The position numbers were made by a program, and so were the translations under genes. Positions 1 through 64,000 of a DNA stretch of 64,000 nucleotides are shown one piece after another. The notes beneath the pieces were generated by a model. The model made no database searches and was not told the DNA's origin. It worked only from the letters and a program-made list of their open reading frames with translations. Origin of the DNA: Pseudohongiella sp. O18 (GTDB lineage: Bacteria > Pseudomonadota > Gammaproteobacteria > Pseudomonadales > Pseudohongiellaceae); assembly GCF_021729085.1 (NCBI RefSeq), contig NZ_JAJSAR010000001.1, forward strand, positions 1,364,001 through 1,428,000. Direction: 5' to 3'. The stretch's first letter is position 1, and the number at the start of each line of letters is the position of its first letter.

Positions 1-1236
1 ATTGACAGTGGAAGGCTCATTAAATCCGGGCAGCGGGCCGACGGATCTTGGATTGTCATAGATCCCTCTGGTAAATCCGCTCGGCCAACAACAACATGGA
101 GGGATGCGACACATGAAGCTGGTGCTTATGGCACGTCTTTACTGCGTGCACTGTTGCCTGGACGAAAATTCCCCTTTCCTAAAAGTCTGTACGCGGTAGA
201 GGATGCCCTTCGTTTGTTCGTTGAAGGTAAACCTGAGGCAATTGTGCTCGATTTCTTCTCTGGCTCAGGTACCACCGCTCATGCCCTGATGAGGCTGAAC
301 AGCCTGGACGGTGGGCAACGCCAATGTATAAGCGTGACTAACAATGAAGTATCCGCGGATGAACAAAAGGAGTTGCGTGAATCGGGTTTGCGGCCTGGAG
401 ATCCAGAGTGGGAAAAAAGAGGCATTTGCGATCACATTACCAAACCTCGCATTGCTGCTGCTATTTCAGGGATGACTCCTGAAAATAGCCCGATTGAAGA
501 GACTTATATTACGGGTAAGACGATTCAGAAAGAGGTGTGTCGCTACTTCGCTCACGTTGGTTTTGTCGATCCAGCTCTGCTCAACTCTACGGTTAAGAAG
601 CAGTTCTTAGCACTGGTTGGCGGGTTGCCACAAAATTTGGTTAAGGGGCCTTGTCCCTACATAGTTAGCGAAGACCACGTCTCTAGCGTATTATTCGAAC
701 CCGAGGCCGCAGACGAATGGCTTGAGGCCCTGGATGGGCAAGAGCACATCACACGATTCTATATAATCACCAAGGCTAAAAAAGATTTTGAGCATCTCAA
801 AGGTCGGGTGACGGAATTGCTTGGCCCGTTGACGGTGCGCGAAGAAGAAAGGTCTTCTATTGGGGAAGGTTTAGAGGAAAACGCCGAGTTTTTTACCCTG
901 ACTTATGAAACACCCGTCGCAGTTAGTCACAATCTGGCTTATAAAAAAGTCGCCCCGTTGCTTTGGCTTCGCGCTGGGGCACGAGGGAACCGCATAGACA
1001 AGCTGCCTGACGATGGCTGGGCGGTGGTTGATACCTATGGGCTGTTAACTAATGTGGATGCAGCCACTCCCTTCATTCAGGCGATAAAGAAAGTTGATAG
1101 TATGCGCATCGCCTATATCGTGACTGACGATGACCGAAGATTCCAGGCCATTGCAAAGAGGTTGCCAGATGACGTTGAGCCTGTGCGACTGTACAAGTCT
1201 TACCTCACCAATTTCAGCTTCACCAACGGAGAGTAA
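1..1236 (+). CDS. Site-specific DNA methyltransferase, 5' end cut by window
   Basis: The frame is open from base 1, so the start lies upstream and the TTG at 154 is internal. The recognisable part is the S-adenosylmethionine-binding motif (LDFFSGSGTTAHA, about residues 82-94 of the visible part), typical of N4-cytosine/N6-adenine methyltransferases, including type III Mod-like enzymes. In these enzymes the catalytic (D/N)PP(Y/W) motif lies N-terminal to this motif, so here it would be outside the window. The C-terminal half, about 300 residues, is unlike small methylases and may hold the target-recognition part. The stop is 3 bases before the helicase gene, so the two are almost certainly cotranscribed. 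Probable role: self-marking in a restriction-like defence locus. Target sequence and base unknown. Confidence 0.85.
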   Translation: MDSGRLIKSGQRADGSWIVIDPSGKSARPTTTWRDATHEAGAYGTSLLRALLPGRKFPFPKSLYAVEDALRLFVEGKPEAIVLDFFSGSGTTAHALMRLNSLDGGQRQCISVTNNEVSADEQKELRESGLRPGDPEWEKRGICDHITKPRIAAAISGMTPENSPIEETYITGKTIQKEVCRYFAHVGFVDPALLNSTVKKQFLALVGGLPQNLVKGPCPYIVSEDHVSSVLFEPEAADEWLEALDGQEHITRFYIITKAKKDFEHLKGRVTELLGPLTVREEERSSIGEGLEENAEFFTLTYETPVAVSHNLAYKKVAPLLWLRAGARGNRIDKLPDDGWAVVDTYGLLTNVDAATPFIQAIKKVDSMRIAYIVTDDDRRFQAIAKRLPDDVEPVRLYKSYLTNFSFTNGE

Positions 1237-1239
1237 AAG

Positions 1240-3837
1240 ATGAAGTTCACGCTTAAAGACTATCAGCGCGACGCCGTCCGCGACTCTTTGAATAACTTGG
1301 GTAAAGCACGCCGCCTTTGGCGCAACGAGGCCGATAGAACAGCGTTCTCACTGACGGCGGTAACTGGTGCTGGTAAGACCGTTATGGCTGCAGCTGCTTT
1401 TGAAGCACTGTTCCACGGGGACGATGAGTTCAGCTTTGACGCTGATCCGGGCGCAGTGGTGATTTGGTTCAGCGATGACCCCTCATTGAATGAACAAACA
1501 CGATTTAGATTCATCGAGGCCAGTGACCGTATCAATTATACTGACTTAGTAGTTGTTGAAAATACCTTTAACAGGCCCAAATTCCAGCCAGGAAAAATAT
1601 ATTTCCTCAACACCCAAAAGCTCAGTAAGAACAGCTTGTTGGTTCGAGGCTATGACCCCGAAGAAATGGTCGCCAAATTGGATGGGACTTTCCCCGACAT
1701 GCGACCGGATCTGCGGGCTTATACTATCTGGGACACCATTCAAAACACAATTGAGGATCCAGATTTAACGCTGTATCTGGTGCTCGATGAAGCCCATCGC
1801 GGTATGGGTACCCCGACAGCAGCCTCAATAAACGCCAAGGGCACGATCGTTCAGAGACTCATCAACGGCGTGGGTAGCGTGCCTGGCATACCGGTGGTGT
1901 GGGGCATTTCTGCCACAGTGGAAAGGTTCAATACTGCGATAGAGTCAGCGGGCAAGCACATCAAATTGCCTAACGTGGTTGTTGATGCATCTAAGGTGCA
2001 GGAGTCTGGTCTTATCAAAGACACAATCCTGCTTGATATACCGGATGAAACAGGCGATTTTGATACAGTACTGGTAAGGCGTGCGACTGATAAATTGAAG
2101 GAATCAACCTCAGCGTGGAGCGCCTACTCCAAGCAGCAGCAAGAATCCCACGCGGTCGTCCCCTTAATGGTTTTACAGGTTCCCAATACGCCCGACCCCA
2201 ATGAAATAGGTAGGGCTTTGGATACGATTTTTGAGCGTTATCCTGATCTGCCTGCAGCTTGTGTGGCGCATGTATTCGGCGATCACACGACGCATCGGTT
2301 CGGTAATCGCGATGTGCCTTACATTGAGCCACAGCGAGTTGAAGAGTCGACATGGGTGCGTGTGCTGATCGCCAAGGATGCCATCAGTACAGGTTGGGAT
2401 TGCCCGCGCGCAGAGGTAATGATTTCTTTCCGGGCAGCTAGCGATAAAACGCATATCACACAGTTGCTGGGACGGCTAGTTCGCTCGCCTCTGGCTCGCC
2501 GTATTCCTGGTAATGATCGCCTGAATGCCGTTGACTGTTTGCTGCCAAAATTTAATCGGACGGCTGTTGAGCAGGTTGTCGAAGAGCTGACAACAGGCAA
2601 TGATGCGGCTGCCCCTGGGCGTGTCTTGATGGATTACATAGAGGTGGTGCCGAACCCGTCTGCGTCTCCTTCGGTGTGGGAGACTTTTGAGGCGTTGCCT
2701 TCGCAAACTCGCCCCCAACGTGGCGCCAAGCCAGCGATCAGGTTAACTGCGTTGGCTCATGAATTGTCATCCGACAATATTCTGTCCGGTGCAGGCGCTC
2801 TCGCACATGCCCATATGCATTCAGCTTTGGATAAGTTTCAGGCTGAGCACAAGGCAAAGATAACCGACAAAAGAAAGTCTGTACTGGTTTTAGATGGGAA
2901 AACAGTAAAGGCAGATATGCTCGATCAAGGCCGTAGTCTGGAGCAGTTTTGGGAAGATGCCGACGTTGCAGTAATAGACGATGCCTACCGCCGAGCGGCA
3001 CGTATTTTTAGCCCTGCGATTGCCCACTCCTACGTTGATCATTTAGCCAGCCAGGAAGCCGACAGAGAATCGGATCCGGAGGAATTTCTGGAGGCGGTAG
3101 TTGAAGCTCGCGTAACCGTTGCTGGTTTAGGGTTAGTAATGGAAGTACAAGATTATTTCGATGCGCAGGCTGATAACTTGGCTAAGCATTGGTTCGCCAA
3201 ATACCGACCTCTCATCAAGGCGTTAAGCGATGATCGCAGAGAATCTTATCGGCAGATCATCGAAATGAGCACCGAGCCTCAAGATGTGGGGATGCTTAAG
3301 CCTGAGGCCCGGTATGAGGCCACCAAGTCGAACGAGAACGGTGTGGTGAGAGCGCTACCGTTCTGGGATGGCCATTTGTTGTGCGACCAAACCGGCAAGT
3401 ATCCTGCTGATCTGAATGACTGGGAACGGACGGTCGTAGAGACTGAGTCAGCCAAGCCGGGATTCGCCTTCTGGTATCGCAACCCGCAGCAACCAGGGCA
3501 GGCGTCATTGGGTATTGCCTATGAGAAGTCCAGCGAGTATGGGATTGTTCGTCCAGACTTTTTGTTCTTTGCTGAACATGACGGAAGCTTAGTTGTCGAT
3601 CTGATTGATCCGCACGGTCTGCATTTGGCTGATGCTCTCCCTAAACTGCAAGGCTTGGCGCTGTACGCTGCAAGCCATAGTGCTGTTTTTCGACGGATTG
3701 AGTCGCTAGCCAAAGTGAAGGAAAGCGGCGAACTTCGAGTGCTCGACTTGAAACGGCAGGACGTGCGTAGTGCGATCGCTATCGCCGAGGATGCGGAGGC
3801 ATTGTTCCGAAGTGGGCTTGCAGATGACTATTCGTGA
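1240..3837 (+). CDS. DEAD/DEAH-box helicase, type III Res-like, variant C-terminal nuclease motif
   Basis: An 865-residue superfamily 2 helicase. Walker A is VTGAGKT (41-47) and the DEAH box is at 183-186. A motif VI-like segment, QLLGRLVRSPLARR, lies near 408-421, preceded by STGWDCPRAEV (motif V-like). The architecture resembles Res subunits of type III restriction enzymes. Those end in a PD-(D/E)XK nuclease. Here the C-terminus has RPDF (771-774) and then VVDLIDPHG (785-793), so the acidic positions look conserved but the usual lysine is not visible. Immediate coupling to the methyltransferase supports a restriction or defence role. The enzyme could translocate on DNA and cut, or only translocate; sequence alone does not decide. 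Confidence 0.85.
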   Translation: MKFTLKDYQRDAVRDSLNNLGKARRLWRNEADRTAFSLTAVTGAGKTVMAAAAFEALFHGDDEFSFDADPGAVVIWFSDDPSLNEQTRFRFIEASDRINYTDLVVVENTFNRPKFQPGKIYFLNTQKLSKNSLLVRGYDPEEMVAKLDGTFPDMRPDLRAYTIWDTIQNTIEDPDLTLYLVLDEAHRGMGTPTAASINAKGTIVQRLINGVGSVPGIPVVWGISATVERFNTAIESAGKHIKLPNVVVDASKVQESGLIKDTILLDIPDETGDFDTVLVRRATDKLKESTSAWSAYSKQQQESHAVVPLMVLQVPNTPDPNEIGRALDTIFERYPDLPAACVAHVFGDHTTHRFGNRDVPYIEPQRVEESTWVRVLIAKDAISTGWDCPRAEVMISFRAASDKTHITQLLGRLVRSPLARRIPGNDRLNAVDCLLPKFNRTAVEQVVEELTTGNDAAAPGRVLMDYIEVVPNPSASPSVWETFEALPSQTRPQRGAKPAIRLTALAHELSSDNILSGAGALAHAHMHSALDKFQAEHKAKITDKRKSVLVLDGKTVKADMLDQGRSLEQFWEDADVAVIDDAYRRAARIFSPAIAHSYVDHLASQEADRESDPEEFLEAVVEARVTVAGLGLVMEVQDYFDAQADNLAKHWFAKYRPLIKALSDDRRESYRQIIEMSTEPQDVGMLKPEARYEATKSNENGVVRALPFWDGHLLCDQTGKYPADLNDWERTVVETESAKPGFAFWYRNPQQPGQASLGIAYEKSSEYGIVRPDFLFFAEHDGSLVVDLIDPHGLHLADALPKLQGLALYAASHSAVFRRIESLAKVKESGELRVLDLKRQDVRSAIAIAEDAEALFRSGLADDYS

Positions 3838-3946
3838 TTTTACAAGCAATAGGGTAATCAGAGTAAAACTCGTCGTTTTCATCATCGCCACAGAGGCAGT
3901 GAAGTGTGATTGATAGCGGCTGCAAGCATTTGAATCAGGGGGAAGT

Positions 3947-6601
3947 ATGGGGGATCAGTACACCTTCGCAAAATTCTGGCGCTGCGCGCTCCAGCTAAAT
4001 CCTTTCGGTTACAACGGGACCTATCGGGGCGCCGATCACGGTCTGGATGAGGCGGGGTACAACCACGCAATACTCCAGAAATGCCTTGAGCTGAACATTT
4101 CCGTAGTCGGCCTAGCCGACCACGGAAGCGTAGCCAGCGTGGACGCATTGCGTGAAGTGCTTCAGTCGCACGGGATTGTGGTATTCCCAGGCTTTGAGAT
4201 CGCTTCGAATGACAAGACCCATTATGTCTGCCTGTTTTCTGAGGAAACGACAGGTCAGCAGCTCGAACGCTACCTAGGCAGTCTCGACCTGCTCGATCCT
4301 ACGAATGGTGTCCGCCCTTCTATTTTGAGTTCAGAGTCGTTGATCGAGAAAGTCGACCAGCTCGGCGGTTTTATCTATGCAGCGCATTGTACCCACGACA
4401 GTGGTCTCTTGAAGAATCGCCTCAATCATGTATGGAAGCTACCTAAGCTGCGTTCGGCGCAGATACCGGGCTCGGTAGACGACTTGGCGGGGGTGGAAAG
4501 CGACTTCTATCGCAAGGTGCTTTTGAACAAGGACGATGCCTACCGACGCGAACGGCCCATAGCTGTCATCAATGCCAAAGATGTAGCCAAACCGGAAGAC
4601 TTGGTGCAACCAGGAGCCACTTGCTTTATCAAAATGACGCGGCCTAACTTTGCGGCGTTCAAGGTGGCTTTCCTTGACCCACGATCCCGCATCCGCTTGT
4701 ATTCGCAGCAGGCTGGAAGTCCGATTGGCAAGGTGCTCAGCATGACCGTCACGGGGGGATACCTGGATGGCGTCAGCGTGAACTTCTCCGATCACCTCAA
4801 CACTGTCATCGGTGGTCGAGGGACGGGTAAATCAACTTTGCTCGAATGTCTGCGTTACGCCTTGGACCTTCCACCCAAAAGCAAGCAAGCATTGAAGCAC
4901 CATCAGGAGATCATCAAGGAAAATCTTGGACGTGCAGCTGGCCGATTGGAGCTAGTGGTGGTGTCGTCGGCTCAGAACGGAAAACAGTATACTGTCTCAA
5001 GGCGTTATGGTGAACCGCCGATCGTTCGCGACTTGGGCGGCAATGTTTCCACCCTTCTCCCGAGAGACTTGCTCCCTGGCATCGACATTTATGGACAGAA
5101 CGAAATCTACGAGCTGGCTCAGGACACATGTAGCCGAGTGCAATTGCTGGATCGATTTCTTCCACAGGACAGAGACTATGAGACGAAGAGCGCCGACGTC
5201 CACCGGCGCTTGATCGAGAGCCGGCAGAAGCTCGCGAAGTCCTTGTCCGACTTCGATGACGTGAAGGCGCAGGTGGGTCGACTTCCGAAGTTGGAAGAGC
5301 AGCTACGTGTGTTTGAAGAAATTGGCATCAAGGAGAAGTTGGCTAAGACCTCGCTTATCGCCAGAGAACGTGAGATTGCCAATAGTGCCACGGAGAGCGT
5401 CCAGTTTCTGCGTAATGCCCTTGACGATTTTTGCGACAGCCTGCCCGACTTAGGATTCATCAACGATGAAGCTCTCGAAGGGCTGCCCGACGCTGCCCAG
5501 TTGGTTGTGATGCGTACGACTCTGGAGAGGGTAAGTCAAGGCTTCATCGGCCATCTAAAAGCCATGACGAATTTGTTGGATGAGGCGTCAGACCAGTTCA
5601 ATGTTCAGCGAGAGGCTTGGCAGCAGGCCATCGAGAGGCATGAGGTCGAACTGGAGAAGGCGCTTCGGACGCTTCCTACTGCGGCTGGTAAAAGTGGGCA
5701 GGAAGTTGGTGTCGCCTATCAACGGCTTACTGGAGAAATCGAGCGCATCATGCTAATGAAGGCAAAGCTGTCAACTCACGAGGCCAAATGTAATTCCTTG
5801 AAGCAAGAGCGGCGCAACTTGTTAGCCGAGCTGTCTGATCTGCGAGCGCAGCGCATTCAGGCGTTAAAGAGGGCCGCTAAGCGCCTGAACAAGCAACTTG
5901 AGGGCAAGCTCAAGGTAGAGATCGTGCCGGAGGCCGACCGCTCTCCGCTGCTAAACTTCCTGCTGGGGTGCAAACTGGAAGGTATCGGGGAGAAGCGATT
6001 GGCGTGGATCGAAGAGGCTGAGATGGTACGCCCGTTGTCGTTGGTTCAGTCGATCCAGAATGGTTCGACCGATGTTCAACTGGATTGGGGTGTCACTCAG
6101 ATGGTGGCCGAGGCGCTGGCCAGGCTCCAGCCATCTCAGCTCATGGAGCTAGAGGCACTGGAGCTGGATCATAGGGTGGACATTTTCCTCAACGTCACTC
6201 ACGGTCAGGCTGATCCGCTGTTCCGCCCGTTGAGCAAGCTATCGACTGGACAGCAATGCACGGCGATATTGCATATGTTACTTCTGGAGAACGCCGATCC
6301 ACTGCTCATGGATCAGCCGGAGGATAACTTGGACAATGCTTTCATCGCGGAACGAATCGTCACCGAGCTGAGGGATGCCAAGACTAGTCGGCAATTCTTG
6401 TTTGCGACGCATAACGCCAACATACCTGTGTTTGGAGACGCTGAGTGGATCGGTGTCTTTACTGCGGGCGAGAATCAGGGCTACCTTGGGCTAGAGGCGC
6501 AAGGGTCGATTGACGTGCCGGTGATTCGGAATCAAGTTGCAAGCATTCTGGAAGGAGGGCGCGATGCCTTCATCCAGCGCAAGGAAAAGTACGAATTCTG
6601 A
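3947..6601 (+). CDS. PHP domain-SMC-like ATPase fusion (TrlF/Ppl-type)
   Basis: An 884-residue protein. The N-terminal third looks like a PHP metal-dependent phosphoesterase, with ADHG (57-60), His147 and His150 as likely metal ligands. A split SMC/RecN-type ATPase follows: Walker A GGRGTGKST (289-297), a middle segment (about 400-650) rich in charged residues as in coiled coils, then signature LSTGQQ near 764-769 and Walker B LLMDQPEDNLDN with Asp789. NCBI calls such proteins TrlF-family ATPases; the PHP-SMC architecture was also reported as the single-gene Ppl antiphage system. The start has a purine-rich GGGGGAAG just upstream. The gap of 109 bases behind the helicase gene suggests one operon. 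Probably a nucleic-acid-sensing effector; reaction unknown. Confidence 0.8.
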   Translation: MGDQYTFAKFWRCALQLNPFGYNGTYRGADHGLDEAGYNHAILQKCLELNISVVGLADHGSVASVDALREVLQSHGIVVFPGFEIASNDKTHYVCLFSEETTGQQLERYLGSLDLLDPTNGVRPSILSSESLIEKVDQLGGFIYAAHCTHDSGLLKNRLNHVWKLPKLRSAQIPGSVDDLAGVESDFYRKVLLNKDDAYRRERPIAVINAKDVAKPEDLVQPGATCFIKMTRPNFAAFKVAFLDPRSRIRLYSQQAGSPIGKVLSMTVTGGYLDGVSVNFSDHLNTVIGGRGTGKSTLLECLRYALDLPPKSKQALKHHQEIIKENLGRAAGRLELVVVSSAQNGKQYTVSRRYGEPPIVRDLGGNVSTLLPRDLLPGIDIYGQNEIYELAQDTCSRVQLLDRFLPQDRDYETKSADVHRRLIESRQKLAKSLSDFDDVKAQVGRLPKLEEQLRVFEEIGIKEKLAKTSLIAREREIANSATESVQFLRNALDDFCDSLPDLGFINDEALEGLPDAAQLVVMRTTLERVSQGFIGHLKAMTNLLDEASDQFNVQREAWQQAIERHEVELEKALRTLPTAAGKSGQEVGVAYQRLTGEIERIMLMKAKLSTHEAKCNSLKQERRNLLAELSDLRAQRIQALKRAAKRLNKQLEGKLKVEIVPEADRSPLLNFLLGCKLEGIGEKRLAWIEEAEMVRPLSLVQSIQNGSTDVQLDWGVTQMVAEALARLQPSQLMELEALELDHRVDIFLNVTHGQADPLFRPLSKLSTGQQCTAILHMLLLENADPLLMDQPEDNLDNAFIAERIVTELRDAKTSRQFLFATHNANIPVFGDAEWIGVFTAGENQGYLGLEAQGSIDVPVIRNQVASILEGGRDAFIQRKEKYEF

Positions 6602-6823
6602 AGCGCTGAGTCAGCGGATTGTAAAAGGAGCGGATAGGGTTTTGCTCTGGTTTCAAAAAAGTCAGGTCTGACCTCTCAAGATAAGAGGATCAGTGGATCC
6701 GGTCGCTGCATTAATGATTAGAGATGTCGCCGTTAGCAGGAAATATTGCTTGCTCTGCGCGCAAGCTAGATTATCCGTGGCTGAATCACATAAAAGCCCT
6801 TGCCGGTGCCATCGCCGACTTAC

Positions 6824-8002
6824 TTATACGTGCCAAGGTCTATCGCTTTTCGGTGTAGAGACGTATTCAAACAAACCCTCCAAGTCACCGGACAGAGGAT
6901 CATGGCGCTCCGCCCAGTCTTTCGCCCACTGTATCCACTCCGCTATCGCCTTGCCGTGGACATCTATTGTTGAATCTTGGGTAGCCGCCATTTCCTCTAT
7001 TCTTTGAATTAGCTTTCGCACTCGGGCGGCCTCTTCACACCTACCGGACGCAACAATGAAGCGCTCCCAGCACTCCTCGTTAGCTTTGATCCGCTGCGCC
7101 TCTCGATGCCGTCGATTCCGCTCCTCGTCATCTCGACGGCGTTGTTCCTCTCTCTCCCGCTTTTGTTCTACTAGCAACGGTCCGGCAGTCTTGAATATCC
7201 TCACAATATCCGGGACATCTTCTTCTAGGGTATGCTCGTCGTTTTCCTCTGCCCAGCGCGTCGTAAGGCCTCTGGGGAGCCAGGTCTTTATATTGAGCAT
7301 CAATCTGCCGCTGAACTGGCGCTCAATTTTGTGGGTTTTGCCTTTGTTCCAGGGTTCGACAACCTCTTGCTTCGTAAGCGGCATTTTTACTTGTTTGTAC
7401 CGCTCAGTGATGTTGAACTCCACTGGTATCCCTTCATAGGTTAGCTCCCACGATTGATCATAGCTTCCAGGCCTGACCTTGTACCCGAACTTTTCAATAG
7501 CTTTGAATATAGTGTCCAGTATACGGTGGCGCCTCATTTCAATATTAGTGAAGGGTTTCCGGGAATGGTCGCGCATGGCGGCAGGAAGGTGAGATTGCCA
7601 CAGTTTATTGCGCTGGTTCGACGCCTCTCGTTCGTCGCGCCAACGGCTAACTACCGGGTGCGGCTTTACTAACTTCTTAGGTACACTGATATCGGGTGCA
7701 GGGGTCGAGGCAAGGGCCTTTACTACCTCTGGCCTGGGTTTGGTCAGCGCTTTATCAACCTGTTCTATCACTATTGGGTCGCGCGCGGCATCATCTGCGA
7801 GTTCTGGCAACGGTATCTGGGTAACCTTTTGTCCTGCTGCTTGTTTGGCCCAGTATCCGCGAGGTGGAAGGGGTATATGTTTTCGCCTGCAGAGCTTTGC
7901 TAATCCTTGATTAGACAGCCCGACCTGTTTCGACAGTTTGGTCATTGGCGTTTGCCAGGCCAAATCATAAAGCTCCTTCCGGGTGAATATGTGGGTTTTC
8001 AT
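6824..8002 (-). CDS. Unknown protein with N-terminal HTH-like segment, found on mobile elements
   Basis: A 392-residue protein without an enzyme motif I recognise. Residues 1-60 read like a helix-turn-helix (ELYDLAWQTPMTKLSKQVGL then SNQGLAKLCRRKHIPLPPRG). I recall this start from uncharacterised proteins on proteobacterial mobile elements. A long, highly charged segment (about 275-320, rich in Glu, Arg and Lys) is probably helical. The start is supported by GGAGGCGACTC before the ATG. It is convergent with the PHP-SMC gene and shares no operon with it. It may be a DNA-binding accessory or regulator of the island; that is inference. Coding status is secure from length and composition; function is not. 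Confidence 0.7.
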   Translation of the reverse strand: MKTHIFTRKELYDLAWQTPMTKLSKQVGLSNQGLAKLCRRKHIPLPPRGYWAKQAAGQKVTQIPLPELADDAARDPIVIEQVDKALTKPRPEVVKALASTPAPDISVPKKLVKPHPVVSRWRDEREASNQRNKLWQSHLPAAMRDHSRKPFTNIEMRRHRILDTIFKAIEKFGYKVRPGSYDQSWELTYEGIPVEFNITERYKQVKMPLTKQEVVEPWNKGKTHKIERQFSGRLMLNIKTWLPRGLTTRWAEENDEHTLEEDVPDIVRIFKTAGPLLVEQKREREEQRRRDDEERNRRHREAQRIKANEECWERFIVASGRCEEAARVRKLIQRIEEMAATQDSTIDVHGKAIAEWIQWAKDWAERHDPLSGDLEGLFEYVSTPKSDRPWHV

Positions 8003-8084
8003 GAGTCGCCTCCGACGCTGATATAAGGGCTGGTCTTATAGTTTATATCGGAATTTGGTTCACTGGGGTTGGCCGTTGATGGCA

Positions 8085-8170
8085 CTTGTATAAGGAGAGT
8101 GAATCACAGATCGCGGCAAAATATGGCACAATCATCATAGAAAGTTCGTCATTGGTTCTAAGCATGACAA
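8085..8170 (+). repeat. Degenerate direct repeat, copy A
   Basis: Begins CTTGTATAAGG, has the core GGCAAAATATGGCAC followed by ATCATCAT, and ends near GGTTCTAAGC. Copy B at 10259-10343 matches it in the same orientation with roughly three quarters of positions identical by eye. Neither copy is coding. The repeats bracket the HNH nuclease, the IS3 remnant and the PD-(D/E)XK gene. Confidence 0.7.
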
Positions 8171-8260
8171 TCTGGGCAATTTATCTGAATAAACCTATAT
8201 TAAACATATACATAAGTATGCGGTCGGCAGGCGGGGTGGAGAGCCTGAGCCCCTAACGTT

Positions 8261-8280
8261 AAAACCGCCCCGAAGGGCGG
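8261..8280 (-). terminator. Rho-independent terminator for the HNH nuclease gene
   Basis: Read on the minus strand, a 6-bp GC stem CCGCCC/GGGCGG with a TTCG tetraloop (8265-8280) is followed by TTTT (8261-8264). It lies about 115 bases past the stop of the minus-strand nuclease gene. Confidence 0.75.
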
Positions 8281-8396
8281 GGTCCTGCTGCTTCCTGCTG
8301 GCTATACTGTGGTTATAGCAGGCGATTTACAGTCGTGCTTGGTGTATCATTTATTTGTGGCTTTGGATTACATCATCGTCGGTAGCTACGGCCCGA

Positions 8397-9176
8397 TCAA
8401 TTGCCCTGGCATTGCCCTAGAAGCTCCTGAATACCTCGCTCTTCATCCGCTTCCATATCCAGACCATAGACCCTCACGATTCGAACAAACCTTGCTACAT
8501 AGCCGCACTGGCCTGATGGTGGCAGCCATTCGTCAGGGCCTCGGGCTCCCTTGGCTCGATTTAGGCTAGCCTCCACAGGCAATAGATTTACGGGGTCGTT
8601 GGCAAAACTCTCTCGCTTCTGCTGAGACCACTGATCGGCCCCTCGATCCCAAGCCCAGCGTAACGGTACGACATGATCTATATCGATCTCTGATGAGTTC
8701 TGAATGATATTTTCCGTATATGGGGTTATCCAGCGACCTGTTGTGACTCTGCAGCGGCGGCCGTCCGCAAATCGCACCTGAGTGCTAGAGGTCGCAATCA
8801 ATGCCTCTGCTCGACTATCCTGACAATCCCCATCAGCGTCATCCCAGCCATGGCCGAACCGGGAGCGATCATATCCGCTAACTGGAGCGGAGCTTCTCGT
8901 GGATCGTGGTAGGCGCAATGAGGTGCCCTCTGAGACTGCTGAGCGAGTCAAGTTAGCTGGGAGGCGTCCTCCGCTGTCCAGGCACGCCTGAACGCTCTCA
9001 AAGGGCCGGAAGTTTCTAGTCCGCTCGTAATAACTGCTCTCCGGTGGGTGACAAATGTCGGAGTTCGATTTCTTGACGATTTGGCCCTGAGCGAGGGTTT
9101 GAGAAGAGATGGCTATCAGGGCTACAAAGAGTAGGGATACAGCCATAAGTGCTAGTGGTGATGCTCTGTTGCCCAT
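8397..9176 (-). CDS. Secreted HNH/DUF1524 family nuclease
   Basis: A 259-residue protein with an N-terminal signal peptide (hydrophobic core about residues 7-25, likely cleavage after TLA near 29). The C-terminal half carries the DUF1524/GmrSD-C type HNH nuclease signature: DADGDCQDSRAEALIA, then a DIDHVVPL motif containing the general-base histidine, then NDPVNLLPVEASLNRAKGAR with the second Asn and Lys, and GPDEWLPP. This family includes extracellular nucleases of actinobacteria and proteobacteria. Export argues against intracellular restriction; it more likely cuts extracellular DNA for nutrition or competition. It is monocistronic and ends at a clear terminator. The start has only a weak ribosome-binding site; an internal Met at 11 would shorten the signal peptide too far. 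Confidence 0.85.
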   Translation of the reverse strand: MGNRASPLALMAVSLLFVALIAISSQTLAQGQIVKKSNSDICHPPESSYYERTRNFRPFESVQACLDSGGRLPANLTRSAVSEGTSLRLPRSTRSSAPVSGYDRSRFGHGWDDADGDCQDSRAEALIATSSTQVRFADGRRCRVTTGRWITPYTENIIQNSSEIDIDHVVPLRWAWDRGADQWSQQKRESFANDPVNLLPVEASLNRAKGARGPDEWLPPSGQCGYVARFVRIVRVYGLDMEADEERGIQELLGQCQGN

Positions 9177-9259
9177 AGGGTTGCCTGCTTTTCGTTGTTT
9201 TCGCGGGGAGTATAGTGCGTTTTTGTTTGGCAGGGCGGAAAAGCTTCAGCCGTGGACGA

Positions 9260-9407
9260 TTAGCGGAGGCTCACGAGCTTCTGGTACGACAGCAGATTGG
9301 CGCCCGTACTCAGCTCCCGGGCAACCTGGGCAAAGTTGACACTTGGCTGGCGAATCTGCTCAATGGCATCTTGTTTGAACTCAGGGCTGGCTTCTTCTCT
9401 TCGACAT
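9260..9407 (-). pseudogene. IS3-family transposase OrfA remnant
   Basis: The minus strand encodes ASPEFKQDAIEQIRQ followed by VNFAQVARELSTGANLLS, which I recognise as the N-terminal helix-turn-helix of IS3-family OrfA. An ATG with MSKRR sits at 9407, but in a different frame from the conserved part, so a small indel separates them. The homology stops abruptly after LLS and no OrfB or complete terminal repeat is visible. This is a short decayed fragment of an insertion sequence. Confidence 0.8.
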
Positions 9408-9486
9408 AAAAACTGCTTTTGACTATTATAAGATTTTTCAAAAGTGTCCGTAAAATCGGGGTAAAACCCCCTGGAGGGGTGGTGCA

Positions 9487-10089
9487 ATGACCGTCTACGA
9501 TCGCGAGCGCGCACTGCAGGAACGCCTTAATTCATTTTTTCATAAAAATTTTGCTCTACCTGACCTGGACTACTATTCCCGCCTGGACAGAAAGGCACTT
9601 GCTGGGCTGAAGGCTCTTCTTGGCGATATCAATAACATCTTCACTATGAAAATTTGCTTGGAGTTTGGTACTTGGCTCGGCGAAATCCTGAACCTGGATG
9701 CTAAAACTCGAGGTGAACTCAGAGATTCGATTCTACAAAGCCAACCCAACACCAACGGTTTTGATCTGGAAATTCCAGAGCCTGTCGGCGTCGTCGCCGA
9801 AGTAAAGTGCAATGTACCGATAAACGGAGGGTCGGTTTACGGTTCTGCTCAACGCAACGGGATCGTGAAAGATATAGATGCTCTCATGGAGGGCAAGAGC
9901 AAATCACCGATCGATCCCACCAACTGTCTTAAGTTTCTCGTTCTTCTAGACACGCCTGAGGTAAGAGCTGCGACAAGGCACCTTGTCAAGAATTTGAAGC
10001 GACACAAAGAGGCTGTGGTGTTTATTGAGCCGGGAATCAAGCCCGACTGCAGGCACAATCTCTACGTCGTCCACGTCAGTGAATCATAG
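9487..10089 (+). CDS. Putative PD-(D/E)XK-fold protein, function unknown
   Basis: A 200-residue protein I do not recognise by name. NGFDLEI (about 87-93) followed by VVAEVKCN (about 101-108) gives the Asp ... Glu-x-Lys arrangement of PD-(D/E)XK nucleases, with the expected spacing and hydrophobic strand context. A ribosome-binding sequence GGAGGGG precedes the ATG at suitable spacing. It stands alone between an IS remnant and a noncoding region, inside the repeat-bracketed segment. It could be an orphan restriction-type endonuclease or a nuclease-fold protein with another role; there is no partner methyltransferase nearby. Confidence 0.65.
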   Translation: MTVYDRERALQERLNSFFHKNFALPDLDYYSRLDRKALAGLKALLGDINNIFTMKICLEFGTWLGEILNLDAKTRGELRDSILQSQPNTNGFDLEIPEPVGVVAEVKCNVPINGGSVYGSAQRNGIVKDIDALMEGKSKSPIDPTNCLKFLVLLDTPEVRAATRHLVKNLKRHKEAVVFIEPGIKPDCRHNLYVVHVSES

Positions 10090-10755
10090 TCAACCGCAAT
10101 TACTGAGAGGCAAATACGTCAGCAGTCTTAAGTGAATGCCGGGCTAATTCATATGGTGAGAAGGAGCTGGCAAGTCACTTATCATTTGTGAGGTCGGTTC
10201 TACGCCGATTTCACGGGCACTTCAGTAGGCCTCTATAGGTTAGTCGCTCGGTTCTAAGCTTGTATAAGGGAAGTCAATCCACAGGAGCCGGCAAAATATG
10301 GCACCATCATCATTAAGATATCCGGGTTGGCTCTAAGGATAATAACTCTCCCGCTCTCAATCCTCATATGATAATGAATCGCATTGGCATTTGATTCTAG
10401 TACCTCCCCGGGCTTTGTCATCGAATCAGCCCTCGCCCCGAGTCAACTGGCAGTCTAAGATTCGTACATCCCGAGCCAACATGAACTCCCTCACTGATAA
10501 ACCAAATCTTAACCATATCGACCCGTATCTAGTCAGGCATTGGTTTTACATACCAATTCGTGAAAGCCTATCGTTTCGGTAGTTACTCCTTTGGAATCAG
10601 TAGGTTCCGAGCCTCAATTGCTTGGTTGAAGAAGGTTAATAAATCGTAAGGCACAATCTGGTCACACTAAACCATGTTTATGCCCGGAAAACACCCGACA
10701 CCGTAGCGGCGTTGTCCTAAGATCTCGATCATTGAGAACTATAAGGGCATCTTCC
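10090..10755. other. Long noncoding region upstream of the integrase, with repeat copy B
   Basis: About 666 bases without a supportable gene. It contains copy B of the direct repeat (10259-10343), preceded by GGTTCTAAGC, the same sequence that ends copy A. The rest is mixed-composition sequence with no terminator or strong promoter that I can defend. A 63-codon frame at 10391-10582 lacks a ribosome-binding site. Recombinase binding sites could lie here, but I cannot show them. Confidence 0.5.
10259..10343 (+). repeat. Degenerate direct repeat, copy B
   Basis: Matches copy A (8085-8170): CTTGTATAAGG start, the core GGCAAAATATGGCAC, ATCATCAT, and GGCTCTAAG near the end. It lies about 410 bases before the integrase start at 10756. 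Distance between the two copies is about 2.17 kb. Confidence 0.7.
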
Positions 10756-11730
10756 ATGGCAACGATCAGAAAGCTCAGAAACAAGTGGCAAGCTCAAGTC
10801 CGCTTGAAGGGAATGAAACCTATCGCTCGGTCATTCGACAAGAAGGCTGACGCCGTAGACTGGGCGTGTGTCACAGAATCAAAGGTCACAACGGGAACCT
10901 ACGTTGACCCTCGTGTTGCAGACAACATCTCTCTCTCAAAGTTGATTGATCTATACACTGATCGAGTAAAGCAGCAGGGCAGAGTGAGCGGGCCAGAAAT
11001 GTCGCGTTTAAAGCGGCTGAGGTGTGCTTTGGGAGAGTTTAGCTTGAGTGGGCTATCTGTCTATAACCTGAGTCAATATCGCGACCAGAGACTCCTGGAA
11101 GCGAATCCCGCGACAGTCATTCATGAGCTTAGCTTGCTGCTGAGATTGCTGCGATGCGCAGGAACTGATTTTGGCATACCTCTGCCTCAAGGAGTGCCAT
11201 CTGTAAGACTACCGAAAATGCCACGTGGCAGAGTCCGACGCCTTTCTGGCGACGAGGAGCAGCGACTAGTTGATGCAGCCAATGACGACCCGGAGCTGTC
11301 TGACATTATCATTGTGGCAATAAATTGTGCTACACGGCGCTCTGAGCTTTTGGCAGTTCAAAGGCAGGATATCGATCTTGAACGTCGCACGCTTACACTT
11401 ACCAAGACAAAGAATGGATTGTCGCGTGTCGTGCCGCTTCCTATGGCTGCTTTGGAGGCGTTTAAGCGTCGTCTGAGTGGCAGTGATAAGCCTTTTTCAA
11501 TAAGCGCTTCAAGGCTCTCACAGCGCTTTGCAGATATAAGTAAAAAGGCCGGGATTTACGGGCTTAGATTTCATGACCTTCGTCATGAAGCAGTAAGTAG
11601 ACTTTTTGAAATGGGATTGACCACTGTGGAGGTTGCAGCCATCAGTGGTCATCAGAGTCTGTCAATGTTGCAGAGATATACTCACATCAAACCGGAGCAT
11701 CTGGTGAGGAGGCTCATCAAACTTTCCTGA
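10756..11730 (+). CDS. Tyrosine recombinase (phage-type integrase)
   Basis: A 324-residue site-specific recombinase. The N-terminal part (MATIRKLRNKWQAQVRLKG) is typical of integrases on mobile elements. The C-terminal catalytic domain shows the first Arg in TRRSELLAVQ (near 195), a Lys in TKTKNGLSRVVPL, HDLRH (near 272), a GHQS histidine, and the nucleophile in QRYTHIK (near 305), so the set looks intact. I chose the ATG at 10756 because AAGGG sits 8 bases upstream; a TTG at 10732 lacks a ribosome-binding site. Its 3' end overlaps the convergent HUH-type gene by 14 bases. It is a second integrase, distinct from the one at the tRNA, so the island may be composite. Confidence 0.92.
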   Translation: MATIRKLRNKWQAQVRLKGMKPIARSFDKKADAVDWACVTESKVTTGTYVDPRVADNISLSKLIDLYTDRVKQQGRVSGPEMSRLKRLRCALGEFSLSGLSVYNLSQYRDQRLLEANPATVIHELSLLLRLLRCAGTDFGIPLPQGVPSVRLPKMPRGRVRRLSGDEEQRLVDAANDDPELSDIIIVAINCATRRSELLAVQRQDIDLERRTLTLTKTKNGLSRVVPLPMAALEAFKRRLSGSDKPFSISASRLSQRFADISKKAGIYGLRFHDLRHEAVSRLFEMGLTTVEVAAISGHQSLSMLQRYTHIKPEHLVRRLIKLS

Positions 11731-12523
11731 TAATTTTCTGTCCAGCCCGCATTTCTTCATAGAAGTGCTTACCTTTTGTTTTTAACTCTCTACTTGTCGC
11801 ATAGGTAAAGTTGGAGTCTGCATCTTTAATGCAATATAGCGGCCAGCCATAAGTCATCTCGAGAGGAGGTAGCCCCAGCTCTTTATCGCCCTTCGTAAGA
11901 TGAGACCTCAATTTAACTGCTATATTCGATCCGATGCTTTTATATTTTCGACAAAGTGGGCATTTGGCAATTGATCTTTGCATGTCTAGGCGAAGTTGAT
12001 CGGAATAGACATGTCTCGGTATGCCTATTATTCCGTGGTAGTGTATACGGCCAGTTCCTGGGACTGCCTCTTGTGCGATCTGAATATAAATCTGATTTCC
12101 TTTCAAAAACTTGTTGATCTCTTTTCTGAGCTGATCCCTGACATAATCAATAGTTGAACCTTCCCTGAGGGAGTGGTCGAGTGAGGGCGCAACGTTCATT
12201 GTTATTGCCACGGCTATTAGACTCGGGTCTCTCCGGATCGACTCGGCAGCTGCCACAAATCGAAGTTCGTGAGACGCTTGGTAGTAGGGCGGTAGTTTAG
12301 TATCTGGAATGCGTATCGGTTTTCTCGGCTTTTTCCCGAGTAATAAATCTCTTTTAATCCTATTAACTGCGTTCGGACTGTTAGTGGCCGCTACAAGCCA
12401 TAGCTTGCTGGGCTCGCAGTGATTTTCTTTAGGTTTGATTTTTCGGGTTTTTGACGAAACCTCTTCTGCTGCGAGTGTTGCTGGTAAGTCGGTGTTCGGG
12501 CTATCCAAGGTTAGAGCAGACAT
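11717..12523 (-). CDS. Putative HUH-endonuclease (rolling-circle Rep-like) protein
   Basis: A 268-residue protein. It shows three segments in the order of HUH replication or relaxation nucleases: a hydrophobic strand IAVAITMNVAP (about 103-113), GRIHYHGII with the His-x-His pair at 161 and 163, and YCIKDAD with a Y-x-x-K motif at Tyr230/Lys233. A CPLC pair (188-191) lies between motifs two and three. No helicase domain is present. The gene lies between the two integrases and is downstream of and codirectional with the tRNA-proximal integrase. It may nick DNA for replication or transfer of the excised element. Motif assignment is mine and rests on pattern and spacing only. Confidence 0.55.
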   Translation of the reverse strand: MSALTLDSPNTDLPATLAAEEVSSKTRKIKPKENHCEPSKLWLVAATNSPNAVNRIKRDLLLGKKPRKPIRIPDTKLPPYYQASHELRFVAAAESIRRDPSLIAVAITMNVAPSLDHSLREGSTIDYVRDQLRKEINKFLKGNQIYIQIAQEAVPGTGRIHYHGIIGIPRHVYSDQLRLDMQRSIAKCPLCRKYKSIGSNIAVKLRSHLTKGDKELGLPPLEMTYGWPLYCIKDADSNFTYATSRELKTKGKHFYEEMRAGQKIIRKV

Positions 12524-12612
12524 AGATTACTCATTGCTGAATTACGATCCAGTACATGATCGTAGCAGGCAAGGTGCTGATAGAAAAGCGCCGTTTTCAT
12601 GTAGGAGGGGCC

Positions 12613-12634
12613 GGGAGACTCAGATTGGTCTCCC
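12613..12634. repeat. Inverted repeat between integrase and HUH-type gene
   Basis: GGGAGAC (12613-12619) pairs with GTCTCCC (12628-12634) across an 8-base loop. There is no T-run on either side, so it is not a standard terminator. It lies about 90 bases upstream of the HUH-type gene and could be an operator or a nick/structure site; nothing else supports either. Confidence 0.4.
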
Positions 12635-12732
12635 TATGAGATAAACAAGATGAGTTTGCGCGCCGGAGATTGCCGCAGTGCTTGCATCTCGGGTACAGGT
12701 TGTGCAAAGGCCTTATGTTGCTTCTGCTGCCA

Positions 12733-14301
12733 TCAGCCGTTTATTTTGCTGTATCTATAAGTGCCAGCTCTTTTACGAAAGGATTCGTAATCGATAATGG
12801 TATCCAAAAAAGCAGGTCTAATTGTCTTAATGGCTTTGATCTTTTGTTCTATAGAGTACTTATCCGAGCCGCCATATTTATCGGTTACGTCTTCCGGGGC
12901 GCTCCCGTCATAGTGGCCAACAATTGACTTGATTATTTCTTTGGGTATGTCCGCTCTTGAAAGAGTTCTAATTACAAGGTGCCGAAAGCTGTGGTTGGTT
13001 CCGTCTGCGCCGACTTCCTTGTAGAGTGAGTTCAGAAACTCGCCAATGGATCTGCTATACCCATCACCATTATCACTGAACTTAAGTTCTGGGAATAGTC
13101 TCTCATGCCCCTCTGTTCTCAGGATTTTAAGGTAGTCTCGGAAACCAAGTTTGATCAGCGATGGGTGCACCGGCACTCGGCGCTCAGTGTCAGTTTTCGT
13201 CCTTTGATCTGGTTGGGCTCCGCGTATGTTGAGTATTAAAGTCCCGTCGGTGTGGGTATTAATGTCTTCCAAGTACAATTGGGATATCTCATTGATTCTA
13301 CAGCCTGTAAGTGCAAGCAGGATTGGCATCCAATACTTTGAGGGCTCATTGGCTCTTTTTCTGGCAGGCCAAGGCTCCTGATCCGAGAATAAATAACAGG
13401 AAAAAATCTTGGCTATGGAGTCATCACTGAAAGGATAACCCTTGCTCGTTGCCTTTTTGTCTTTGGGGTCTACAGCCTCAAATGGATTTGAAAGTGGTTG
13501 CTCGGACACCTTCGCTATCCAACTATAAACAGCATTGATTCTGATTAGGTGGTCGTTAAATGTCTTGGCCCCGATGCTCTCGCCCTGGTGTGTCTTGGCG
13601 ATGGTCTGCAGGTCCTGGTCCTTATACTTCGACTTCACATGGAAGATGTTTGGAGGGAGCTTCTCAAGAAGTGCAAAGAATTCAACCGCCTCCATTTTGC
13701 TGATCTGGTCAAGCCTGCGGTCGTCGAAATACTTGTTCAGGAGCCTGAGGGTGCCGTTGTACTGAGCCTTGGTTTTTGGGGTTTTCCATGATTCAGACTT
13801 ATAACGAAAGTACCTTTCAAAAGCCTCCGTCAGCGTGGGGTGCATGCTGGAGATATTACTCTTGGGCTGATGAGCAGTGTAATTGTCTGTCACTCCTTGT
13901 GGCAGCTCGGTGTGCAGTTGTCCGCGCCGCAATGCGTTGACCATGCTGGCTACAGCTTCTGGTCCGCCAAGTTCCAAGGCCTCCTCTGGAGTCATGCTTA
14001 GCCGGCTTGCTGGTAACTTCCGACCATCCTCCAATTCCATGCCATCTATAATAATGTCGAAGTTAAGCTTCAGTGGCTGTCCATTCCCACTCTTTGCTTT
14101 TGTCATTAGATCAAGCTCATTCAAGTAGTTGTCAAAAACGACCATGCGAGCACGAGCCAAGCGTTTGGCTATACTCCTGTCGCTTGTATGTAATGGACTA
14201 CGCAGTTCTGAGCTGTTGCCGAAGTGGGCACGGTAGAGCGCGGGAATCCGTACTCTGAAATAATAGCGCCCGTGACGATTTTTCCAAATGAAATTTGCCA
14301 T
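12733..14301 (-). CDS. Tyrosine recombinase with DUF6538-type N-terminus, island integrase
   Basis: A 522-residue integrase. The N-terminus (FIWKNRHGRYYFRVRIPALY) is the DUF6538-type arm found in proteobacterial integrases that shows preference for tRNA or tmRNA sites. Catalytic residues are visible: Arg in LTGCRINEISQLYLEDI, a TERRVPVHP segment, NHSFRH (His-x-x-Arg), VGHYDG, and Tyr in TDKYGG near the C-terminus. It is encoded on the same strand as the tRNA-Leu and starts 81 bases beyond the tRNA 3' end, marking it as the likely enzyme that placed the island there. Codon use and composition are more AT-rich than the adjoining core genes. Confidence 0.93.
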   Translation of the reverse strand: MANFIWKNRHGRYYFRVRIPALYRAHFGNSSELRSPLHTSDRSIAKRLARARMVVFDNYLNELDLMTKAKSGNGQPLKLNFDIIIDGMELEDGRKLPASRLSMTPEEALELGGPEAVASMVNALRRGQLHTELPQGVTDNYTAHQPKSNISSMHPTLTEAFERYFRYKSESWKTPKTKAQYNGTLRLLNKYFDDRRLDQISKMEAVEFFALLEKLPPNIFHVKSKYKDQDLQTIAKTHQGESIGAKTFNDHLIRINAVYSWIAKVSEQPLSNPFEAVDPKDKKATSKGYPFSDDSIAKIFSCYLFSDQEPWPARKRANEPSKYWMPILLALTGCRINEISQLYLEDINTHTDGTLILNIRGAQPDQRTKTDTERRVPVHPSLIKLGFRDYLKILRTEGHERLFPELKFSDNGDGYSRSIGEFLNSLYKEVGADGTNHSFRHLVIRTLSRADIPKEIIKSIVGHYDGSAPEDVTDKYGGSDKYSIEQKIKAIKTIRPAFLDTIIDYESFRKRAGTYRYSKING

Positions 14302-14382
14302 TGTGGAACCCTATGTGGATCCATGGCCAAACACGAGAAAATTCGCTAAAATAAATGCTTAGAAATCAAGGGGATATAACTG

Positions 14383-14402
14383 TGGTGCCCAGGAGAGGAC
14401 TT
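14383..14402 (-). other. Candidate attachment site (tRNA-Leu 3' end)
   Basis: Inferred from context: the core-island junction falls at the tRNA 3' end and the integrase begins 81 bases away. The exact crossover length is unknown because the partner copy of the repeat is not in the window. Confidence 0.4.
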
Positions 14403-14469
14403 GAACCTCCACGCCCTTTCGAGCACTAGCACCTGAAGCTAGCGTGTCTACCAATTCCACCACCTGGGC
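14383..14469 (-). tRNA. tRNA-Leu(CAG)
   Basis: Acceptor arms GCCCAGG and CCTGGGC pair fully, with discriminator A and an encoded CCA (14383-14385). The D-loop region GGAATTGGTAGACACG and the long class II variable arm (TGCTCGAAAGGGCG) are as in leucine tRNAs. The anticodon stem CTAGC/GCTAG encloses the loop TTCAGGT, giving anticodon CAG. The T-arm has GGTTCAAGTCC. The gene is intact even though an island adjoins its 3' end, as expected when the element restores the 3' sequence on integration. Confidence 0.97.
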
Positions 14470-14498
14470 ATTTAGGGATGGAGCAAATCAGAGCGCGC

Positions 14499-14527
14499 AT
14501 TTTGCCGATACCAAATGCCGCTGTCAA
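14499..14527 (-). promoter_or_regulatory. Sigma70 promoter of tRNA-Leu
   Basis: On the minus strand, a consensus -35 TTGACA (14522-14527) is followed after 17 bases by CAAAAT (14499-14504, four of six -10 positions). A GC-rich discriminator (GCGCGC) follows, as is typical of stringently controlled stable-RNA promoters. The tRNA starts 30 bases further on. Confidence 0.7.
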
Positions 14528-14635
14528 CGGTCTTTTATAAATTCTTTAAGAATATTGGGTGCTGCGGGTGTATACTGGCGCGGAATATAGACGACAAGCG
14601 AATTAAAGAGACTCAAAAGAGAATACAGAGCATCT

Positions 14636-17188
14636 ATGCCAAGACAGAAAAAAAGCAGTAAACCGAATTCCCCCTCCTTTATACAAGACCCCCATGCTGC
14701 CCGTGAGGCAGAAAAATACGAAAACCCCATCCCCAGTCGTGAGTTTATTCTGGCCCGGATGGAGGAAATCGCCGAGCCCGTCAGCTATGAGGCTCTTTGC
14801 GAGGATTTTAAACTGGCAGACGATCCAGAGCAGGCCGAGGCGCTGCGTCGCCGGCTGATCGCGATGAGCCGCGATGGTCAGCTGATCAGTAACCGCCGTG
14901 GTGTGTATGGCCTGGTGGACAAGATGGAGCTGATCAAGGGCCGGGTGCAGGGCACCAAAGACGGCATGGGCTTCTTTATACCCAACGATGGCTCCGGCGA
15001 CCTGGTACTGCCGCCCAACGAGATGGTCAAACTGTTTGATGGTGACATCGTGCTGGCGCGGGTGGCGGGTGTTGACCGCCGTGGCCGCAAAGAAGGCATG
15101 GTCGTCGAGATTCTGGAGCGCCGCGTCACGCAGGTGGTTGGCCGCTTCTATAAAGATCAGGGTTTTGGCCTGGTGGTGCCTGACAATCGACGTATCAGCC
15201 ACGAAGTGATCATTCCGGAGAAAGACACGCGCGGCGCCCAGGACGGGCAGTTTGTGGTGGCGGTGATTCGCAGCTACCCGGATAAACGACGCAAGGCCAT
15301 TGGTGAGGTCACCGAGATTCTCGGTGATCACATGGCGCCGGGCATGGAGATTGATGTTGCGCTGCGCAGTCACGGCATTCCGCATGAGTGGCCGCGTGAA
15401 GTGACGCAGGCCGTCAAAGACCTTAAAGAAGAAGTCGCCAAAGACGACATCAAGGGCCGCGAGGATCTGCGCCAGCTGCCGTTTGTCACCATCGATGGTG
15501 AAGACGCCAAAGACTTTGACGACGCCGTCTATTGCGAGCCGGGCCCGCGCGGTACAGCCAAATTGTATGTGGCCATCGCCGACGTTTCGCATTATGTAAA
15601 ACCCAATTCCGCATTGGATGAAGAAGCGCAGAATCGCGGCAACTCGGTGTATTTCCCCGGGCACGTGGTGCCCATGCTGCCCGAGGTGCTGTCCAACGGT
15701 CTGTGCTCGCTGAAACCCAAAGTGGACCGTCTGGTGATGGTCTGCGAGATGGAAATCGGCCGCACCGGCAAGGTCAACAATTACACCTTCTTTGAGGGTG
15801 TCATCCACTCCCACGCGCGGCTGACCTACACCGAAGTTGCCGACATGCTGGAAGAGCCGGACAGTGATCTGCGTGAGCGCTCACAAACCCGACTGCGTAG
15901 TAAATATGCGGATTTGGTGCCGCATCTGGAAGCGCTCTACGGTATTTATCACAAGTTGTCCGAGGCCCGTCAGAAGGCCGGTGCGCTGGACTTCTCCAGC
16001 ACCGAAACCCGCATTGTGTTTGGCGAAACCCGCAAGATTCGCGAGATCGTGCCCGTGGTGCGCAACAGTGCTCATCGTCTGATCGAAGAGTGCATGCTGG
16101 CCGCCAACGTGTGCACCGCCAAATTCCTGGCCGAGTCGGGGCTGCCGGTACTGTATCGCGTCCACGAAGGCCCGAATAACGACAAGCTGGAAAACCTGAA
16201 GCTGTTCCTGCGCGAACTGGGTCTGGTGCTGACGCGCTCCGACAAGCCGACGCCGCAGGATTATCAGCGTGTGCTGCAGGCCATCGAAGGCCGGTCTGAT
16301 GCCAACCTGATCCAGACCATGCTGATTCGCTCGATGATGCAGGCGGTGTATCAACCTGACAACATCGGTCACTTTGGCCTGGGATTTGAGTCCTATACAC
16401 ACTTTACCTCGCCGATTCGCCGTTACCCGGACCTGCTGGTGCACCGCGCGCTGCGTTATCTGATCCGTTCCGGCAAGCAGTGGGCCTTTATCCGACGCAT
16501 CAAGGATGCCGTCAAGCTGAACAAGCGCGACATCTATCCGTATCAGGAAAAGGACATGGTGCACTTTGGTGAGCTGTGTTCGATGACCGAGCGCCGCGCC
16601 GATGCCGCCAGCTATGACGTGCTGGACTGGCTAAAATGTGAATATGTGCAGGATCGTGTGGGTGATGAGTTTGACGGTACCGTCAGCTCGGTGACTGGCT
16701 TCGGTCTGTTTGTGCAGCTTAGCGATATTTATGTGGAAGGCCTGGTGCACATCACTGCGCTACAGAATGACTATTATCAATTTGATCCGGTGCGGCAGTT
16801 GCTGCGCGGCGAGCGCAGTGGTGTGACCTATCACCTGGGTGACACGGTGCGGGTACGCGTGGTTCGGGTGGACCTGGATGAGCGCAAGATCGACCTGCAG
16901 GTGGTCGATGGCAGTCACGTTGGCAAGCCGGGTGGTCCGGGCAAAGGTGCCAAGGCCGGTAGCGGTAAAGGTGGCAAAAGTGCCAAAGGCGGTCGTGGCG
17001 GTAAAAACCAGGCCGGTGCCGGGGCTGGCGCGGCCAAGCGCGGCGGCCGCTCAGGTGGCAAGTCGGCCAGCAAAACTGCCGGCAAGAGCAAAAGCACAGG
17101 CAGTCGGTCTGCTAAAAGTGGTGCCGCCAAGGGCGCCGGTGCTGCCAAAACGGCCGCCAAGCCGGCCGGTAAATCGCGGAGACGTTGA
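14636..17188 (+). CDS. rnr: Ribonuclease R
   Basis: An 850-residue 3'-5' exoribonuclease. It has an N-terminal winged-helix region (about 30-100), cold-shock OB folds, and the RNB catalytic core beginning with LPFVTIDGEDAKDFDDAVYC, which supplies the clustered aspartates that bind Mg2+. HFGLGFESYTHFTSPIRRYPD-type core sequence follows, then an S1 domain near 670-750. The C-terminal ~90 residues are a low-complexity Gly/Lys/Ala/Ser tail, longer than usual, probably for RNA binding. RNase R degrades structured RNA and acts in rRNA quality control and trans-translation. The ATG at 14636 follows a purine-rich stretch (AGAGAATACAGAG), and TATACT at 14571 could be its -10. The gene overlaps rlmB by one base (TGATG), so the two are cotranscribed. 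Confidence 0.97.
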   Translation: MPRQKKSSKPNSPSFIQDPHAAREAEKYENPIPSREFILARMEEIAEPVSYEALCEDFKLADDPEQAEALRRRLIAMSRDGQLISNRRGVYGLVDKMELIKGRVQGTKDGMGFFIPNDGSGDLVLPPNEMVKLFDGDIVLARVAGVDRRGRKEGMVVEILERRVTQVVGRFYKDQGFGLVVPDNRRISHEVIIPEKDTRGAQDGQFVVAVIRSYPDKRRKAIGEVTEILGDHMAPGMEIDVALRSHGIPHEWPREVTQAVKDLKEEVAKDDIKGREDLRQLPFVTIDGEDAKDFDDAVYCEPGPRGTAKLYVAIADVSHYVKPNSALDEEAQNRGNSVYFPGHVVPMLPEVLSNGLCSLKPKVDRLVMVCEMEIGRTGKVNNYTFFEGVIHSHARLTYTEVADMLEEPDSDLRERSQTRLRSKYADLVPHLEALYGIYHKLSEARQKAGALDFSSTETRIVFGETRKIREIVPVVRNSAHRLIEECMLAANVCTAKFLAESGLPVLYRVHEGPNNDKLENLKLFLRELGLVLTRSDKPTPQDYQRVLQAIEGRSDANLIQTMLIRSMMQAVYQPDNIGHFGLGFESYTHFTSPIRRYPDLLVHRALRYLIRSGKQWAFIRRIKDAVKLNKRDIYPYQEKDMVHFGELCSMTERRADAASYDVLDWLKCEYVQDRVGDEFDGTVSSVTGFGLFVQLSDIYVEGLVHITALQNDYYQFDPVRQLLRGERSGVTYHLGDTVRVRVVRVDLDERKIDLQVVDGSHVGKPGGPGKGAKAGSGKGGKSAKGGRGGKNQAGAGAGAAKRGGRSGGKSASKTAGKSKSTGSRSAKSGAAKGAGAAKTAAKPAGKSRRR

Positions 17189-17976
17189 TGGCCGGGCAAC
17201 AGGACTGGATTGTCGGCATTCATGCCGTCACGGAGCTGCTCAAGCGCAATCCGCAGGATGTGCTGGAGCTTTGGCTGCAGCAGGATCGCAACGATAAACG
17301 GCTGGACGAGGTGCGGGCACTGGCCGCTGAGCTGGGCCTGAAGACCCGGCAGGTTGGGCGCGAGGAGCTGGAAAAGCAGTTAGGTGGCGCACCGCGTAAA
17401 GGCGGTAAACCTCGTAACGACCGCTTGCCGGTTCATCAGGGCGTGATTGCTCTGTGTCAGTGGCGCGATACCACCAAAGACGAAGCCTTTCTGAATAAAC
17501 TGTTGGAATCGCTGGATCATCCCCCTTTATTGCTGGTGCTGGATGAAGTCACCGATCCGCATAACCTGGGTGCCTGTCTGCGCACGGCCGATGCCGCCGG
17601 TGTGGATGCGGTCATTGTGCCCAAGGATAATTCTGCGCCCATGAACCTGACGGTGCGCAAGGTCGCCAGCGGTGCGGCTGAAAAAGTCCACCTGGTAGCT
17701 GTCACGAATTTGAGCCGCACACTGTCGGCGCTGCAGCAGCGCGGTATCTGGATCTATGGCGCAGCTGGTGAAGCCACGCAGAGCCTGTACGAATCCGACC
17801 TCAAGGGCCCGCTGGCGCTGGTAATGGGCTCGGAAGGCAAGGGCATGCGCCGCCTGACCCGCGAGCATTGCGACTACCTGCTGTCGATCCCGATGGCCGG
17901 GGCGGTAAGTAGTCTGAATGTTTCCGTCGCGACTGGTGTCTGTCTTTTCGAAGTAGTCCGCCAAAGGACTGGCTGA
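17188..17976 (+). CDS. rlmB: 23S rRNA (guanosine-2251-2'-O)-methyltransferase
   Basis: A 262-residue SPOUT-class enzyme that methylates G2251 in the peptidyl-transferase P loop. The N-terminal substrate-binding domain (IVGIHAVTELLKRNPQDVLE) is followed by the SpoU catalytic domain with DEVTDPHNLGACLRTADAAG, LVMGSEGKGMRRL and SIPMAGAVSSLNVSVATGV, the three knot motifs. The ATG at 17188 shares its A with the rnr stop codon. The rnr-rlmB pair is conserved in gammaproteobacteria, in line with coordinated ribosome and RNA maintenance. Confidence 0.97.
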   Translation: MAGQQDWIVGIHAVTELLKRNPQDVLELWLQQDRNDKRLDEVRALAAELGLKTRQVGREELEKQLGGAPRKGGKPRNDRLPVHQGVIALCQWRDTTKDEAFLNKLLESLDHPPLLLVLDEVTDPHNLGACLRTADAAGVDAVIVPKDNSAPMNLTVRKVASGAAEKVHLVAVTNLSRTLSALQQRGIWIYGAAGEATQSLYESDLKGPLALVMGSEGKGMRRLTREHCDYLLSIPMAGAVSSLNVSVATGVCLFEVVRQRTG

Positions 17977-18003
17977 CTCGCTCAAAGCCCCTGCAAATAG
18001 GCG

Positions 18004-18032
18004 TTGCAACGCCTGTTAATCTTCTCTACAAT
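18004..18032 (+). promoter_or_regulatory. Sigma70 promoter of the rpsF operon
   Basis: TTGCAA (18004-18009), a 17-base spacer, and TACAAT (18027-18032). Four and five positions match the -35 and -10 consensus. Transcription would start near 18039, leaving a leader of about 107 bases before rpsF. Confidence 0.75.
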
Positions 18033-18048
18033 GCACGACCCCTGAATT

Positions 18049-18072
18049 CCGTGCCGGAAGGCCGCTTCACGG
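18049..18072 (+). promoter_or_regulatory. Candidate S6:S18-binding leader hairpin
   Basis: CCGTG (18049-18053) pairs with CACGG (18068-18072) and encloses a bulged region with CCG trinucleotides (CCGGAAGGCCGCTT). Leaders of rpsF operons in many bacteria carry a hairpin with a conserved CCG bulge, bound by the S6:S18 complex for feedback control. Position and sequence fit; pairing is judged by eye. Confidence 0.5.
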
Positions 18073-18145
18073 GCATTTAACTTTAACTCCTTGTCTTACC
18101 GCGGCGTCGTAAACCCAGGAAGACTTATTGCCAAAAGGAGTCTCT

Positions 18146-18619
18146 ATGAGACATTACGAAGTAGTATTTGTTGTACACCCTGATCAAAGCGATCAGGTCC
18201 CTGCGATGGTTGAGCGTTACACGCAGATGATCACCGAAACTGGTGGCAAGATCCATCGTCAGGAAGACTGGGGCCGCCGTCAACTGGCATACCCGATCAA
18301 CAAGATTCACAAAGCCCACTACATCCTGCTGAACGTTGAGTGCGGCCAGGAAGTGCTGGACGAGATCGTGACTCTGTTCCGCTACAACGACGCCATTCTG
18401 CGTCACCTGGTCATCAAGACCGATGAAGCAATTACCGAAGAATCACTGATCCTGAAAGGCGAACGTGAGAGCCGCGAACGTCGTGCCCGTGCTGAGCAGA
18501 AGCGTCGAGTTGAAGAAGAAGCTGCTGCCCGTGAAGCCGCGTCCAAAGATGACTCCGATGATGACGAAGATTATGATTCTGATTCAGACGATGACAGCGA
18601 CGAAGACGACGACAATTAA
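18146..18619 (+). CDS. rpsF: 30S ribosomal protein bS6
   Basis: A 157-residue bS6. The fold is recognisable from [20 protein letters not shown] through [20 protein letters not shown] and [16 protein letters not shown] chose the ATG at 18146 because AAAGGAG sits 5 bases upstream; an in-frame TTG at 18128 would add six unlikely residues. After an Arg/Glu-rich helix (about 110-133) the protein ends in a very acidic Asp/Ser tail of about 25 residues. Escherichia coli S6 also has a C-terminal acidic end that RimK extends with glutamates; here the acidity is genetically encoded and longer. First gene of the rpsF-rpsR-DUF2232-rplI operon. Confidence 0.97.
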
Positions 18620-18646
18620 TCACTACGTTATTAAAGGATACTGATC

Positions 18647-18877
18647 ATGGCACGTTTTTTCCGCCGTCGTAAGTTCTGCAAATTCACTGCAGAAGGCGTA
18701 AAGCAAATTGATTACAAAGATCTGGAAACACTGAAGGCCTATATCTCTGAGACAGGCAAAATTGTTCCCAGCCGTATTACTGGCACCAAGGCACGCTATC
18801 AGCGTCAACTGGCTGTCGCCGTCAAGCGCGCGCGTCACCTGGCCCTGATTCCGTACACTGACAGCCACAACGTATAA
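18647..18877 (+). CDS. rpsR: 30S ribosomal protein bS18
   Basis: A 76-residue bS18: [40 protein letters not shown] and [20 protein letters not shown] are diagnostic. It forms a heterodimer with bS6 on the 30S platform. It starts 27 bases after rpsF with AAAGGA upstream, so translation is probably coordinated with bS6. Confidence 0.99.
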
Positions 18878-18917
18878 GCCGTTCCGCTGCGGCGGACGAC
18901 TGGAGTAGGAACTGGCA

Positions 18918-19772
18918 ATGCGGGCTCTGGCTGCGTTTGCAATGGCTGGCCGCCGACAGGCGATTATCGCGGCCGTGCTGTGTGGCATGATCCCGCTGAT
19001 CAATATGATCAGCCCGGCGCTTGTGGCCCTGGTGCTTCTGCGCCACGGACCCAGAGAAGCGTTGATGGTGGCGGCTTTTGCCGTGCTGCCCTCGATAGGA
19101 TGGGCCAGCGTCGGAGACATGACGCCGCTTATTCTGTTGATCGGCGTGGGTGTGATGGCCGCAGTATTGCGACGCACAGCATCCTGGCAGTATGCCTTAT
19201 TGGCCGCGATCCTGGTGGCAGTGGGTTCCGAAGCCGCACTAATGATGCGGCCAGCAGTGATGGATTTGCTGCTGCAGCAGGTTGAAGCCTTTATGGCAGC
19301 AGGCGGCGGATCGGTCGAGCTGCCGGAAGTGACGCCTGAGACATTGCGCGAAGGTGTGCTCACGCTGTTTGGCCTGATGCACATGCTGATGGCAGTGTTT
19401 CTGCTGATACTGGCCAGATGGTGGCAGGCGCTGATGTATAACCCGGGCGGGTTTCAGAAGGAATTTCATGAATTCCGACTGCAGCCGTCAGTCGCCATGT
19501 TGCTGGTGGGATTGTTCCTGCTGGCGAGCCTGGGTGGCACAGTGCTGACCGGATGGATTTTGTATTTTGTCATCCCTTTGGCGATAGCCGGGGTGGCACT
19601 GGTACACGGACTGGTGGGCATCAAGCGTTTGTCGCGGCTGTTCCTGGTAGCTTTCTACCTGTTGCTGCCGAGCCCGCTGGCTGTGCAGCTGTTATCGGTC
19701 GCTGCGTTGCTGGACAGTTTTTACGATTTTCGCCGTCGCATACAGCCGCCGGCTGATGATGGCAGCATCTGA
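18918..19772 (+). CDS. DUF2232-type polytopic membrane protein
   Basis: A 284-residue integral membrane protein with about eight hydrophobic segments (for example [59 protein letters not shown]). Pseudomonas and relatives have a DUF2232 protein in exactly this position between rpsR and rplI. Its function is unproven; proposals from context include a role in cell envelope or transport. It has GGAGTAGGA before the ATG and lies inside the ribosomal operon. Highly GC-rich core codon use; no sign of transfer. Confidence 0.85.
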
Positions 19773-19792
19773 CTTTAATTGAGGAAATAGAC

Positions 19793-20245
19793 ATGAACGT
19801 AATTCTGTTGGAAAAAATCGGTCGCCTGGGTAACGTTGGTGATCAGGCTTCCGTGAAAGCGGGCTACGCACGCAACTTCCTGTTCCCACAGGGCAAAGCA
19901 CTGCCTGCGACCAAAGCAAATCTGGCGGACTTCGAAGAGCGTCGTGCAGAACTGCTGGCCGCTCACAACGAGAAAGTGGCTGAAGCTCAGGCTCGCGCTG
20001 CCAAGATCAAGGATCTGCGTGTTTCCATCGCCGTTAACGCGGGTGACGAAGGTAAGCTGTTCGGTTCCGTTGGCACGCGTGACATCGCTGATGCGATCAA
20101 CGCAGCTGCTGAAGGCGCGGACGTCGTTAAAGCTGAAGTTCGTCTGCCTATCGGTGTAATTCGCGAAGTTGGCGAGTGGGAAATCTCCATCGACCTGGGC
20201 TACGAAGTCGAAGAAACCGTTACTCTGGCGGTTGTTCCAGCCTAA
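19793..20245 (+). CDS. rplI: 50S ribosomal protein bL9
   Basis: A 150-residue bL9. The N-terminal rRNA-binding domain ([39 protein letters not shown]) is joined by the long connecting helix (about 41-75) to the C-terminal domain with [28 protein letters not shown] precedes the ATG. It closes the operon and is followed by a strong terminator. Confidence 0.98.
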
Positions 20246-20297
20246 GGCTGTAACTACCAGCAGGCGCTTGTCTCCAGGCGCCCGGTGATAGACAATA

Positions 20298-20335
20298 AAG
20301 CACCGCGTTCCGGTATCGGGCGCGGTGCTTTTTTT
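20298..20335 (+). terminator. Rho-independent terminator after rplI
   Basis: AAGCACCGCG (20298-20307) pairs perfectly with CGCGGTGCTT (20321-20330), followed by TTTTT. A 10-bp stem, 13-base loop. It ends the ribosomal operon. Confidence 0.95.
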
Positions 20336-20412
20336 ATGGGCCCGAACAGCCAGCGTGGACGTCATCAGGCCGGGTCATAAACAGCGCAGGCATCAACTGG
20401 ACATAACAACAC

Positions 20413-21864
20413 ATGGCGGACACCTTGGATCAGAGCAGCAATCAGGAACGCAGCACGCCATCTGGTATGGGCGGCGGCCGCAGTGGGGCTCAGGGCCCGG
20501 TCTCGGCACTGAACAAACTCAAGGTGCCGCCGCATTCCGTTGAAGCCGAGCAAGCCGTGCTTGGTGGTCTGATGCAGGACAACAGTGCCTGGGATAACGC
20601 TGCCGAAGTGCTGCAGCCGGAAGATTTCTACCGCCACGAGCACCAGCTGATCTATTCGGTGATGCAACGCCAGATCGAGTCCAGCAAGCCCATCGATGTG
20701 GTAACGCTGGTGGAAGCGCTGGACAGTCTGAACGATCTGGAAAGCGCCGGTGGCATTGAGTACCTGACCGACCTTGCCAGCCATGCGCGTGGCACTGCGA
20801 ATATTTCTGCCTACGCCAACATCATCCGTGAGCGTGCCACGCTGCGCACGCTGATTCGTGTGTCCAACGAAATTTCTGACAACGCCTTTAATCCGGCCGG
20901 CCGCGCTGCCACCGACGTGCTCGATATGGCCGAGCAGATGGTGTTCAAGATTGCTGACAACCGCGCCCGTGACGGTGGACCGCAGCAGGTGAATCCGCTG
21001 CTGACCAAGGCGGTGGAAAAAATTGACCAGCTGATCAAGTCCAAGGGTGGCATTACCGGTCTGGCCACCGGTTATATCGACCTGGACAAAAAGACCTCGG
21101 GTCTACAGAAATCGGACCTGATCATTGTTGCCGGTCGTCCGTCGATGGGTAAAACCACCTTTGCCATGAATCTGGCCGAAAATGCACTTCTGAATCAGGA
21201 CAAACCGGTGCTGGTGTTCAGCCTGGAGATGCCGGCGGAAAGTCTTATTTTCCGTATGCTGAGTTCTGTGGGCCGTATTGACCAGAGCCGTCTGCGCAGT
21301 GGCCAGCTGGAAGACGAAGACTGGCCCAAGCTGACCAGCGCCATCGCCAAACTCAAGGACAGACCGCTGCTGATCGACGATTCGGTGGGTTTGAGCCCAA
21401 CCGAAATGCGCGCCCGCGCACGGCGAGTAGCCCGCGAATACGACGGCCTGGCACTGGTGGTGGTCGACTACCTGCAACTGATGCAGATCAAGGGATTTGG
21501 CGACAACCGCGTGGGTGAGATCTCGGAAATTTCCCGTTCATTAAAAACCATGGCGCGTGAATTCGAATGCCCGGTGATTGCGCTGTCGCAGCTCAACCGC
21601 TCATTGGAGCAGCGCCCCAACAAACGTCCGGTGATGTCGGACCTGCGTGAATCGGGCGCCATCGAGCAGGACGCCGATATCATCGCGTTTGTGTATCGCG
21701 ATGAGGTCTACAACGAAGACACCCCTGACAAGGGCGTGGCCGAAATCATCATCGGCAAGCAGCGTAACGGCCCCATCGGCACCGTCCGACTCGGCTTCCT
21801 GGGTCAGTTCACCCGCTTTGAGAATCTTGCCCGTCCGGCCGACTACGAAGGCGGCTATGGTTGA
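20413..21864 (+). CDS. dnaB: Replicative DNA helicase DnaB
   Basis: A 483-residue DnaB. After a Gly/Ser-rich start the N-terminal domain begins at VPPHSVEAEQAVLGGLMQD. The RecA-like C-terminal domain has Walker A GRPSMGKTTF (about 237-246), VVVDYLQLM as Walker B, and SDLRESGAIEQDADII. It unwinds DNA at the replication fork as a hexamer. No intein is present, unlike some dnaB genes. The ribosome-binding site is weak (CTGGA). It overlaps alr by 8 bases and forms an operon with alr and radA. Confidence 0.98.
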   Translation: MADTLDQSSNQERSTPSGMGGGRSGAQGPVSALNKLKVPPHSVEAEQAVLGGLMQDNSAWDNAAEVLQPEDFYRHEHQLIYSVMQRQIESSKPIDVVTLVEALDSLNDLESAGGIEYLTDLASHARGTANISAYANIIRERATLRTLIRVSNEISDNAFNPAGRAATDVLDMAEQMVFKIADNRARDGGPQQVNPLLTKAVEKIDQLIKSKGGITGLATGYIDLDKKTSGLQKSDLIIVAGRPSMGKTTFAMNLAENALLNQDKPVLVFSLEMPAESLIFRMLSSVGRIDQSRLRSGQLEDEDWPKLTSAIAKLKDRPLLIDDSVGLSPTEMRARARRVAREYDGLALVVVDYLQLMQIKGFGDNRVGEISEISRSLKTMAREFECPVIALSQLNRSLEQRPNKRPVMSDLRESGAIEQDADIIAFVYRDEVYNEDTPDKGVAEIIIGKQRNGPIGTVRLGFLGQFTRFENLARPADYEGGYG

Positions 21865-23041
21865 TTCGCTGGCGCCCCACAGCTGGGCTGATATCGATCT
21901 GGCTGCGCTGCAACACAACTTTCGCGTGGCCCGTCAGCATGCTCCCGGCAACCGCATCTGTGCAGTGGTCAAGGCCAATGCCTATGGTCATGGCGTGTTC
22001 CAGGTGGCGCCCGCACTAAAGCAGGTGATGCAGCCAGGCGATCTGTTTGCCGTGGTGACGCTGCGCGAAGGACAGGCTCTGCGCAGCCGCATTGAACATA
22101 CCGATATTCTGCTGATGCGCGGCCCGTTGAACGCCGAGGAAATGCGGCAGATTCTGGAGGGCGGATTCTTTTTTGTAGTTCACTCTGCCTGGCAGGCAGC
22201 GCTGTTGTTTGAGGCGCTGCAGGCCGGCATCAAACCCGCCACTGGCTGTTTGAATGTGTGGTTTAAGGTCAACACCGGTATGAACCGGCTGGGCATGCCG
22301 CCGATGGATGCCGTCGAACTCTGGCAACAACTGGGGCAGCAGGCTCAGCAGCACGGCTTGTCTGTGAAACCGGTACTGATGTCGCACCTGGCCATGTCGG
22401 ATGATCTGGAATCACCGATGACGCCACAGCAACAGGCGGCGTTTTTTGCGCTGGCCGATGCCCTGCCCACCGAACCAGGCGGTTGTACACTGGCGGCCTC
22501 CGCCGGCATTCTCAACTGGCCCCAGACGCATGTGGGTATCGTGCGTCCGGGCATCATGCTCTACGGTGCCTCGCCGATGATCGGTCGTGAGGGACCGCAG
22601 GAAAATCTGCAGCCAGCGATGAATCTGAAGTCGCGACTGATTGCCATCAATGAAGTGAAAGCCGGTGATACGGTTGGTTATGGTGCCACGTATACCGCGA
22701 AGCAGGACATGCGTATCGGCATTGTGGGTATCGGTTACGGTGACGGCTATCCGCGCCACGCGCCCAGCGGAACGCCGCTGATCATTTTCAGCAATGGCCA
22801 GGCCTATGAGTCGCAGCTGGCCGGACGTGTGTCGATGGACATGCTGACAGTGGACCTGACTGACATTCCTGCGCGGATTGGTGATGAATGTCTGCTGTGG
22901 GGCGCGGCGCACGGTGCCTCTTTGCCGGCCAATCGCATTGCCGATCTGTGCCAGACCATACCCTACGAGCTGTTCTGTCAGATCACCGGGCGTGTGCAGT
23001 TTAATTACCAGTTGCCGGAACAATCCTCCTCATCCAGCTAG
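21857..23041 (+). CDS. alr: Alanine racemase
   Basis: A 394-residue PLP enzyme that makes D-alanine for peptidoglycan. The PLP lysine is Lys39 in AVVKANAYGHG; GYGATYTAKQDMRIGIVGIG contains the second catalytic Tyr region, and the C-terminal barrel has GRVSMDMLTVDLTD. The start is the ATG at 21857 (MVDSLAPHSWADIDLAALQ), overlapping dnaB by 8 bases; the open frame extends further upstream but that part is antisense-free dnaB sequence read in another frame. The dnaB-alr order is conserved in Pseudomonas and relatives. Confidence 0.98.
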   Translation: MVDSLAPHSWADIDLAALQHNFRVARQHAPGNRICAVVKANAYGHGVFQVAPALKQVMQPGDLFAVVTLREGQALRSRIEHTDILLMRGPLNAEEMRQILEGGFFFVVHSAWQAALLFEALQAGIKPATGCLNVWFKVNTGMNRLGMPPMDAVELWQQLGQQAQQHGLSVKPVLMSHLAMSDDLESPMTPQQQAAFFALADALPTEPGGCTLAASAGILNWPQTHVGIVRPGIMLYGASPMIGREGPQENLQPAMNLKSRLIAINEVKAGDTVGYGATYTAKQDMRIGIVGIGYGDGYPRHAPSGTPLIIFSNGQAYESQLAGRVSMDMLTVDLTDIPARIGDECLLWGAAHGASLPANRIADLCQTIPYELFCQITGRVQFNYQLPEQSSSSS

Positions 23042-23050
23042 TGAGAGCTC

Positions 23051-24427
23051 ATGGCAAAAACCAAAACAGCCTACGTCTGCAACGATTGCGGCTCTGAATT
23101 CAGCAAATGGCAGGGCCAGTGTTCGGCCTGCAAAGCCTGGAACACATTAACCCGCATCAGTGTTGGGCCAGCGAATCAGTCGCCCTCGGTGCAGGCTGAC
23201 TTTCGTCGCCAGGGTTATGCCGGTCAAACCGCTGCCACGGTGCAGGATCTGTCGGAGATTGATGTCGCATCAGTGCCACGTTTCTCCTCAACACTCAGTG
23301 AACTGGACAGGGTGCTGGGCGGGGGTCTGGTACCAGGCTCAGTCATTCTGATCGGTGGTAACCCCGGTGCCGGTAAAAGTACGCTGTTGCTGCAGATCAT
23401 GTGTCACCTGGCACAGCAGATGTCTGCCATGTACGTGACCGGTGAGGAGTCGCTGCAGCAGGTTGGCATGCGTGCCAAACGGCTGGGTCTTCCCGAGAAG
23501 AATCTGAAGATGCTGGCCGAGACTCAGGTCGAGACCATCTGCCAGCTGGCCACTGATATTCAGCCGCGCCTGCTGGTGGTTGACTCCATCCAGGTCATGC
23601 ACAGTGCTGAGGTTGCGTCGGCTCCCGGCAGTGTGTCACAGGTGCGCGAATGTGCAGCCTATCTCATTCAGTATGCCAAGCAGACCAATACGGTATTGTT
23701 CCTGGTTGGCCACGTCACCAAGGATGGCACATTGGCCGGCCCCAAAGTGCTGGAACACATGATTGACTGCTTTGTGATGCTGGAAGGCGGCAGTGACACG
23801 CGCTACCGCATTCTGCGCGGACAGAAAAACCGCTTTGGTGCCGTCAACGAGCTGGGTGTGTTCGCGATGACTGAAAAGGGCCTGAAGGAAGTGAAAAATC
23901 CCTCAGCGATATTCCTGGCGCGTACCGAGGAGGACAGCCCTGGCTCGCTGGTGATGGTGTTGTGGGAAGGCACCCGGCCACTGCTGGTGGAGATTCAGGC
24001 GCTGGTTGATGGCAGTCAGTCTGGCAATCCACGCCGGCTGGCTGTTGGACTGGATCAGAACCGCCTGGGCATGCTGCTGGCGGTTCTGCATCGGCATGGA
24101 GGCCTGTTCATGGCCGATCAGGATGTCTTTGTGAACGTGGTTGGTGGTGTCAAAGTGACGGAGACCAGCGCCGATCTGGCCCTGTTGCTGGCGATTGTGT
24201 CGAGTTTCCGCGACAATGCTCTGCCTCGTGACCTGGTTGTGTTTGGCGAGGTCGGGCTGGCTGGTGAGATCAGGCCGGTGCCCAGCGGGCAGGAACGCCT
24301 GCAGGAGGCAGCCAAACATGGCTTCCGGCGCGCCATTGTGCCCAAGGCAAATCGTCCCAAGTCGCCCATCCCTGGCATGGAGGTGGTCGGTGTGACCAAA
24401 CTGTCGGAGGCGCTCGCGGCGCTCTGA
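23051..24427 (+). CDS. radA: DNA repair protein RadA
   Basis: A 458-residue RecA-like ATPase for recombination intermediate processing. It has the N-terminal C4 zinc finger (CNDCG ... CSAC, residues 10-30), Walker A GGNPGAGKST (about 96-105), VVDSIQVM as Walker B, the RadA-specific KNRFG motif, and a C-terminal Lon-like domain (LAVGLDQNRLGMLLAVLHRH, ending in GVTKLSEALAAL). Ten bases separate it from alr, so it is probably cotranscribed. Confidence 0.98.
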   Translation: MAKTKTAYVCNDCGSEFSKWQGQCSACKAWNTLTRISVGPANQSPSVQADFRRQGYAGQTAATVQDLSEIDVASVPRFSSTLSELDRVLGGGLVPGSVILIGGNPGAGKSTLLLQIMCHLAQQMSAMYVTGEESLQQVGMRAKRLGLPEKNLKMLAETQVETICQLATDIQPRLLVVDSIQVMHSAEVASAPGSVSQVRECAAYLIQYAKQTNTVLFLVGHVTKDGTLAGPKVLEHMIDCFVMLEGGSDTRYRILRGQKNRFGAVNELGVFAMTEKGLKEVKNPSAIFLARTEEDSPGSLVMVLWEGTRPLLVEIQALVDGSQSGNPRRLAVGLDQNRLGMLLAVLHRHGGLFMADQDVFVNVVGGVKVTETSADLALLLAIVSSFRDNALPRDLVVFGEVGLAGEIRPVPSGQERLQEAAKHGFRRAIVPKANRPKSPIPGMEVVGVTKLSEALAAL

Positions 24428-24521
24428 CAATATGCGTTATCTCGCGCCCCCGGCGCGGTTGTCGACCAGGTAATTGACGCCAGACTCTGGCTGTCATGGA
24501 CCCAGAAAAGTGAAGGATGTT

Positions 24522-25444
<923 letters not shown>

Positions 25445-25445
<1 letters not shown>

Positions 25446-26206
25446 TGAACATTCATGCCATCAAGGCCATCTATAAGTTTGAAATGGCCCGTACCGGGCG
25501 AACGCTGCTGCAGAGCGTGGTGGCACCGGTCATCTCCACCTCGCTGTACTTTGTTGTGTTCGGATCGGCGATCGGCTCGCGGATTACAGAGGTCGAAGGC
25601 ATCAGCTATGGTGCCTTCCTGGTGCCGGGTCTGATCATGCTGTCACTGCTGACGCAGAGTGTGTCTAACGCGGCCTTTGGCATTTATTTCCCGAAATTCA
25701 CTGGCACGATTTACGAGCTGTTGTCTGCGCCAGTTTCGATGATCGAGGCATTGATCGGATATGTCGGGGCCGCCGCCACAAAGTCCATCATGCTGGGGCT
25801 GATCATCCTGGCGACGGCGACGTTTTTTGTGGATGTACGAATTGCCCATCCGATGTTGATGCTGGTATTTCTGATACTCACCGGTGTTACCTTCAGCCTG
25901 TTCGGTTTCATTATTGGAATCTGGGCCGATAACTTCGAGAAACTACAGTTGATTCCGTTGCTTATCGTGACGCCGCTGGTGTTTCTGGGCGGCAGTTTTT
26001 ACTCAGTCAGCATGCTGCCGCCGGTCTGGCAAACCATCACACTGATGAACCCGGTGACCTATCTGGTCAGTGGGTTCCGTTGGAGTTTCTACGAAATTGC
26101 TGATGTCAGTCTGTGGGTCAGTCTGGGCATGATCGGTGTGTTTCTTTTGGCCTGCCTGCTGGTGGTAGGCTGGATATTCCGCACCGGCTATCACCTGCGT
26201 AGCTGA
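25445..26206 (+). CDS. ABC-2 type permease, YadH-like
   Basis: A 253-residue membrane protein with six hydrophobic segments (about 22-42, 60-80, 105-130, 140-162, 170-190, 225-247). The ABC-2 permease family is recognisable from [20 protein letters not shown] and [20 protein letters not shown]. The start overlaps the ATPase stop (TGATG), indicating translational coupling. The pair would export a lipid, drug or glycan. Confidence 0.93.
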
Positions 26207-26245
26207 GACTGGCAGCTGCAGGCCATCGCTGCAGGTCTGCCCTGT

Positions 26246-27688
26246 TCAGTTCGCCAGCACCACGCGATCGCGGCCGGATTCCTTGGCTTCGTAAAGTGCT
26301 GCGTCAGCGCGGGCGATCATTCGGTCCAGCGGTTCACCCGGATGGTACTGTGTGACCCCCATGCTCAGCGTGACCTGGATGGCCTGGCGACCAAGGGCAA
26401 CGTTGTGATTCTTGACAGCGTTGCCAATTTTGCCGGCCAGTATCAGGGCTTCATCAGACGTGCAGCGGTCCAGCAGCAGCACAAATTCCTCGCCGCCCCA
26501 GCGGCACAGTGAATCGCTGTCGCGGATATTTTCCTTGATGACGGTTGCCACGGCCTGCAACACCATGTCGCCAGCATTGTGACCATGGGTATCGTTAACC
26601 AGCTTGAAATGGTCAATATCAATCGTGATCAATGACACCGGACGTGCATAGCGCGGCAGGCTCTTGCTCATATGTTCGAAAATGGACTCAAACAGGTGTC
26701 GGTTGGCGACCCCGGTCAGCTGGTCAGTAGTCGCCATCTGTTCCAGCCTGCGCTGATAGGAGCGCAGGGTGAAATGCGCGGCCAGCAGCACCAGAATCAT
26801 GATAGCGCCGGACAGCGCCAGGTTATTGATCAATGTGTTGTCCAGGCGTTGCTCGCTGGCGGCATTGCTTTGTTCAACAATCAGGTACCAGTTAAATTCA
26901 GGCACCAGCCGGCTGTTCAGATAGCTGTGGTTGCCTACATTGTCAGTTATCTCCAGTGAGGTACTGGGTGAACTCAGGATCTGGGTTGCATGCAGCGAGA
27001 AGTTTGCCCGCTCCTGCAGGCGGTTGGGGCCTTGATAGCCTCTGCCGGTCAGCGTGACATTGCCCTGGCGGTCCACAAAATAAATCGTGCGGTCGTAGCG
27101 CTCCTGATAGGTGTCGATTAAATGGGTCACAGCCTGGACCGAGAGACCCACACCGGTGGCACCAATGTACCTGCCATCGTAATCCTGTACTTTGTAGTTG
27201 ATGAAGATGCTGACCCGGCTGGAGTCAGCCGTATCCGTATCGATGTTTATCTCATAGTCATCGCGCGTGTCACGCACCCGGAAATACCATGCATCCTGAG
27301 GGTCGTCGCTGCTGACCTGTCTCAGGATTCCACTTGGGTGGTAATACTGGCGAGTCTCGTCCGACACATAAAACGCCGTGATGGTGTCATACTGGCGCTG
27401 GATCTCGTTAAGGTAGGCAATGATACGCTCGGCGTCTTCCTCGCCACTGATAGCCCAGTCGCGCACAAAGGTATCAGAGGCCATCACCGACGAAATAAGG
27501 ATGGGGCGCAGCAGATCGCGCTGTATCTCGGAGTAGATGTTGTCACTGGTCAGCGGCAGCATCTGGTTGGAAATGCTGCTGGACAGTGAATCCCGCGCCA
27601 CGAAATAGCTCGTCAGGCTGGTGGCTGTAAAGCCCGCCACCATAAGGATGATGAGAGCCGTGACGAACAGATACTTCCGTTTCAACAT
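26246..27688 (-). CDS. Diguanylate cyclase with periplasmic dCache-like sensor
   Basis: A 480-residue inner-membrane protein that makes c-di-GMP. A first TM (about 5-27) is followed by a ~250-residue periplasmic sensor of dCache type (GRYIGATGVGLSVQAVTHLI marks the membrane-distal fold), a second TM (about 290-312), and a GGDEF domain. The active site GGEEF is at about 398-402, and RDSD five residues before it is an RxxD inhibitory site, so feedback inhibition is likely. The ATG at 27688 is preferred over a TTG two codons earlier. It is divergent from the chemotaxis receptor at 27857; the shared 168-base gap should hold both promoters. Confidence 0.93.
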   Translation of the reverse strand: MLKRKYLFVTALIILMVAGFTATSLTSYFVARDSLSSSISNQMLPLTSDNIYSEIQRDLLRPILISSVMASDTFVRDWAISGEEDAERIIAYLNEIQRQYDTITAFYVSDETRQYYHPSGILRQVSSDDPQDAWYFRVRDTRDDYEINIDTDTADSSRVSIFINYKVQDYDGRYIGATGVGLSVQAVTHLIDTYQERYDRTIYFVDRQGNVTLTGRGYQGPNRLQERANFSLHATQILSSPSTSLEITDNVGNHSYLNSRLVPEFNWYLIVEQSNAASEQRLDNTLINNLALSGAIMILVLLAAHFTLRSYQRRLEQMATTDQLTGVANRHLFESIFEHMSKSLPRYARPVSLITIDIDHFKLVNDTHGHNAGDMVLQAVATVIKENIRDSDSLCRWGGEEFVLLLDRCTSDEALILAGKIGNAVKNHNVALGRQAIQVTLSMGVTQYHPGEPLDRMIARADAALYEAKESGRDRVVLAN

Positions 27689-27856
27689 TGTCAATATTTC
27701 TCTTTCGCTGGCGCGTTCGGGCCAAAAGGTGTCATTTTGTGACTAAAGTCACAGAATTCGAGGCCGATACTCTTCATGTGGTGCCTGTAAGTTGTCAATG
27801 GTATCACTTTTTCATCCGATGGCAGTTGATCGCCGTTACATGCTGGAGTTTGCCTC

Positions 27857-29800
27857 ATGTCTTCACCACACAATTCACATTCATCCCGCACAATGGGTTT
27901 TGGCAGTCGTTTGACGCTGTTGATGACGGGCCTGGTACTGACATCCGTGCTGGTGGTCGCCAGCGTGTTGTATGTGTCATACCGTAATTCTTTTACTCAG
28001 GTCACACTGGACGAGTTGAGCACCACTGGTGAGCTGAATATGCAGTCCTTCCTGGACTGGGCGCTGGCCCGGCAGGATGAGATGCGCTATCTGGCGTCAC
28101 TGGACGCAGCGAGGTTTCAGGACCTCGAGCAGCTGGAACAACTGCTGCAGCGTATCGCAGACATGCAGGGATTTTACGACACCATCTTTTTTGTGGATAC
28201 CCGCGGAGTGGGGGTTGTCGGCGTTGAATTTGACGGACAGTCACGTGTCATGCCACGTGAAGAGGCCAATGCCTTTGTGGTCAGCGACCGCGCCTGGTTC
28301 CAGCAGGCGATATCTGGTGAAGATGCCTTCTCGCAGCCAGTAGTCTCGCGGGCAACCGGCAATACGGTCAGTACCATCGCCATTCCTGTCCGGGTCGGCA
28401 ATCAGATCGTCGGTGTCATGCGCGGTGCAGTGAAGGTCGACACGCTGCTGTCGCGCGTCAGTGAATTGAGTCGTGGCGCCGGGTCTGAGGCCTACCTGCT
28501 GGACAGTCAGGGCGTTCCAATCACTACAGCGGCCTCATTGCGCCAGGTGAGTGGCGCCGTCAGCACCGAGGCCGGCCGTGCCATTACTAACGGCCAGAGT
28601 GGTGTGGGTCTGTACGACAACGCCGCCGGCACGCCAGTGGTGGGCAGCTATACCTTCATGCCACTGCTGGGCTGGGGGCTGGTCAAAGAAATTACACAGG
28701 ACGTTGCCCTGGCGGAGCTGAGCGCAGTGCTGTTGCGTGTCATCGGCGTCACATTTGTGGTGTTGCTGGCTGCCATCTCTGCCAGTTTGTTGCTGGTTCG
28801 CAATGTGCTCAAAACCCTGGGCGGCGATCCTGAGTACGCGGCTGACGTTGTCCGACAGGTGGCTGATGGCGACCTCACCGGGGATATCAAACTGCGTTCC
28901 GGAGACAGGAGCAGCCTGCTGGCGTCTATCGCCACCATGCAGGACAGCCTGCGGGAAATGCTGGATGAAGTGACCCGCTATGCCGAAAACGTGGCCTCTG
29001 CAGCGACCGAGCTTACTCAGGTTAACGACGTCACGACCCAGGGTATTGTCGATCAGAATGCGCGCATTGATAGTACTGCGGCGGCCATGAATGAAATGAC
29101 TTCGACGGTGGAAGAGGTGGCTTCCAATACCCACCGCGCAGCGGACAGTGCGCGTGATGCAAGCAGCCAGGCAGGGCATGGTCGTGAAGTGGTAGCGACC
29201 ACAGTGGAAGCGATCAAGTCGCTGGCAAGTGAAATTGAGCGCGCCGTAGAGGTCGTGACAGAGCTGCGTGCTGACAGTGATCGCATTGGCAGCGTCTTGC
29301 AGGTGATCGAGAATATAGCCGAACAGACCAACCTGCTGGCACTGAATGCGGCCATCGAGTCAGCCCGGGCCGGGGAAAGTGGCCGCGGTTTTGCGGTCGT
29401 TGCCGATGAAGTGCGATCCCTGGCCAGCCGCACCAAGGATTCGACCACCGAGATTCAGTCGACCATAGAAAAGCTGCAGGGTGGCGCGGTACGTGCCGAG
29501 CAGGTCATGCAGCACAGCCGCACTGGCGCGACCAAGATGGTGGACCGCATCGCCGAAACGGACCAGGCTCTTGAAAAAATATCACAAGGTATTGAGTTAA
29601 TTGAACAAATGACGCAGCAGATCGCCAGCTCGGCTGAGCAGCAGACGGCAGCCGCGCATGAAATCAACCAGAACATTCACGGCATCAGCGATGTGGCGGC
29701 TAACACCGGTCGCAGTGTCGAACAGTCCGGCGAAGCCAGCGAATCACTCGCCACTCTGGCAGAGCAGCTGCGCGGTCTGGTACTCAAATTCCGAGTGTAG
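27857..29800 (+). CDS. Methyl-accepting chemotaxis protein
   Basis: A 647-residue receptor: TM1 (about 18-38), a periplasmic Cache-type ligand domain (about 40-285), TM2 (about 290-312), HAMP, and a cytoplasmic signalling helix pair. The hairpin tip carries the conserved [20 protein letters not shown] and [15 protein letters not shown]. No C-terminal CheR/CheB pentapeptide is present, so it probably depends on other receptors for adaptation. The ligand is not predictable; the amino-acid-binding motif of dCache_1AA receptors is not obvious. Confidence 0.95.
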
Positions 29801-29882
29801 CCCCCTGTCAGGGGCTTGTGTGACCCAGTGACGTGGTTTACTGTCTAGGGATGGATGTTAAATCAGGAGTGGCAACGGTGCC

Positions 29883-30602
29883 ATGTCGACGGTGATTACG
29901 GAGTTTTTCAGCACCAATGTGATGGACGTCATCGCATTGGTGTTTTTTGTATCCTGCTTTAAAGGCTACCTGTACTACACGGGTCTGCGCAGCGCTGACA
30001 CGCCCTGTCTGGCTTTTGCCATGCATCGCTTTCGCAAGCAGTGGATTCGCATGGCACTCACACGTGATAACCGCATCGCGGATACCAATATCGTCGCCAA
30101 TCTGGAACGCAACGTATCGTTCTTTGCCTCGTCGTCTCTGCTGGTACTGGCCGGTCTGGTAACGCTCCTCAGTGCCTCAGACGCCGTGCTTGGCATACTG
30201 GCCGAGGTGCCTTTCTCTGACCCCACCAGTCGTGGCGAGTGGGAGGTCAAGGTGCTCGTTCTGATCACTCTGTTTGTCTACAGTTTCTTTAAGTTTACCT
30301 GGGCGCTGCGGCAGTACGGGCTGGTGTCCGTGATGATTGGCGGTGCTCCGGAACTGTCCCTGAAACCGTCGGCTGAGGAAATGTCGCGCCACGTCGACTC
30401 CATCTCCAAGATGTCATCCAAGGCTTCCGGCAACTTTAACAACGGGCTGAGAAGTTATTATTTTGCGATGGCGGCATTGGGCTGGTTTGTTAACGCCTGG
30501 CTATTCATCGCTTTATCGGCTCTTGTCGTATTTGTTTTGTATCGCCGGGAATTCAAGTCCGATACGCTGGGAATAATGATGGAGGATCTGCCGGAGAGCT
30601 GA
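29883..30602 (+). CDS. DUF599 family membrane protein
   Basis: A 239-residue protein with four hydrophobic segments (about 12-32, 75-97, 118-140, 195-220). DUF599 is suggested by RFRKQWIRMALTRDNRIADT, NLERNVSFFASSSLLVLAGL and SYYFAMAALGWFVNAW. The function of the family is unknown. It follows the receptor gene by 82 bases and may share its transcript. Confidence 0.8.
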   Translation: MSTVITEFFSTNVMDVIALVFFVSCFKGYLYYTGLRSADTPCLAFAMHRFRKQWIRMALTRDNRIADTNIVANLERNVSFFASSSLLVLAGLVTLLSASDAVLGILAEVPFSDPTSRGEWEVKVLVLITLFVYSFFKFTWALRQYGLVSVMIGGAPELSLKPSAEEMSRHVDSISKMSSKASGNFNNGLRSYYFAMAALGWFVNAWLFIALSALVVFVLYRREFKSDTLGIMMEDLPES

Positions 30603-30637
30603 TATTCTCGCCCGGCCTTTCAGAGCGGAGTCATGCG

Positions 30638-31078
30638 ATGAGCAGTTCCATTTCGGTCAAAATGCGCCTGCTGGAAAACTACGTCTTCGAAATAGATTTT
30701 GGCGAATTCGGAAACATTATCTCTGATGAACCGCCACCGATTGGTGACGGCGAAGGTCCGAGCCCATCTGCCATGCTGGCCGCGTCTGTTGCCAACTGTA
30801 TGTCGGCCAGTCTGCTGTTTGCCTTGCGCAAGCAGAAAGAAGACCCTGGTGAGTTGCATGCCACCGTTACAGGAACCACCGAAAGGGTCGATAACTATCT
30901 CAGAATCACTTCGCTTGCTGTTACGCTGAAACTTGGCAAGGCGGCAAGCGAGTACCGGTCGCTGGACAAGGTGTTGCCAGTGTTTGAAAACTATTGTGTG
31001 GTCACGCAGAGCGTCAAGCGTGGTATCCCCGTAACGGTCGACATACAGGACGCCGATGGTGAAAAAGTGGTGGTCTGA
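30638..31078 (+). CDS. OsmC/Ohr-type protein
   Basis: A 146-residue protein. The GPSPSAMLAASVANCMSASL segment with Cys (about 53) and the second Cys in NYCVVTQSVKRG (about 114) match the two redox cysteines of OsmC-like hydroperoxide reductases. It lacks other domains. It lies 35 bases after the DUF599 gene and its end overlaps the next gene by 23 bases, suggesting an operon. The substrate could be an organic peroxide, but many OsmC-like proteins are uncharacterised. Confidence 0.85.
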   Translation: MSSSISVKMRLLENYVFEIDFGEFGNIISDEPPPIGDGEGPSPSAMLAASVANCMSASLLFALRKQKEDPGELHATVTGTTERVDNYLRITSLAVTLKLGKAASEYRSLDKVLPVFENYCVVTQSVKRGIPVTVDIQDADGEKVVV

Positions 31079-33647
31079 GTTCCGTTCGATGCTCAATGAT
31101 CGAACCTTGCTGCTGTCGTGGCTGGCCCTGGCGCTACTGGTGCTGGGGCTGCATGTGTATGCGGAACTGCGATTAATCCAACAGCGTGAGCTGGCCCAGC
31201 GCGAAACCCTGACTGACCGTTTAAGCGTCGTGCGCTATCAACTTGAAAGCACGCTGACCAATAACCTGTCCCTGGTAAATGGTCTTGCCGCATTCATCTC
31301 AGCCTATCCAGAGTACACATCCCTTCAATTTGAAACCTATGCCAGAACGATCATGGCGCGTGAGTCGAGTCTGGTCAATCTGGCGGTGGCTCCCGACCTG
31401 GTGGTCACACACGTTTATCCCCTGGCTGGCAATGAGGCAGTCATCGGGCTGGACTATCGCCAGCAGATGGATCAGCGCGATGCCGTGCTGCGGGTTGTGC
31501 GTGGCGGCGCCATGGTGATCGCCGGGCCAGTCAATCTGGTGCAGGGTGGTGTTGCATTCATCGGTCGTGCGCCGGTTTATGTCCAGGATGGCGGTGGCCA
31601 GCGGCTGTGGGGCATCGTTTCGGCGCCGATACTGGCTGATGCCATTTACGAACAGGCGGGCCTGAACAACCCCACGCCGGGCATGCAGCTGGCGATTCGC
31701 GGCAACGACGGATTTACCTCCAGTGAGCCCTTCTGGGGTGAATCGATGGTGTTTAACCGTAATGATGCGGTGATCGTTCCTATCGTCGCCGGAGGCAGCC
31801 GCTGGGAACTGGCGTCCATACCCACACGTCCTGCTGTCAGCGGCACCGAGATTTCAGCCTTGCGCGCGGCCAGCGTACTGATATTCCTGCTGCTTTCCGT
31901 GTTCCTGATTCTGCGTCACCGTCATGCCGTACAAAATCAGGAGCTGCGTAATATCATTTTCAGTAACGAGCGCTTTCTGCGCGCAGTAGAAAATGTGTCC
32001 CGAGTCGGTGGGTGGTGCTGGACCGGCAGCGTCTTCACTGAGTTGTCTACTCGTACCTGTGAATTGATGGAACTGCCCGATGACAGAAATGAAGTCGACA
32101 TGGATACTTTCTGTCATACGCTGGATCGCACCAGTCAGCAAAGCCTGCTGCACTATCTGAATTCGGCACTGCAGCTGGGGCACCGGCTGGATCAGGAGCT
32201 GGAAGTGCACCGCAAGGATGGAGAAGTGCTGTGGTATCAGATAAAGGCTGAGGTTGCCCAGCTGGATGGTAACGAGCGCGTACTGCTGGGCGCGGTACAG
32301 GATGTCACGCAGCAGAAAAAGGTAGACCAGCTGGTTGAGTATCAGGCCAACTATGACATGCTCACTGAGCTGCCCAACCGATCGCTGTTTATTGACCGAC
32401 TGGAAAACGCCCTGCTTCAGGCGCAGCGCCGAAGCACGCGGATCGCTGTCCTGTTTATTGATCTCGACAACTTCAAATCTGTAAACGACAACCTGGGACA
32501 TGATGCGGGAGACGAACTTCTGGTCGAAGCGGCACGTCGCATTAAGTCCTGTGTGCGGGCCGAGGATACGGTCGCCAGGCACAGCGGCGATGAATTTGTG
32601 GCGCTGCTGGTGGACGTATTCTCAACCTCGGTGGTGTCCCGCGTGGCGGACAAGATGGTCGCCAGCATGCGCAAGCCGTTCAACATTGACGAACGACAGA
32701 TCTATTGCAGTGTCAGTATTGGTGTCTCGTTTTACCCGGATGATGGTGAAGATGCTGACACGCTGGTGATCAAAGCCGATCAGGCAATGTACGAAGTCAA
32801 AAAATCGGGTCGCAATTCCTGGCAGTTTTATACTGTTGCCATGCAGCTGGAGTCTGAACAGAAGCACCGTATGTTTAACGAGCTGGTGGCTGCGATCGAT
32901 AATGACGAGCTGGAAGTGTTCTATCAGCCCGTTGTTGATGCGGACAGCGGAGTTGTAAGCGGCTGCGAGGCACTGGTGCGCTGGCAACGGGATGATGGTA
33001 ATTGGGTGACCCCTGGCGCTTTTATTACAATTGCCGAAGAGCGGGGCCTGATAAACCGTATAGACCTGCTAGTACTTCGCAAATCACTGAAATTCATTCG
33101 CGAACTCAACAGCCAGCTGGGCAGGGCTGTGAGCCTGTCTGTCAATGTATCTCCGAGACTGTTGCACATGCGCGATGACGACGCGCAGGACTGGCTGCGA
33201 GAGTTGCAGATGAGCCACAATGTCGCGGTGACAATCGAGATTACCGAGCGCGTGCTGGTAGACGAAACCTCTGGCGTCAGCAAAGTACTGGCTGAGATCG
33301 ACAGAGCCGGTGTGCGCATTGCCATTGATGATTTTGGTACTGGTTATTCCGGTTTGAGTTACTTTAGCCGCTTCCCGGTTTCATCTGTCAAAATCGATCG
33401 ATCCTTTGTCAAGAATCTGGAAAGCAGTGCCACAGAAACCACTCTGGTGGAAACTATTCTGCTGATGGCCTCCAAGCTGGGTATCAAGGTGGTTGCTGAA
33501 GGGGTTGAGACGGAGTCGCAGGCGGCGTTTTTAAGAAACCACCGCTGCGACTACCTGCAGGGATATCACATTTCGCCGCCGTTGCCAGGCGACGACTTCA
33601 GTGAATTTGTCAGACGAAATACGAGCGCAGTGGCGGAAATCCATTAA
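31056..33647 (+). CDS. CHASE-PAS-GGDEF-EAL c-di-GMP protein
   Basis: An 863-residue membrane protein. TM1 lies at about 18-37; a CHASE-type periplasmic sensor (about 60-260) includes ARESSLVNLAVAPDLVVTHVY; TM2 lies near 268-290; a PAS/PAC unit (about 305-425) precedes GGDEF and EAL. The GGDEF site reads SGDEF (510-514) with an RxxD inhibitory site just before. The EAL domain (Glu638) looks complete: NVSP, ITER, IDDFGTGYSGL, KIDRSFV, EGVET and YLQGY. I expect phosphodiesterase activity, with cyclase activity uncertain. The start overlaps the OsmC gene by 23 bases, and its last 38 bases overlap the convergent decarboxylase. Confidence 0.9.
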   Translation: MVKKWWSEFRSMLNDRTLLLSWLALALLVLGLHVYAELRLIQQRELAQRETLTDRLSVVRYQLESTLTNNLSLVNGLAAFISAYPEYTSLQFETYARTIMARESSLVNLAVAPDLVVTHVYPLAGNEAVIGLDYRQQMDQRDAVLRVVRGGAMVIAGPVNLVQGGVAFIGRAPVYVQDGGGQRLWGIVSAPILADAIYEQAGLNNPTPGMQLAIRGNDGFTSSEPFWGESMVFNRNDAVIVPIVAGGSRWELASIPTRPAVSGTEISALRAASVLIFLLLSVFLILRHRHAVQNQELRNIIFSNERFLRAVENVSRVGGWCWTGSVFTELSTRTCELMELPDDRNEVDMDTFCHTLDRTSQQSLLHYLNSALQLGHRLDQELEVHRKDGEVLWYQIKAEVAQLDGNERVLLGAVQDVTQQKKVDQLVEYQANYDMLTELPNRSLFIDRLENALLQAQRRSTRIAVLFIDLDNFKSVNDNLGHDAGDELLVEAARRIKSCVRAEDTVARHSGDEFVALLVDVFSTSVVSRVADKMVASMRKPFNIDERQIYCSVSIGVSFYPDDGEDADTLVIKADQAMYEVKKSGRNSWQFYTVAMQLESEQKHRMFNELVAAIDNDELEVFYQPVVDADSGVVSGCEALVRWQRDDGNWVTPGAFITIAEERGLINRIDLLVLRKSLKFIRELNSQLGRAVSLSVNVSPRLLHMRDDDAQDWLRELQMSHNVAVTIEITERVLVDETSGVSKVLAEIDRAGVRIAIDDFGTGYSGLSYFSRFPVSSVKIDRSFVKNLESSATETTLVETILLMASKLGIKVVAEGVETESQAAFLRNHRCDYLQGYHISPPLPGDDFSEFVRRNTSAVAEIH

Positions 33648-34782
33648 ACTCCACCGAGCTGTAGCTCGTCGTGTAGGCGCCGGTCGAGAACCAGTACATA
33701 CGATCGCCGGTTGCCAGGTTCAGAGGCAGCTCGTACTTGTACTGCTCGTACATGATGTCAGCGCTGTCGCAGGTCGGGCCGGCGATAATCACTTCTTCGG
33801 CCTCACCACCTTTCTCGGTATAAATCGGGAACTTGATGGCTTCATCCAGCGTCTCGATCAGCCCCGAGAACTTGCCGACATCGGTAAAAATCCAGCGGTG
33901 CAGGGCGGTGTGAGACTTGCGTGAAATCAGCACCACCTCAGACACCAGAATACCCGAGTTGGAGATCAGTGAACGACCTGGCTCCAGAATGATTTCCGGG
34001 AACTCATCACCAAAGTCTTCGGTAATAAAACGGGTAATTTCTTCGGCGTAGGTGGGCAGCGTGTTCGCCCGCATGATGTAGTTGGCCGGGAACCCACCGC
34101 CGAGGTTGATCATCTTCAGCACGATGCCATCTTCTTCGCGCAGACGCTCGAAGATCACTTTGACCTTGGCAATTGCCGCATCCCAGACACCGATGTCGCG
34201 CTGCTGCGAACCGACGTGGAAGGATATGCCATAGGGCTCGAGACCCAGCTCGCGGGCCAGGATCAACAGATCGATCGCCATATCGGTATGGCAGCCAAAC
34301 TTGCGTGACAAGGGCCAATCGGCGGTATGGCTGCCTTCAGTCAGGATGCGGACGTATACCCGCGAGCCTGGAGCGGCGCGCGCGATGTTGCGCAGGTCAG
34401 CTTCCGAGTCGGTGGCGTACATACGCACACCTTTCTCGTAGAAGTATCGGATGTCTTTGCTTTTCTTGATGGTGTTGCCATAGCTGCAACGGTCTGCAGA
34501 CACGCCCAGATTCAGCAGCTTGTCCAGCTCGTAAATGGACGCCACGTCAAAGTTGGAACCCTTGTCACGCAGCAAAGTCAGGATCTCGGGGGCCGGATTG
34601 GCCTTGACCGCATAATAAACCGAAGCGTAAGGGAAAAACTCACATAAAGTGTCGTAATGCTCACTGATCGTTTGCAGGTCAATCACCACAAAGGGTGTTT
34701 CCTTGGTGTCAGCCAGTGCTTTCATGCGCTGGAATGTTTCGGGCGGGTAAAAATCGACAACTTTGGTGAGTTCAGTGCTCAT
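33610..34782 (-). CDS. speC: Ornithine decarboxylase, alanine-racemase fold
   Basis: A 390-residue PLP enzyme that makes putrescine from ornithine. The PLP lysine is in VYYAVKANPAPEI; other fold-III motifs are SFHVGSQQRD, MINLGGGFPANY, EPGRSLI and the C-terminal catalytic Cys in GPTCDSADIMYE. It closely resembles the Pseudomonas SpeC group. Some relatives also accept lysine or are lysine/ornithine decarboxylases, so substrate is not certain. The start is the ATG at 34782 with AAGGAG 12 bases upstream. Its 3' end overlaps the EAL-protein gene on the other strand. Confidence 0.9.
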   Translation of the reverse strand: MSTELTKVVDFYPPETFQRMKALADTKETPFVVIDLQTISEHYDTLCEFFPYASVYYAVKANPAPEILTLLRDKGSNFDVASIYELDKLLNLGVSADRCSYGNTIKKSKDIRYFYEKGVRMYATDSEADLRNIARAAPGSRVYVRILTEGSHTADWPLSRKFGCHTDMAIDLLILARELGLEPYGISFHVGSQQRDIGVWDAAIAKVKVIFERLREEDGIVLKMINLGGGFPANYIMRANTLPTYAEEITRFITEDFGDEFPEIILEPGRSLISNSGILVSEVVLISRKSHTALHRWIFTDVGKFSGLIETLDEAIKFPIYTEKGGEAEEVIIAGPTCDSADIMYEQYKYELPLNLATGDRMYWFSTGAYTTSYSSVEFNGFPPLRSYFV

Positions 34783-34982
34783 GCTGGGTTCATTCTCCTT
34801 CAGCCGTGGCAGGGGTGATGTCGCGCATTGTAGCAAAGGCCACTCAGCGGTAAAACGCCGATTTTAGATATCCCCCAAATTGGGCTGTTTTTCATGGATC
34901 AAACCCGTATCATGCACCATCGTGTTGTATTGTGCACAGAGTGGCGCAGAGCAAGAACAATGAGTACAGGGAGAAAGTTTGT

Positions 34983-35930
34983 ATGGCGCTGTTCGATAGT
35001 TTGGGGCGCTGGCTGTGGAAGCGCCAGGGCAGCCATCGGCAGTGGTATAGACCACTGTTCAAGCGGCTGTCACGTCGCGCTGATGCTGATTATCCGTTTC
35101 AGGCGGATTTTTTCGGGCTGCGTTACGATGGCAATCTGAACAACAACATCGATTATGCGGTGTACTACTTTGGTGCATTCGAGAAGCCTGTCCTGTTTTT
35201 CCTGCGCGATACATTGACCAGCCTTGTACCCGAAGGTGACCGCTGTTTTATAGATATCGGCGCCAATGTTGGGCAACACACGCTTTTTATGTCCAACCAC
35301 GCCTGCCGCGTGCATGCTTTCGAGCCCTACCCGCCGGTGCGCGATGTGCTGGTATCACGGGTTCTGAACAATAGCATTGAAAACGTGTCTATCCATCCGG
35401 TCGGGCTCAGCGATGCAAACGCCTCGCTGCCATTTTATGCACCGACCGGGCGCAACAAGGGTATCGGCTCTTTTGACCAGAGCTCGGTCGCCAAGGGCAA
35501 CCAGCCGATTGGCGAGCTGCAGTTGGTGAAAGGGGATGACTTTCTGGAAACGCTGGAACTGGAAAAGGTCCACCTGATCAAGATGGATGTGGAGGGTTTC
35601 GAGAAGCCAGCACTGCGGGGGCTGTCACAAACGCTGGCAAAGCACCGCCCCGTGGTCGTATTTGAACTGACCTATGATGGTGAGCTGTCCTTCAAATCCA
35701 TGGAGGATGTTCTGGAGACACTGCCGGCTGACTACGAGCTGTATTCCTTTGTGAGCCGAGATGCCAATGGGCGGCGGGCGAGATCGCGTAATGCGCGCGC
35801 TCGGGTGACTGGTGAGTATCAGCTTGCGCCCGTGACTGAGTGGCGCTCGACAGGGCAGGACGATCTGGTCGCAGTGCCCGCCGAAAGCCGTGAGGCGCTG
35901 GCAGGGGTTCTCAACCGGAAAAGCATCTGA
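34983..35930 (+). CDS. FkbM family methyltransferase
   Basis: A 315-residue protein. The SAM-binding motif is CFIDIGANVGQHTLFMS, followed by HAFEPYPPVRDVL and the FkbM-typical LIKMDVEGFEKPALRGL. Such enzymes O-methylate sugars or polyketides. The start ATG at 34983 has GGGAGAAAG upstream. No neighbouring biosynthetic genes point to a substrate; modification of a surface glycan is possible. Confidence 0.9.
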   Translation: MALFDSLGRWLWKRQGSHRQWYRPLFKRLSRRADADYPFQADFFGLRYDGNLNNNIDYAVYYFGAFEKPVLFFLRDTLTSLVPEGDRCFIDIGANVGQHTLFMSNHACRVHAFEPYPPVRDVLVSRVLNNSIENVSIHPVGLSDANASLPFYAPTGRNKGIGSFDQSSVAKGNQPIGELQLVKGDDFLETLELEKVHLIKMDVEGFEKPALRGLSQTLAKHRPVVVFELTYDGELSFKSMEDVLETLPADYELYSFVSRDANGRRARSRNARARVTGEYQLAPVTEWRSTGQDDLVAVPAESREALAGVLNRKSI

Positions 35931-35975
35931 ACCATCTTTCAGCCACCCGCTTTCACCCACCCGGGATTCAGATGT

Positions 35976-36015
35976 AAAAAGGGCCGACCTGCTTTGGCGG
36001 GTCGGCCCTTTTTGA
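35976..36015. terminator. Bidirectional terminator between fkbM-like gene and ppdK
   Basis: AAAAAGGGCCGACC pairs with GGTCGGCCCTTTTT around a 10-base loop. Both strands present a T-run after the stem, so it serves the two convergent genes. Confidence 0.95.
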
Positions 36016-36032
36016 ATGGCTCTTTGGGCGAT

Positions 36033-38765
36033 TTACGCGGAGCGCAGAGCTGCTTGCGCCGCAGCCAGACGGGCGATCGGTACACGGGGTGGCGAACAGC
36101 TGACGTAGTTCAATCCCAGGTTGTGGCAGAAATCGATCGAGTCAGGATCGCCGGCGTGCTCACCGCAGATACCCAGCTTAAGGTCTTTGCGTGTCTTGAG
36201 TCCATTGGCGACAGCAAACTGCATCAATTTGCCCACACCGGTCTTGTCGAGGCTGGCAAACGGGTTCTTGGAGTAGATTTCCTTTTGCTGGTACTCGTCG
36301 TAGAACATGCCCATGTCGTCGCGGCTCAGGCCCAGTGTGGTCTGAGTCAGGTCGTTGGTGCCAAAGCTGAAGAATTCGGCGTGTTCGGCAATTTCGTCTG
36401 CTGTGATCGCAGCGCGTGGTACTTCGACCATGGTGCCAACCATATACTTGATCTTGATGCCTTTTTTCTTCATCACTTCGTCAGCGACACGACGCACGAT
36501 GGATAGCTGGTCGGCCAGTTCCGCCTTGAAGCCTACCAGCGGGATCATGATCTCCGGGTGAACTTCGATGGCGTTTTTGCCGGTGCTGATTTCGGCGACG
36601 GCTTCGAAAATCGCCTGAACCTGCATTTCGGTAATTTCCGGATACAGGATACCCAGACGACAGCCGCGGCAGCCCAGCATGGGGTTTTCTTCATGCAGCG
36701 CCTTGATGCGGTCAATTACAAATTCCAGTGGCAGACCCAGTTTGTCAGCCAGCTGACGGCGCACCGCGTCATCCTGTGGCAGGAACTCGTGCAGCGGTGG
36801 ATCCAGGAGACGGATGGTCACAGGACGGCCAGCCATGGCCTTGAACAGGCCCACGAAGTCTTTCTTCTGCATTGGCAGCAGTTTTTTCAGCGCTTCACGG
36901 CGCTGCACACCATCGACAGCCAGAATCATCTGACGCATATCATCGATGCGGCTGCCTTCAAAGAACATGTGCTCCGTGCGGCACAGACCAATACCTTCGG
37001 CGCCAAACGCTACGGCCTGCTGTGCCATGGCGGGCGTATCGGCATTGGTGCGGATACGCAGGCGACGATATTTGTCTGACCAGTCCATGACCGTCTGGAA
37101 CAGCTCATAGGTGTAGCTTTGAGAGGGCTTCAGGGTGCCTTCCAGTACACGCTTGACCTCGGAGTCCGCGCTTTCGATCAGACCCTTGTACACTGAGCCA
37201 GTGGTGCCGTTGATGGAGATGTAGTCACCTTCCTTCAGCACGATACCGTTGGCAGTCAGCGTTTTCTTTTCGTAGTTGATGGTGATGTCACCAGCACCAC
37301 AGACGCAGACCTTGCCCAGCTGGCGGGCAACCAGCGCCGCGTGCGAGGATACGCCGCCGCGGGTGGTCAGAATGCCCTGGGAGTGCAGCATGCCCTTGAG
37401 GTCATCCGGGGAGGTTTCGGATCGGCACAGGATCACTTTATTGCCTTTGCGGGCTTCGACCTCAGCCTGCGCGGCGGTGAAGGCGATGCGACCGGTGGCG
37501 GCACCAGGTCCCGCTGGCAGGCCCTTGCAGATTAACTGCGCGGCTTTTTGTGCTTTTTCGTCGAACACCGGCACCAGCAGGGTATCAACCGACTCGGCCG
37601 GGATTTTCAGCAGTGCGGTTTTCTGGTCGATCAGCTTTTCTTTGTTCATTTCCACGGCGATACGAATCGCAGCCAGGCCCGTGCGCTTGCCGTTGCGGGT
37701 CTGCAGAATGAACAGGCGGCCATTTTCGATGGTAAATTCGAAGTCCTGCATGTCCTTGAAGTGTTTTTCCAGGCGTGCGCGGACTTTCTCCAGGTCGGCA
37801 AAATTCTTGGGCAGCTCCTGGGCCATGGCGGCGATGGCCTTGGGTGTGCGGACGCCGGCAACTACGTCTTCGCCCTGGGCATTGGTCAGGTATTCGCCGT
37901 AAAACACTTTCTCGCCAGTCGCCGGGTCGCGCGTGAAGGCCACGCCAGTGCCGCTGTCGTCGCCGGCATTACCAAACACCATGGCCTGTACGTTAACAGC
38001 CGTGCCCCATTCTGCCGGAATGCCGTATTGCTGACGGTAGAGAATGGCGCGATCATTTTTCCATGAGCCAAACACGGCGCCCACCGCGCCCCACAGTTGC
38101 TCGTAGACATCCTGCGGGAAGCTCTTGCCAGTCTGTTTGCTGATCAGGAGCTTGTAGCGCTCAACCAGCTGCTTCAGTTCGTCGGCAGTCAGCTCATTGT
38201 CCAGCTCTTTGCCGAGCGACTTTTTAAGGTCGTCCAGCAGGGCGTGGAAAGGATCTTCGGATTCTTCATTGGCTGCCTGGACACCCATGACAACATCGCC
38301 ATACATCTGAATGAAACGGCGGTAGCAGTCCCATGCGAAGCGCGGGTTGCCGGAAATGTTGGACAGACCTTCGACGGTTTCGTCGTTCAGACCCAGGTTC
38401 AGGATGGTGTCCATCATGCCGGGCATGGAGTCGCGGGCGCCTGAGCGAACAGATACCAGCAGCGGGTTGTCGCGACTGCCGAATTCACGCTTCATCTGCT
38501 TTTCAACCAGATTGATGGCGTTTTTGACGTCTTTGCTCAGCGTCTTGGGGTAGCTTCGCTCGTGAGCATAAAAATAGGTGCAGACCTCTGTGCTGATGGT
38601 AAAGCCGGGTGGAACGGGCAGGCCAATAGCGGCCATTTCCGCCAGATTGGCGCCTTTGCCGCCGAGCAGCTCGCGCATTTTGGCATTGCCGTCTGTCTGG
38701 CTACCGAAGTTGAAGACGTATTGAGTGTTTTTCTTGGTTTTGCTGGTATCAGATGTCTGTTTCAT
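36033..38765 (-). CDS. ppdK: Pyruvate, phosphate dikinase
   Basis: A 910-residue enzyme interconverting pyruvate, ATP and phosphate with phosphoenolpyruvate, AMP and pyrophosphate. The N-terminal ATP-grasp starts [20 protein letters not shown]. The swivelling His domain has [19 protein letters not shown], with Ser at the position regulated by phosphorylation in plant and bacterial enzymes and the phospho-His two residues on. The C-terminal barrel has [11 protein letters not shown] and CGEHAGDP with the catalytic Cys. Length is typical. A HexR-like palindrome overlies the predicted -10, so control by sugar-acid metabolites is likely. It supports gluconeogenic flux from amino and organic acids. 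Confidence 0.97.
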
Positions 38766-38955
38766 GTTTCCCGGATTCTTAGTCAGCAGTTGGAGTCTCA
38801 GCAGTTGCTAATCAGAGGTGTGCCATCCATGTCGGCAAGGTGCGGAAGAATATAGTAATTAGCCGCTAAAATCCAGCGTGCAGTCCACACAGTTGCGTTG
38901 AAATTGCAGACAACTGTCGTTAACTGGCAGGGATTTCTCAGTATCTGCGGGATTG

Positions 38956-38970
38956 TGTAGTAATACTACA
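38956..38970. promoter_or_regulatory. Perfect palindrome, HexR-like operator of ppdK
   Basis: TGTAGTAATACTACA, a perfect 6-3-6 palindrome. It fits the pattern TGTARTWWWAYTACA that I recall for the HexR regulator of central carbon metabolism in gammaproteobacteria. It overlaps the predicted -10 of ppdK, as expected of a repressor site. The assignment rests on memory of the consensus. Confidence 0.6.
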
Positions 38971-38987
38971 TAATGAGCCGGTTTCAA
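38960..38987 (-). promoter_or_regulatory. Predicted promoter of ppdK
   Basis: On the minus strand TTGAAA (38982-38987), a 16-base spacer, then TATTAC (38960-38965). The leader would be about 185 bases. The palindrome at 38956-38970 covers the -10. Confidence 0.5.
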
Positions 38988-39050
38988 TTGAACATCTATT
39001 CTGCCGCAGAGCCCTGACTGTCAGGGCCTGCAGAGGGCGTGTTTCCTGAT

Positions 39051-39815
39051 TTACTCTTTGCCAGGTTTGTTGCCGGTCATGCGATTAAGGGATTCCAGCA
39101 GGTTCATCGGTAGCGGGAATACAATAGTCGAATTCTGTTCGCCGGCAATTTCTGTCAATGTCTGCAAATACCTCAGTTGAATTGATTCTGGCTGCGAGGC
39201 CAGCTGGCGGGCGGCTTCGACCAGTTTCTGGGAGGCTTCGAATTCGCCGGCGGCATGAATGACCTTGGCACGCCGGGAGCGTTCTGCCTCTGCCTGCTGG
39301 GCAATGGCGCGGATCATGCTCTCATCTATATCTACATGCTTGATTTCGACATTGGACACTTTGATGCCCCAGTCGTCTGTCTGCTGATCCAGAATGTCCT
39401 GAATGTCGGCATTCATGCGTTCGCGCTCGGACAGCAGTTCGTCAAGCTCATGCTGGCCCAGCACGGAGCGCAGTGTGGTCTGGGCCAGCTGGCCGGTGGC
39501 TTCCATAAAGTCTTCAACGTTGATGATGGCTTTCTGGGGGTCGGTCACCCTGAAGTACAGTACCGCATTGACCTTGACGGAGACGTTGTCGCGCGTGATC
39601 AGATCCTGTGAGGGAATGTCCCAGACTGCTGTGCGCAGGCTCACTTTTTCCATTTGCTGAATGATGGGGATGACCATGATCAGGCCCGGGCCTTTGACCT
39701 TGTGAAAACGGCCTAGCATGAAGATCACGCCGCGCTCATACTCCTTGAGAATGCGGAAGGTGCTGAAAAGCAGGCCGAGAAAAATGGCAATGAGTGCCAT
39801 GCTGAATACTTCCAT
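39051..39815 (-). CDS. Slipin (SPFH/band 7 membrane protein)
   Basis: A 254-residue stomatin-like protein with one N-terminal membrane segment (about 3-20) and an SPFH domain ([40 protein letters not shown]). A coiled-coil segment (about 160-205) precedes the C-terminus. AAGGAGG lies 7 bases before the ATG. It forms a two-gene operon with the upstream nfeD (12-base gap). Slipins and long NfeD proteins act together in membrane microdomains and proteolysis control; in Pyrococcus the NfeD protease cuts the slipin C-terminus. Confidence 0.93.
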
Positions 39816-39827
39816 GATGATGCCTCC

Positions 39828-41195
39828 TTAATGCTGGTTCGAATGTGAGTCGTTGGGCGCTGACTGCGCCGCACTGACGTGTAGTGTTAGCCCATCAACG
39901 TGATCAATATGCAATTGATCTCCTTTGCGCACTGGCGTTCTGCTGACCGCCTGCCATATCTCACCGTGGAGCTGGACGTGCCCGCGCGTCTCGAAATCTT
40001 CGCGGGCAACGGCCAGCTCGCCGGTCATCGCTTCCACGCCAGTGGTTACTTTTGCGTGGCGCGCCTTGAGGGCGGCGCCGAGTACAAAAACGACCAGCGC
40101 GCCGGTGCTGACAGTGACGGCGGCTACCAGTGACAGCGATATCTGCCAGGCCGGGTCATTGGTGTCCATCAGCATGACGGAACCGATTGCAAAGGCAATC
40201 ACACCCCCAACCCCGGCCACACCAAAGGTGGGTGTGATCACCTCGAAGGCCATCATGGCGATCCCGATCACGATCAGTGCCAGCCCCGCGTAACTGATCG
40301 GCAGCAGTTGCAGGGCGTAGGCGCCAACCAGCAGGCTGATGATGCCAATGGTGCCAGCGATGCCGCCGCCGGGGTTGTAAAACTCCAGTATCAGGCCGTA
40401 GACACCGACCATCAGCAGGATATAGGCAATATTGGGATTGGTGATAATGCTGAGGAAGTCGTATCGCCAGTTGGTATCGATTGTCTCGACTGCTGCGCCC
40501 TGCGTATTCAGGGTAACCTGGCCGGCTTCTGTTTCGATATTCAGACCGTCCAGTTGTGCCAGCAGCTGCTGCTGGTCATCGGCAATCAGATCGATCACGC
40601 CCAGTTGCAGCGCTTCGGTGGCATTGATGTTGGCCGCGTCAGTCACTGTCTGGCGAGCCCAATCCACATTTCGTCCACGCAATTCGGCAAGGCCTGCCAG
40701 GTAAGCAGCTGCATCGTTGATTATCTTATCGTCCAGGTCTTCTCCCGGGCCGCTGGCGGAGACTGGCGTGGACGAACCAACATTGGTCGCATTACTCATC
40801 GCAGCGACGTGGCTGGCCATCAGGATATAGGTGCCTGCACTGGCAGCCCGCGCGCCGGATGGCGAAACCCAGGTGACCACTGGGACCCGTGATGCGAGAA
40901 TCTCGCTGACCATGTTGCGCATGGCCGCATCCAGTCCTCCGGGAGTGTTTAGCTGTATGATCAGTAGTTGCGAGTTGCTTTCTGTCGCCTGGTCGATGGC
41001 GCTGATAATATGGTCTGCGCTGGCTGGGCCGACCGGCCCGTCCAGAGAAACCTGCATGATGCTTGCCCGGGCGCTGGTATCCTGTGCGTTGACAGGCTCG
41101 GTTTCAGCAAAAACGGCAACAAGGGCCATAATTGCTACTGAAGTGGCCAGCCAATGAAATATTCGGGCAGGATTGCGTGTTATAGTTCGCAGCAT
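39828..41195 (-). CDS. NfeD-type membrane serine protease (long form)
   Basis: A 455-residue protein: signal peptide (cleavage likely near VNAQ, about 35-39), a ClpP/SppA-like periplasmic protease domain, about four TM segments (about 250-370), and a C-terminal OB-fold (about 385-440). The protease domain shows IQLNTPGGLDAAMR, the nucleophile Ser in SPSGARAASAGTYI, and the base Lys in DKIINDAAAYL. GGAGGAGCTG precedes the ATG. It heads the operon with slipin and is divergent from the copper-monooxygenase locus. Confidence 0.93.
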   Translation of the reverse strand: MLRTITRNPARIFHWLATSVAIMALVAVFAETEPVNAQDTSARASIMQVSLDGPVGPASADHIISAIDQATESNSQLLIIQLNTPGGLDAAMRNMVSEILASRVPVVTWVSPSGARAASAGTYILMASHVAAMSNATNVGSSTPVSASGPGEDLDDKIINDAAAYLAGLAELRGRNVDWARQTVTDAANINATEALQLGVIDLIADDQQQLLAQLDGLNIETEAGQVTLNTQGAAVETIDTNWRYDFLSIITNPNIAYILLMVGVYGLILEFYNPGGGIAGTIGIISLLVGAYALQLLPISYAGLALIVIGIAMMAFEVITPTFGVAGVGGVIAFAIGSVMLMDTNDPAWQISLSLVAAVTVSTGALVVFVLGAALKARHAKVTTGVEAMTGELAVAREDFETRGHVQLHGEIWQAVSRTPVRKGDQLHIDHVDGLTLHVSAAQSAPNDSHSNQH

Positions 41196-41384
41196 CAGCT
41201 CCTCCGCCGACCTTGCCTGAAAACACAGATTAATGATTGGCCTTCAGCGGCCGATAAATATTGTGTAGAGCCATCATACGCGTGGCTGAAGGGCAAGTCG
41301 ACACGGGGCTGGTGACATGTCTACCATACCCGGAAACGCTTGATTGACAAGGGATGTAGCGAAATTACAGAGCGTATACTCGAC

Positions 41385-41399
41385 ACACTTTGTTGCAAA
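41385..41399 (+). promoter_or_regulatory. Shared upstream block 1 (copy 1 of the monooxygenase genes)
   Basis: ACACTTTGTTGCAAA, identical to 44997-45011 upstream of copy 3. Noncoding in both places. Confidence 0.6.
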
Positions 41400-41440
41400 A
41401 ATACAGTGGCAATCGTTGTACTACCGGAAAAAGTTGGTTT

Positions 41441-41459
41441 AGCATCGTCGTCAATGCTT
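41441..41459 (+). promoter_or_regulatory. Shared upstream block 2 (copy 1)
   Basis: AGCAT, five variable bases, then TCAATGCTT. The same pattern occurs at 45011-45029 upstream of copy 3, where it is a near-perfect palindrome. Probable activator or repressor site. Confidence 0.5.
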
Positions 41460-41493
41460 AACACTGTAACCGATGCAGTTTGCAGAATTAAGA

Positions 41494-41508
41494 CAGTCTT
41501 CAAGACTG
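41494..41508. promoter_or_regulatory. Perfect palindrome upstream of monooxygenase copy 1
   Basis: CAGTCTT, central C, AAGACTG (7-1-7). It lies 110 bases before the ATG, probably in the transcribed leader. It could be an operator or a short hairpin; no regulator can be named. Confidence 0.45.
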
Positions 41509-41617
41509 ATCATAAAAGCAAGAAAGAACGTATTGTGTAAGACAGTATGGCGGAAGATGTTGGCGGGAATGGTCCCGACAGACGTGCAACCGCTTAAACC
41601 TGCGGGAGGAATTCCTT

Positions 41618-42577
41618 ATGAAAAAATTCACGATGACAGCATTGGCTGCGGCAGCAGCTGCAGTCAGCTTCCAGGCTTATGCCCAGGACGGCGTTGATCC
41701 GCTGACCCAGGTTGAGCCAGTAACTGCCGAGTGGTTCCACGACGGTTCCGAGCCGGACTACGTTGTTGACGTACCCAGCTTCACTGTTCCTGCCACTGGC
41801 GTGATCGACTACATCGACTCTGTAATTCCGCTGGAATTCGGCGAAGACAAGTGGGTGAAAGCTGTTCAGTTCATCCCAGGTGACAAGCGCGTTCTTCACC
41901 ACCTGCTGTCCTACGTAGTTGCTGATACGCCTGACGCTGGCGACGGCATGCTGGACGAGACTGTAAACGACCCACGTCGTGAGTTCCTGGAAGGCTATGC
42001 GCCTGGTAAGGAGTACGCTACCGAGTTCCCCGAGAACACCGGTATCTACGTTCCTGAAGGTTCAGCGCTGCGCATGAGCATTCACTACACCTCTTTCGGC
42101 CAGGAAACTACTGACAGCACCCGTGTTGGTCTGTGGTTCGCCGACGAGAACAACGAGCCAGAGTATCAGTACCACACATACTCAGTGGCCACTCCGATGA
42201 ATCAGATTCAGATTCCTGCGGGCGCCATGGAGCATGAGTCATCTGCAACTCACGTGTTCGAAGACGAGATCACTCTGTACGGTTTCCGTGCTCACATGCA
42301 CTACCGTGGCAAGTCCATGGCAGCTCGCGTGATCTACCCGGACAACACTGAAGAAGAGATCATCAACGTAGCTAACTACAACTTCGCATGGCAGCCTACT
42401 TACCGTATGGAAGAGCCTATGGTTCTGCCTGCTGGTTCACGCGTAGTGGTTGAAGGCCTGTTCGACAACTCTGAATACAACCTGGGTGTACCGGATCCGA
42501 CCGTTGACGCCATGGGTGGTCTGCAGAGCTGGGAAGAAATGTTCATCGGTTACTTCTCTTACACAACCAACGACTAA
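41618..42577 (+). CDS. Secreted PHM-like type II copper monooxygenase, copy 1
   Basis: A 319-residue protein with a signal peptide (cleavage near AYAQ, residue 22). Its copper-ligand set parallels peptidylglycine alpha-hydroxylating monooxygenase: His94-His95 in RVLHHLLSYVV, His156 in SIHYTSFG, the His226-x-His228 pair in RAHMHYRGKSM, and Met308 in EEMFIGYF. Length is close to the PHM catalytic core, so both copper domains are in one chain. I see no cysteine in the mature protein, unlike disulfide-rich animal PHM. All phenylalanines are coded TTC, suggesting very high expression. It has a strong ribosome-binding site and its own terminator. Probably periplasmic; substrate unknown. Confidence 0.8.
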   Translation: MKKFTMTALAAAAAAVSFQAYAQDGVDPLTQVEPVTAEWFHDGSEPDYVVDVPSFTVPATGVIDYIDSVIPLEFGEDKWVKAVQFIPGDKRVLHHLLSYVVADTPDAGDGMLDETVNDPRREFLEGYAPGKEYATEFPENTGIYVPEGSALRMSIHYTSFGQETTDSTRVGLWFADENNEPEYQYHTYSVATPMNQIQIPAGAMEHESSATHVFEDEITLYGFRAHMHYRGKSMAARVIYPDNTEEEIINVANYNFAWQPTYRMEEPMVLPAGSRVVVEGLFDNSEYNLGVPDPTVDAMGGLQSWEEMFIGYFSYTTND

Positions 42578-42623
42578 TACGTTGATTGTAAGCAGTAACT
42601 GATAGAGCAGCACAACAACACCA

Positions 42624-42654
42624 GGGGCTGCTTCCCTGAGAAGCGGCCCCTTTT
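42624..42654 (+). terminator. Terminator of monooxygenase copy 1
   Basis: GGGGCTGCTTC pairs with GAAGCGGCCCC (one G-T wobble) around CCTGA-like loop bases, followed by TTTT. Confidence 0.92.
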
Positions 42655-42777
42655 GTTTGTCAGTCCTATCTGGGTTTGCGCGGGCGACGTGATCCTTAAA
42701 AGCGCCTCAAGTTTGCGCCAGATTAAGATTCGGACAGGCAAACTGTAGTATCCTTGCCTATCTGCAATCCTGTAGTA

Positions 42778-42807
42778 TTGTGATCAATAAGTTAACAAAA
42801 CAATAAT
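42778..42807 (+). promoter_or_regulatory. Predicted promoter of the redoxin-cytochrome gene
   Basis: TTGTGA (42778-42783), 18-base spacer, AATAAT (42802-42807, five of six -10 matches). Confidence 0.4.
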
Positions 42808-42891
42808 ATGTTGCAGGGCGTTTCGTTAGTGACGTTTTTGACGCAAGTGTTCCGCAGAAATATCCAGAGAGAGAATGAGGGTTAGTTCACC

Positions 42892-43755
42892 ATGAAAACA
42901 TCAAAGTTGCTGGCGCTGTTCACAGTAGCGGCTGCCATCAGTTTCAACGCTCAAGCAGCGGATCGGGTTGGCGATTTCAATCTGATCGACGATACGGGCA
43001 AAGCCCACCAGCTGAGCAAGTATGCGTTCAATAAAGCAGTCGTGATCGTTTCCCAGCAGGCTGGCTGTACTGCCAACCAGGAAAACATCGCACGCTACAA
43101 GCAGCTGCGTACCAATTTCGACCACCGTGGCGTGAGCTTCCTGATGATGAATTCATCAGTGGCAGACGAGCGTGATGACATCCGTGCCGAGGAAGCAGTC
43201 TGGAATTATGACTTCCCGATCATGGATGACGACGCTCAGCTGGTAGCTGATGCCCTGGGTATCGATAAAGCCGGTCAGGTAGTTGTTGTGGATCCGGTTC
43301 GTATGAATGTCCTGTACCGTGGCCCGATGCCTGCTCAGTGGGCGCGTCACGAGCTGGGTACTGTGCTGGAAGCCATCCTGGCCGACGGCGCTGACAGCCG
43401 TCAGATGGAAACCGTAAACGTGGACTTCGAAACAGCTGAAGGCTGTGCACTTGAATTCCCGATGCGTGATCGTTACCAGGCAGAAGCGCCTGATTACGAA
43501 ACTGAAGTTGCGCCAATCCTGATCGAGCGCTGCGTAGGTTGTCACGTTGAAGGCGGTATCGGTCCGTTCGCCATGAACAGCCACATGATGATTCAGGGCT
43601 GGAGCCCGATGATCAAAGAGGTTCTTATGACCAAGCGTATGCCTCCGATGCAGGTCGACCCCTCGGTTCGCACCTGGATCAACGCAGGCAACATGCCGGT
43701 TGAAGAACGTCAGATCCTCGTACACTGGATCAATGCTGGCTCACCGCGTAACTGA
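42892..43755 (+). CDS. Secreted redoxin-cytochrome c fusion
   Basis: A 287-residue protein with a signal peptide (cleavage near AQAAD, about 23). Residues 25-170 form a peroxiredoxin/thioredoxin-like redoxin domain (VGDFNLIDDTGKAHQLSKY) with a single Cys in QQAGCTANQ rather than CxxC. A c-type haem motif CVGCH (214-218) follows, with candidate axial Met in TKRMPPMQ (250 or 253). It lies between monooxygenase copies 1 and 2. Larger proteins in other bacteria, as I recall, fuse redoxin, haem and the PHM-like copper domain in one chain. That makes this the likely electron donor or redox partner for the neighbours. Confidence 0.82.
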   Translation: MKTSKLLALFTVAAAISFNAQAADRVGDFNLIDDTGKAHQLSKYAFNKAVVIVSQQAGCTANQENIARYKQLRTNFDHRGVSFLMMNSSVADERDDIRAEEAVWNYDFPIMDDDAQLVADALGIDKAGQVVVVDPVRMNVLYRGPMPAQWARHELGTVLEAILADGADSRQMETVNVDFETAEGCALEFPMRDRYQAEAPDYETEVAPILIERCVGCHVEGGIGPFAMNSHMMIQGWSPMIKEVLMTKRMPPMQVDPSVRTWINAGNMPVEERQILVHWINAGSPRN

Positions 43756-43774
43756 TAACGCGCTGACAAGCATC

Positions 43775-43807
43775 AAAAAAAGCCGCCTTAGGGCGGCTTT
43801 TTTTTTG
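43775..43807. terminator. Terminator of the redoxin-cytochrome gene
   Basis: AGCCGCC (43781-43787) and GGCGGCT (43792-43798) with a 4-base loop, flanked by an A-run on the left and nine T on the right. Confidence 0.95.
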
Positions 43808-43837
43808 TGTTAAAGGACCCAAGAGGGCCGAAAGGGC

Positions 43838-43867
43838 CGGAGGGAATTAGCTTTCTAAACCCCTCCG
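43838..43867. repeat. Inverted repeat upstream of monooxygenase copy 2
   Basis: CGGAGGG (43838-43844) pairs with CCCTCCG (43861-43867) over a 16-base loop, then TCCCTTTT. It may be a second weak terminator or an operator just before the copy 2 promoter. Confidence 0.4.
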
Positions 43868-43886
43868 TCCCTTTTCTGCTGGCCTA

Positions 43887-43915
43887 TTGCTTTACTGGAA
43901 TCTGTGGTTTAGAGT
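43887..43915 (+). promoter_or_regulatory. Predicted promoter of monooxygenase copy 2
   Basis: TTGCTT, 17-base spacer, TAGAGT. Weak match at both boxes, but well placed between the terminator and the start. Confidence 0.3.
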
Positions 43916-43976
43916 CGGCTTTAATGCAAGGTAGTTTGTGTGCAGAACACAAAATTCCCGCACGAGGACAAGGACA

Positions 43977-44933
43977 ATGAGAATAAAAAGCCTGACCACT
44001 GCATTTGCGCTGGCTGCTGCCTGGGGAGTTCAGGCGCACGCAGGTGTAGACCCCCTGACACAGATTCAGCCACCGTCAAACGAATGGACCTACGACGGTT
44101 CCAATCCTGACCAGATTATCGAAGTGCCCAGCTTTACCGTGCCTGCCACTGGTGTTATCGACTACATCAACTCAGTGATTCCTCTCGAATTCGAAGAGGA
44201 AAAGTGGGTTAAGGCCGTGCAGTTCATTCCCGGCGACAAGCGCGTGCTGCACCATCTGTTGTCTTATGTTGTGGCCCATGATGGCCAAAACGAAGGCATG
44301 ATTGATGAGGCATCCAACGACCCGCGCCGCGAGTTCCTCGAAGGCTATGCGCCTGGTAAGGAATATGCCACTGAATTCCCGGAAAATACTGGTATCAAAG
44401 TGCCTGTGGGCTCTGCGCTGCGCATGAGCATCCACTACACATCATTCGGCCAGGAAACTGTCGACAACACCCGTGTTGGTCTATGGTTCGCTGATGAGAA
44501 TGACCAGCCGGAACTGGAATACCACACCTATTCAGTGTCCGCCAATGGCGCCGAGCGGCTGCACATTCCGCCGGGAGCCATGGAGCATGAAATGGCGGCC
44601 AGTCATGTGTTTGAGGACGCCATTGTCCTGCATGGTTTCCGTGCGCACATGCACTATCGCGGCAAATCCATGTCAGCCCGTGTGATTTATCCTGACAATA
44701 CCCAGGAGCAGATCATCAACGTGGCCAACTATAACTTTGCCTGGCAGCCCACCTACCGCATGGACGAGCCGATGGTTCTGCCGGCAGGCTCCCGAGTGGT
44801 TGTGGAAGGTCTGTTTGACAACTCCGAGTACAACCCCGGTAACCCTGACCCGACCGTACCGGCCGTCGGTGGTCCCCAGAGCTGGGAAGAAATGTTTATT
44901 GGATACTTCTCGTATACAGACGTACCCAACTAA
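43977..44933 (+). CDS. Secreted PHM-like type II copper monooxygenase, copy 2
   Basis: A 318-residue paralogue with a signal peptide (cleavage near AHAG, about 22). All six ligands are kept: HHLLSYVV, SIHYTSFG, RAHMHYRGKSM, EEMFIGYF. Long blocks such as EFLEGYAPGKEYATEFPE are identical to copy 1. I chose the ATG at 43977 (MRIKSLTTAF) with AAGGA close upstream; a GTG at 43938 would spoil the signal peptide. Phenylalanine codons are mixed TTT/TTC, so expression is probably lower than copy 1. Own terminator downstream. No cysteine in the mature form. Confidence 0.8.
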   Translation: MRIKSLTTAFALAAAWGVQAHAGVDPLTQIQPPSNEWTYDGSNPDQIIEVPSFTVPATGVIDYINSVIPLEFEEEKWVKAVQFIPGDKRVLHHLLSYVVAHDGQNEGMIDEASNDPRREFLEGYAPGKEYATEFPENTGIKVPVGSALRMSIHYTSFGQETVDNTRVGLWFADENDQPELEYHTYSVSANGAERLHIPPGAMEHEMAASHVFEDAIVLHGFRAHMHYRGKSMSARVIYPDNTQEQIINVANYNFAWQPTYRMDEPMVLPAGSRVVVEGLFDNSEYNPGNPDPTVPAVGGPQSWEEMFIGYFSYTDVPN

Positions 44934-44954
44934 ATCAATCGCTTAGCAAAGGAG

Positions 44955-44990
44955 TGGGGCGTGCTGTCAACCAGCGCGCCCCATTTTTTT
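44955..44990 (+). terminator. Terminator of monooxygenase copy 2
   Basis: TGGGGCGTGCTG pairs with CAGCGCGCCCCA (one wobble) around TCAAC, followed by seven T. Confidence 0.95.
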
Positions 44991-44996
44991 GTGGTA

Positions 44997-45029
44997 ACAC
45001 TTTGTTGCAAAGCATTGATTTCAATGCTT
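44997..45029 (+). promoter_or_regulatory. Shared upstream blocks 1 and 2 (copy 3), with palindrome
   Basis: ACACTTTGTTGCAAA (44997-45011) is identical to the block at 41385-41399. It runs directly into GCATTGA-TT-TCAATGC (45012-45027), a perfect 7-2-7 palindrome whose outer bases match block 2 of copy 1. The palindrome abuts the predicted -35, a typical activator position. Confidence 0.6.
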
Positions 45030-45056
45030 GAGCTGCACTGTTTTGTGGCATAGGAT
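45028..45056 (+). promoter_or_regulatory. Predicted promoter of monooxygenase copy 3
   Basis: TTGAGC, 17-base spacer, TAGGAT. Confidence 0.4.
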
Positions 45057-45100
45057 CGAAGTTGAGTGATATTCCATTTCCAACGACAGGAGCAGTGACA

Positions 45101-46063
45101 ATGAAAAAAACGAGTTTGACTGCTGCAATGCTGCTGGCCTCGAGCTGGGCAGTCGTAGCTGATGCGGGAGTTGACCCATTAACTCAGATACAGCCACCAC
45201 AAAGTGAGTGGCAGTATAACGGGGCCGAGCCGGACGTTGTAATCGATGTCCCCAGCTTCACGGTGCCTGCCACAGGTGTTATCGACTATATCGACTCGGT
45301 AATTCCTCTGGAATTTGGCGAGGAGAAGTGGGTAAAAGCGGTTCAGTTTATCCCGGGTGACAAACGAGTTCTGCACCACTTGTTGTCCTATGTCGTCGCT
45401 GATGAACCCCAGGAAGAAGGCATGATCGACGAGGCGGTCAACGATCCGCGTCGTGAGTTCCTGGAAGGTTATGCGCCTGGTAAGGAATATGCCACCGAGT
45501 TTCCAGAAGGTACCGGTATTCGAGTGCCGGAGGATTCCGCGCTGCGCATGAGCATCCACTACACTTCATTCGGTCAGGAAACTGTCGACAACACCCGTGT
45601 TGGTCTGTGGTTCTATGAGGATGAAGAAGAGCCGAATCTGGAGTTCCACACGTACTCAGTCTCTCCCGGTAACCGTACTGAGAACATCGTGATTCCGCCT
45701 GGTGCCATGGAGCACGAAATGGCAGCAACTCACGTGTTTGAGGAAGACATCCTGCTGTACGGCTTCCGTGCGCACATGCACTACCGCGGCAAGTCCATGG
45801 CAGCCCGCGTGATCTATCCTGACAACACGCAGGAAGACATCATCAATGTTGCCAACTACAACTTTGCCTGGCAGCCCACTTACCGCATGGACGAGCCCAT
45901 GGTCATTCCGGCTGGCTCGCGCGTAGTGGTAGAGGGTCTGTTTGACAACTCCGAGTACAACCCGGGTGTGCCTGATCCTACCGTAACTGCATACGGTGGC
46001 CTGCAGAGCTGGGAGGAGATGTTTATTGGTTACTTCTCCTACACGGATCTACCATCCGAGTAA
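45101..46063 (+). CDS. Secreted PHM-like type II copper monooxygenase, copy 3
   Basis: A 320-residue paralogue with a signal peptide (cleavage near ADAG, about 23). Ligands are complete: HHLLSYVV, SIHYTSFG, RAHMHYRGKSM, EEMFIGYF. It differs from the others mainly at the N-terminus and in surface segments such as YEDEEEPNLEFHTYSVSPGN. The ATG at 45101 has CAGGAG upstream. Upstream DNA shares two blocks with copy 1, so copies 1 and 3 may be co-regulated. Own terminator downstream. The retained ligands in all three argue for selection on each, not decay after duplication. Confidence 0.8.
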   Translation: MKKTSLTAAMLLASSWAVVADAGVDPLTQIQPPQSEWQYNGAEPDVVIDVPSFTVPATGVIDYIDSVIPLEFGEEKWVKAVQFIPGDKRVLHHLLSYVVADEPQEEGMIDEAVNDPRREFLEGYAPGKEYATEFPEGTGIRVPEDSALRMSIHYTSFGQETVDNTRVGLWFYEDEEEPNLEFHTYSVSPGNRTENIVIPPGAMEHEMAATHVFEEDILLYGFRAHMHYRGKSMAARVIYPDNTQEDIINVANYNFAWQPTYRMDEPMVIPAGSRVVVEGLFDNSEYNPGVPDPTVTAYGGLQSWEEMFIGYFSYTDLPSE

Positions 46064-46125
46064 GTTGTTGAAATCAGCCTGACCACCCGCTATGGTAGGC
46101 TGACTAAACAAGCAGTACGTATACA

Positions 46126-46160
46126 AAGGGGCTGCTTCCTGACAGGAGCGGCCCTTTTTG
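46126..46160 (+). terminator. Terminator of monooxygenase copy 3
   Basis: AGGGGCTGCTTCCT and AGGAGCGGCCCT form an imperfect stem around GAC, followed by TTTTTG. Sequence is similar to the copy 1 terminator (GGGGCTGCTTCC), another trace of duplication. Confidence 0.88.
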
Positions 46161-46184
46161 TTTTTAATTCACAGGAAAAGAAAT

Positions 46185-47294
46185 ATGTCGTCGAACGCTC
46201 CACTGGATGTTTTGCTGAAACCCTTCGAAAGCCCCAAACTGCAGTTGAAAAACCGCGTTGTCATGGCGCCGATGACGCGTCAGTTTTCGCCAGATGGTGT
46301 GCCACACCAGCTGGTGGTTGACTATTACCGGCGCCGCGCCGAAGGCGATGTTGGCCTTATCATCACTGAAGGGACTACGGTCGGTCACAAGGCCGCGTCA
46401 TTTGACAGTAAGATCCCCAATTTTCACACAGACGAAGCATTGGCTGGCTGGAAACAGGTTGTGGATGCCGTCCACAAGGCTGGCGGTAAGATAGCTCCTC
46501 AGCTCTGGCATGTGGGTTGTGCGCGCAAGCCTGGCACCGGTCCGCATCCTGATTTCCCCAGCGCCACGCCGTCCGGATATGCGCTGCCCGGCAAAAAAGT
46601 GGGTGAGCCACTGACAACGGCCGAAATCGACAATATCGTCAAAGCCTTCGGCGAAGCCGGTGGCAACGCCAAAAAGCTGGGATTTGATGCGCTGGAAATT
46701 CACGGCGCACACGGCTACATGATTGATGATTTTCTGTGGGAAGGGCTGAATCAGCGCAGCGACCAGTACGGCGGTTCGCGCGCCAAACGCAGTCAGTTTG
46801 CGGTTGAGATCGTCCAGGCGATCCGTGCCGAGGTGGGCGAGGATTTCCCCATCATTTTCCGTTTCTCGCAGTGGAAACAGCAGGATTACAGCGCGCGACT
46901 GGCCGAAACACCTGAGCAGCTGGCAGAAGTGCTGCAACCAATCTCCGACGCCGGTGTCGATATCTTCCATTGCAGCCAGCGTCGTTTCTGGGAACCGGAG
47001 TTCGAAGGTTCCAGCATGAATCTGGCCGGCTGGACACGCCGCCTGCTTAACAAACCCACCATTACCGTCGGCAGTGTCAGCCTTAATGAAGAGTTTATTA
47101 CAACCTTCCAGGGCGGTCAGGCCGATACAGCCGACATTCAGGAGCTGTTGCAGCGCCTGGATGCCGACGAGTTCGATCTGGTGGCCGTCGGTCGTGCCCT
47201 GATTGCCAACCCGAACTGGGTTCAATTGATCACCCAGGGCCAGGTCGAAAAACTGCAAACCTACGAAAAATCTTTGCTGGCGGAGCTGGTATAA
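46185..47294 (+). CDS. Old Yellow Enzyme family flavin oxidoreductase
   Basis: A 369-residue FMN-dependent TIM-barrel reductase. It begins with FESPKLQLKNRVVMAPMTRQ. Active-site features are PQLWHVG, EIHGAHGYMIDDFLWEGLNQ and RSDQYGGS, and the C-terminal FMN-phosphate segment VAVGRALIANPNW. Such enzymes reduce alpha,beta-unsaturated carbonyls or related ligands using NAD(P)H. The ATG at 46185 has CAGGAAAAG upstream. It follows the copy 3 terminator, so it is a separate unit, and precedes the BCCT gene by 21 bases. Confidence 0.93.
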   Translation: MSSNAPLDVLLKPFESPKLQLKNRVVMAPMTRQFSPDGVPHQLVVDYYRRRAEGDVGLIITEGTTVGHKAASFDSKIPNFHTDEALAGWKQVVDAVHKAGGKIAPQLWHVGCARKPGTGPHPDFPSATPSGYALPGKKVGEPLTTAEIDNIVKAFGEAGGNAKKLGFDALEIHGAHGYMIDDFLWEGLNQRSDQYGGSRAKRSQFAVEIVQAIRAEVGEDFPIIFRFSQWKQQDYSARLAETPEQLAEVLQPISDAGVDIFHCSQRRFWEPEFEGSSMNLAGWTRRLLNKPTITVGSVSLNEEFITTFQGGQADTADIQELLQRLDADEFDLVAVGRALIANPNWVQLITQGQVEKLQTYEKSLLAELV

Positions 47295-47315
47295 CTATCA
47301 ACAGAGGAGGGCGGA

Positions 47316-48845
47316 ATGTTTGAGCGTCTGGGCAACAAGCTGGGACTGAATGCGATACCGCAAATATTCGTCACGGCTGCCGCGATCGCGATTGTGTTTG
47401 TGGCGTTCGCCATTCCGTTCCATGAGCCGTTTGCATATGCCTTTGGTCTGGTGGGTGACTTCACCTTCCAGTATTTTGGCTGGTTTTACGTAGCAAGTGT
47501 GTCAGGGCTGTTGATTTTTCTGATCTGGATTGCCTTCAGCAAGTATGGCGGCATTCGCCTGGGTGCGGATGACGAAACCCCGCAGTACAGCACCGAGACC
47601 TGGTTTGCGATGCTGTTCGCCGCGGGTATCGGTACCATCCTGATGTTCTGGGGAGTGGCCGAACCGCTTTCGCACTTTGCCAACCCGCCCATGGCCGGTA
47701 TTGAGCCACAAACGGTGGATGCCGCCAAACATGCCATGAATGTGGCGCTCTACCATTTCGGCCTGCACACCTGGACCATATTCACGCTGCCGGCCTTGGC
47801 GATTGCTTACTTCAGTTATCGCAAGAATCTTCCGATGCGTATCAGCAGCGTGTTTTATCCGGTGCTGGGGGATCGCATTTTCGGGCCGATTGGCTGGACC
47901 ATCGATATCATTGCGCTGCTGGGCACGTTGTTTGGCGTGGCGGTGTCTGTTGGTCTGGGCACGCTGCAACTGAACAGCGGGCTTAATGTGGTGTTTGGTG
48001 TGCCGATCGGTGTGGTGTCGCAAATCGTCATCGTGGCCGTTATCACCATCATCGCCACTATCTCGGTAGCACTCGGGCTGGATCGGGGTATCAAGCGGCT
48101 TTCCGAAATCAACATTGTACTGGCACTGATCGTGATGCTGTTTGTGTGGCTGGCAGGCCCCACGCTATTCATCACCTCGGGCATTGTGCAGAATTTTGGC
48201 AATTACATGCAGAACCTGCCCTGGATGGCCTTCTGGACGGAGGCGTACCAGGGCACCAGCTGGCAGCAGAGCTGGACGGTGTTTTACTGGGCGTGGACAA
48301 TTTCCTGGGCGCCGTATGTCGGTATTTTTATTGCGCGTATCTCACGCGGACGCACCATCAAGCAGTTTGTACTTGGCGCGCTGCTGGCGCCCATGGCATT
48401 CACGCTGGTGTGGTTCTCGGTGTTTGGCCTGGCGGCCATCGATCAGGAACTCAATCAGGGCATCGATCTGGTAACCCAGGTGGAGAATAACGTTGCCATT
48501 GCGCTGTTCGATTTCCTGGCAACTTTCCCGCTGCCGACGCTGATGTCGGGCATCAGTCTGATAGTGATCGTGGTTTTCCTGACAACCTCGGCCGACTCGG
48601 CCGCGCTGGTAGTGGATCAGCTGTCACGCAATGACATACAGCCCAGCCTGGTGCGACAGCGCATTTTCTGGACCTTCCTGCTGGGGGCAATTGCTGGCAC
48701 GTTGATGCTGGGTGGTGGTCTGGATGCGCTGCAGAACGTGATCACCACGCTGGGTTTCCCATTCTGCGTCTTGCTGGTATTTATGGCTTACTCGCTGCGG
48801 CGATCGCTACACCAGGATCTGCAGGAGCTATCAGGCCCGCAGTAG
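47316..48845 (+). CDS. BCCT family betaine/choline/carnitine transporter
   Basis: A 509-residue protein with about 12 TM segments. The BCCT signature WTISWAPYVGIFIARISRGR is present with its Trp residues, plus the helix 4-type segment SVGLGTLQLNSGLNVVFGVP. GGAGGGCGG precedes the ATG. The C-terminal cytosolic tail is short, without the long osmosensory extension of BetP. Substrate is probably a quaternary ammonium or sulfonium solute, driven by Na+ or H+. Probably cotranscribed with the flavin oxidoreductase. Confidence 0.93.
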   Translation: MFERLGNKLGLNAIPQIFVTAAAIAIVFVAFAIPFHEPFAYAFGLVGDFTFQYFGWFYVASVSGLLIFLIWIAFSKYGGIRLGADDETPQYSTETWFAMLFAAGIGTILMFWGVAEPLSHFANPPMAGIEPQTVDAAKHAMNVALYHFGLHTWTIFTLPALAIAYFSYRKNLPMRISSVFYPVLGDRIFGPIGWTIDIIALLGTLFGVAVSVGLGTLQLNSGLNVVFGVPIGVVSQIVIVAVITIIATISVALGLDRGIKRLSEINIVLALIVMLFVWLAGPTLFITSGIVQNFGNYMQNLPWMAFWTEAYQGTSWQQSWTVFYWAWTISWAPYVGIFIARISRGRTIKQFVLGALLAPMAFTLVWFSVFGLAAIDQELNQGIDLVTQVENNVAIALFDFLATFPLPTLMSGISLIVIVVFLTTSADSAALVVDQLSRNDIQPSLVRQRIFWTFLLGAIAGTLMLGGGLDALQNVITTLGFPFCVLLVFMAYSLRRSLHQDLQELSGPQ

Positions 48846-51020
48846 CCAGGTCTGGTGTATGCGCGCGTTGCGGGCAAAGTCTTTGTCCAGGCTGCGCGCG
48901 GTGTAATCCTCGACCTTGTACTTTTCCGTGACCGACGGGTCCAGTTTGAAGCGGCGCATATTATTGGAAAAAATCAGCACGCCGCAAGGCCGCAGCCGCT
49001 GCATGCACTGTTCGATCAACGTGACATGGTCGCGCTGGATATCCAGCACGTTGCTGGTGCTTTTCGAGTTTGAGAAGGTTGGCGGATCCAGAAAGATCAT
49101 GTCGAAACTCTGTCGACACTTTTGCAGATAGACCATGCAGTCCATCTCAACCAGTTCGTTCTGCCAGAGGTTCAATTCGTTCAGGGCCAGGTTACGACGT
49201 GCCCAGTTCAGATAGGTCTTGGACAGGTCCACGCTGACAGTTCGTTTGGCGCCGCCCAGCGCTGCCTGCACACTCACCGAGCCGGTATAGCAGAACAGAT
49301 TAAGCACTTCCTTGTCTTTGGCGTGCTCATGTACGTAGCGACGAATGGGGCGATGATCCAGGAACAGGCCGGTGTCCAGATAACGGTGCAGGTTGACCAG
49401 CAATCTGGCCTCGCCCTCTCTGACAACGATATCTTCCGCATCCTGCTGCAGTGGCTGATACTGCTGCTTGCCTTTCTGCCGTTCGCGTACTTTGATGCTG
49501 ACACGTGATGCGGGCAGCGACAGCACATGCTGCACGGCCAGCAATGCCTGACGCCGCCTCAGTGCGGCATCGGCCTCATTGACGGTGGCAGGCGGTTTGT
49601 ATTCCTGCACGTGCGCATGGACCTGTTGCTGCTCGTCCACGTAGATATCAATGGCGAATGCAAACTCAGGAATGTCAGCGTCGTACAGCCGGTAATTTTC
49701 TATCTGCTGCTGACGCGCCCATCGGCCCAGGTTTTTCAGATTCTTGCGCAGTCGATTGGCCAGCATCTGGCCGCCGTCATCCAGTGCTGCTTCGGTGACC
49801 TGATTGGCACTGTCGACGGCCGGCGCTGAGCGTTGATAGATGGCATCATCATTGACCTTGAACAGCAGCAGTTTGGCAGGCAGCTGGCCGTTAAATAAAG
49901 CGTACTGGCGATGGCTGTGCATGCCCAGCAACTTGCCCCACTCGGGGCGTGCTGTGAAAACCGCCGCCTGCGCACCCATGGCATTGCGCTTGATCAGGCC
50001 ACCAAGATCCTGGTAAAGCGCCATGACTTCGGCATCTTCCCCAAGGCGCTCTGCATAGGGTGGGTTGGTGATCAGCAGGGTCACCGGCATCTCCACAACC
50101 GCTTCCGAGACAGTATGCGAGCTGAACTCAATGTGATCCCATACTTCCGCACGCTCTGCATTGCGGCGCGCCATGCCCAGTGCACGCAAATCCTGGTCGC
50201 TGCCCAGCGCCTGACCTGCCCAGGTCCTGCCGGCATCGCGGCGCTGCTCAGCTTCATGGCGCACAGCGTCGATTGCATTTTTATCGTGATGTAGCCAGCG
50301 AGAGTAACCGTCTGCGCGCAGCAGGCCGGGAGCCACGTCCATGGCCATCAGTACTGCTTCAATGATCAGGGTGCCAGCGCCGCACATGGGGTCGTATATG
50401 ACAGGCTGCGGTGTCTTAGCAAGCGCTGGCCAGCCGGCGCGAATCAGCAGCGCAGCGGCCAGAGTTTCTTTCATGGGTGCTTCACCCTGTTCAACCCGGT
50501 AGCCGCGACGGTGCAGACTGCCACTGGCCAGTTCGATGCCCAGCAAAACGCGGTCCTTTTTCAGAACTGCATGAATTCTAATGTCAGGCGACTGTTTGGC
50601 GACGTCCGGGCGTTGCTGACCCGATGCACGGAACTGGTCAACCACCGCATCCTTGACGCGCTGGGCAATGAACTGGGTGTGCCTGAGTTCGTGATTGGTA
50701 CCGGAGGCGCTGATGGCAAAGCTGTGGTTTGCCTGCATGTGCTGCAGCCAGTCAATGCTGTCAGCAGCCTGGTAGAGTTGATCTGCATCGGACGCTGGCA
50801 TATTCGCCAATAGCACAATGACCCGGTTGGCGATGCGTGAGTACATGGTGGCCCGATAGGCCGTCATCAGGTCGCCGGAAAAATACACGCCGGCCACCGT
50901 CTGGCGGATATCCTGGGCGCCCAGCGACTGCAGTTCATCCTGCAGCAGGGGTTCAAGGCTTTTGGCGCAGGTGGCAAACCAGGCGTAGGAGGCAGCGGAG
51001 GCGGTTTCGGGTGATCTCAT
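48831..51020 (-). CDS. rlmL: Bifunctional 23S rRNA methyltransferase RlmKL
   Basis: A 729-residue fusion. The N-terminal THUMP and methyltransferase part (RlmL, m2G2445) begins ASYAWFATCAKSLEPLLQDE and has ITNPPYAERLGED. The C-terminal RlmK part (m7G2069) has VLNLFCYTGSVSVQAALGGA and MIFLDPPTFSNSKS. I place the start at the ATG at 51020; the frame stays open further, but only in the antisense of rlmJ. The 3' end overlaps the BCCT gene by 15 bases, convergently. Divergent from rlmJ, another 23S methyltransferase. Confidence 0.96.
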   Translation of the reverse strand: MRSPETASAASYAWFATCAKSLEPLLQDELQSLGAQDIRQTVAGVYFSGDLMTAYRATMYSRIANRVIVLLANMPASDADQLYQAADSIDWLQHMQANHSFAISASGTNHELRHTQFIAQRVKDAVVDQFRASGQQRPDVAKQSPDIRIHAVLKKDRVLLGIELASGSLHRRGYRVEQGEAPMKETLAAALLIRAGWPALAKTPQPVIYDPMCGAGTLIIEAVLMAMDVAPGLLRADGYSRWLHHDKNAIDAVRHEAEQRRDAGRTWAGQALGSDQDLRALGMARRNAERAEVWDHIEFSSHTVSEAVVEMPVTLLITNPPYAERLGEDAEVMALYQDLGGLIKRNAMGAQAAVFTARPEWGKLLGMHSHRQYALFNGQLPAKLLLFKVNDDAIYQRSAPAVDSANQVTEAALDDGGQMLANRLRKNLKNLGRWARQQQIENYRLYDADIPEFAFAIDIYVDEQQQVHAHVQEYKPPATVNEADAALRRRQALLAVQHVLSLPASRVSIKVRERQKGKQQYQPLQQDAEDIVVREGEARLLVNLHRYLDTGLFLDHRPIRRYVHEHAKDKEVLNLFCYTGSVSVQAALGGAKRTVSVDLSKTYLNWARRNLALNELNLWQNELVEMDCMVYLQKCRQSFDMIFLDPPTFSNSKSTSNVLDIQRDHVTLIEQCMQRLRPCGVLIFSNNMRRFKLDPSVTEKYKVEDYTARSLDKDFARNARIHQTWLLRA

Positions 51021-51110
51021 AGCGGCGCATGATACTACGAATCCGGCGCCATTTACTCTATGATGCCGGTTTTTAACGCCAATCAATCCCGACTTGATGT
51101 TGAACCACTG

Positions 51111-51935
51111 ATGCTCAGTTACCGTCACGCATTTCACGCTGGCAACCACGCCGATGTACTCAAGCACCTGGTGCTGCTGGCGCTGCTGCAGCAAATGCGC
51201 AAAAAGGACAAACCATTCTGTTGTATTGATACGCACAGCGGCGCAGGCTGGTATCGCCTTGACGACGACCAGGCGCGCAAAACCGGTGAGGCAAACACTG
51301 GCATTTTGCCACTGTGGGAGGCCTGGCGGCAGCATGGCTGTGATAACGCGTTGCTGCGTGATTATCTGGAGCTGGTGGCTGTCAGCAACCCAGTTGACGC
51401 CGGGGACGCGCCAGTTTATTACCCGGGTTCACCAGCGATTATCCAGTCTCAGCTGCGCGAAAATGATCGTGCACATTTGATGGAACTGCACACCACCGAG
51501 ATTGACATTCTGCGCGAGAACATGGGGCGTGACGGGCGAGTGAGTATTCACCACCGCGATGGGTTTGAGGGCGCGGTAGGGCTGGTGCCGCCGGAGCCGA
51601 AACGTGGTCTGCTGCTGATGGATCCGGCCTATGAAGACAAGCGGGATTATCAGCAGGTCGTCAAAAGCCTGCTGAGTGTCAACCGGCGCTGGCATACGGG
51701 TGTGCTGGTGCTATGGTATCCAATGCTGGGCAAAACCCGCGACCGCAGTGAGTGGCTCAAGTCACAGCTGTGTCAGCAACTGGAAACGCACGTTGTTGAA
51801 TGGGTAGTTGGCGAGCAGGCCGAGGAATTTGGCATGCATGGCTCGGGCATGCTGGTGGTGAATCCGCCGTGGCAATTCGACACAGTTATGGCAGATGCTC
51901 TGCAGGCGCTGCGTGATATGCTGAATAAAGTTTGA
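51111..51935 (+). CDS. rlmJ: 23S rRNA (adenine-2030-N6)-methyltransferase
   Basis: A 274-residue enzyme. MLSYRHAFHAGNHADVLKHL is the diagnostic N-terminus, DTHSGAGWYRL the SAM motif, and LLLMDPAYEDKRDY contains the catalytic DPPY-type site (here DPAY, normal for the family). C-terminus has GMHGSGMLVVNPPW. The ATG at 51111 matches the family start; the frame extends upstream without support. Confidence 0.96.
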   Translation: MLSYRHAFHAGNHADVLKHLVLLALLQQMRKKDKPFCCIDTHSGAGWYRLDDDQARKTGEANTGILPLWEAWRQHGCDNALLRDYLELVAVSNPVDAGDAPVYYPGSPAIIQSQLRENDRAHLMELHTTEIDILRENMGRDGRVSIHHRDGFEGAVGLVPPEPKRGLLLMDPAYEDKRDYQQVVKSLLSVNRRWHTGVLVLWYPMLGKTRDRSEWLKSQLCQQLETHVVEWVVGEQAEEFGMHGSGMLVVNPPWQFDTVMADALQALRDMLNKV

Positions 51936-51957
51936 TCAGTTCAGGAGTAGGTTATCC

Positions 51958-52470
51958 ATGTTTGTAATCGCATCAAAGCGTCGCCTGGCGCCTGTCTGTA
52001 TTGCCGCGGCATTGATGGCGGGCTACGCTTCAGCGCAGGAAACTGATGCCAGTGAGTCAGCAGTTGCTGCAGCTGATCCGATTGTTGCCGGTATCGACTA
52101 TAGCGGCACCGGACTGTTGCTCGACGAAGTACACAGTGGTGCGCTGAACAGCGATCATCCCATGATGAGTGACGGGACTCACGCTGACTGTTTCCAGTTC
52201 GAGGCTACAGAGGGGCAGTCGTACAGCTTTACGCTGCGCTCATCGGACTTCGACAGTTATCTGCTGATTGGCGTGGGTTACTGCCAGGACGTGCTGCTGC
52301 AGCATGAGAATGACGACTTCGAGGACGGCACCACGGACTCGCAGATCGTGCTGACGGCGACCTATCCGTTTTACTCGGTCTACGTTAACACCTTTGAGCC
52401 CGCAGCGACGGGCGACTACACACTGCATGTAGAGCAGGTGGATAGCGCCGCCGCCGTGGCTGCTGAGTAA
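51958..52470 (+). CDS. Secreted PPC-domain-like small protein
   Basis: A 170-residue protein with a signal peptide (hydrophobic core about 10-22, cleavage near ASAQ, 26). The rest is one beta-rich domain resembling bacterial pre-peptidase C-terminal (PPC) modules: DCFQFEATEGQSYSFTLRSS, DFDSYLLIG, and GDYTLHVEQV at the end. Cys residues at about 78 and 104 may pair. No enzyme domain is attached. It follows rlmJ by 22 bases but has its own GGAG-type ribosome-binding site. Likely a periplasmic or extracellular binding module; function unknown. Confidence 0.7.
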   Translation: MFVIASKRRLAPVCIAAALMAGYASAQETDASESAVAAADPIVAGIDYSGTGLLLDEVHSGALNSDHPMMSDGTHADCFQFEATEGQSYSFTLRSSDFDSYLLIGVGYCQDVLLQHENDDFEDGTTDSQIVLTATYPFYSVYVNTFEPAATGDYTLHVEQVDSAAAVAAE

Positions 52471-52481
52471 GCTCAGGCGCC

Positions 52482-54041
52482 TTACACTTTTTCGACGTCG
52501 GGGCCTTCGCCCAGCCAGCGTATTTCGTAAAGATCATTGCGCTGGTCTTTGGCGTTGGTCACTGAGCCCTCGTGGCGGACCTGTACCAGCTTGTCCAGAT
52601 CCAGATCGGCAACCAGTGCCATTTCGGTGTTGGGCGTACTTTCTGCCATCACGGCGTCATGCGGGAACGCAAAATCCGACGGAGAATAAACCGCCGACTC
52701 AGCGTACTGAATATCCACATTATGAACCTGCGGCAGGTTGCCGACGCTGCCGCCGATCGCCACATAACATTCGTTCTCGATGGCGCGAGCCTGGGCGCAG
52801 CGCTGCACGCGCAGAAAACCGTTTTTGGTATCTGTCCAGAACGGCACAAACAGAATGTCCATGCCCTGTTTGGCCAGCAGTCGGGACAGCTCCGGGAACT
52901 CCACGTCGTAGCAGATCAGGATGCCAATGCGGCCTGCATCGGTATCAAAAACCTTCAGTTTGTCACCGCCATCGATGACCCAGTCGCGACGTTCGTGCGG
53001 TGTGATATGCAGCTTGGCCTGCGCGTCGACGGTGCCGTCGCGGCGACACAGGTAGGCCTTGTTCAACAGCTTTTCATCTTCCATTACCGGGATACTGCCG
53101 GCAATAATGTTGATGTTGTAAGTGATGGCGAATTCCGATAGCGCTTCGATGGTTTTTTCAGCATAGGTCGACAGAAAGCGGATGGCCTCGAACTGGTTGC
53201 TCTGGTCACCCAGTCCCATCAGCGGCGCGTTGAAGAATTCCGGGAACAGCACAAAATCCGCCTGGTAGTCGGCAAAGGTATCTACGAAATACTCCACCTG
53301 TGACAGCCAGTCCTCGAAGGATTTGGTCAGACGCATCTGCCACTGCAAAATGCCAACACGCACCACTGATTTGCGGCGCTGGCTCAGATCACGGTTTTCC
53401 GGCTCATACAGGATGTTGTTCCACTCCAGCAGTGTGGCATAACCCTGCGACTTTTCATCCTGCGGGTTGTAGTCCTTGAGCAGGCGTTTGACCTCAAAAT
53501 CATTGGCCAGCTGAAAGCTCAGAATCGGGTCATGGATGTCCTTGTGGTCAACCGCCTCGATATACTCCATCGGCGACATATCGTCTGCATATTTGTGATA
53601 GTTGGTGATGCGGCCGCCTGCCAGGATGGCGCGCAGGTTGAGGTCGCGGCAGATGTCCTTGCGGGCATCGTAGAGGCGCCTGCCCAGCCGCAGATCCCGG
53701 TACTCAGGGTCGACAAACAGGTCCATGCCGTACATGGCATCGCCGTTCGGGTCGTGCTTCATGTGCTCTCGACGGCCAATCAGGTCCTCGTAGGTGTGCT
53801 GACGGCTGAAGCGGTCATAGTTGCAGCAGATGGTCAGGGCGGCGGCGACCAGCTGGCCAGAGTCCTCAATCACAATCTGACCGGCCGGGAATTCATTGAT
53901 CAGGCGCTTGATGGACGACTCCGGCCAGGCTCCGCCAATATCCGGGTAAACAGCCTCCATCAACTTGGCGAGCTGCGGGTAGTCCCCCAGTGTGAGGTTG
54001 CGCAGCTTGAGAAAAACATCTGAGGGAGTTTCGGGGGTCAT
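52482..54041 (-). CDS. GNAT-carbon-nitrogen hydrolase fusion
   Basis: A 519-residue two-domain protein. Residues 1-205 resemble a GNAT acetyltransferase (LRNLTLGDYPQLAKLMEAVY, MDLFVDPEYRDLRLGRRLYD). Residues 230-510 are a nitrilase-superfamily amidase with the triad Glu in FVLFPEFFNAP, Lys in AKLHITPHERR and Cys in GILICYDVEFPELSR. This fusion is known in bacteria as a bifunctional N-acetyltransferase/hydrolase; substrates are unproven. The ATG at 54041 (MTPETPSDVF) has CAGGAA upstream. Divergent from the PQQ dehydrogenase gene. Confidence 0.92.
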   Translation of the reverse strand: MTPETPSDVFLKLRNLTLGDYPQLAKLMEAVYPDIGGAWPESSIKRLINEFPAGQIVIEDSGQLVAAALTICCNYDRFSRQHTYEDLIGRREHMKHDPNGDAMYGMDLFVDPEYRDLRLGRRLYDARKDICRDLNLRAILAGGRITNYHKYADDMSPMEYIEAVDHKDIHDPILSFQLANDFEVKRLLKDYNPQDEKSQGYATLLEWNNILYEPENRDLSQRRKSVVRVGILQWQMRLTKSFEDWLSQVEYFVDTFADYQADFVLFPEFFNAPLMGLGDQSNQFEAIRFLSTYAEKTIEALSEFAITYNINIIAGSIPVMEDEKLLNKAYLCRRDGTVDAQAKLHITPHERRDWVIDGGDKLKVFDTDAGRIGILICYDVEFPELSRLLAKQGMDILFVPFWTDTKNGFLRVQRCAQARAIENECYVAIGGSVGNLPQVHNVDIQYAESAVYSPSDFAFPHDAVMAESTPNTEMALVADLDLDKLVQVRHEGSVTNAKDQRNDLYEIRWLGEGPDVEKV

Positions 54042-54345
54042 ATCGGATTCCTGCACCATTGAATGGGATTAGCGGATAAATTAGCAAATCGATCTGTCGA
54101 AATCCATGTAAGGCAGGCAGACACTGCGTTTGTGGACTTGGGGCATACTCTGCGGTATTCTCTGAAGTCCTTTCCTGTCATTGAACACTGCAATGATCGG
54201 CCAGAGTCAGTAAGCCTTAAGAAGGGGGGCTTTACGGCTGGGTTTCTGGTCGGGCGCGGAAAGGCTCCGATGAACAACGGGGATAAAAGAAAACCACAAA
54301 AGCCAGAATCCTGTTTTCGGCTTGATGAGGAGAGTGCAAGTGAAG
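54042..54345. other. Divergent intergenic region
   Basis: 304 bases between the GNAT-hydrolase and the PQQ dehydrogenase. It must hold both promoters. I see no clear hairpin or strong -35/-10 pair; the last 20 bases carry GAGGAGAG ribosome-binding sequence for the dehydrogenase. Confidence 0.5.
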
Positions 54346-56388
54346 ATGAAAAATAAGCAATTGGCAGGTGGGTTTGTTCGCAAGCCTGTGCTGTCCGGCC
54401 TGCTGTCCGCAGCCGTCTGTGCGGCCATGGCGTCGCCTGCGCTGGTGTCGGCACAGGAATCGATTGAATGGTTGACGCTGGGAAGTGACTACGCGCACAC
54501 CCGCTATCTGCCAGCGGATCAGATCAACGCAGAGAATTTTGAATCCCTTCAGACAGCATGGGTCTGGGATGGCGCAAGCTTCCAGGCCAGCAGCGGTCGT
54601 TCTACACCCAGTTACATTGACGGTATTCTTTACACCGTCGCCGGTGACCGCCGCCACGTGGTAGCCATCGATCCGGAAACCGGTGAGACTATCTGGTCAT
54701 ACCGCGAGCCGCACACTTTCCGTCACGAATACTCCATGCGTAAAGACTACGGCAAGGGTGTAGGTTACGCAGAAGTGGACGGCCGTGGCGTCATCTACAT
54801 CATCAGCCCGGCTTTCTTCCTGACAGCGCTGGACGCCAAGACTGGCGCACCGCTGGAAGGTTTTGGTCACGAGATTGGCGTTGAAGGCTTCCCTGAGACC
54901 GGCGTTGTGGATCTGCAGAAGATCCTGGCCGAAGCCAATGGTTACGAGTTTGATCCTTACTACGGCATCCCGCTGGAAGAAGGTTACATCACGGCCTCTT
55001 CTCCGCCCATCGTCGTTAATGGCACAGTGGTCGTCGGTAACTCTGCTGAGCAGGGCTACAACCAGACCCGTTACGAAAACATCCCGGGCGACATTCTGGG
55101 CTTCGATGCCAAGACTGGCGAGCACACCTGGACCTTCAACATCATTCCCGACAAAGGCGAATTTGGCTGGGATACATGGAAAGATGGCGACGGTAACCAG
55201 ATCGAAGATCCACGCGCCTACACCGGTGAAGTTTCTTCCTGGGCTCCGATTGCAGCCGACCCGGAACTGGACATGGTCTACATCCCGACCAATGGTCCGT
55301 CCATCGATTTCTATCGTGGTCACGTTCAGGGTGATGGCCTGTACGGCACCAGCCTGATCGCTCTGAATGCATCAACGGGTGAGCGCGTCTGGCACTACCA
55401 GCTGGTGCACAAGGATGTCTGGAACTACGACACCCCGACGGCTCCGGTACTGCTGGATGTGCAGCAGAACGGTCGTACAGTGCCAGTCGTAGCCCAGGTC
55501 ACCAAGCAGGCGTTCACCTATGTGTTCAACCGCGAAACCGGTGAGCCAATCTGGCCAATCGAAGAGCGTCCAGTACCACAGTCCAAGATGCCAGGTGAAG
55601 TTCTGGCGGCCACTCAGCCGTTCCCGACCAAGCCGGCACCTTACGACATGCAGGGTCTGACCCACGACGACCTGATCGACTTCACACCGGAGCTGCGTCA
55701 GCAGGCCATCGAAGCGATCTCCGAGTTTGAGATTGGTCCATTGTTCCAGCCACCACTGCACCGCGACAACGACATGGGTCTGCAAGGCTCACTGTGGTGT
55801 CCAGGTGACATCGGTGGTGTGAACATCGATGGTCCAGCCGCTGGCGACCCAACCACTGGCACACTGTTCGTAACTTCCCGTAAGGGCTGTACGAACCGCA
55901 TCATGGCGCCTGCGCAAGAGCGTGATGCCATGCTGGAACTGCCTACAGGTACAACCTTCGCTCAGTACGCTGCGCTGCGTCCGGCACTGGTGCGTGGACC
56001 GCAGGGTCTGCCACTGTTCAAGCCGCCCTTCAGCCGCATCACTGCGATCGACCTGAACTCAGGTGATCACAAGTGGTGGATCCCTGTTGGTGAAACGCCT
56101 GATCGCATCAAGAATCATCCAGCTCTGGAAGGCATCGACATTGGCAACACTGGCTCCGGCACAGTGGCTCCAATGACAGTGACCGACACCATGCTGATGT
56201 ATTCAAGCACCATGAGCGACGGCACTCCTGCACTGTTCGCAGTTGATAAAGAAACTGGCGAGCAGCTGGGCAAGGTGGAAACACCGGATATCAGCCGCTA
56301 TGGCATGATGAACTTCCAGCACGAAGGCAAGCAGTACGTCGTACTGCAGACAGGCGGCACACTGACTGCCCTAGCTCTGCCGGAGTGA
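54346..56388 (+). CDS. Secreted PQQ-dependent dehydrogenase (quinoprotein)
   Basis: A 680-residue periplasmic beta-propeller. The signal peptide ends near LVSAQ (about 37). Repeated tryptophan-docking blade motifs are visible (VVAIDPETGETIWSYREP, ALDAKTGAPLEGFG, ALNASTGERVWHYQL). HKDVWNYDTPTAPVLLDV is the PQQ-site region of the glucose/quinate dehydrogenase group. There is no membrane domain and no haem c motif, so electrons must pass to a separate acceptor. The start is ATG 54346 or GTG 54340; GAGGAG fits either. Codons look optimised for high expression. Followed by a strong terminator. Substrate (an alcohol or sugar) not predictable. Confidence 0.88.
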   Translation: MKNKQLAGGFVRKPVLSGLLSAAVCAAMASPALVSAQESIEWLTLGSDYAHTRYLPADQINAENFESLQTAWVWDGASFQASSGRSTPSYIDGILYTVAGDRRHVVAIDPETGETIWSYREPHTFRHEYSMRKDYGKGVGYAEVDGRGVIYIISPAFFLTALDAKTGAPLEGFGHEIGVEGFPETGVVDLQKILAEANGYEFDPYYGIPLEEGYITASSPPIVVNGTVVVGNSAEQGYNQTRYENIPGDILGFDAKTGEHTWTFNIIPDKGEFGWDTWKDGDGNQIEDPRAYTGEVSSWAPIAADPELDMVYIPTNGPSIDFYRGHVQGDGLYGTSLIALNASTGERVWHYQLVHKDVWNYDTPTAPVLLDVQQNGRTVPVVAQVTKQAFTYVFNRETGEPIWPIEERPVPQSKMPGEVLAATQPFPTKPAPYDMQGLTHDDLIDFTPELRQQAIEAISEFEIGPLFQPPLHRDNDMGLQGSLWCPGDIGGVNIDGPAAGDPTTGTLFVTSRKGCTNRIMAPAQERDAMLELPTGTTFAQYAALRPALVRGPQGLPLFKPPFSRITAIDLNSGDHKWWIPVGETPDRIKNHPALEGIDIGNTGSGTVAPMTVTDTMLMYSSTMSDGTPALFAVDKETGEQLGKVETPDISRYGMMNFQHEGKQYVVLQTGGTLTALALPE

Positions 56389-56431
56389 CAGCCTGACCCG
56401 TGACTGAACGCTAAAGTTCGGCCACACCACC

Positions 56432-56472
56432 AAAAAGCCCACTGCAGCGCGAGCTACAGTGGGCTTTTTGTT
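56432..56472. terminator. Terminator of the PQQ dehydrogenase gene
   Basis: AAAAAGCCCACTG (56432-56444) pairs perfectly with CAGTGGGCTTTTT (56457-56469): a 13-bp stem with a T-run. Confidence 0.95.
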
Positions 56473-56510
56473 TATCTGCACAATAAAAACAACATAAGAG
56501 GTGAACGGCC

Positions 56511-57977
56511 ATGAAACACGCGATCGATCAGGACGGAACACGCCTGCCCATCAAGGTGGACACAACCTCAAACGGCGAATATGCCCCCATGCCCCTGTCG
56601 CGAACCAACTGTCTGGGCAATGAGCTGGCGCTCAGTCAGGCGACGAGCCATGCCAAACGGCAAGGCGTCGACCGGCGAAGCTTTCTGATCTCTGGTTGCG
56701 GTGCGGCCAGCACGCTGCTGGCGTTTAATGTCGCCAATGCGGCTGCCGGCAAGACGGGCGGGTTCTATCAGATCAGTGATGATGCAGCCGTTGACCTGCA
56801 ACTGGCTCAGGCCGAGATCGGTGGCAATGAGTTCATCTTTGATGTTCAGGGCCATTACGTCAATCCGAACGGAGCCTGGCTGCAGTTTGTGCCAGAAGGC
56901 GCGCGTCCCTATTCAGGGATGGAAAAAGCCAGCTGCGAGCTGAGTGAACAGCCTGGCGAGCGCAGTTACCTGAATTGCCTGAGTTCGGATGAATTTATCA
57001 AGGACGTGTTTCTGGACAGTGACACCAGCATCATGGTGCTGAGTTTTGTGCCGTCCACCCGCGAAACGGAACCTGTCACCATCGAGGACGCACACGAGAC
57101 CCGCAATATTGTTGCCCAGCTCGATGGCAGTAAACGCCTGATGATTCATGGGCGGGTCAATCCAAATCAGGAAGGGGACCTGGAGGCCATGGATGAACTG
57201 GCGGAAAACTGGGACATTTGCGCCTTCAAAACCTACACGCAGTTTGGACCGGATGGCCTTGGCTTCTTTCTGCACGAAGACCCGGGTCTTGCCATGATCG
57301 AACGCGCCCGCAGTCTGGGCGTCAGAAATATCTGCATTCACAAGGGACTGCCATTCGGGCCGCGCTCCATCGAGCACAGTCGCTGTGACGATGTCGGTAT
57401 CGTTGCCAAAATGTACCCCGACATGAATTTTCTGATTTACCACTCCGGCTACGACAATTCTGTCACGGAGCAGGCTTTTGCCGATGGCGCTGGTCGTATG
57501 GGTATCGACAGTCTGATTCAGTCGGTGCTGGATAACGAAGTGGCGCCCAACAGCAATGTATACGCTGAGCTGGGAAGTACCTGGCGACTGCTGATGCGTG
57601 ACCCGGACAACGCCGCGCACTCACTGGGCAAGCTGTTTCGTTATATTGGCGAGGACAACGTACTGTGGGGGACAGATTCCATCTGGTACGGGTCACCGCA
57701 GGATCAGATCCAGGCGTTCCGGACATTCCAGATTTCCGAGGAGTTTCAGGAGCGTTTTGGCTATCCGGCGATAACACCTGAACTGCGCCGTAAAGTGTTC
57801 GGTCTGAATGCAGCCCGTCCCTATCAGATTTCAACGGACGAGATCAGCCGCTTTGTTGCTGGCGATTCGCTGAGTCAGCGCAAGCTTGCCTACCAGGAAA
57901 ATCCGCAGCCGCATTTCCAGACTTACGGTCCGCGGACACGGCGGGAATTTTTGAATTTCCTTCGTCTGGGAGGTTAA
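56511..57977 (+). CDS. Tat-exported amidohydrolase (amidohydrolase_2 type)
   Basis: A 488-residue protein. A twin-arginine signal DRRSFLISGCGAASTLLAF lies about 54 residues from the start, so the pre-region is unusually long. The enzyme part is TIM-barrel amidohydrolase-like: MIHGRVNPNQEGDLEAMDEL, CIHKGLPFGPRSIEH, FLIYHSGYDNS and VLWGTDSIWYGSPQDQIQAF, which supplies the metal-site His and Asp positions of the decarboxylase/lactonase group. Tat export suggests a folded, metal-loaded periplasmic enzyme. GAGGTGAACGGCC precedes the ATG. It follows the quinoprotein gene but beyond a terminator. Substrate unknown. Confidence 0.85.
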   Translation: MKHAIDQDGTRLPIKVDTTSNGEYAPMPLSRTNCLGNELALSQATSHAKRQGVDRRSFLISGCGAASTLLAFNVANAAAGKTGGFYQISDDAAVDLQLAQAEIGGNEFIFDVQGHYVNPNGAWLQFVPEGARPYSGMEKASCELSEQPGERSYLNCLSSDEFIKDVFLDSDTSIMVLSFVPSTRETEPVTIEDAHETRNIVAQLDGSKRLMIHGRVNPNQEGDLEAMDELAENWDICAFKTYTQFGPDGLGFFLHEDPGLAMIERARSLGVRNICIHKGLPFGPRSIEHSRCDDVGIVAKMYPDMNFLIYHSGYDNSVTEQAFADGAGRMGIDSLIQSVLDNEVAPNSNVYAELGSTWRLLMRDPDNAAHSLGKLFRYIGEDNVLWGTDSIWYGSPQDQIQAFRTFQISEEFQERFGYPAITPELRRKVFGLNAARPYQISTDEISRFVAGDSLSQRKLAYQENPQPHFQTYGPRTRREFLNFLRLGG

Positions 57978-57996
57978 TGGCCGGGGAGGTCGATGT

Positions 57997-58015
57997 TATT
58001 GATAATTGTTATCAA
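57997..58015. promoter_or_regulatory. Fur-box-like palindrome upstream of the DUF2061 gene
   Basis: TGATAAT-T-GTTATCA (58000-58014) matches the 7-1-7 Fur consensus TGATAATNATTATCA except one base. It lies about 80 bases before the ATG of the DUF2061 gene in an AT-rich promoter region. Confidence 0.55.
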
Positions 58016-58095
58016 CTGAATAGAAATTAACAAATTTTGTTTATCGATCGCATTGCTTATCCTGACAGGGTCGAAATATCCCCGAGGGATAAGCA

Positions 58096-58302
58096 ATGAA
58101 AGCATTTCAGAAAACAGCCAGCTTTGCCGTGTTGCACTTCTGCACAGCATTCGGCGTGGCCTGGGCCATGACCGGCAGCTGGATTATCGGCGGCGCGGTA
58201 GCTCTGGTTGAGCCGGCGATCAATACCATAGTCTATTTTGTTCATGAGAAATTCTGGCAACGTAGGGAGGCTGGCGTGCCTGGGGTAACGCTGACTGTCT
58301 GA
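58096..58302 (+). CDS. DUF2061 small membrane protein
   Basis: A 68-residue protein with two hydrophobic segments (about 7-28 and 31-50). SFAVLHFCTAFGVAWAMTGS and VALVEPAINTIVYFVHEKFW match the DUF2061 family, small predicted inner-membrane proteins of unknown function, often near sulfate or iron genes. GAGGGATAAGCA precedes the ATG. Possible iron control from the upstream palindrome. Confidence 0.88.
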   Translation: MKAFQKTASFAVLHFCTAFGVAWAMTGSWIIGGAVALVEPAINTIVYFVHEKFWQRREAGVPGVTLTV

Positions 58303-58466
58303 CTTTGCGGAGCAGATGTGGCTCAGTGAGCGTCTGCCCGTCTCCTGCCTTGAAACGGTGCATACTCACCGTCGTAAATTCTTTAAGAATTTCCTCATTG
58401 TCGCGCTTGGCATCGGTGTAGTAGCATGACAGCTCATCGTTTTCACAGGAGAACAACAGACCCTCG

Positions 58467-59501
58467 ATGGGCCTACTTCTGCTTTTTGCATTACTGTCGA
58501 TTTGTGTTTCATTCATATGTTCACTGCTGGAAGCTGCGCTACTGTCGCTGACACCCAGCCATATCGTCCGATACCGGGATACCAACCCGGCCCTCTACGA
58601 GAAGCTACGCAAGCTTAAAGACCGTATTGACCAGCCATTAGCTGCAATTCTGACGCTGAATACCGTAGCCCACACCTTTGGTGCGGCAGGTGTTGGTGCC
58701 CAGGTTGGGGTGGTTTTTGGTGACGGTTATCTGGGTGCGGCTTCAGCTGTCATGACTTTTCTGGTGCTGGTGTTATCTGAAATCATCCCCAAAACGCTGG
58801 GTGCCCGACACTGGCAGACGCTGGTGCCGATTCTGCCAACCACGCTGGGCGTCATGATCATGTTGCTCAAACCGTTTATCAAGATGTCTGACAAGATCAC
58901 CGAGTGGATGGGTGAGGGCAATCCTGAGATCGATCTGCGCTCGGAGATCAAGGCTCTTACCAGTCTGGGACGTGATACTGATCAGCTGGATGAAGACGAA
59001 CGCCGTGTCATCGGCAATATTCTGGACCTGCACGAAGTGCAGATCAAAGACATCATGACACCGCGTACCGTCTGCGAATACATGAGCCTGAATGCCACGG
59101 TAAGTGAAATCCTCGATGAGATGCGCAACACGGCTTTCTCTCGCTACCCGGTGCTGGATGACAATGATCACCCGCAGGGCATCGTGTTCCGTGCCGAGAT
59201 CCTGGATGCGTCGCCGGAGACGCCACTAAGCGAGCTTATCAAGCCCGTCAAAGTGGTGACCGATGAAGTCAGCGCCGAGGCAGTGCTTGGCAATTTTCTG
59301 CATGAGCACCAGCACATGGGCCTGGTCTACGACCAGTATGGCACCTGGCTGGGTCTGGTCACTATGGAAGACCTGCTGGAGACAATTCTGGGTCAGTCCA
59401 TCATGGACGAAACCGATGATATTCCCAATATGCGACGCTTTGCCCGCAAGCGCTGGGAAAACCGCCTTAAACATCACACCGTCAAAGAACGGCAGGCCTG
59501 A
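58467..59501 (+). CDS. CNNM/DUF21-CBS membrane protein
   Basis: A 344-residue protein. The DUF21 transmembrane domain (about 1-150; SLLEAALLSLTPSHIVRYR, LVLSEIIPKTLGARHW) is followed by a CBS pair (about 195-310; IKDIMTPRTVCEYMSL, FSRYPVLDDNDHPQGIVF, GLVTMEDLLETILG). The C-terminal CorC_HlyC domain seen in many relatives is missing. This class is linked to Mg2+/Co2+ efflux. The start at 58467 has AGGAGAAC about 12-18 bases upstream. Confidence 0.92.
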   Translation: MGLLLLFALLSICVSFICSLLEAALLSLTPSHIVRYRDTNPALYEKLRKLKDRIDQPLAAILTLNTVAHTFGAAGVGAQVGVVFGDGYLGAASAVMTFLVLVLSEIIPKTLGARHWQTLVPILPTTLGVMIMLLKPFIKMSDKITEWMGEGNPEIDLRSEIKALTSLGRDTDQLDEDERRVIGNILDLHEVQIKDIMTPRTVCEYMSLNATVSEILDEMRNTAFSRYPVLDDNDHPQGIVFRAEILDASPETPLSELIKPVKVVTDEVSAEAVLGNFLHEHQHMGLVYDQYGTWLGLVTMEDLLETILGQSIMDETDDIPNMRRFARKRWENRLKHHTVKERQA

Positions 59502-59622
59502 TACTGAGTTGATATCAGAGAGGATCATGGATGATCCTTCTCGACCAACGCGCGGGTGTTGAGAGCCTGCGTGATCCGCTATAATTGCTGCCCTCTGAAA
59601 TTTTCCAACCGGACCTCCAGGC

Positions 59623-60909
59623 ATGCAATCTCTGACGCTCCAACCCGTAAGCGCATTCGAGGGCAATGTAACGCTGCCCGGCTCCAAGAGTCTCTCCAAC
59701 CGCATTCTGCTGTTGTCGGCGCTGGCCAGCGGCCGCACCCGCATCAGCAATCTGCTGGACAGTGATGATGTGCGTTATATGTTGCAGGCGCTGGCACAAC
59801 TGGGCGTCCGACTGGAGCTGTCGGCTGATCGCAGCAGCTGTGAAGTTGAGGGGCTTGGTCATGCCTTCCATCGGGATAGACATTTGCTGGCGCTGTACCT
59901 GGGCAACGCCGGCACCGCGATGCGACCGCTGTGCGCAGCACTGTGCGCCGGCACAGGCGAGTTTGAACTGACTGGCGACCCACGCATGTATGAACGGCCG
60001 ATCGGCGACCTGGTAGATGCGCTGCGTGGTTGCGGTGCGCAGATTGATTACCTGAAAGACGAGAATTTCCCACCGCTGCGTATCAAGGCCGGCGGCCTGC
60101 GTGGTGGGCAGATCAGTATCCGTGGCAACATCTCCAGTCAGTTTCTAACCGCGATGCTGATGATCGCGCCACTGTGCAAAGATGATCTGACTATTGATGT
60201 GGATGGGGAGCTGGTCTCCAAGCCCTACATCCGGATCACGCTCGATGTCATGCAGCGCTTCGGGGTTGAAGTTGAAAACCACGCTTACCGACGCTTTGTG
60301 GTGCGTGCCGGACAGCGCTATCAGTCACCAGGTGAGATCATGGTGGAAGGTGATGCCTCATCAGCTTCCTATTTTCTGGCCGCGGCCGCTATTGCCGGCG
60401 GGCCGGTACGTGTGATTGGCAGCGGTCGCAACAGCGTACAGGGTGATGTCCGCTTTGCCGAAGTGCTGGAACAAATGGGGGCAGCTGTCACCTGGGGAGA
60501 CGACTGGATAGAGGTGTCGCGAGGTGAGCTGAAGGGTGTGGATGTCGATCTGAACCACATCCCGGACGCAGCAATGACCATTGCAACGACGGCGCTGTTT
60601 GCAAAGGGGCCAACTGTCATTCGTAACATCTACAACTGGCGGGTGAAGGAAACCGACAGGCTCGCTGCTATGGCGACCGAGCTGCGCAAAGTAGGGGCTG
60701 TTGTAGAAGAGGGTAATGACTATATAGCCATCGAACCGCCGGCACGTATCCAGTCTGCCAGCATCGATACCTATGATGACCACCGCATGGCTATGTGTTT
60801 CTCACTGGCCGCGTTTGGTGACAGTCCGATCACCATCAATGATCCGGGCTGTACCGCAAAAACCTTTCCAACCTATTTTGAGTTGTTCGAAAAGCTGGCA
60901 GTACGCTGA
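59623..60909 (+). CDS. aroA: 3-phosphoshikimate 1-carboxyvinyltransferase (EPSP synthase)
   Basis: A 428-residue enzyme of the shikimate pathway. Substrate motifs are [39 protein letters not shown], and the C-terminal [18 protein letters not shown] and [12 protein letters not shown]. The [10 protein letters not shown] sequence places it in class I, the type inhibited by glyphosate. It is monocistronic here, not fused to tyrA as in some Pseudomonas, and the ribosome-binding site is weak. Confidence 0.98.
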
Positions 60910-61002
60910 TCTTTATACTTTGATTTGTTTGCTGCTACCAAAAATGCTGATTGCTTCCCGCCCTGCCTGTTCACGAGACAGGACGGGTGCTGCATATCAA
61001 TA

Positions 61003-62682
61003 TCAATCCAGTGACTCAGTAACCACCGGCAGCACAATTGCCGAGGGTCGCTGGCTGTCGAAATAAATCGTGTTTTCAGCGGTTTTGGCTGGCGCCGCCA
61101 TGTCGTCCAGCGCTGCCCCATTGTTGGGGTTTACTGCAAAGCGTGGGTAGTTGCTGGATGTCACATGCACACCGATGCGGTGTCCCTTCTCGAATGTCTG
61201 TGCCGTACTCCACATATTGATGGTCAGTTTCTCAACCTCACCGGGCGTCATCATCTTTACGTCTTCGGCATTCTGGCCGTCGCGAAAGCGGGTACGCAGC
61301 GGATAGTCAAGAATCAGCGCTTCGTAGCCGTCCGGGTAGATATCAACCAGCTTGACGACGAAGTCGGTATCCAGCGCATCAGTGGCTACATACAGCTCCA
61401 TGTCGATATGGCCGGCCACTACCACGTCCTCTTCCAGCACCTCGGTTTCGAAACGCAGGTAGTCCCGGCGCTCTCCAATTTCACGCTGGTCACGTGGGCC
61501 GACATCCTGTCCCAGGTTTTGGCCGCCGAAAGTGGGTACCGGGTTAGCAGGATCAAATTGATAGGTCTTCGATGCGTTGCTGGCATCCGGCATCTCTGTG
61601 CTCAGGCTCATGTCCGGTTGCAGATAGAAACGCGTCAGTTCGTGCTGGGGCGGCCAGCTTTCCGCGTGTACCACCCGATTTTTGTCGGAGACAGCACCCT
61701 TACGCGCAGAGGCCATCATGTAGTAGCTGACCGGCGGTTCGTCCATAATGCCGTTGTCGATGTCCTTCAGCCAGTAATCCCACCAGCGCAGCTGCTGTTC
61801 CATATCGCCGTTGATCAGGCCACCACCGGGATACTCCAGGTCCCCCTGCAGCACGCCATGGCCAAAGGCACCCATAAACAGTTTCTGCTTGCCACGTGCC
61901 GCGGGATGGCCTTCGTTCTGCAGGTACACGAAGTTGTGCAATGAACCCTCGGCGTAAATGTCGTGCCAGCCACCGACGTTATAAATCGGAATCTGCACAT
62001 TTTCGCGATGGAACAGGAAGTCCGTGGCGCGCCACTGATCATCCAGCACTGCGCGGGCGCGATAGGCATTGATGACCTCTTCACTGACACCCTGGCCGCG
62101 CAGCCAGCCACCGGAATGACTCTCTTTAAATACACCGCCTACAAAGCGGGAGCGATAGAACAGGCTGTCTGGTGCAACAGTGACATAGGCTGCGGTCAGG
62201 CTGGGTGGCGCTGAAGCGGCTGCCAGGTTGGAGGTGATGCCGGGGGCGGAAGTACCAAAGATACCAATCTTGCCGTTGCTGAATGACTGGTCGGCAATCC
62301 ATTCAACCGTGTCGTAGCCATCTTCAATGTCCGTTTCGAAGGGTCGGTTTTCACCTTCTGAGTCATAGCGGCCGCGCACATCCTGCGAGACCAGTGCGTA
62401 ACCACGCTCATTGTAGGTGGCAGCGCTGCGGTCGGCGCCATCTTTGTCATAGGGGGTTCTTGTCAGCACCACCGGCCAGGGGCCATCGCCTTCTGGCAGG
62501 TAGATGTTGGTTGCCAGATTAACGCCGTCGCGCATCGGGACCATGACAACGTCTTTGGTCTGGGCGAGGGCTGTCGTAGCAAATAAACCAATGGTATTGG
62601 CGATCAGGAGCAGTACAAGAGTAAGTGCATGATTTTTAATGGCCTGCACATGTCTTTGGGCGTGGTGCTTGTTCTCAGGCAT
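61003..62682 (-). CDS. Secreted CocE/NonD family hydrolase
   Basis: A 559-residue protein with a signal peptide (core about 22-38, cleavage near ALAQ). Alpha/beta-hydrolase of the X-Pro dipeptidyl-peptidase/CocE type: VPMRDGVNLATNIYLPEGDG, PVVLTRTPYDKDG, ALVSQDVRGRYDSEGE, the nucleophile Ser in GIFGTSAPGITSNLAA (unusual Ala where Tyr is common), and a C-terminal jelly-roll domain (about 350-545). The ATG at 62682 has GAGGA upstream. It probably hydrolyses an ester or peptide in the periplasm; substrate unknown. Confidence 0.88.
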   Translation of the reverse strand: MPENKHHAQRHVQAIKNHALTLVLLLIANTIGLFATTALAQTKDVVMVPMRDGVNLATNIYLPEGDGPWPVVLTRTPYDKDGADRSAATYNERGYALVSQDVRGRYDSEGENRPFETDIEDGYDTVEWIADQSFSNGKIGIFGTSAPGITSNLAAASAPPSLTAAYVTVAPDSLFYRSRFVGGVFKESHSGGWLRGQGVSEEVINAYRARAVLDDQWRATDFLFHRENVQIPIYNVGGWHDIYAEGSLHNFVYLQNEGHPAARGKQKLFMGAFGHGVLQGDLEYPGGGLINGDMEQQLRWWDYWLKDIDNGIMDEPPVSYYMMASARKGAVSDKNRVVHAESWPPQHELTRFYLQPDMSLSTEMPDASNASKTYQFDPANPVPTFGGQNLGQDVGPRDQREIGERRDYLRFETEVLEEDVVVAGHIDMELYVATDALDTDFVVKLVDIYPDGYEALILDYPLRTRFRDGQNAEDVKMMTPGEVEKLTINMWSTAQTFEKGHRIGVHVTSSNYPRFAVNPNNGAALDDMAAPAKTAENTIYFDSQRPSAIVLPVVTESLD

Positions 62683-62751
62683 GGGTGAGTCCTCAGTTAT
62701 TTTTTCACCCATATTCCACTATTTTCATGGCAAAAAAAAGCCTGAGTGTGA

Positions 62752-64000
62752 TCAGGTCACAGTAAAAGCGGAGCGGAAAAGTCGTGTGCCCTCTATGCGT
62801 GGGAAGCTTTCTGGCTGCCAACTGATGACCTTGCCCAGAGAAGAGCGCGGGAGACTGGCCCCGACAACTACCGATGCCGGTGGTGGCACATTGCCAAGAC
62901 GTGCATTCATCCAGTCGTTGAACTGTTGGCACCACAGGGTGGATGGCTGCATCCTATGCTTGAGTGCCAGAAACATATGCAGTTGACGTTGACTGTCGGA
63001 GCCGCTGGTTTTGATCACTGCGGCGGCAACATCTGAATGTTGCTCCATGATCTCAGCAAGTGCCGATAGCTGCACATTATGGCCATTGATCTTGATGGCA
63101 GCATCCCGTCTTCCGAGCAGCTGGATTGTCTCGGGTCCGGTTTTGAGCAGATTGTCGTGCAGTTCGACCTCAAGATCAGACTGACAATGTTGTAATTTCC
63201 AGGTTTGAAGATCCTGCTGCAATTGCCAATATGGCAGAAGTTGGTAGTCGCTTCCATCCTGCGCGCGATAAGCAACACCAGCCGATTCGGTGCTGCCATA
63301 AATTTCAAGCAGACAGGACTGTGGAAATCTCTGACGAATCGCGCGGGCGATATCGGTCGGTAACGCCCCGGCAGAGCTGATACCGATAAAGCGGTCGGGG
63401 AGTTTCATGTCCAACTGCAGCAACAACTGCCAAAGGTCGGGTGTGCAAATCAACACATCACCGTCTTTGAGGGTTTTAACCCATGTGGTCGGCAGGGAGG
63501 CCGCAGGATGTACCCGATAAACAGGTAGCGACATGATGGCGGGCAGCAGCTGGCTCCAGATGAAGCCGTAGATATGATGAGAGGGCACCGTCGAGACCAA
63601 TCGTCCAGGTGCCACATCTAATCCATTAAGAACCTGCTCAAATGCCTGGCACTCTGTCAGAAGGTGGTCGACAGTGTGCAGAGTCATTGCCGGCGATCCG
63701 GTTGAACCAGATGAGTAGAAACCAATCTGCGAGTCATCGGCCTGCAGGCTGCGTTGCATGACTTCCAGCCAGCCCTGAAAGGATCGCCGGGCCAGCAGCA
63801 GGTCGGACAGGCCGGTGCGGTCAAGTCCGAGGCTGCCAGCGGCACGGCTCGCCATGCTGATCATATCCAGAGAGTTCATGGCGAACGAGCGCGGATCGTC
63901 CAGCAGGCTGGCGGGATCAAACTCTGGATCTGCCAGCAACTCAGACAGCCCGCGGCGCTGCAACACATCGCGCAGGAAATCCCGCAGCCAGCGTTGCAGC
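62752..64000 (-). CDS. AMP-binding acyl/aryl-ligase, 5' end cut by window
   Basis: The frame is open through the right window edge, so the N-terminus is missing; a GTG at 63966 is internal. Adenylation motifs are visible in order: FYSSGSTGSPAMTL (phosphate loop), SSAGALPTDIA, LEIYGSTESAGVAYR, LLGRRDAAIKINGHNVQLS, and LPRSSLGKVISWQ with the terminal catalytic Lys. It activates a carboxylate as an adenylate. Stand-alone ligases of this form occur in aryl-polyene and fatty-acid-like clusters, but the neighbours that would show this are outside the window. Confidence 0.85.
   Translation of the reverse strand, partial: LQRWLRDFLRDVLQRRGLSELLADPEFDPASLLDDPRSFAMNSLDMISMASRAAGSLGLDRTGLSDLLLARRSFQGWLEVMQRSLQADDSQIGFYSSGSTGSPAMTLHTVDHLLTECQAFEQVLNGLDVAPGRLVSTVPSHHIYGFIWSQLLPAIMSLPVYRVHPAASLPTTWVKTLKDGDVLICTPDLWQLLLQLDMKLPDRFIGISSAGALPTDIARAIRQRFPQSCLLEIYGSTESAGVAYRAQDGSDYQLLPYWQLQQDLQTWKLQHCQSDLEVELHDNLLKTGPETIQLLGRRDAAIKINGHNVQLSALAEIMEQHSDVAAAVIKTSGSDSQRQLHMFLALKHRMQPSTLWCQQFNDWMNARLGNVPPPASVVVGASLPRSSLGKVISWQPESFPRIEGTRLFRSAFTVT

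Follow-up and report, generated by a model that had tools for sequence, protein, structure and literature searches.

PHM (peptidylglycine alpha-hydroxylating monooxygenase, of animal PAM) uses ascorbate, and the route by which electrons reach its two distant copper atoms is a long-standing question. Conserved disulfides characterize the PHM/DBM enzymes. A 2020 review tabulates PHM and DBM as eukaryotic copper proteins, and its prokaryote column in that part of the table does not include them (PMC7435645). A search of the open-licence PubMed Central literature for a bacterial PHM-cytochrome fusion found no report and no function.

Herein, we analysed a window of 64,000 nucleotides from the marine bacterium Pseudohongiella sp. 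O18 (contig NZ_JAJSAR010000001.1, positions 1,364,001 to 1,428,000), which contains three paralogous genes, M1, M2, and M3, all on the + strand, together with the redoxin-cytochrome gene R (Table 1). The predicted fold, the copper ligands, the fusion, the conserved gene order, and the purifying selection were all computed in this study. It is likely that M1–M3 and R make up a cytochrome-driven, ascorbate-independent dicopper monooxygenase, split from a protein that is usually a single chain.

Table 1. Features of the M1–R–M2–M3 locus (positions count from the first nucleotide of the window)
Feature	Position	Strand	Description
M1	41618..42577	+	PHM-fold monooxygenase, predicted exported, 319 aa, no Cys; Cu2_monoox_C 29.8 bits
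Hairpin after M1	42623..42651	+	Terminator-like; terminator scan
R	42892..43755	+	Redoxin-fold and c-type cytochrome domain, predicted exported, 287 aa; AhpC-TSA 31.9 bits
CVGCH of R	43531..43545	+	Haem-attachment motif, residues 214-218
MPP of R	43639..43647	+	Residues 250-252; Met as putative axial haem ligand
Hairpin after R	43775..43804	+	Terminator-like; terminator scan
M2	43977..44933	+	PHM-fold monooxygenase, predicted exported, 318 aa from ATG; Cu2_monoox_C 27.7 bits; model pLDDT 91.4
HH of M2	44250..44255	+	Equivalents of PHM H107/H108, CuH site
H of M2	44433..44435	+	Equivalent of PHM H172, CuH site
Arg of M2	44640..44642	+	PHM R240 position, two before HxH
HMH of M2	44646..44654	+	Equivalents of PHM H242/H244, CuM site
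Met of M2	44892..44894	+	Equivalent of PHM M314, CuM site
Hairpin after M2	44955..44983	+	G+C-rich, then T run; read from sequence, not flagged by terminator scan
M3	45101..46063	+	PHM-fold monooxygenase, predicted exported, 320 aa from ATG; Cu2_monoox_C 32.0 bits
Hairpin after M3	46125..46158	+	Terminator-like; terminator scan

Predicted fold and copper ligands of M1, M2, and M3

The three proteins were 77.5–79.4% identical in pairs, and the sequence of each begins with a stretch resembling a signal peptide, in keeping with the original prediction of three secreted paralogues of about 320 residues. The open frames of M2 and M3 extend upstream of their ATG codons (43977 and 45101) to GTG 43938 and TTG 45062, respectively. 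No cysteine is present in the mature form of M1, M2, or M3, as had also been claimed; the longest M2 frame has a single Cys, in the part that precedes the ATG. Between the copies dN was 0.11–0.13 against a dS of 1.2–1.7, indicating strong purifying selection.

The structure of mature M2 was modelled with AlphaFold (pLDDT 91.4, pTM 0.85). When this model was searched against the PDB with Foldseek, the 31 best matches were all PHM or dopamine beta-hydroxylase (DBH), with E values from 2e-13 to 1e-9. By VIA, the predicted two-domain fold matched PHM over nearly the whole chain and both copper domains (Z 22.2, rmsd 2.5 Å, 250 residues, model 21–295) and DBH (4zel) at Z 21.5 over 269 residues, and the first unrelated fold appeared at Z 10.4. 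Identity in the structural alignments was low, 16–19% for PHM and DBH taken together and 18–19% for PHM. PHM was absent from a sequence-profile search of the PDB and was found by the fold search.

A profile search against both Pfam families of the PHM fold had been suggested. All three proteins passed the cut-off of 23 bits for Cu2_monoox_C (27.7–32.0 bits), whereas the N-terminal family Cu2_monooxygen matched none of M1–M3, although the predicted fold of that half matches PHM; among 40 fused relatives (described below), three gave weak Cu2_monooxygen matches (best E 0.019). The Pfam search gave no match in M1–M3 to further domains such as DOMON, which sets them apart from DBH, with which they share the fold and the same type of copper ligands. 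Unlike PHM, M1–M3 are bacterial, predicted to be exported, free of Cys and hence of disulfides, and accompanied by a cytochrome where PHM uses ascorbate.

The HH, H, HxH, and M previously matched to the two copper sites of PHM occur in M1, M2, and M3 alike. For the CuH site, the M2 ligands correspond to H107/H108 and H172 in the PHM numbering. All six putative ligands were retained in 86 of the 87 genes aligned. This check included 81 M domains and eight from the genome itself, giving 89 rows (88 complete), in which two genes were entered twice (L004 = L068, L005 = L069), hence 87 genes. Copies that were cut or broken in frame, eight fragments from L012, L014, L015, L018, L039, and L057, were set aside. 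In the paralogue L065, two of the CuH ligands are gone while the frame is still open, and some copies may therefore depart from the standard two-copper enzyme. For M1–M3, the model and alignments support proteins of the PHM/DBM fold that have the ligands for the CuH and CuM sites.

The redoxin-cytochrome R and its pairing with PHM domains

A secreted redoxin with a CVGCH motif had been placed between copies one and two, and R indeed sits between M1 and M2. R itself had no Pfam cytochrome match; Cytochrome_CBB3 matched 35 of its 49 aligned relatives at E <= 0.1 (best 5e-5), and a gene for CcmH, which belongs to the machinery for c-type cytochrome maturation, is present in the genome. The C, C, and H of CxxCH and the M, P, and P of MPP were invariant in all 49 relatives as well as in 40/40 fused chains, and the Met of MPP would serve as the axial haem ligand of R. 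CxxC was found in the redoxin part of none of the 49, so this domain cannot act as a CxxC thiol redoxin, and redox work is more likely performed by the haem. These alignments, from which near-duplicate or incomplete sequences were dropped, comprised 49 of 56 R domains (A3), 61 of 81 M domains (A2), and 40 of 42 fused chains (A4/A5).

A single Cys at position 39 of the redoxin part is kept in 33 of the 49 relatives. Together with the AhpC-TSA/redoxin fold of the R front domain, which includes peroxidases, this residue would suit a peroxygenase scheme. Here H2O2 would be the oxidant of the PHM-fold proteins, and the redoxin-cytochrome would produce or clear peroxide and would not be the electron source for O2 use. 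Lytic polysaccharide monooxygenases can use H2O2. Such a scheme appears unlikely here, considering that the other 16 rows have no visible Cys at position 39 (two gaps, one X), that 14 redoxin parts are entirely without Cys, and that the own-genome paralogues L004 and L005 lack the position-39 Cys. Moreover, both copper sites are conserved, not CuM alone, which fits two-electron O2 chemistry.

With M2 alone as the query, 52 loci were retrieved, not all of them independent (L039 and L014 share an assembly, and L039 may complete the cut third copy of L014). The cytochrome and PHM domains were in one frame, with the redoxin ahead, in 35 loci, among which L043 has the redoxin in another frame and L047 is cut by a contig end. 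The redoxin-cytochrome formed a separate frame in 15 (14 intact pairs and the frame-broken L057), and the remaining two had M only, one on a short contig and one at a contig end. In a survey of 59 genomes of one family, a standalone PHM frame was located just upstream of every standalone redoxin-cytochrome frame among the matches listed (18/18, without G039:C53, which resembles a broken fused gene). The fusions and these frame pairs support the pairing of redoxin-cytochrome with PHM.

Fusions in records labelled Verrucomicrobia, Planctomycetes, Hydrogenedentota, and Gammaproteobacteria have homologous domains with the same borders. They are single chains, whereas the window has two kinds of gene, with the catalytic gene triplicated and located both before and after R; in the alignment, the split coincides with the border between the domains. 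The fused relative L022 (554 residues) was predicted as a single unit (pLDDT 90.5, pTM 0.87), its back part matching PHM at Z 22.7 and its front part a redoxin at Z 19.7. ResA/TlpA-type redoxins (2ywi, 3u5r, ResA) share the front-domain fold of L022 at Z 16–20, but the front domain lacks CxxC and is joined to a c-type cytochrome domain.

This likeness to ResA-type and related proteins, a group of folds to which copper-insertion factors also belong, brings in copper delivery, with R as a TlpA/Sco-style, metallochaperone-like redoxin that loads or reduces copper in M1–M3 and with the haem as a structural element or sensor. We consider it improbable. The CxxC is missing in 49/49 redoxin parts, no redoxin cysteine shares the invariance of CxxCH and MPP, and covalent fusion in 35/52 loci would be unusual for a chaperone.

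The order M-R-M-M recurred in 12 loci besides the window, one of which (L006) belongs to a near-identical genome. This repeated order and the strong purifying selection on the copies indicate an arrangement beyond chance. Simple gene fission is insufficient to explain it, as the fusions run redoxin-cytochrome then PHM, whereas the split loci have M before R. The latter position would be explained if a fused gene had been duplicated and the two copies had then lost opposite halves. A single R gene accompanies three M genes, and hairpins separate all of them. Because these hairpins are of the terminator type, the M copies may be expressed differently. The terminator scan gave a total of five versus 4.9 expected by chance, and it is the position of the hairpin directly 3' of M1, not the scan total, that suggests its function.

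Copies, pocket residues, and neighbouring genes

The genome holds eight further PHM-like genes, all fused to a cytochrome. In the sampled bacterial family, 37 of 59 genomes carried 8–34 PHM-like copies, and across the class sample such genes occurred in only 2 of 143 genomes. A phylum search with the fused profile matched 123 of 200 genomes; the matches listed were nearly all to the redoxin part alone, and among them the PHM part was covered only in the genome itself and in one other (G293).

R240, Y318, and N316 are substrate-binding residues of PHM. At the R240 and Y318 positions, M1–M3 match PHM with Arg and Tyr, and Ile takes the place of N316. Arg at the R240 position was present in 30 of 61 family members, M1–M3 included; DBH is not known to have it, unlike M1–M3. 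The proposal that three copies serve different substrates was not supported, since R, I, and Y are identical in M1–M3 at the three mapped pocket positions. The eight paralogues scattered in the genome differ from M1–M3 at these positions. The Arg and Tyr make a carboxylate-bearing, N-acylglycine-like substrate the first candidate.

The genes flanking M1–M3 (PPDK, NfeD, a band-7 protein, an FMN oxidoreductase, and a BCCT transporter) recurred in 6–12 of 53 compared stretches, a number that includes the window. The surrounding chromosomal order recurs as well, and reading a substrate from neighbour genes was therefore dropped; the neighbours give no pointer to a pathway or substrate.

The large copy numbers, the lack of telling neighbours in the window, and the loss of two CuH ligands in L065 would also be compatible with PHM-fold proteins that store, sense, or scavenge periplasmic copper and catalyse nothing. 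This is very improbable, as the near-universal retention of the six ligands together with pocket variation among paralogues resembles enzyme diversification, and a tethered cytochrome is not needed for storage.

Away from M1–M3, a PAL-like propeller (compared with PAL 3fvz) lies near the own-genome PHM-like paralogue L062. The PAL residues R533, H585, Y654, and H786 have functional roles, and their equivalents are kept in the propeller; H690 is shifted by one column, and M784 has been lost. By sequence, other NHL proteins scored equal or better and the best PDB match was a protein other than PAL, nor was PAL matched when part of the propeller was searched alone. The genome had four PAL matches, one of them strong and none inside the window. 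We do not claim PHM/PAL pairing as the function of M1–M3 and retain it as a lead for L062.

Proposed electron route and significance

As cytochrome and PHM domains are mostly on the same chain in relatives, the haem protein probably feeds the PHM-like enzymes electrons instead of ascorbate. M1–M3 would be the exported, dicopper catalytic parts detached from a redoxin domain-c-type cytochrome-PHM domain protein, and R its detached front half. A periplasmic donor would pass electrons to the haem of R, held by CxxCH and probably by the Met of MPP. R would then dock on M1, M2, or M3 in a manner resembling the packing of the fused domains, its redoxin domain acting as a docking platform that has lost its thiol chemistry, and would reduce the coppers by single electrons in place of ascorbate. 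CuM(I) would bind O2, followed by hydroxylation of a C-H bond in a small substrate, exported or scavenged.

In a natural protein that carries a haem donor of its own, stopped flow would give a direct measure of electron transfer to the coppers, and with the split version donor and acceptor could be combined freely. The PHM-like genes would also supply varied, cysteine-free copper oxygenases. For the marine lineage, we tentatively suggest a large periplasmic repertoire of PHM-type dicopper monooxygenases driven by tethered or docked cytochrome c in place of ascorbate, in which one Pseudohongiella R would serve three catalytic subunits and at least one paralogue would work with a PAL-like lyase, possibly in catabolic, PHM/PAL-style oxidative N-dealkylation of N-acylglycine- or peptide-like compounds.

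Cluster architecture and predicted copper sites

The original prediction described three secreted PHM-like paralogues with a redoxin between copies 1 and 2, and this arrangement was recovered as M1-R-M2-M3, three paralogues and one redoxin-cytochrome protein, all on the + strand. M1, M2 and M3 each begin with a signal-peptide-like stretch and are predicted to be exported. Their full-length pairwise identity was 77.5-79.4%, or 81-84% when the mature part alone was compared, and the mature proteins indeed had no cysteine. In the profile search, each paralogue matched Cu2_monoox_C above the Pfam cut-off, as expected for the proposed family, and R was assigned to AhpC-TSA; in an NCBIfam scan of M1-M3 and R, none of their matches reached the cut-off. 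A hairpin scan found terminator-type hairpins 3' of M1, R and M3, and one 3' of M2 was spotted by eye. Considering that the scan total was no higher than chance expectation, the position right after the stops is the sole argument for these hairpins as terminators.

Coordinates of the PHM-like genes and of the neighbouring features
Feature	Coordinates	Strand	Position in own genome
M1, PHM-like paralogue	window:41618-42577	+	
R, redoxin-cytochrome protein	window:42892-43755	+	
M2, PHM-like paralogue	window:43977-44933	+	
M3, PHM-like paralogue	window:45101-46063	+	
L065 fused paralogue	L065:8785-10455	-	C1:767811-768659
Third tandem M	L015:9155-9958		
Third tandem M	L018:9761-10099		
Standalone PHM frames	G014:C1:693546-698960		
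PAL-like NHL propeller	L062:12895-14109	+	C3:328927-330108
Second PAL-like propeller type	L026:5802-6839	-	
Cytochrome-PHM gene, then follower	L066:8156-9601, 9682-10599		
Cytochrome-PHM gene, then follower	L067:8423-10012, 10015-10983		
Alpha/beta hydrolase	L068:7865-8812	-	

The structure of mature M2 was confidently predicted from an alignment of 61 PHM-like domains (pLDDT 91.4, pTM 0.85). PHM or DBH made up all of the first 31 Foldseek matches, and a second structural comparison gave Z 22.2 to PHM (2.5 Å, 250 residues, 18% identity) and 21.5 to DBH, against 10.4 for the best unrelated fold, indicating the PHM-type fold that had been proposed. Residue numbering (R240, H242, H244, M314, N316, Y318) was set by a PHM sequence piece checked against the PDB. 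The six ligands, HH and H of the CuH site and HxH and M of the CuM site, were invariant in 61/61 rows of the alignment; in a wider set of all long retrieved domains plus the own-genome paralogues, 88 of 89 rows, corresponding to 86 of 87 genes, had the full set, and so kept it at PHM-matching positions as originally claimed. That such proteins are non-enzymatic copper proteins is highly improbable. The sole exception, L065, is a fused paralogue of the window's own genome in which HS and R replace HH and H. Two of its three CuH ligands are lost, but those of CuM remain and the frame is open, making it a putative natural CuH-less variant.

Fusion with the redoxin-cytochrome and proposed electron supply

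When named genomes were searched with M2 as the only query, 52 loci were retrieved, in which the redoxin-cytochrome was then sought by a separate profile. It shared one frame with the PHM domain in 35 loci (L043 fuses only the cytochrome part, and L047 ends at a contig end); two further matches in the window's genome, L004 and L005, were likewise fused. The redoxin-cytochrome was a separate frame in 15 loci, 14 of them intact neighbours: 12 with M-R-M-M (in L012 and L014 the contig stops within the third M) and two with M-R. The remaining one, L057, was a fusion with a broken frame. M alone was visible in two loci, on a 5.6-kb contig (L017) and at a contig end (L039). The co-occurrence suggested by the original prediction was thus found, mostly as fusion. 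Among the listed matches of the 59-genome family survey, a standalone PHM frame lay just upstream of 18/18 standalone redoxin-cytochrome frames (12 genomes of the genus and 6 of a second genus; one broken fused gene excluded), and the gap between the domain matches, among those listed, was at most about 440 bases.

Two others of the 12 M-R-M-M loci, from related assemblies (L015, L018), had a third tandem M that was broken or open over part of its length; this copy may be dispensable there, unless these are assembly errors. In G014, a single-contig genome of the genus, the locus had four standalone PHM frames in place of three.

By alignment, R stops where the fused chain continues into the PHM domain, and the same border is the start of M1-M3, each behind its signal-peptide-like stretch. 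The model of the fused relative L022 was a single compact unit (pLDDT 90.5, pTM 0.87); structural comparison matched the back part to PHM (Z 22.7) and the front part to redoxins (Z 19.7, 3u5r).

CxxCH and a downstream MPP were invariant in 49 aligned relatives of R. CxxC was present in the redoxin part of 0/49, and 14 of these parts had no cysteine at all; therefore, ordinary CxxC chemistry is impossible for the redoxin domain. The conserved redox element of the family appears from the alignment to be the haem site. R itself did not match the Pfam cytochrome domain, and 35/49 relatives matched it weakly; the genome encodes CcmH, a component of c-type cytochrome maturation. A role of R in copper delivery is quite improbable. 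M1-M3 with R are probably a cytochrome-driven dicopper monooxygenase, and a peroxygenase is an improbable alternative. The analysis shows the predicted fold, the ligands, the fusion, the conserved order and purifying selection. We infer copper and haem occupancy as well as the substrate class; electrons would pass from R to M without need of ascorbate.

Divergence of the copies

In the tree, the M1 genes formed one clade (13 rows, 100/99); the M2 and M3 types were also common to species, with weaker branches and an order that varied by species. The copies predate the sampled species. Between the window's copies, dN was 0.11-0.13 and dS, near saturation, 1.2-1.7; the low ratio of about 0.08-0.10 indicates that all three were retained under constraint.

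Three pocket positions could be mapped from PHM. The equivalents of R240, N316 and Y318 were R, I and Y in each of M1, M2 and M3, so the earlier suggestion of different substrates gained no support for the trio. The eight scattered paralogues had A-I-W, T-F-Q, L-F-Q, L-F-S, F-Y-G, S-V-F, Q-H-W and E-I-L, the alignment being less certain for the two most distant. Substrate divergence is therefore likelier among the scattered fused genes, and dose or expression likelier for the tandem trio; with only three positions compared, this is a hint.

Neighbouring genes and distribution in the lineage

A PAL-like NHL propeller gene lies about 3.4 kb from the fused PHM-like gene of L062 in the window's genome, separated by two genes. 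A strong orthologue was found in 13 of the 15 genus members sampled; in 12 of these it shares a contig with the L062-type fused gene, at a distance of up to about 6 kb, and PAL-like genes also lay near fused PHM genes in the distant loci L026-L031. Compared with rat PAL, the L062-type propeller kept the equivalents of R533, H585, Y654 and H786; H690 was shifted by one column and M784 was not kept. The sequence match to PAL reached E 5e-9 (L026's copy), with other NHL proteins equal or better. Animal PHM plus PAL performs oxidative N-dealkylation, which makes the PAL-like neighbour a lead on the chemistry, although it says nothing direct about M1-M3.

A second propeller type (L026, L027, L028, L031; similar in L022 and L024) adjoins or sits near fused PHM genes, and in the three checked (L026, L031, L022) Y654 is replaced by H and H786 by E. 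In the distant paralogues L066 and L067, a secreted-looking protein follows the cytochrome-PHM gene; the two followers were similar by eye and had no Pfam or NCBIfam match at E 0.01. A secreted-looking, dehalogenase- or epoxide-hydrolase-like alpha/beta hydrolase lies directly downstream of the fused PHM-like gene of L068.

Within the genus, 15 genomes had 8-15 PHM-like matches each. The window's genome has 11 such genes, M1-M3 and eight more, six of them redoxin-cytochrome-PHM chains (L062-L065, L068, L069; the redoxin match of L065 is partial) and two cytochrome-PHM chains without redoxin (L066, L067). Named relatives placed the lineage with Pseudohongiella. In the family sample, 40/59 genomes had matches, 37 holding 8-34 copies and three holding one or two, and three of eight genera had zero or nearly zero. 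The highest count, 34, was in a 6.6-Mb single-contig genome (G055). The class-wide sample had matches in 2/143 genomes, the window's genome among them. Taken together, these counts suggest a lineage-specific expansion. A metagenome paper calls Pseudohongiellaceae and HTCC2089 genera little studied and discusses their monooxygenases, most of which it labels as cytochrome P450; its main text does not mention copper by name (PMC8371827).

Because Pfam recognises their C-terminal domain, such proteins are likely to be annotated in databases. The fold, and probably the chemistry, are of the already known PHM/DBM kind. Unlike PHM/DBM, the bacterial form here is cysteine-free and cytochrome-coupled; as far as the open-licence literature searched goes, it is a new variant, and so is the version in which it is split and triplicated.
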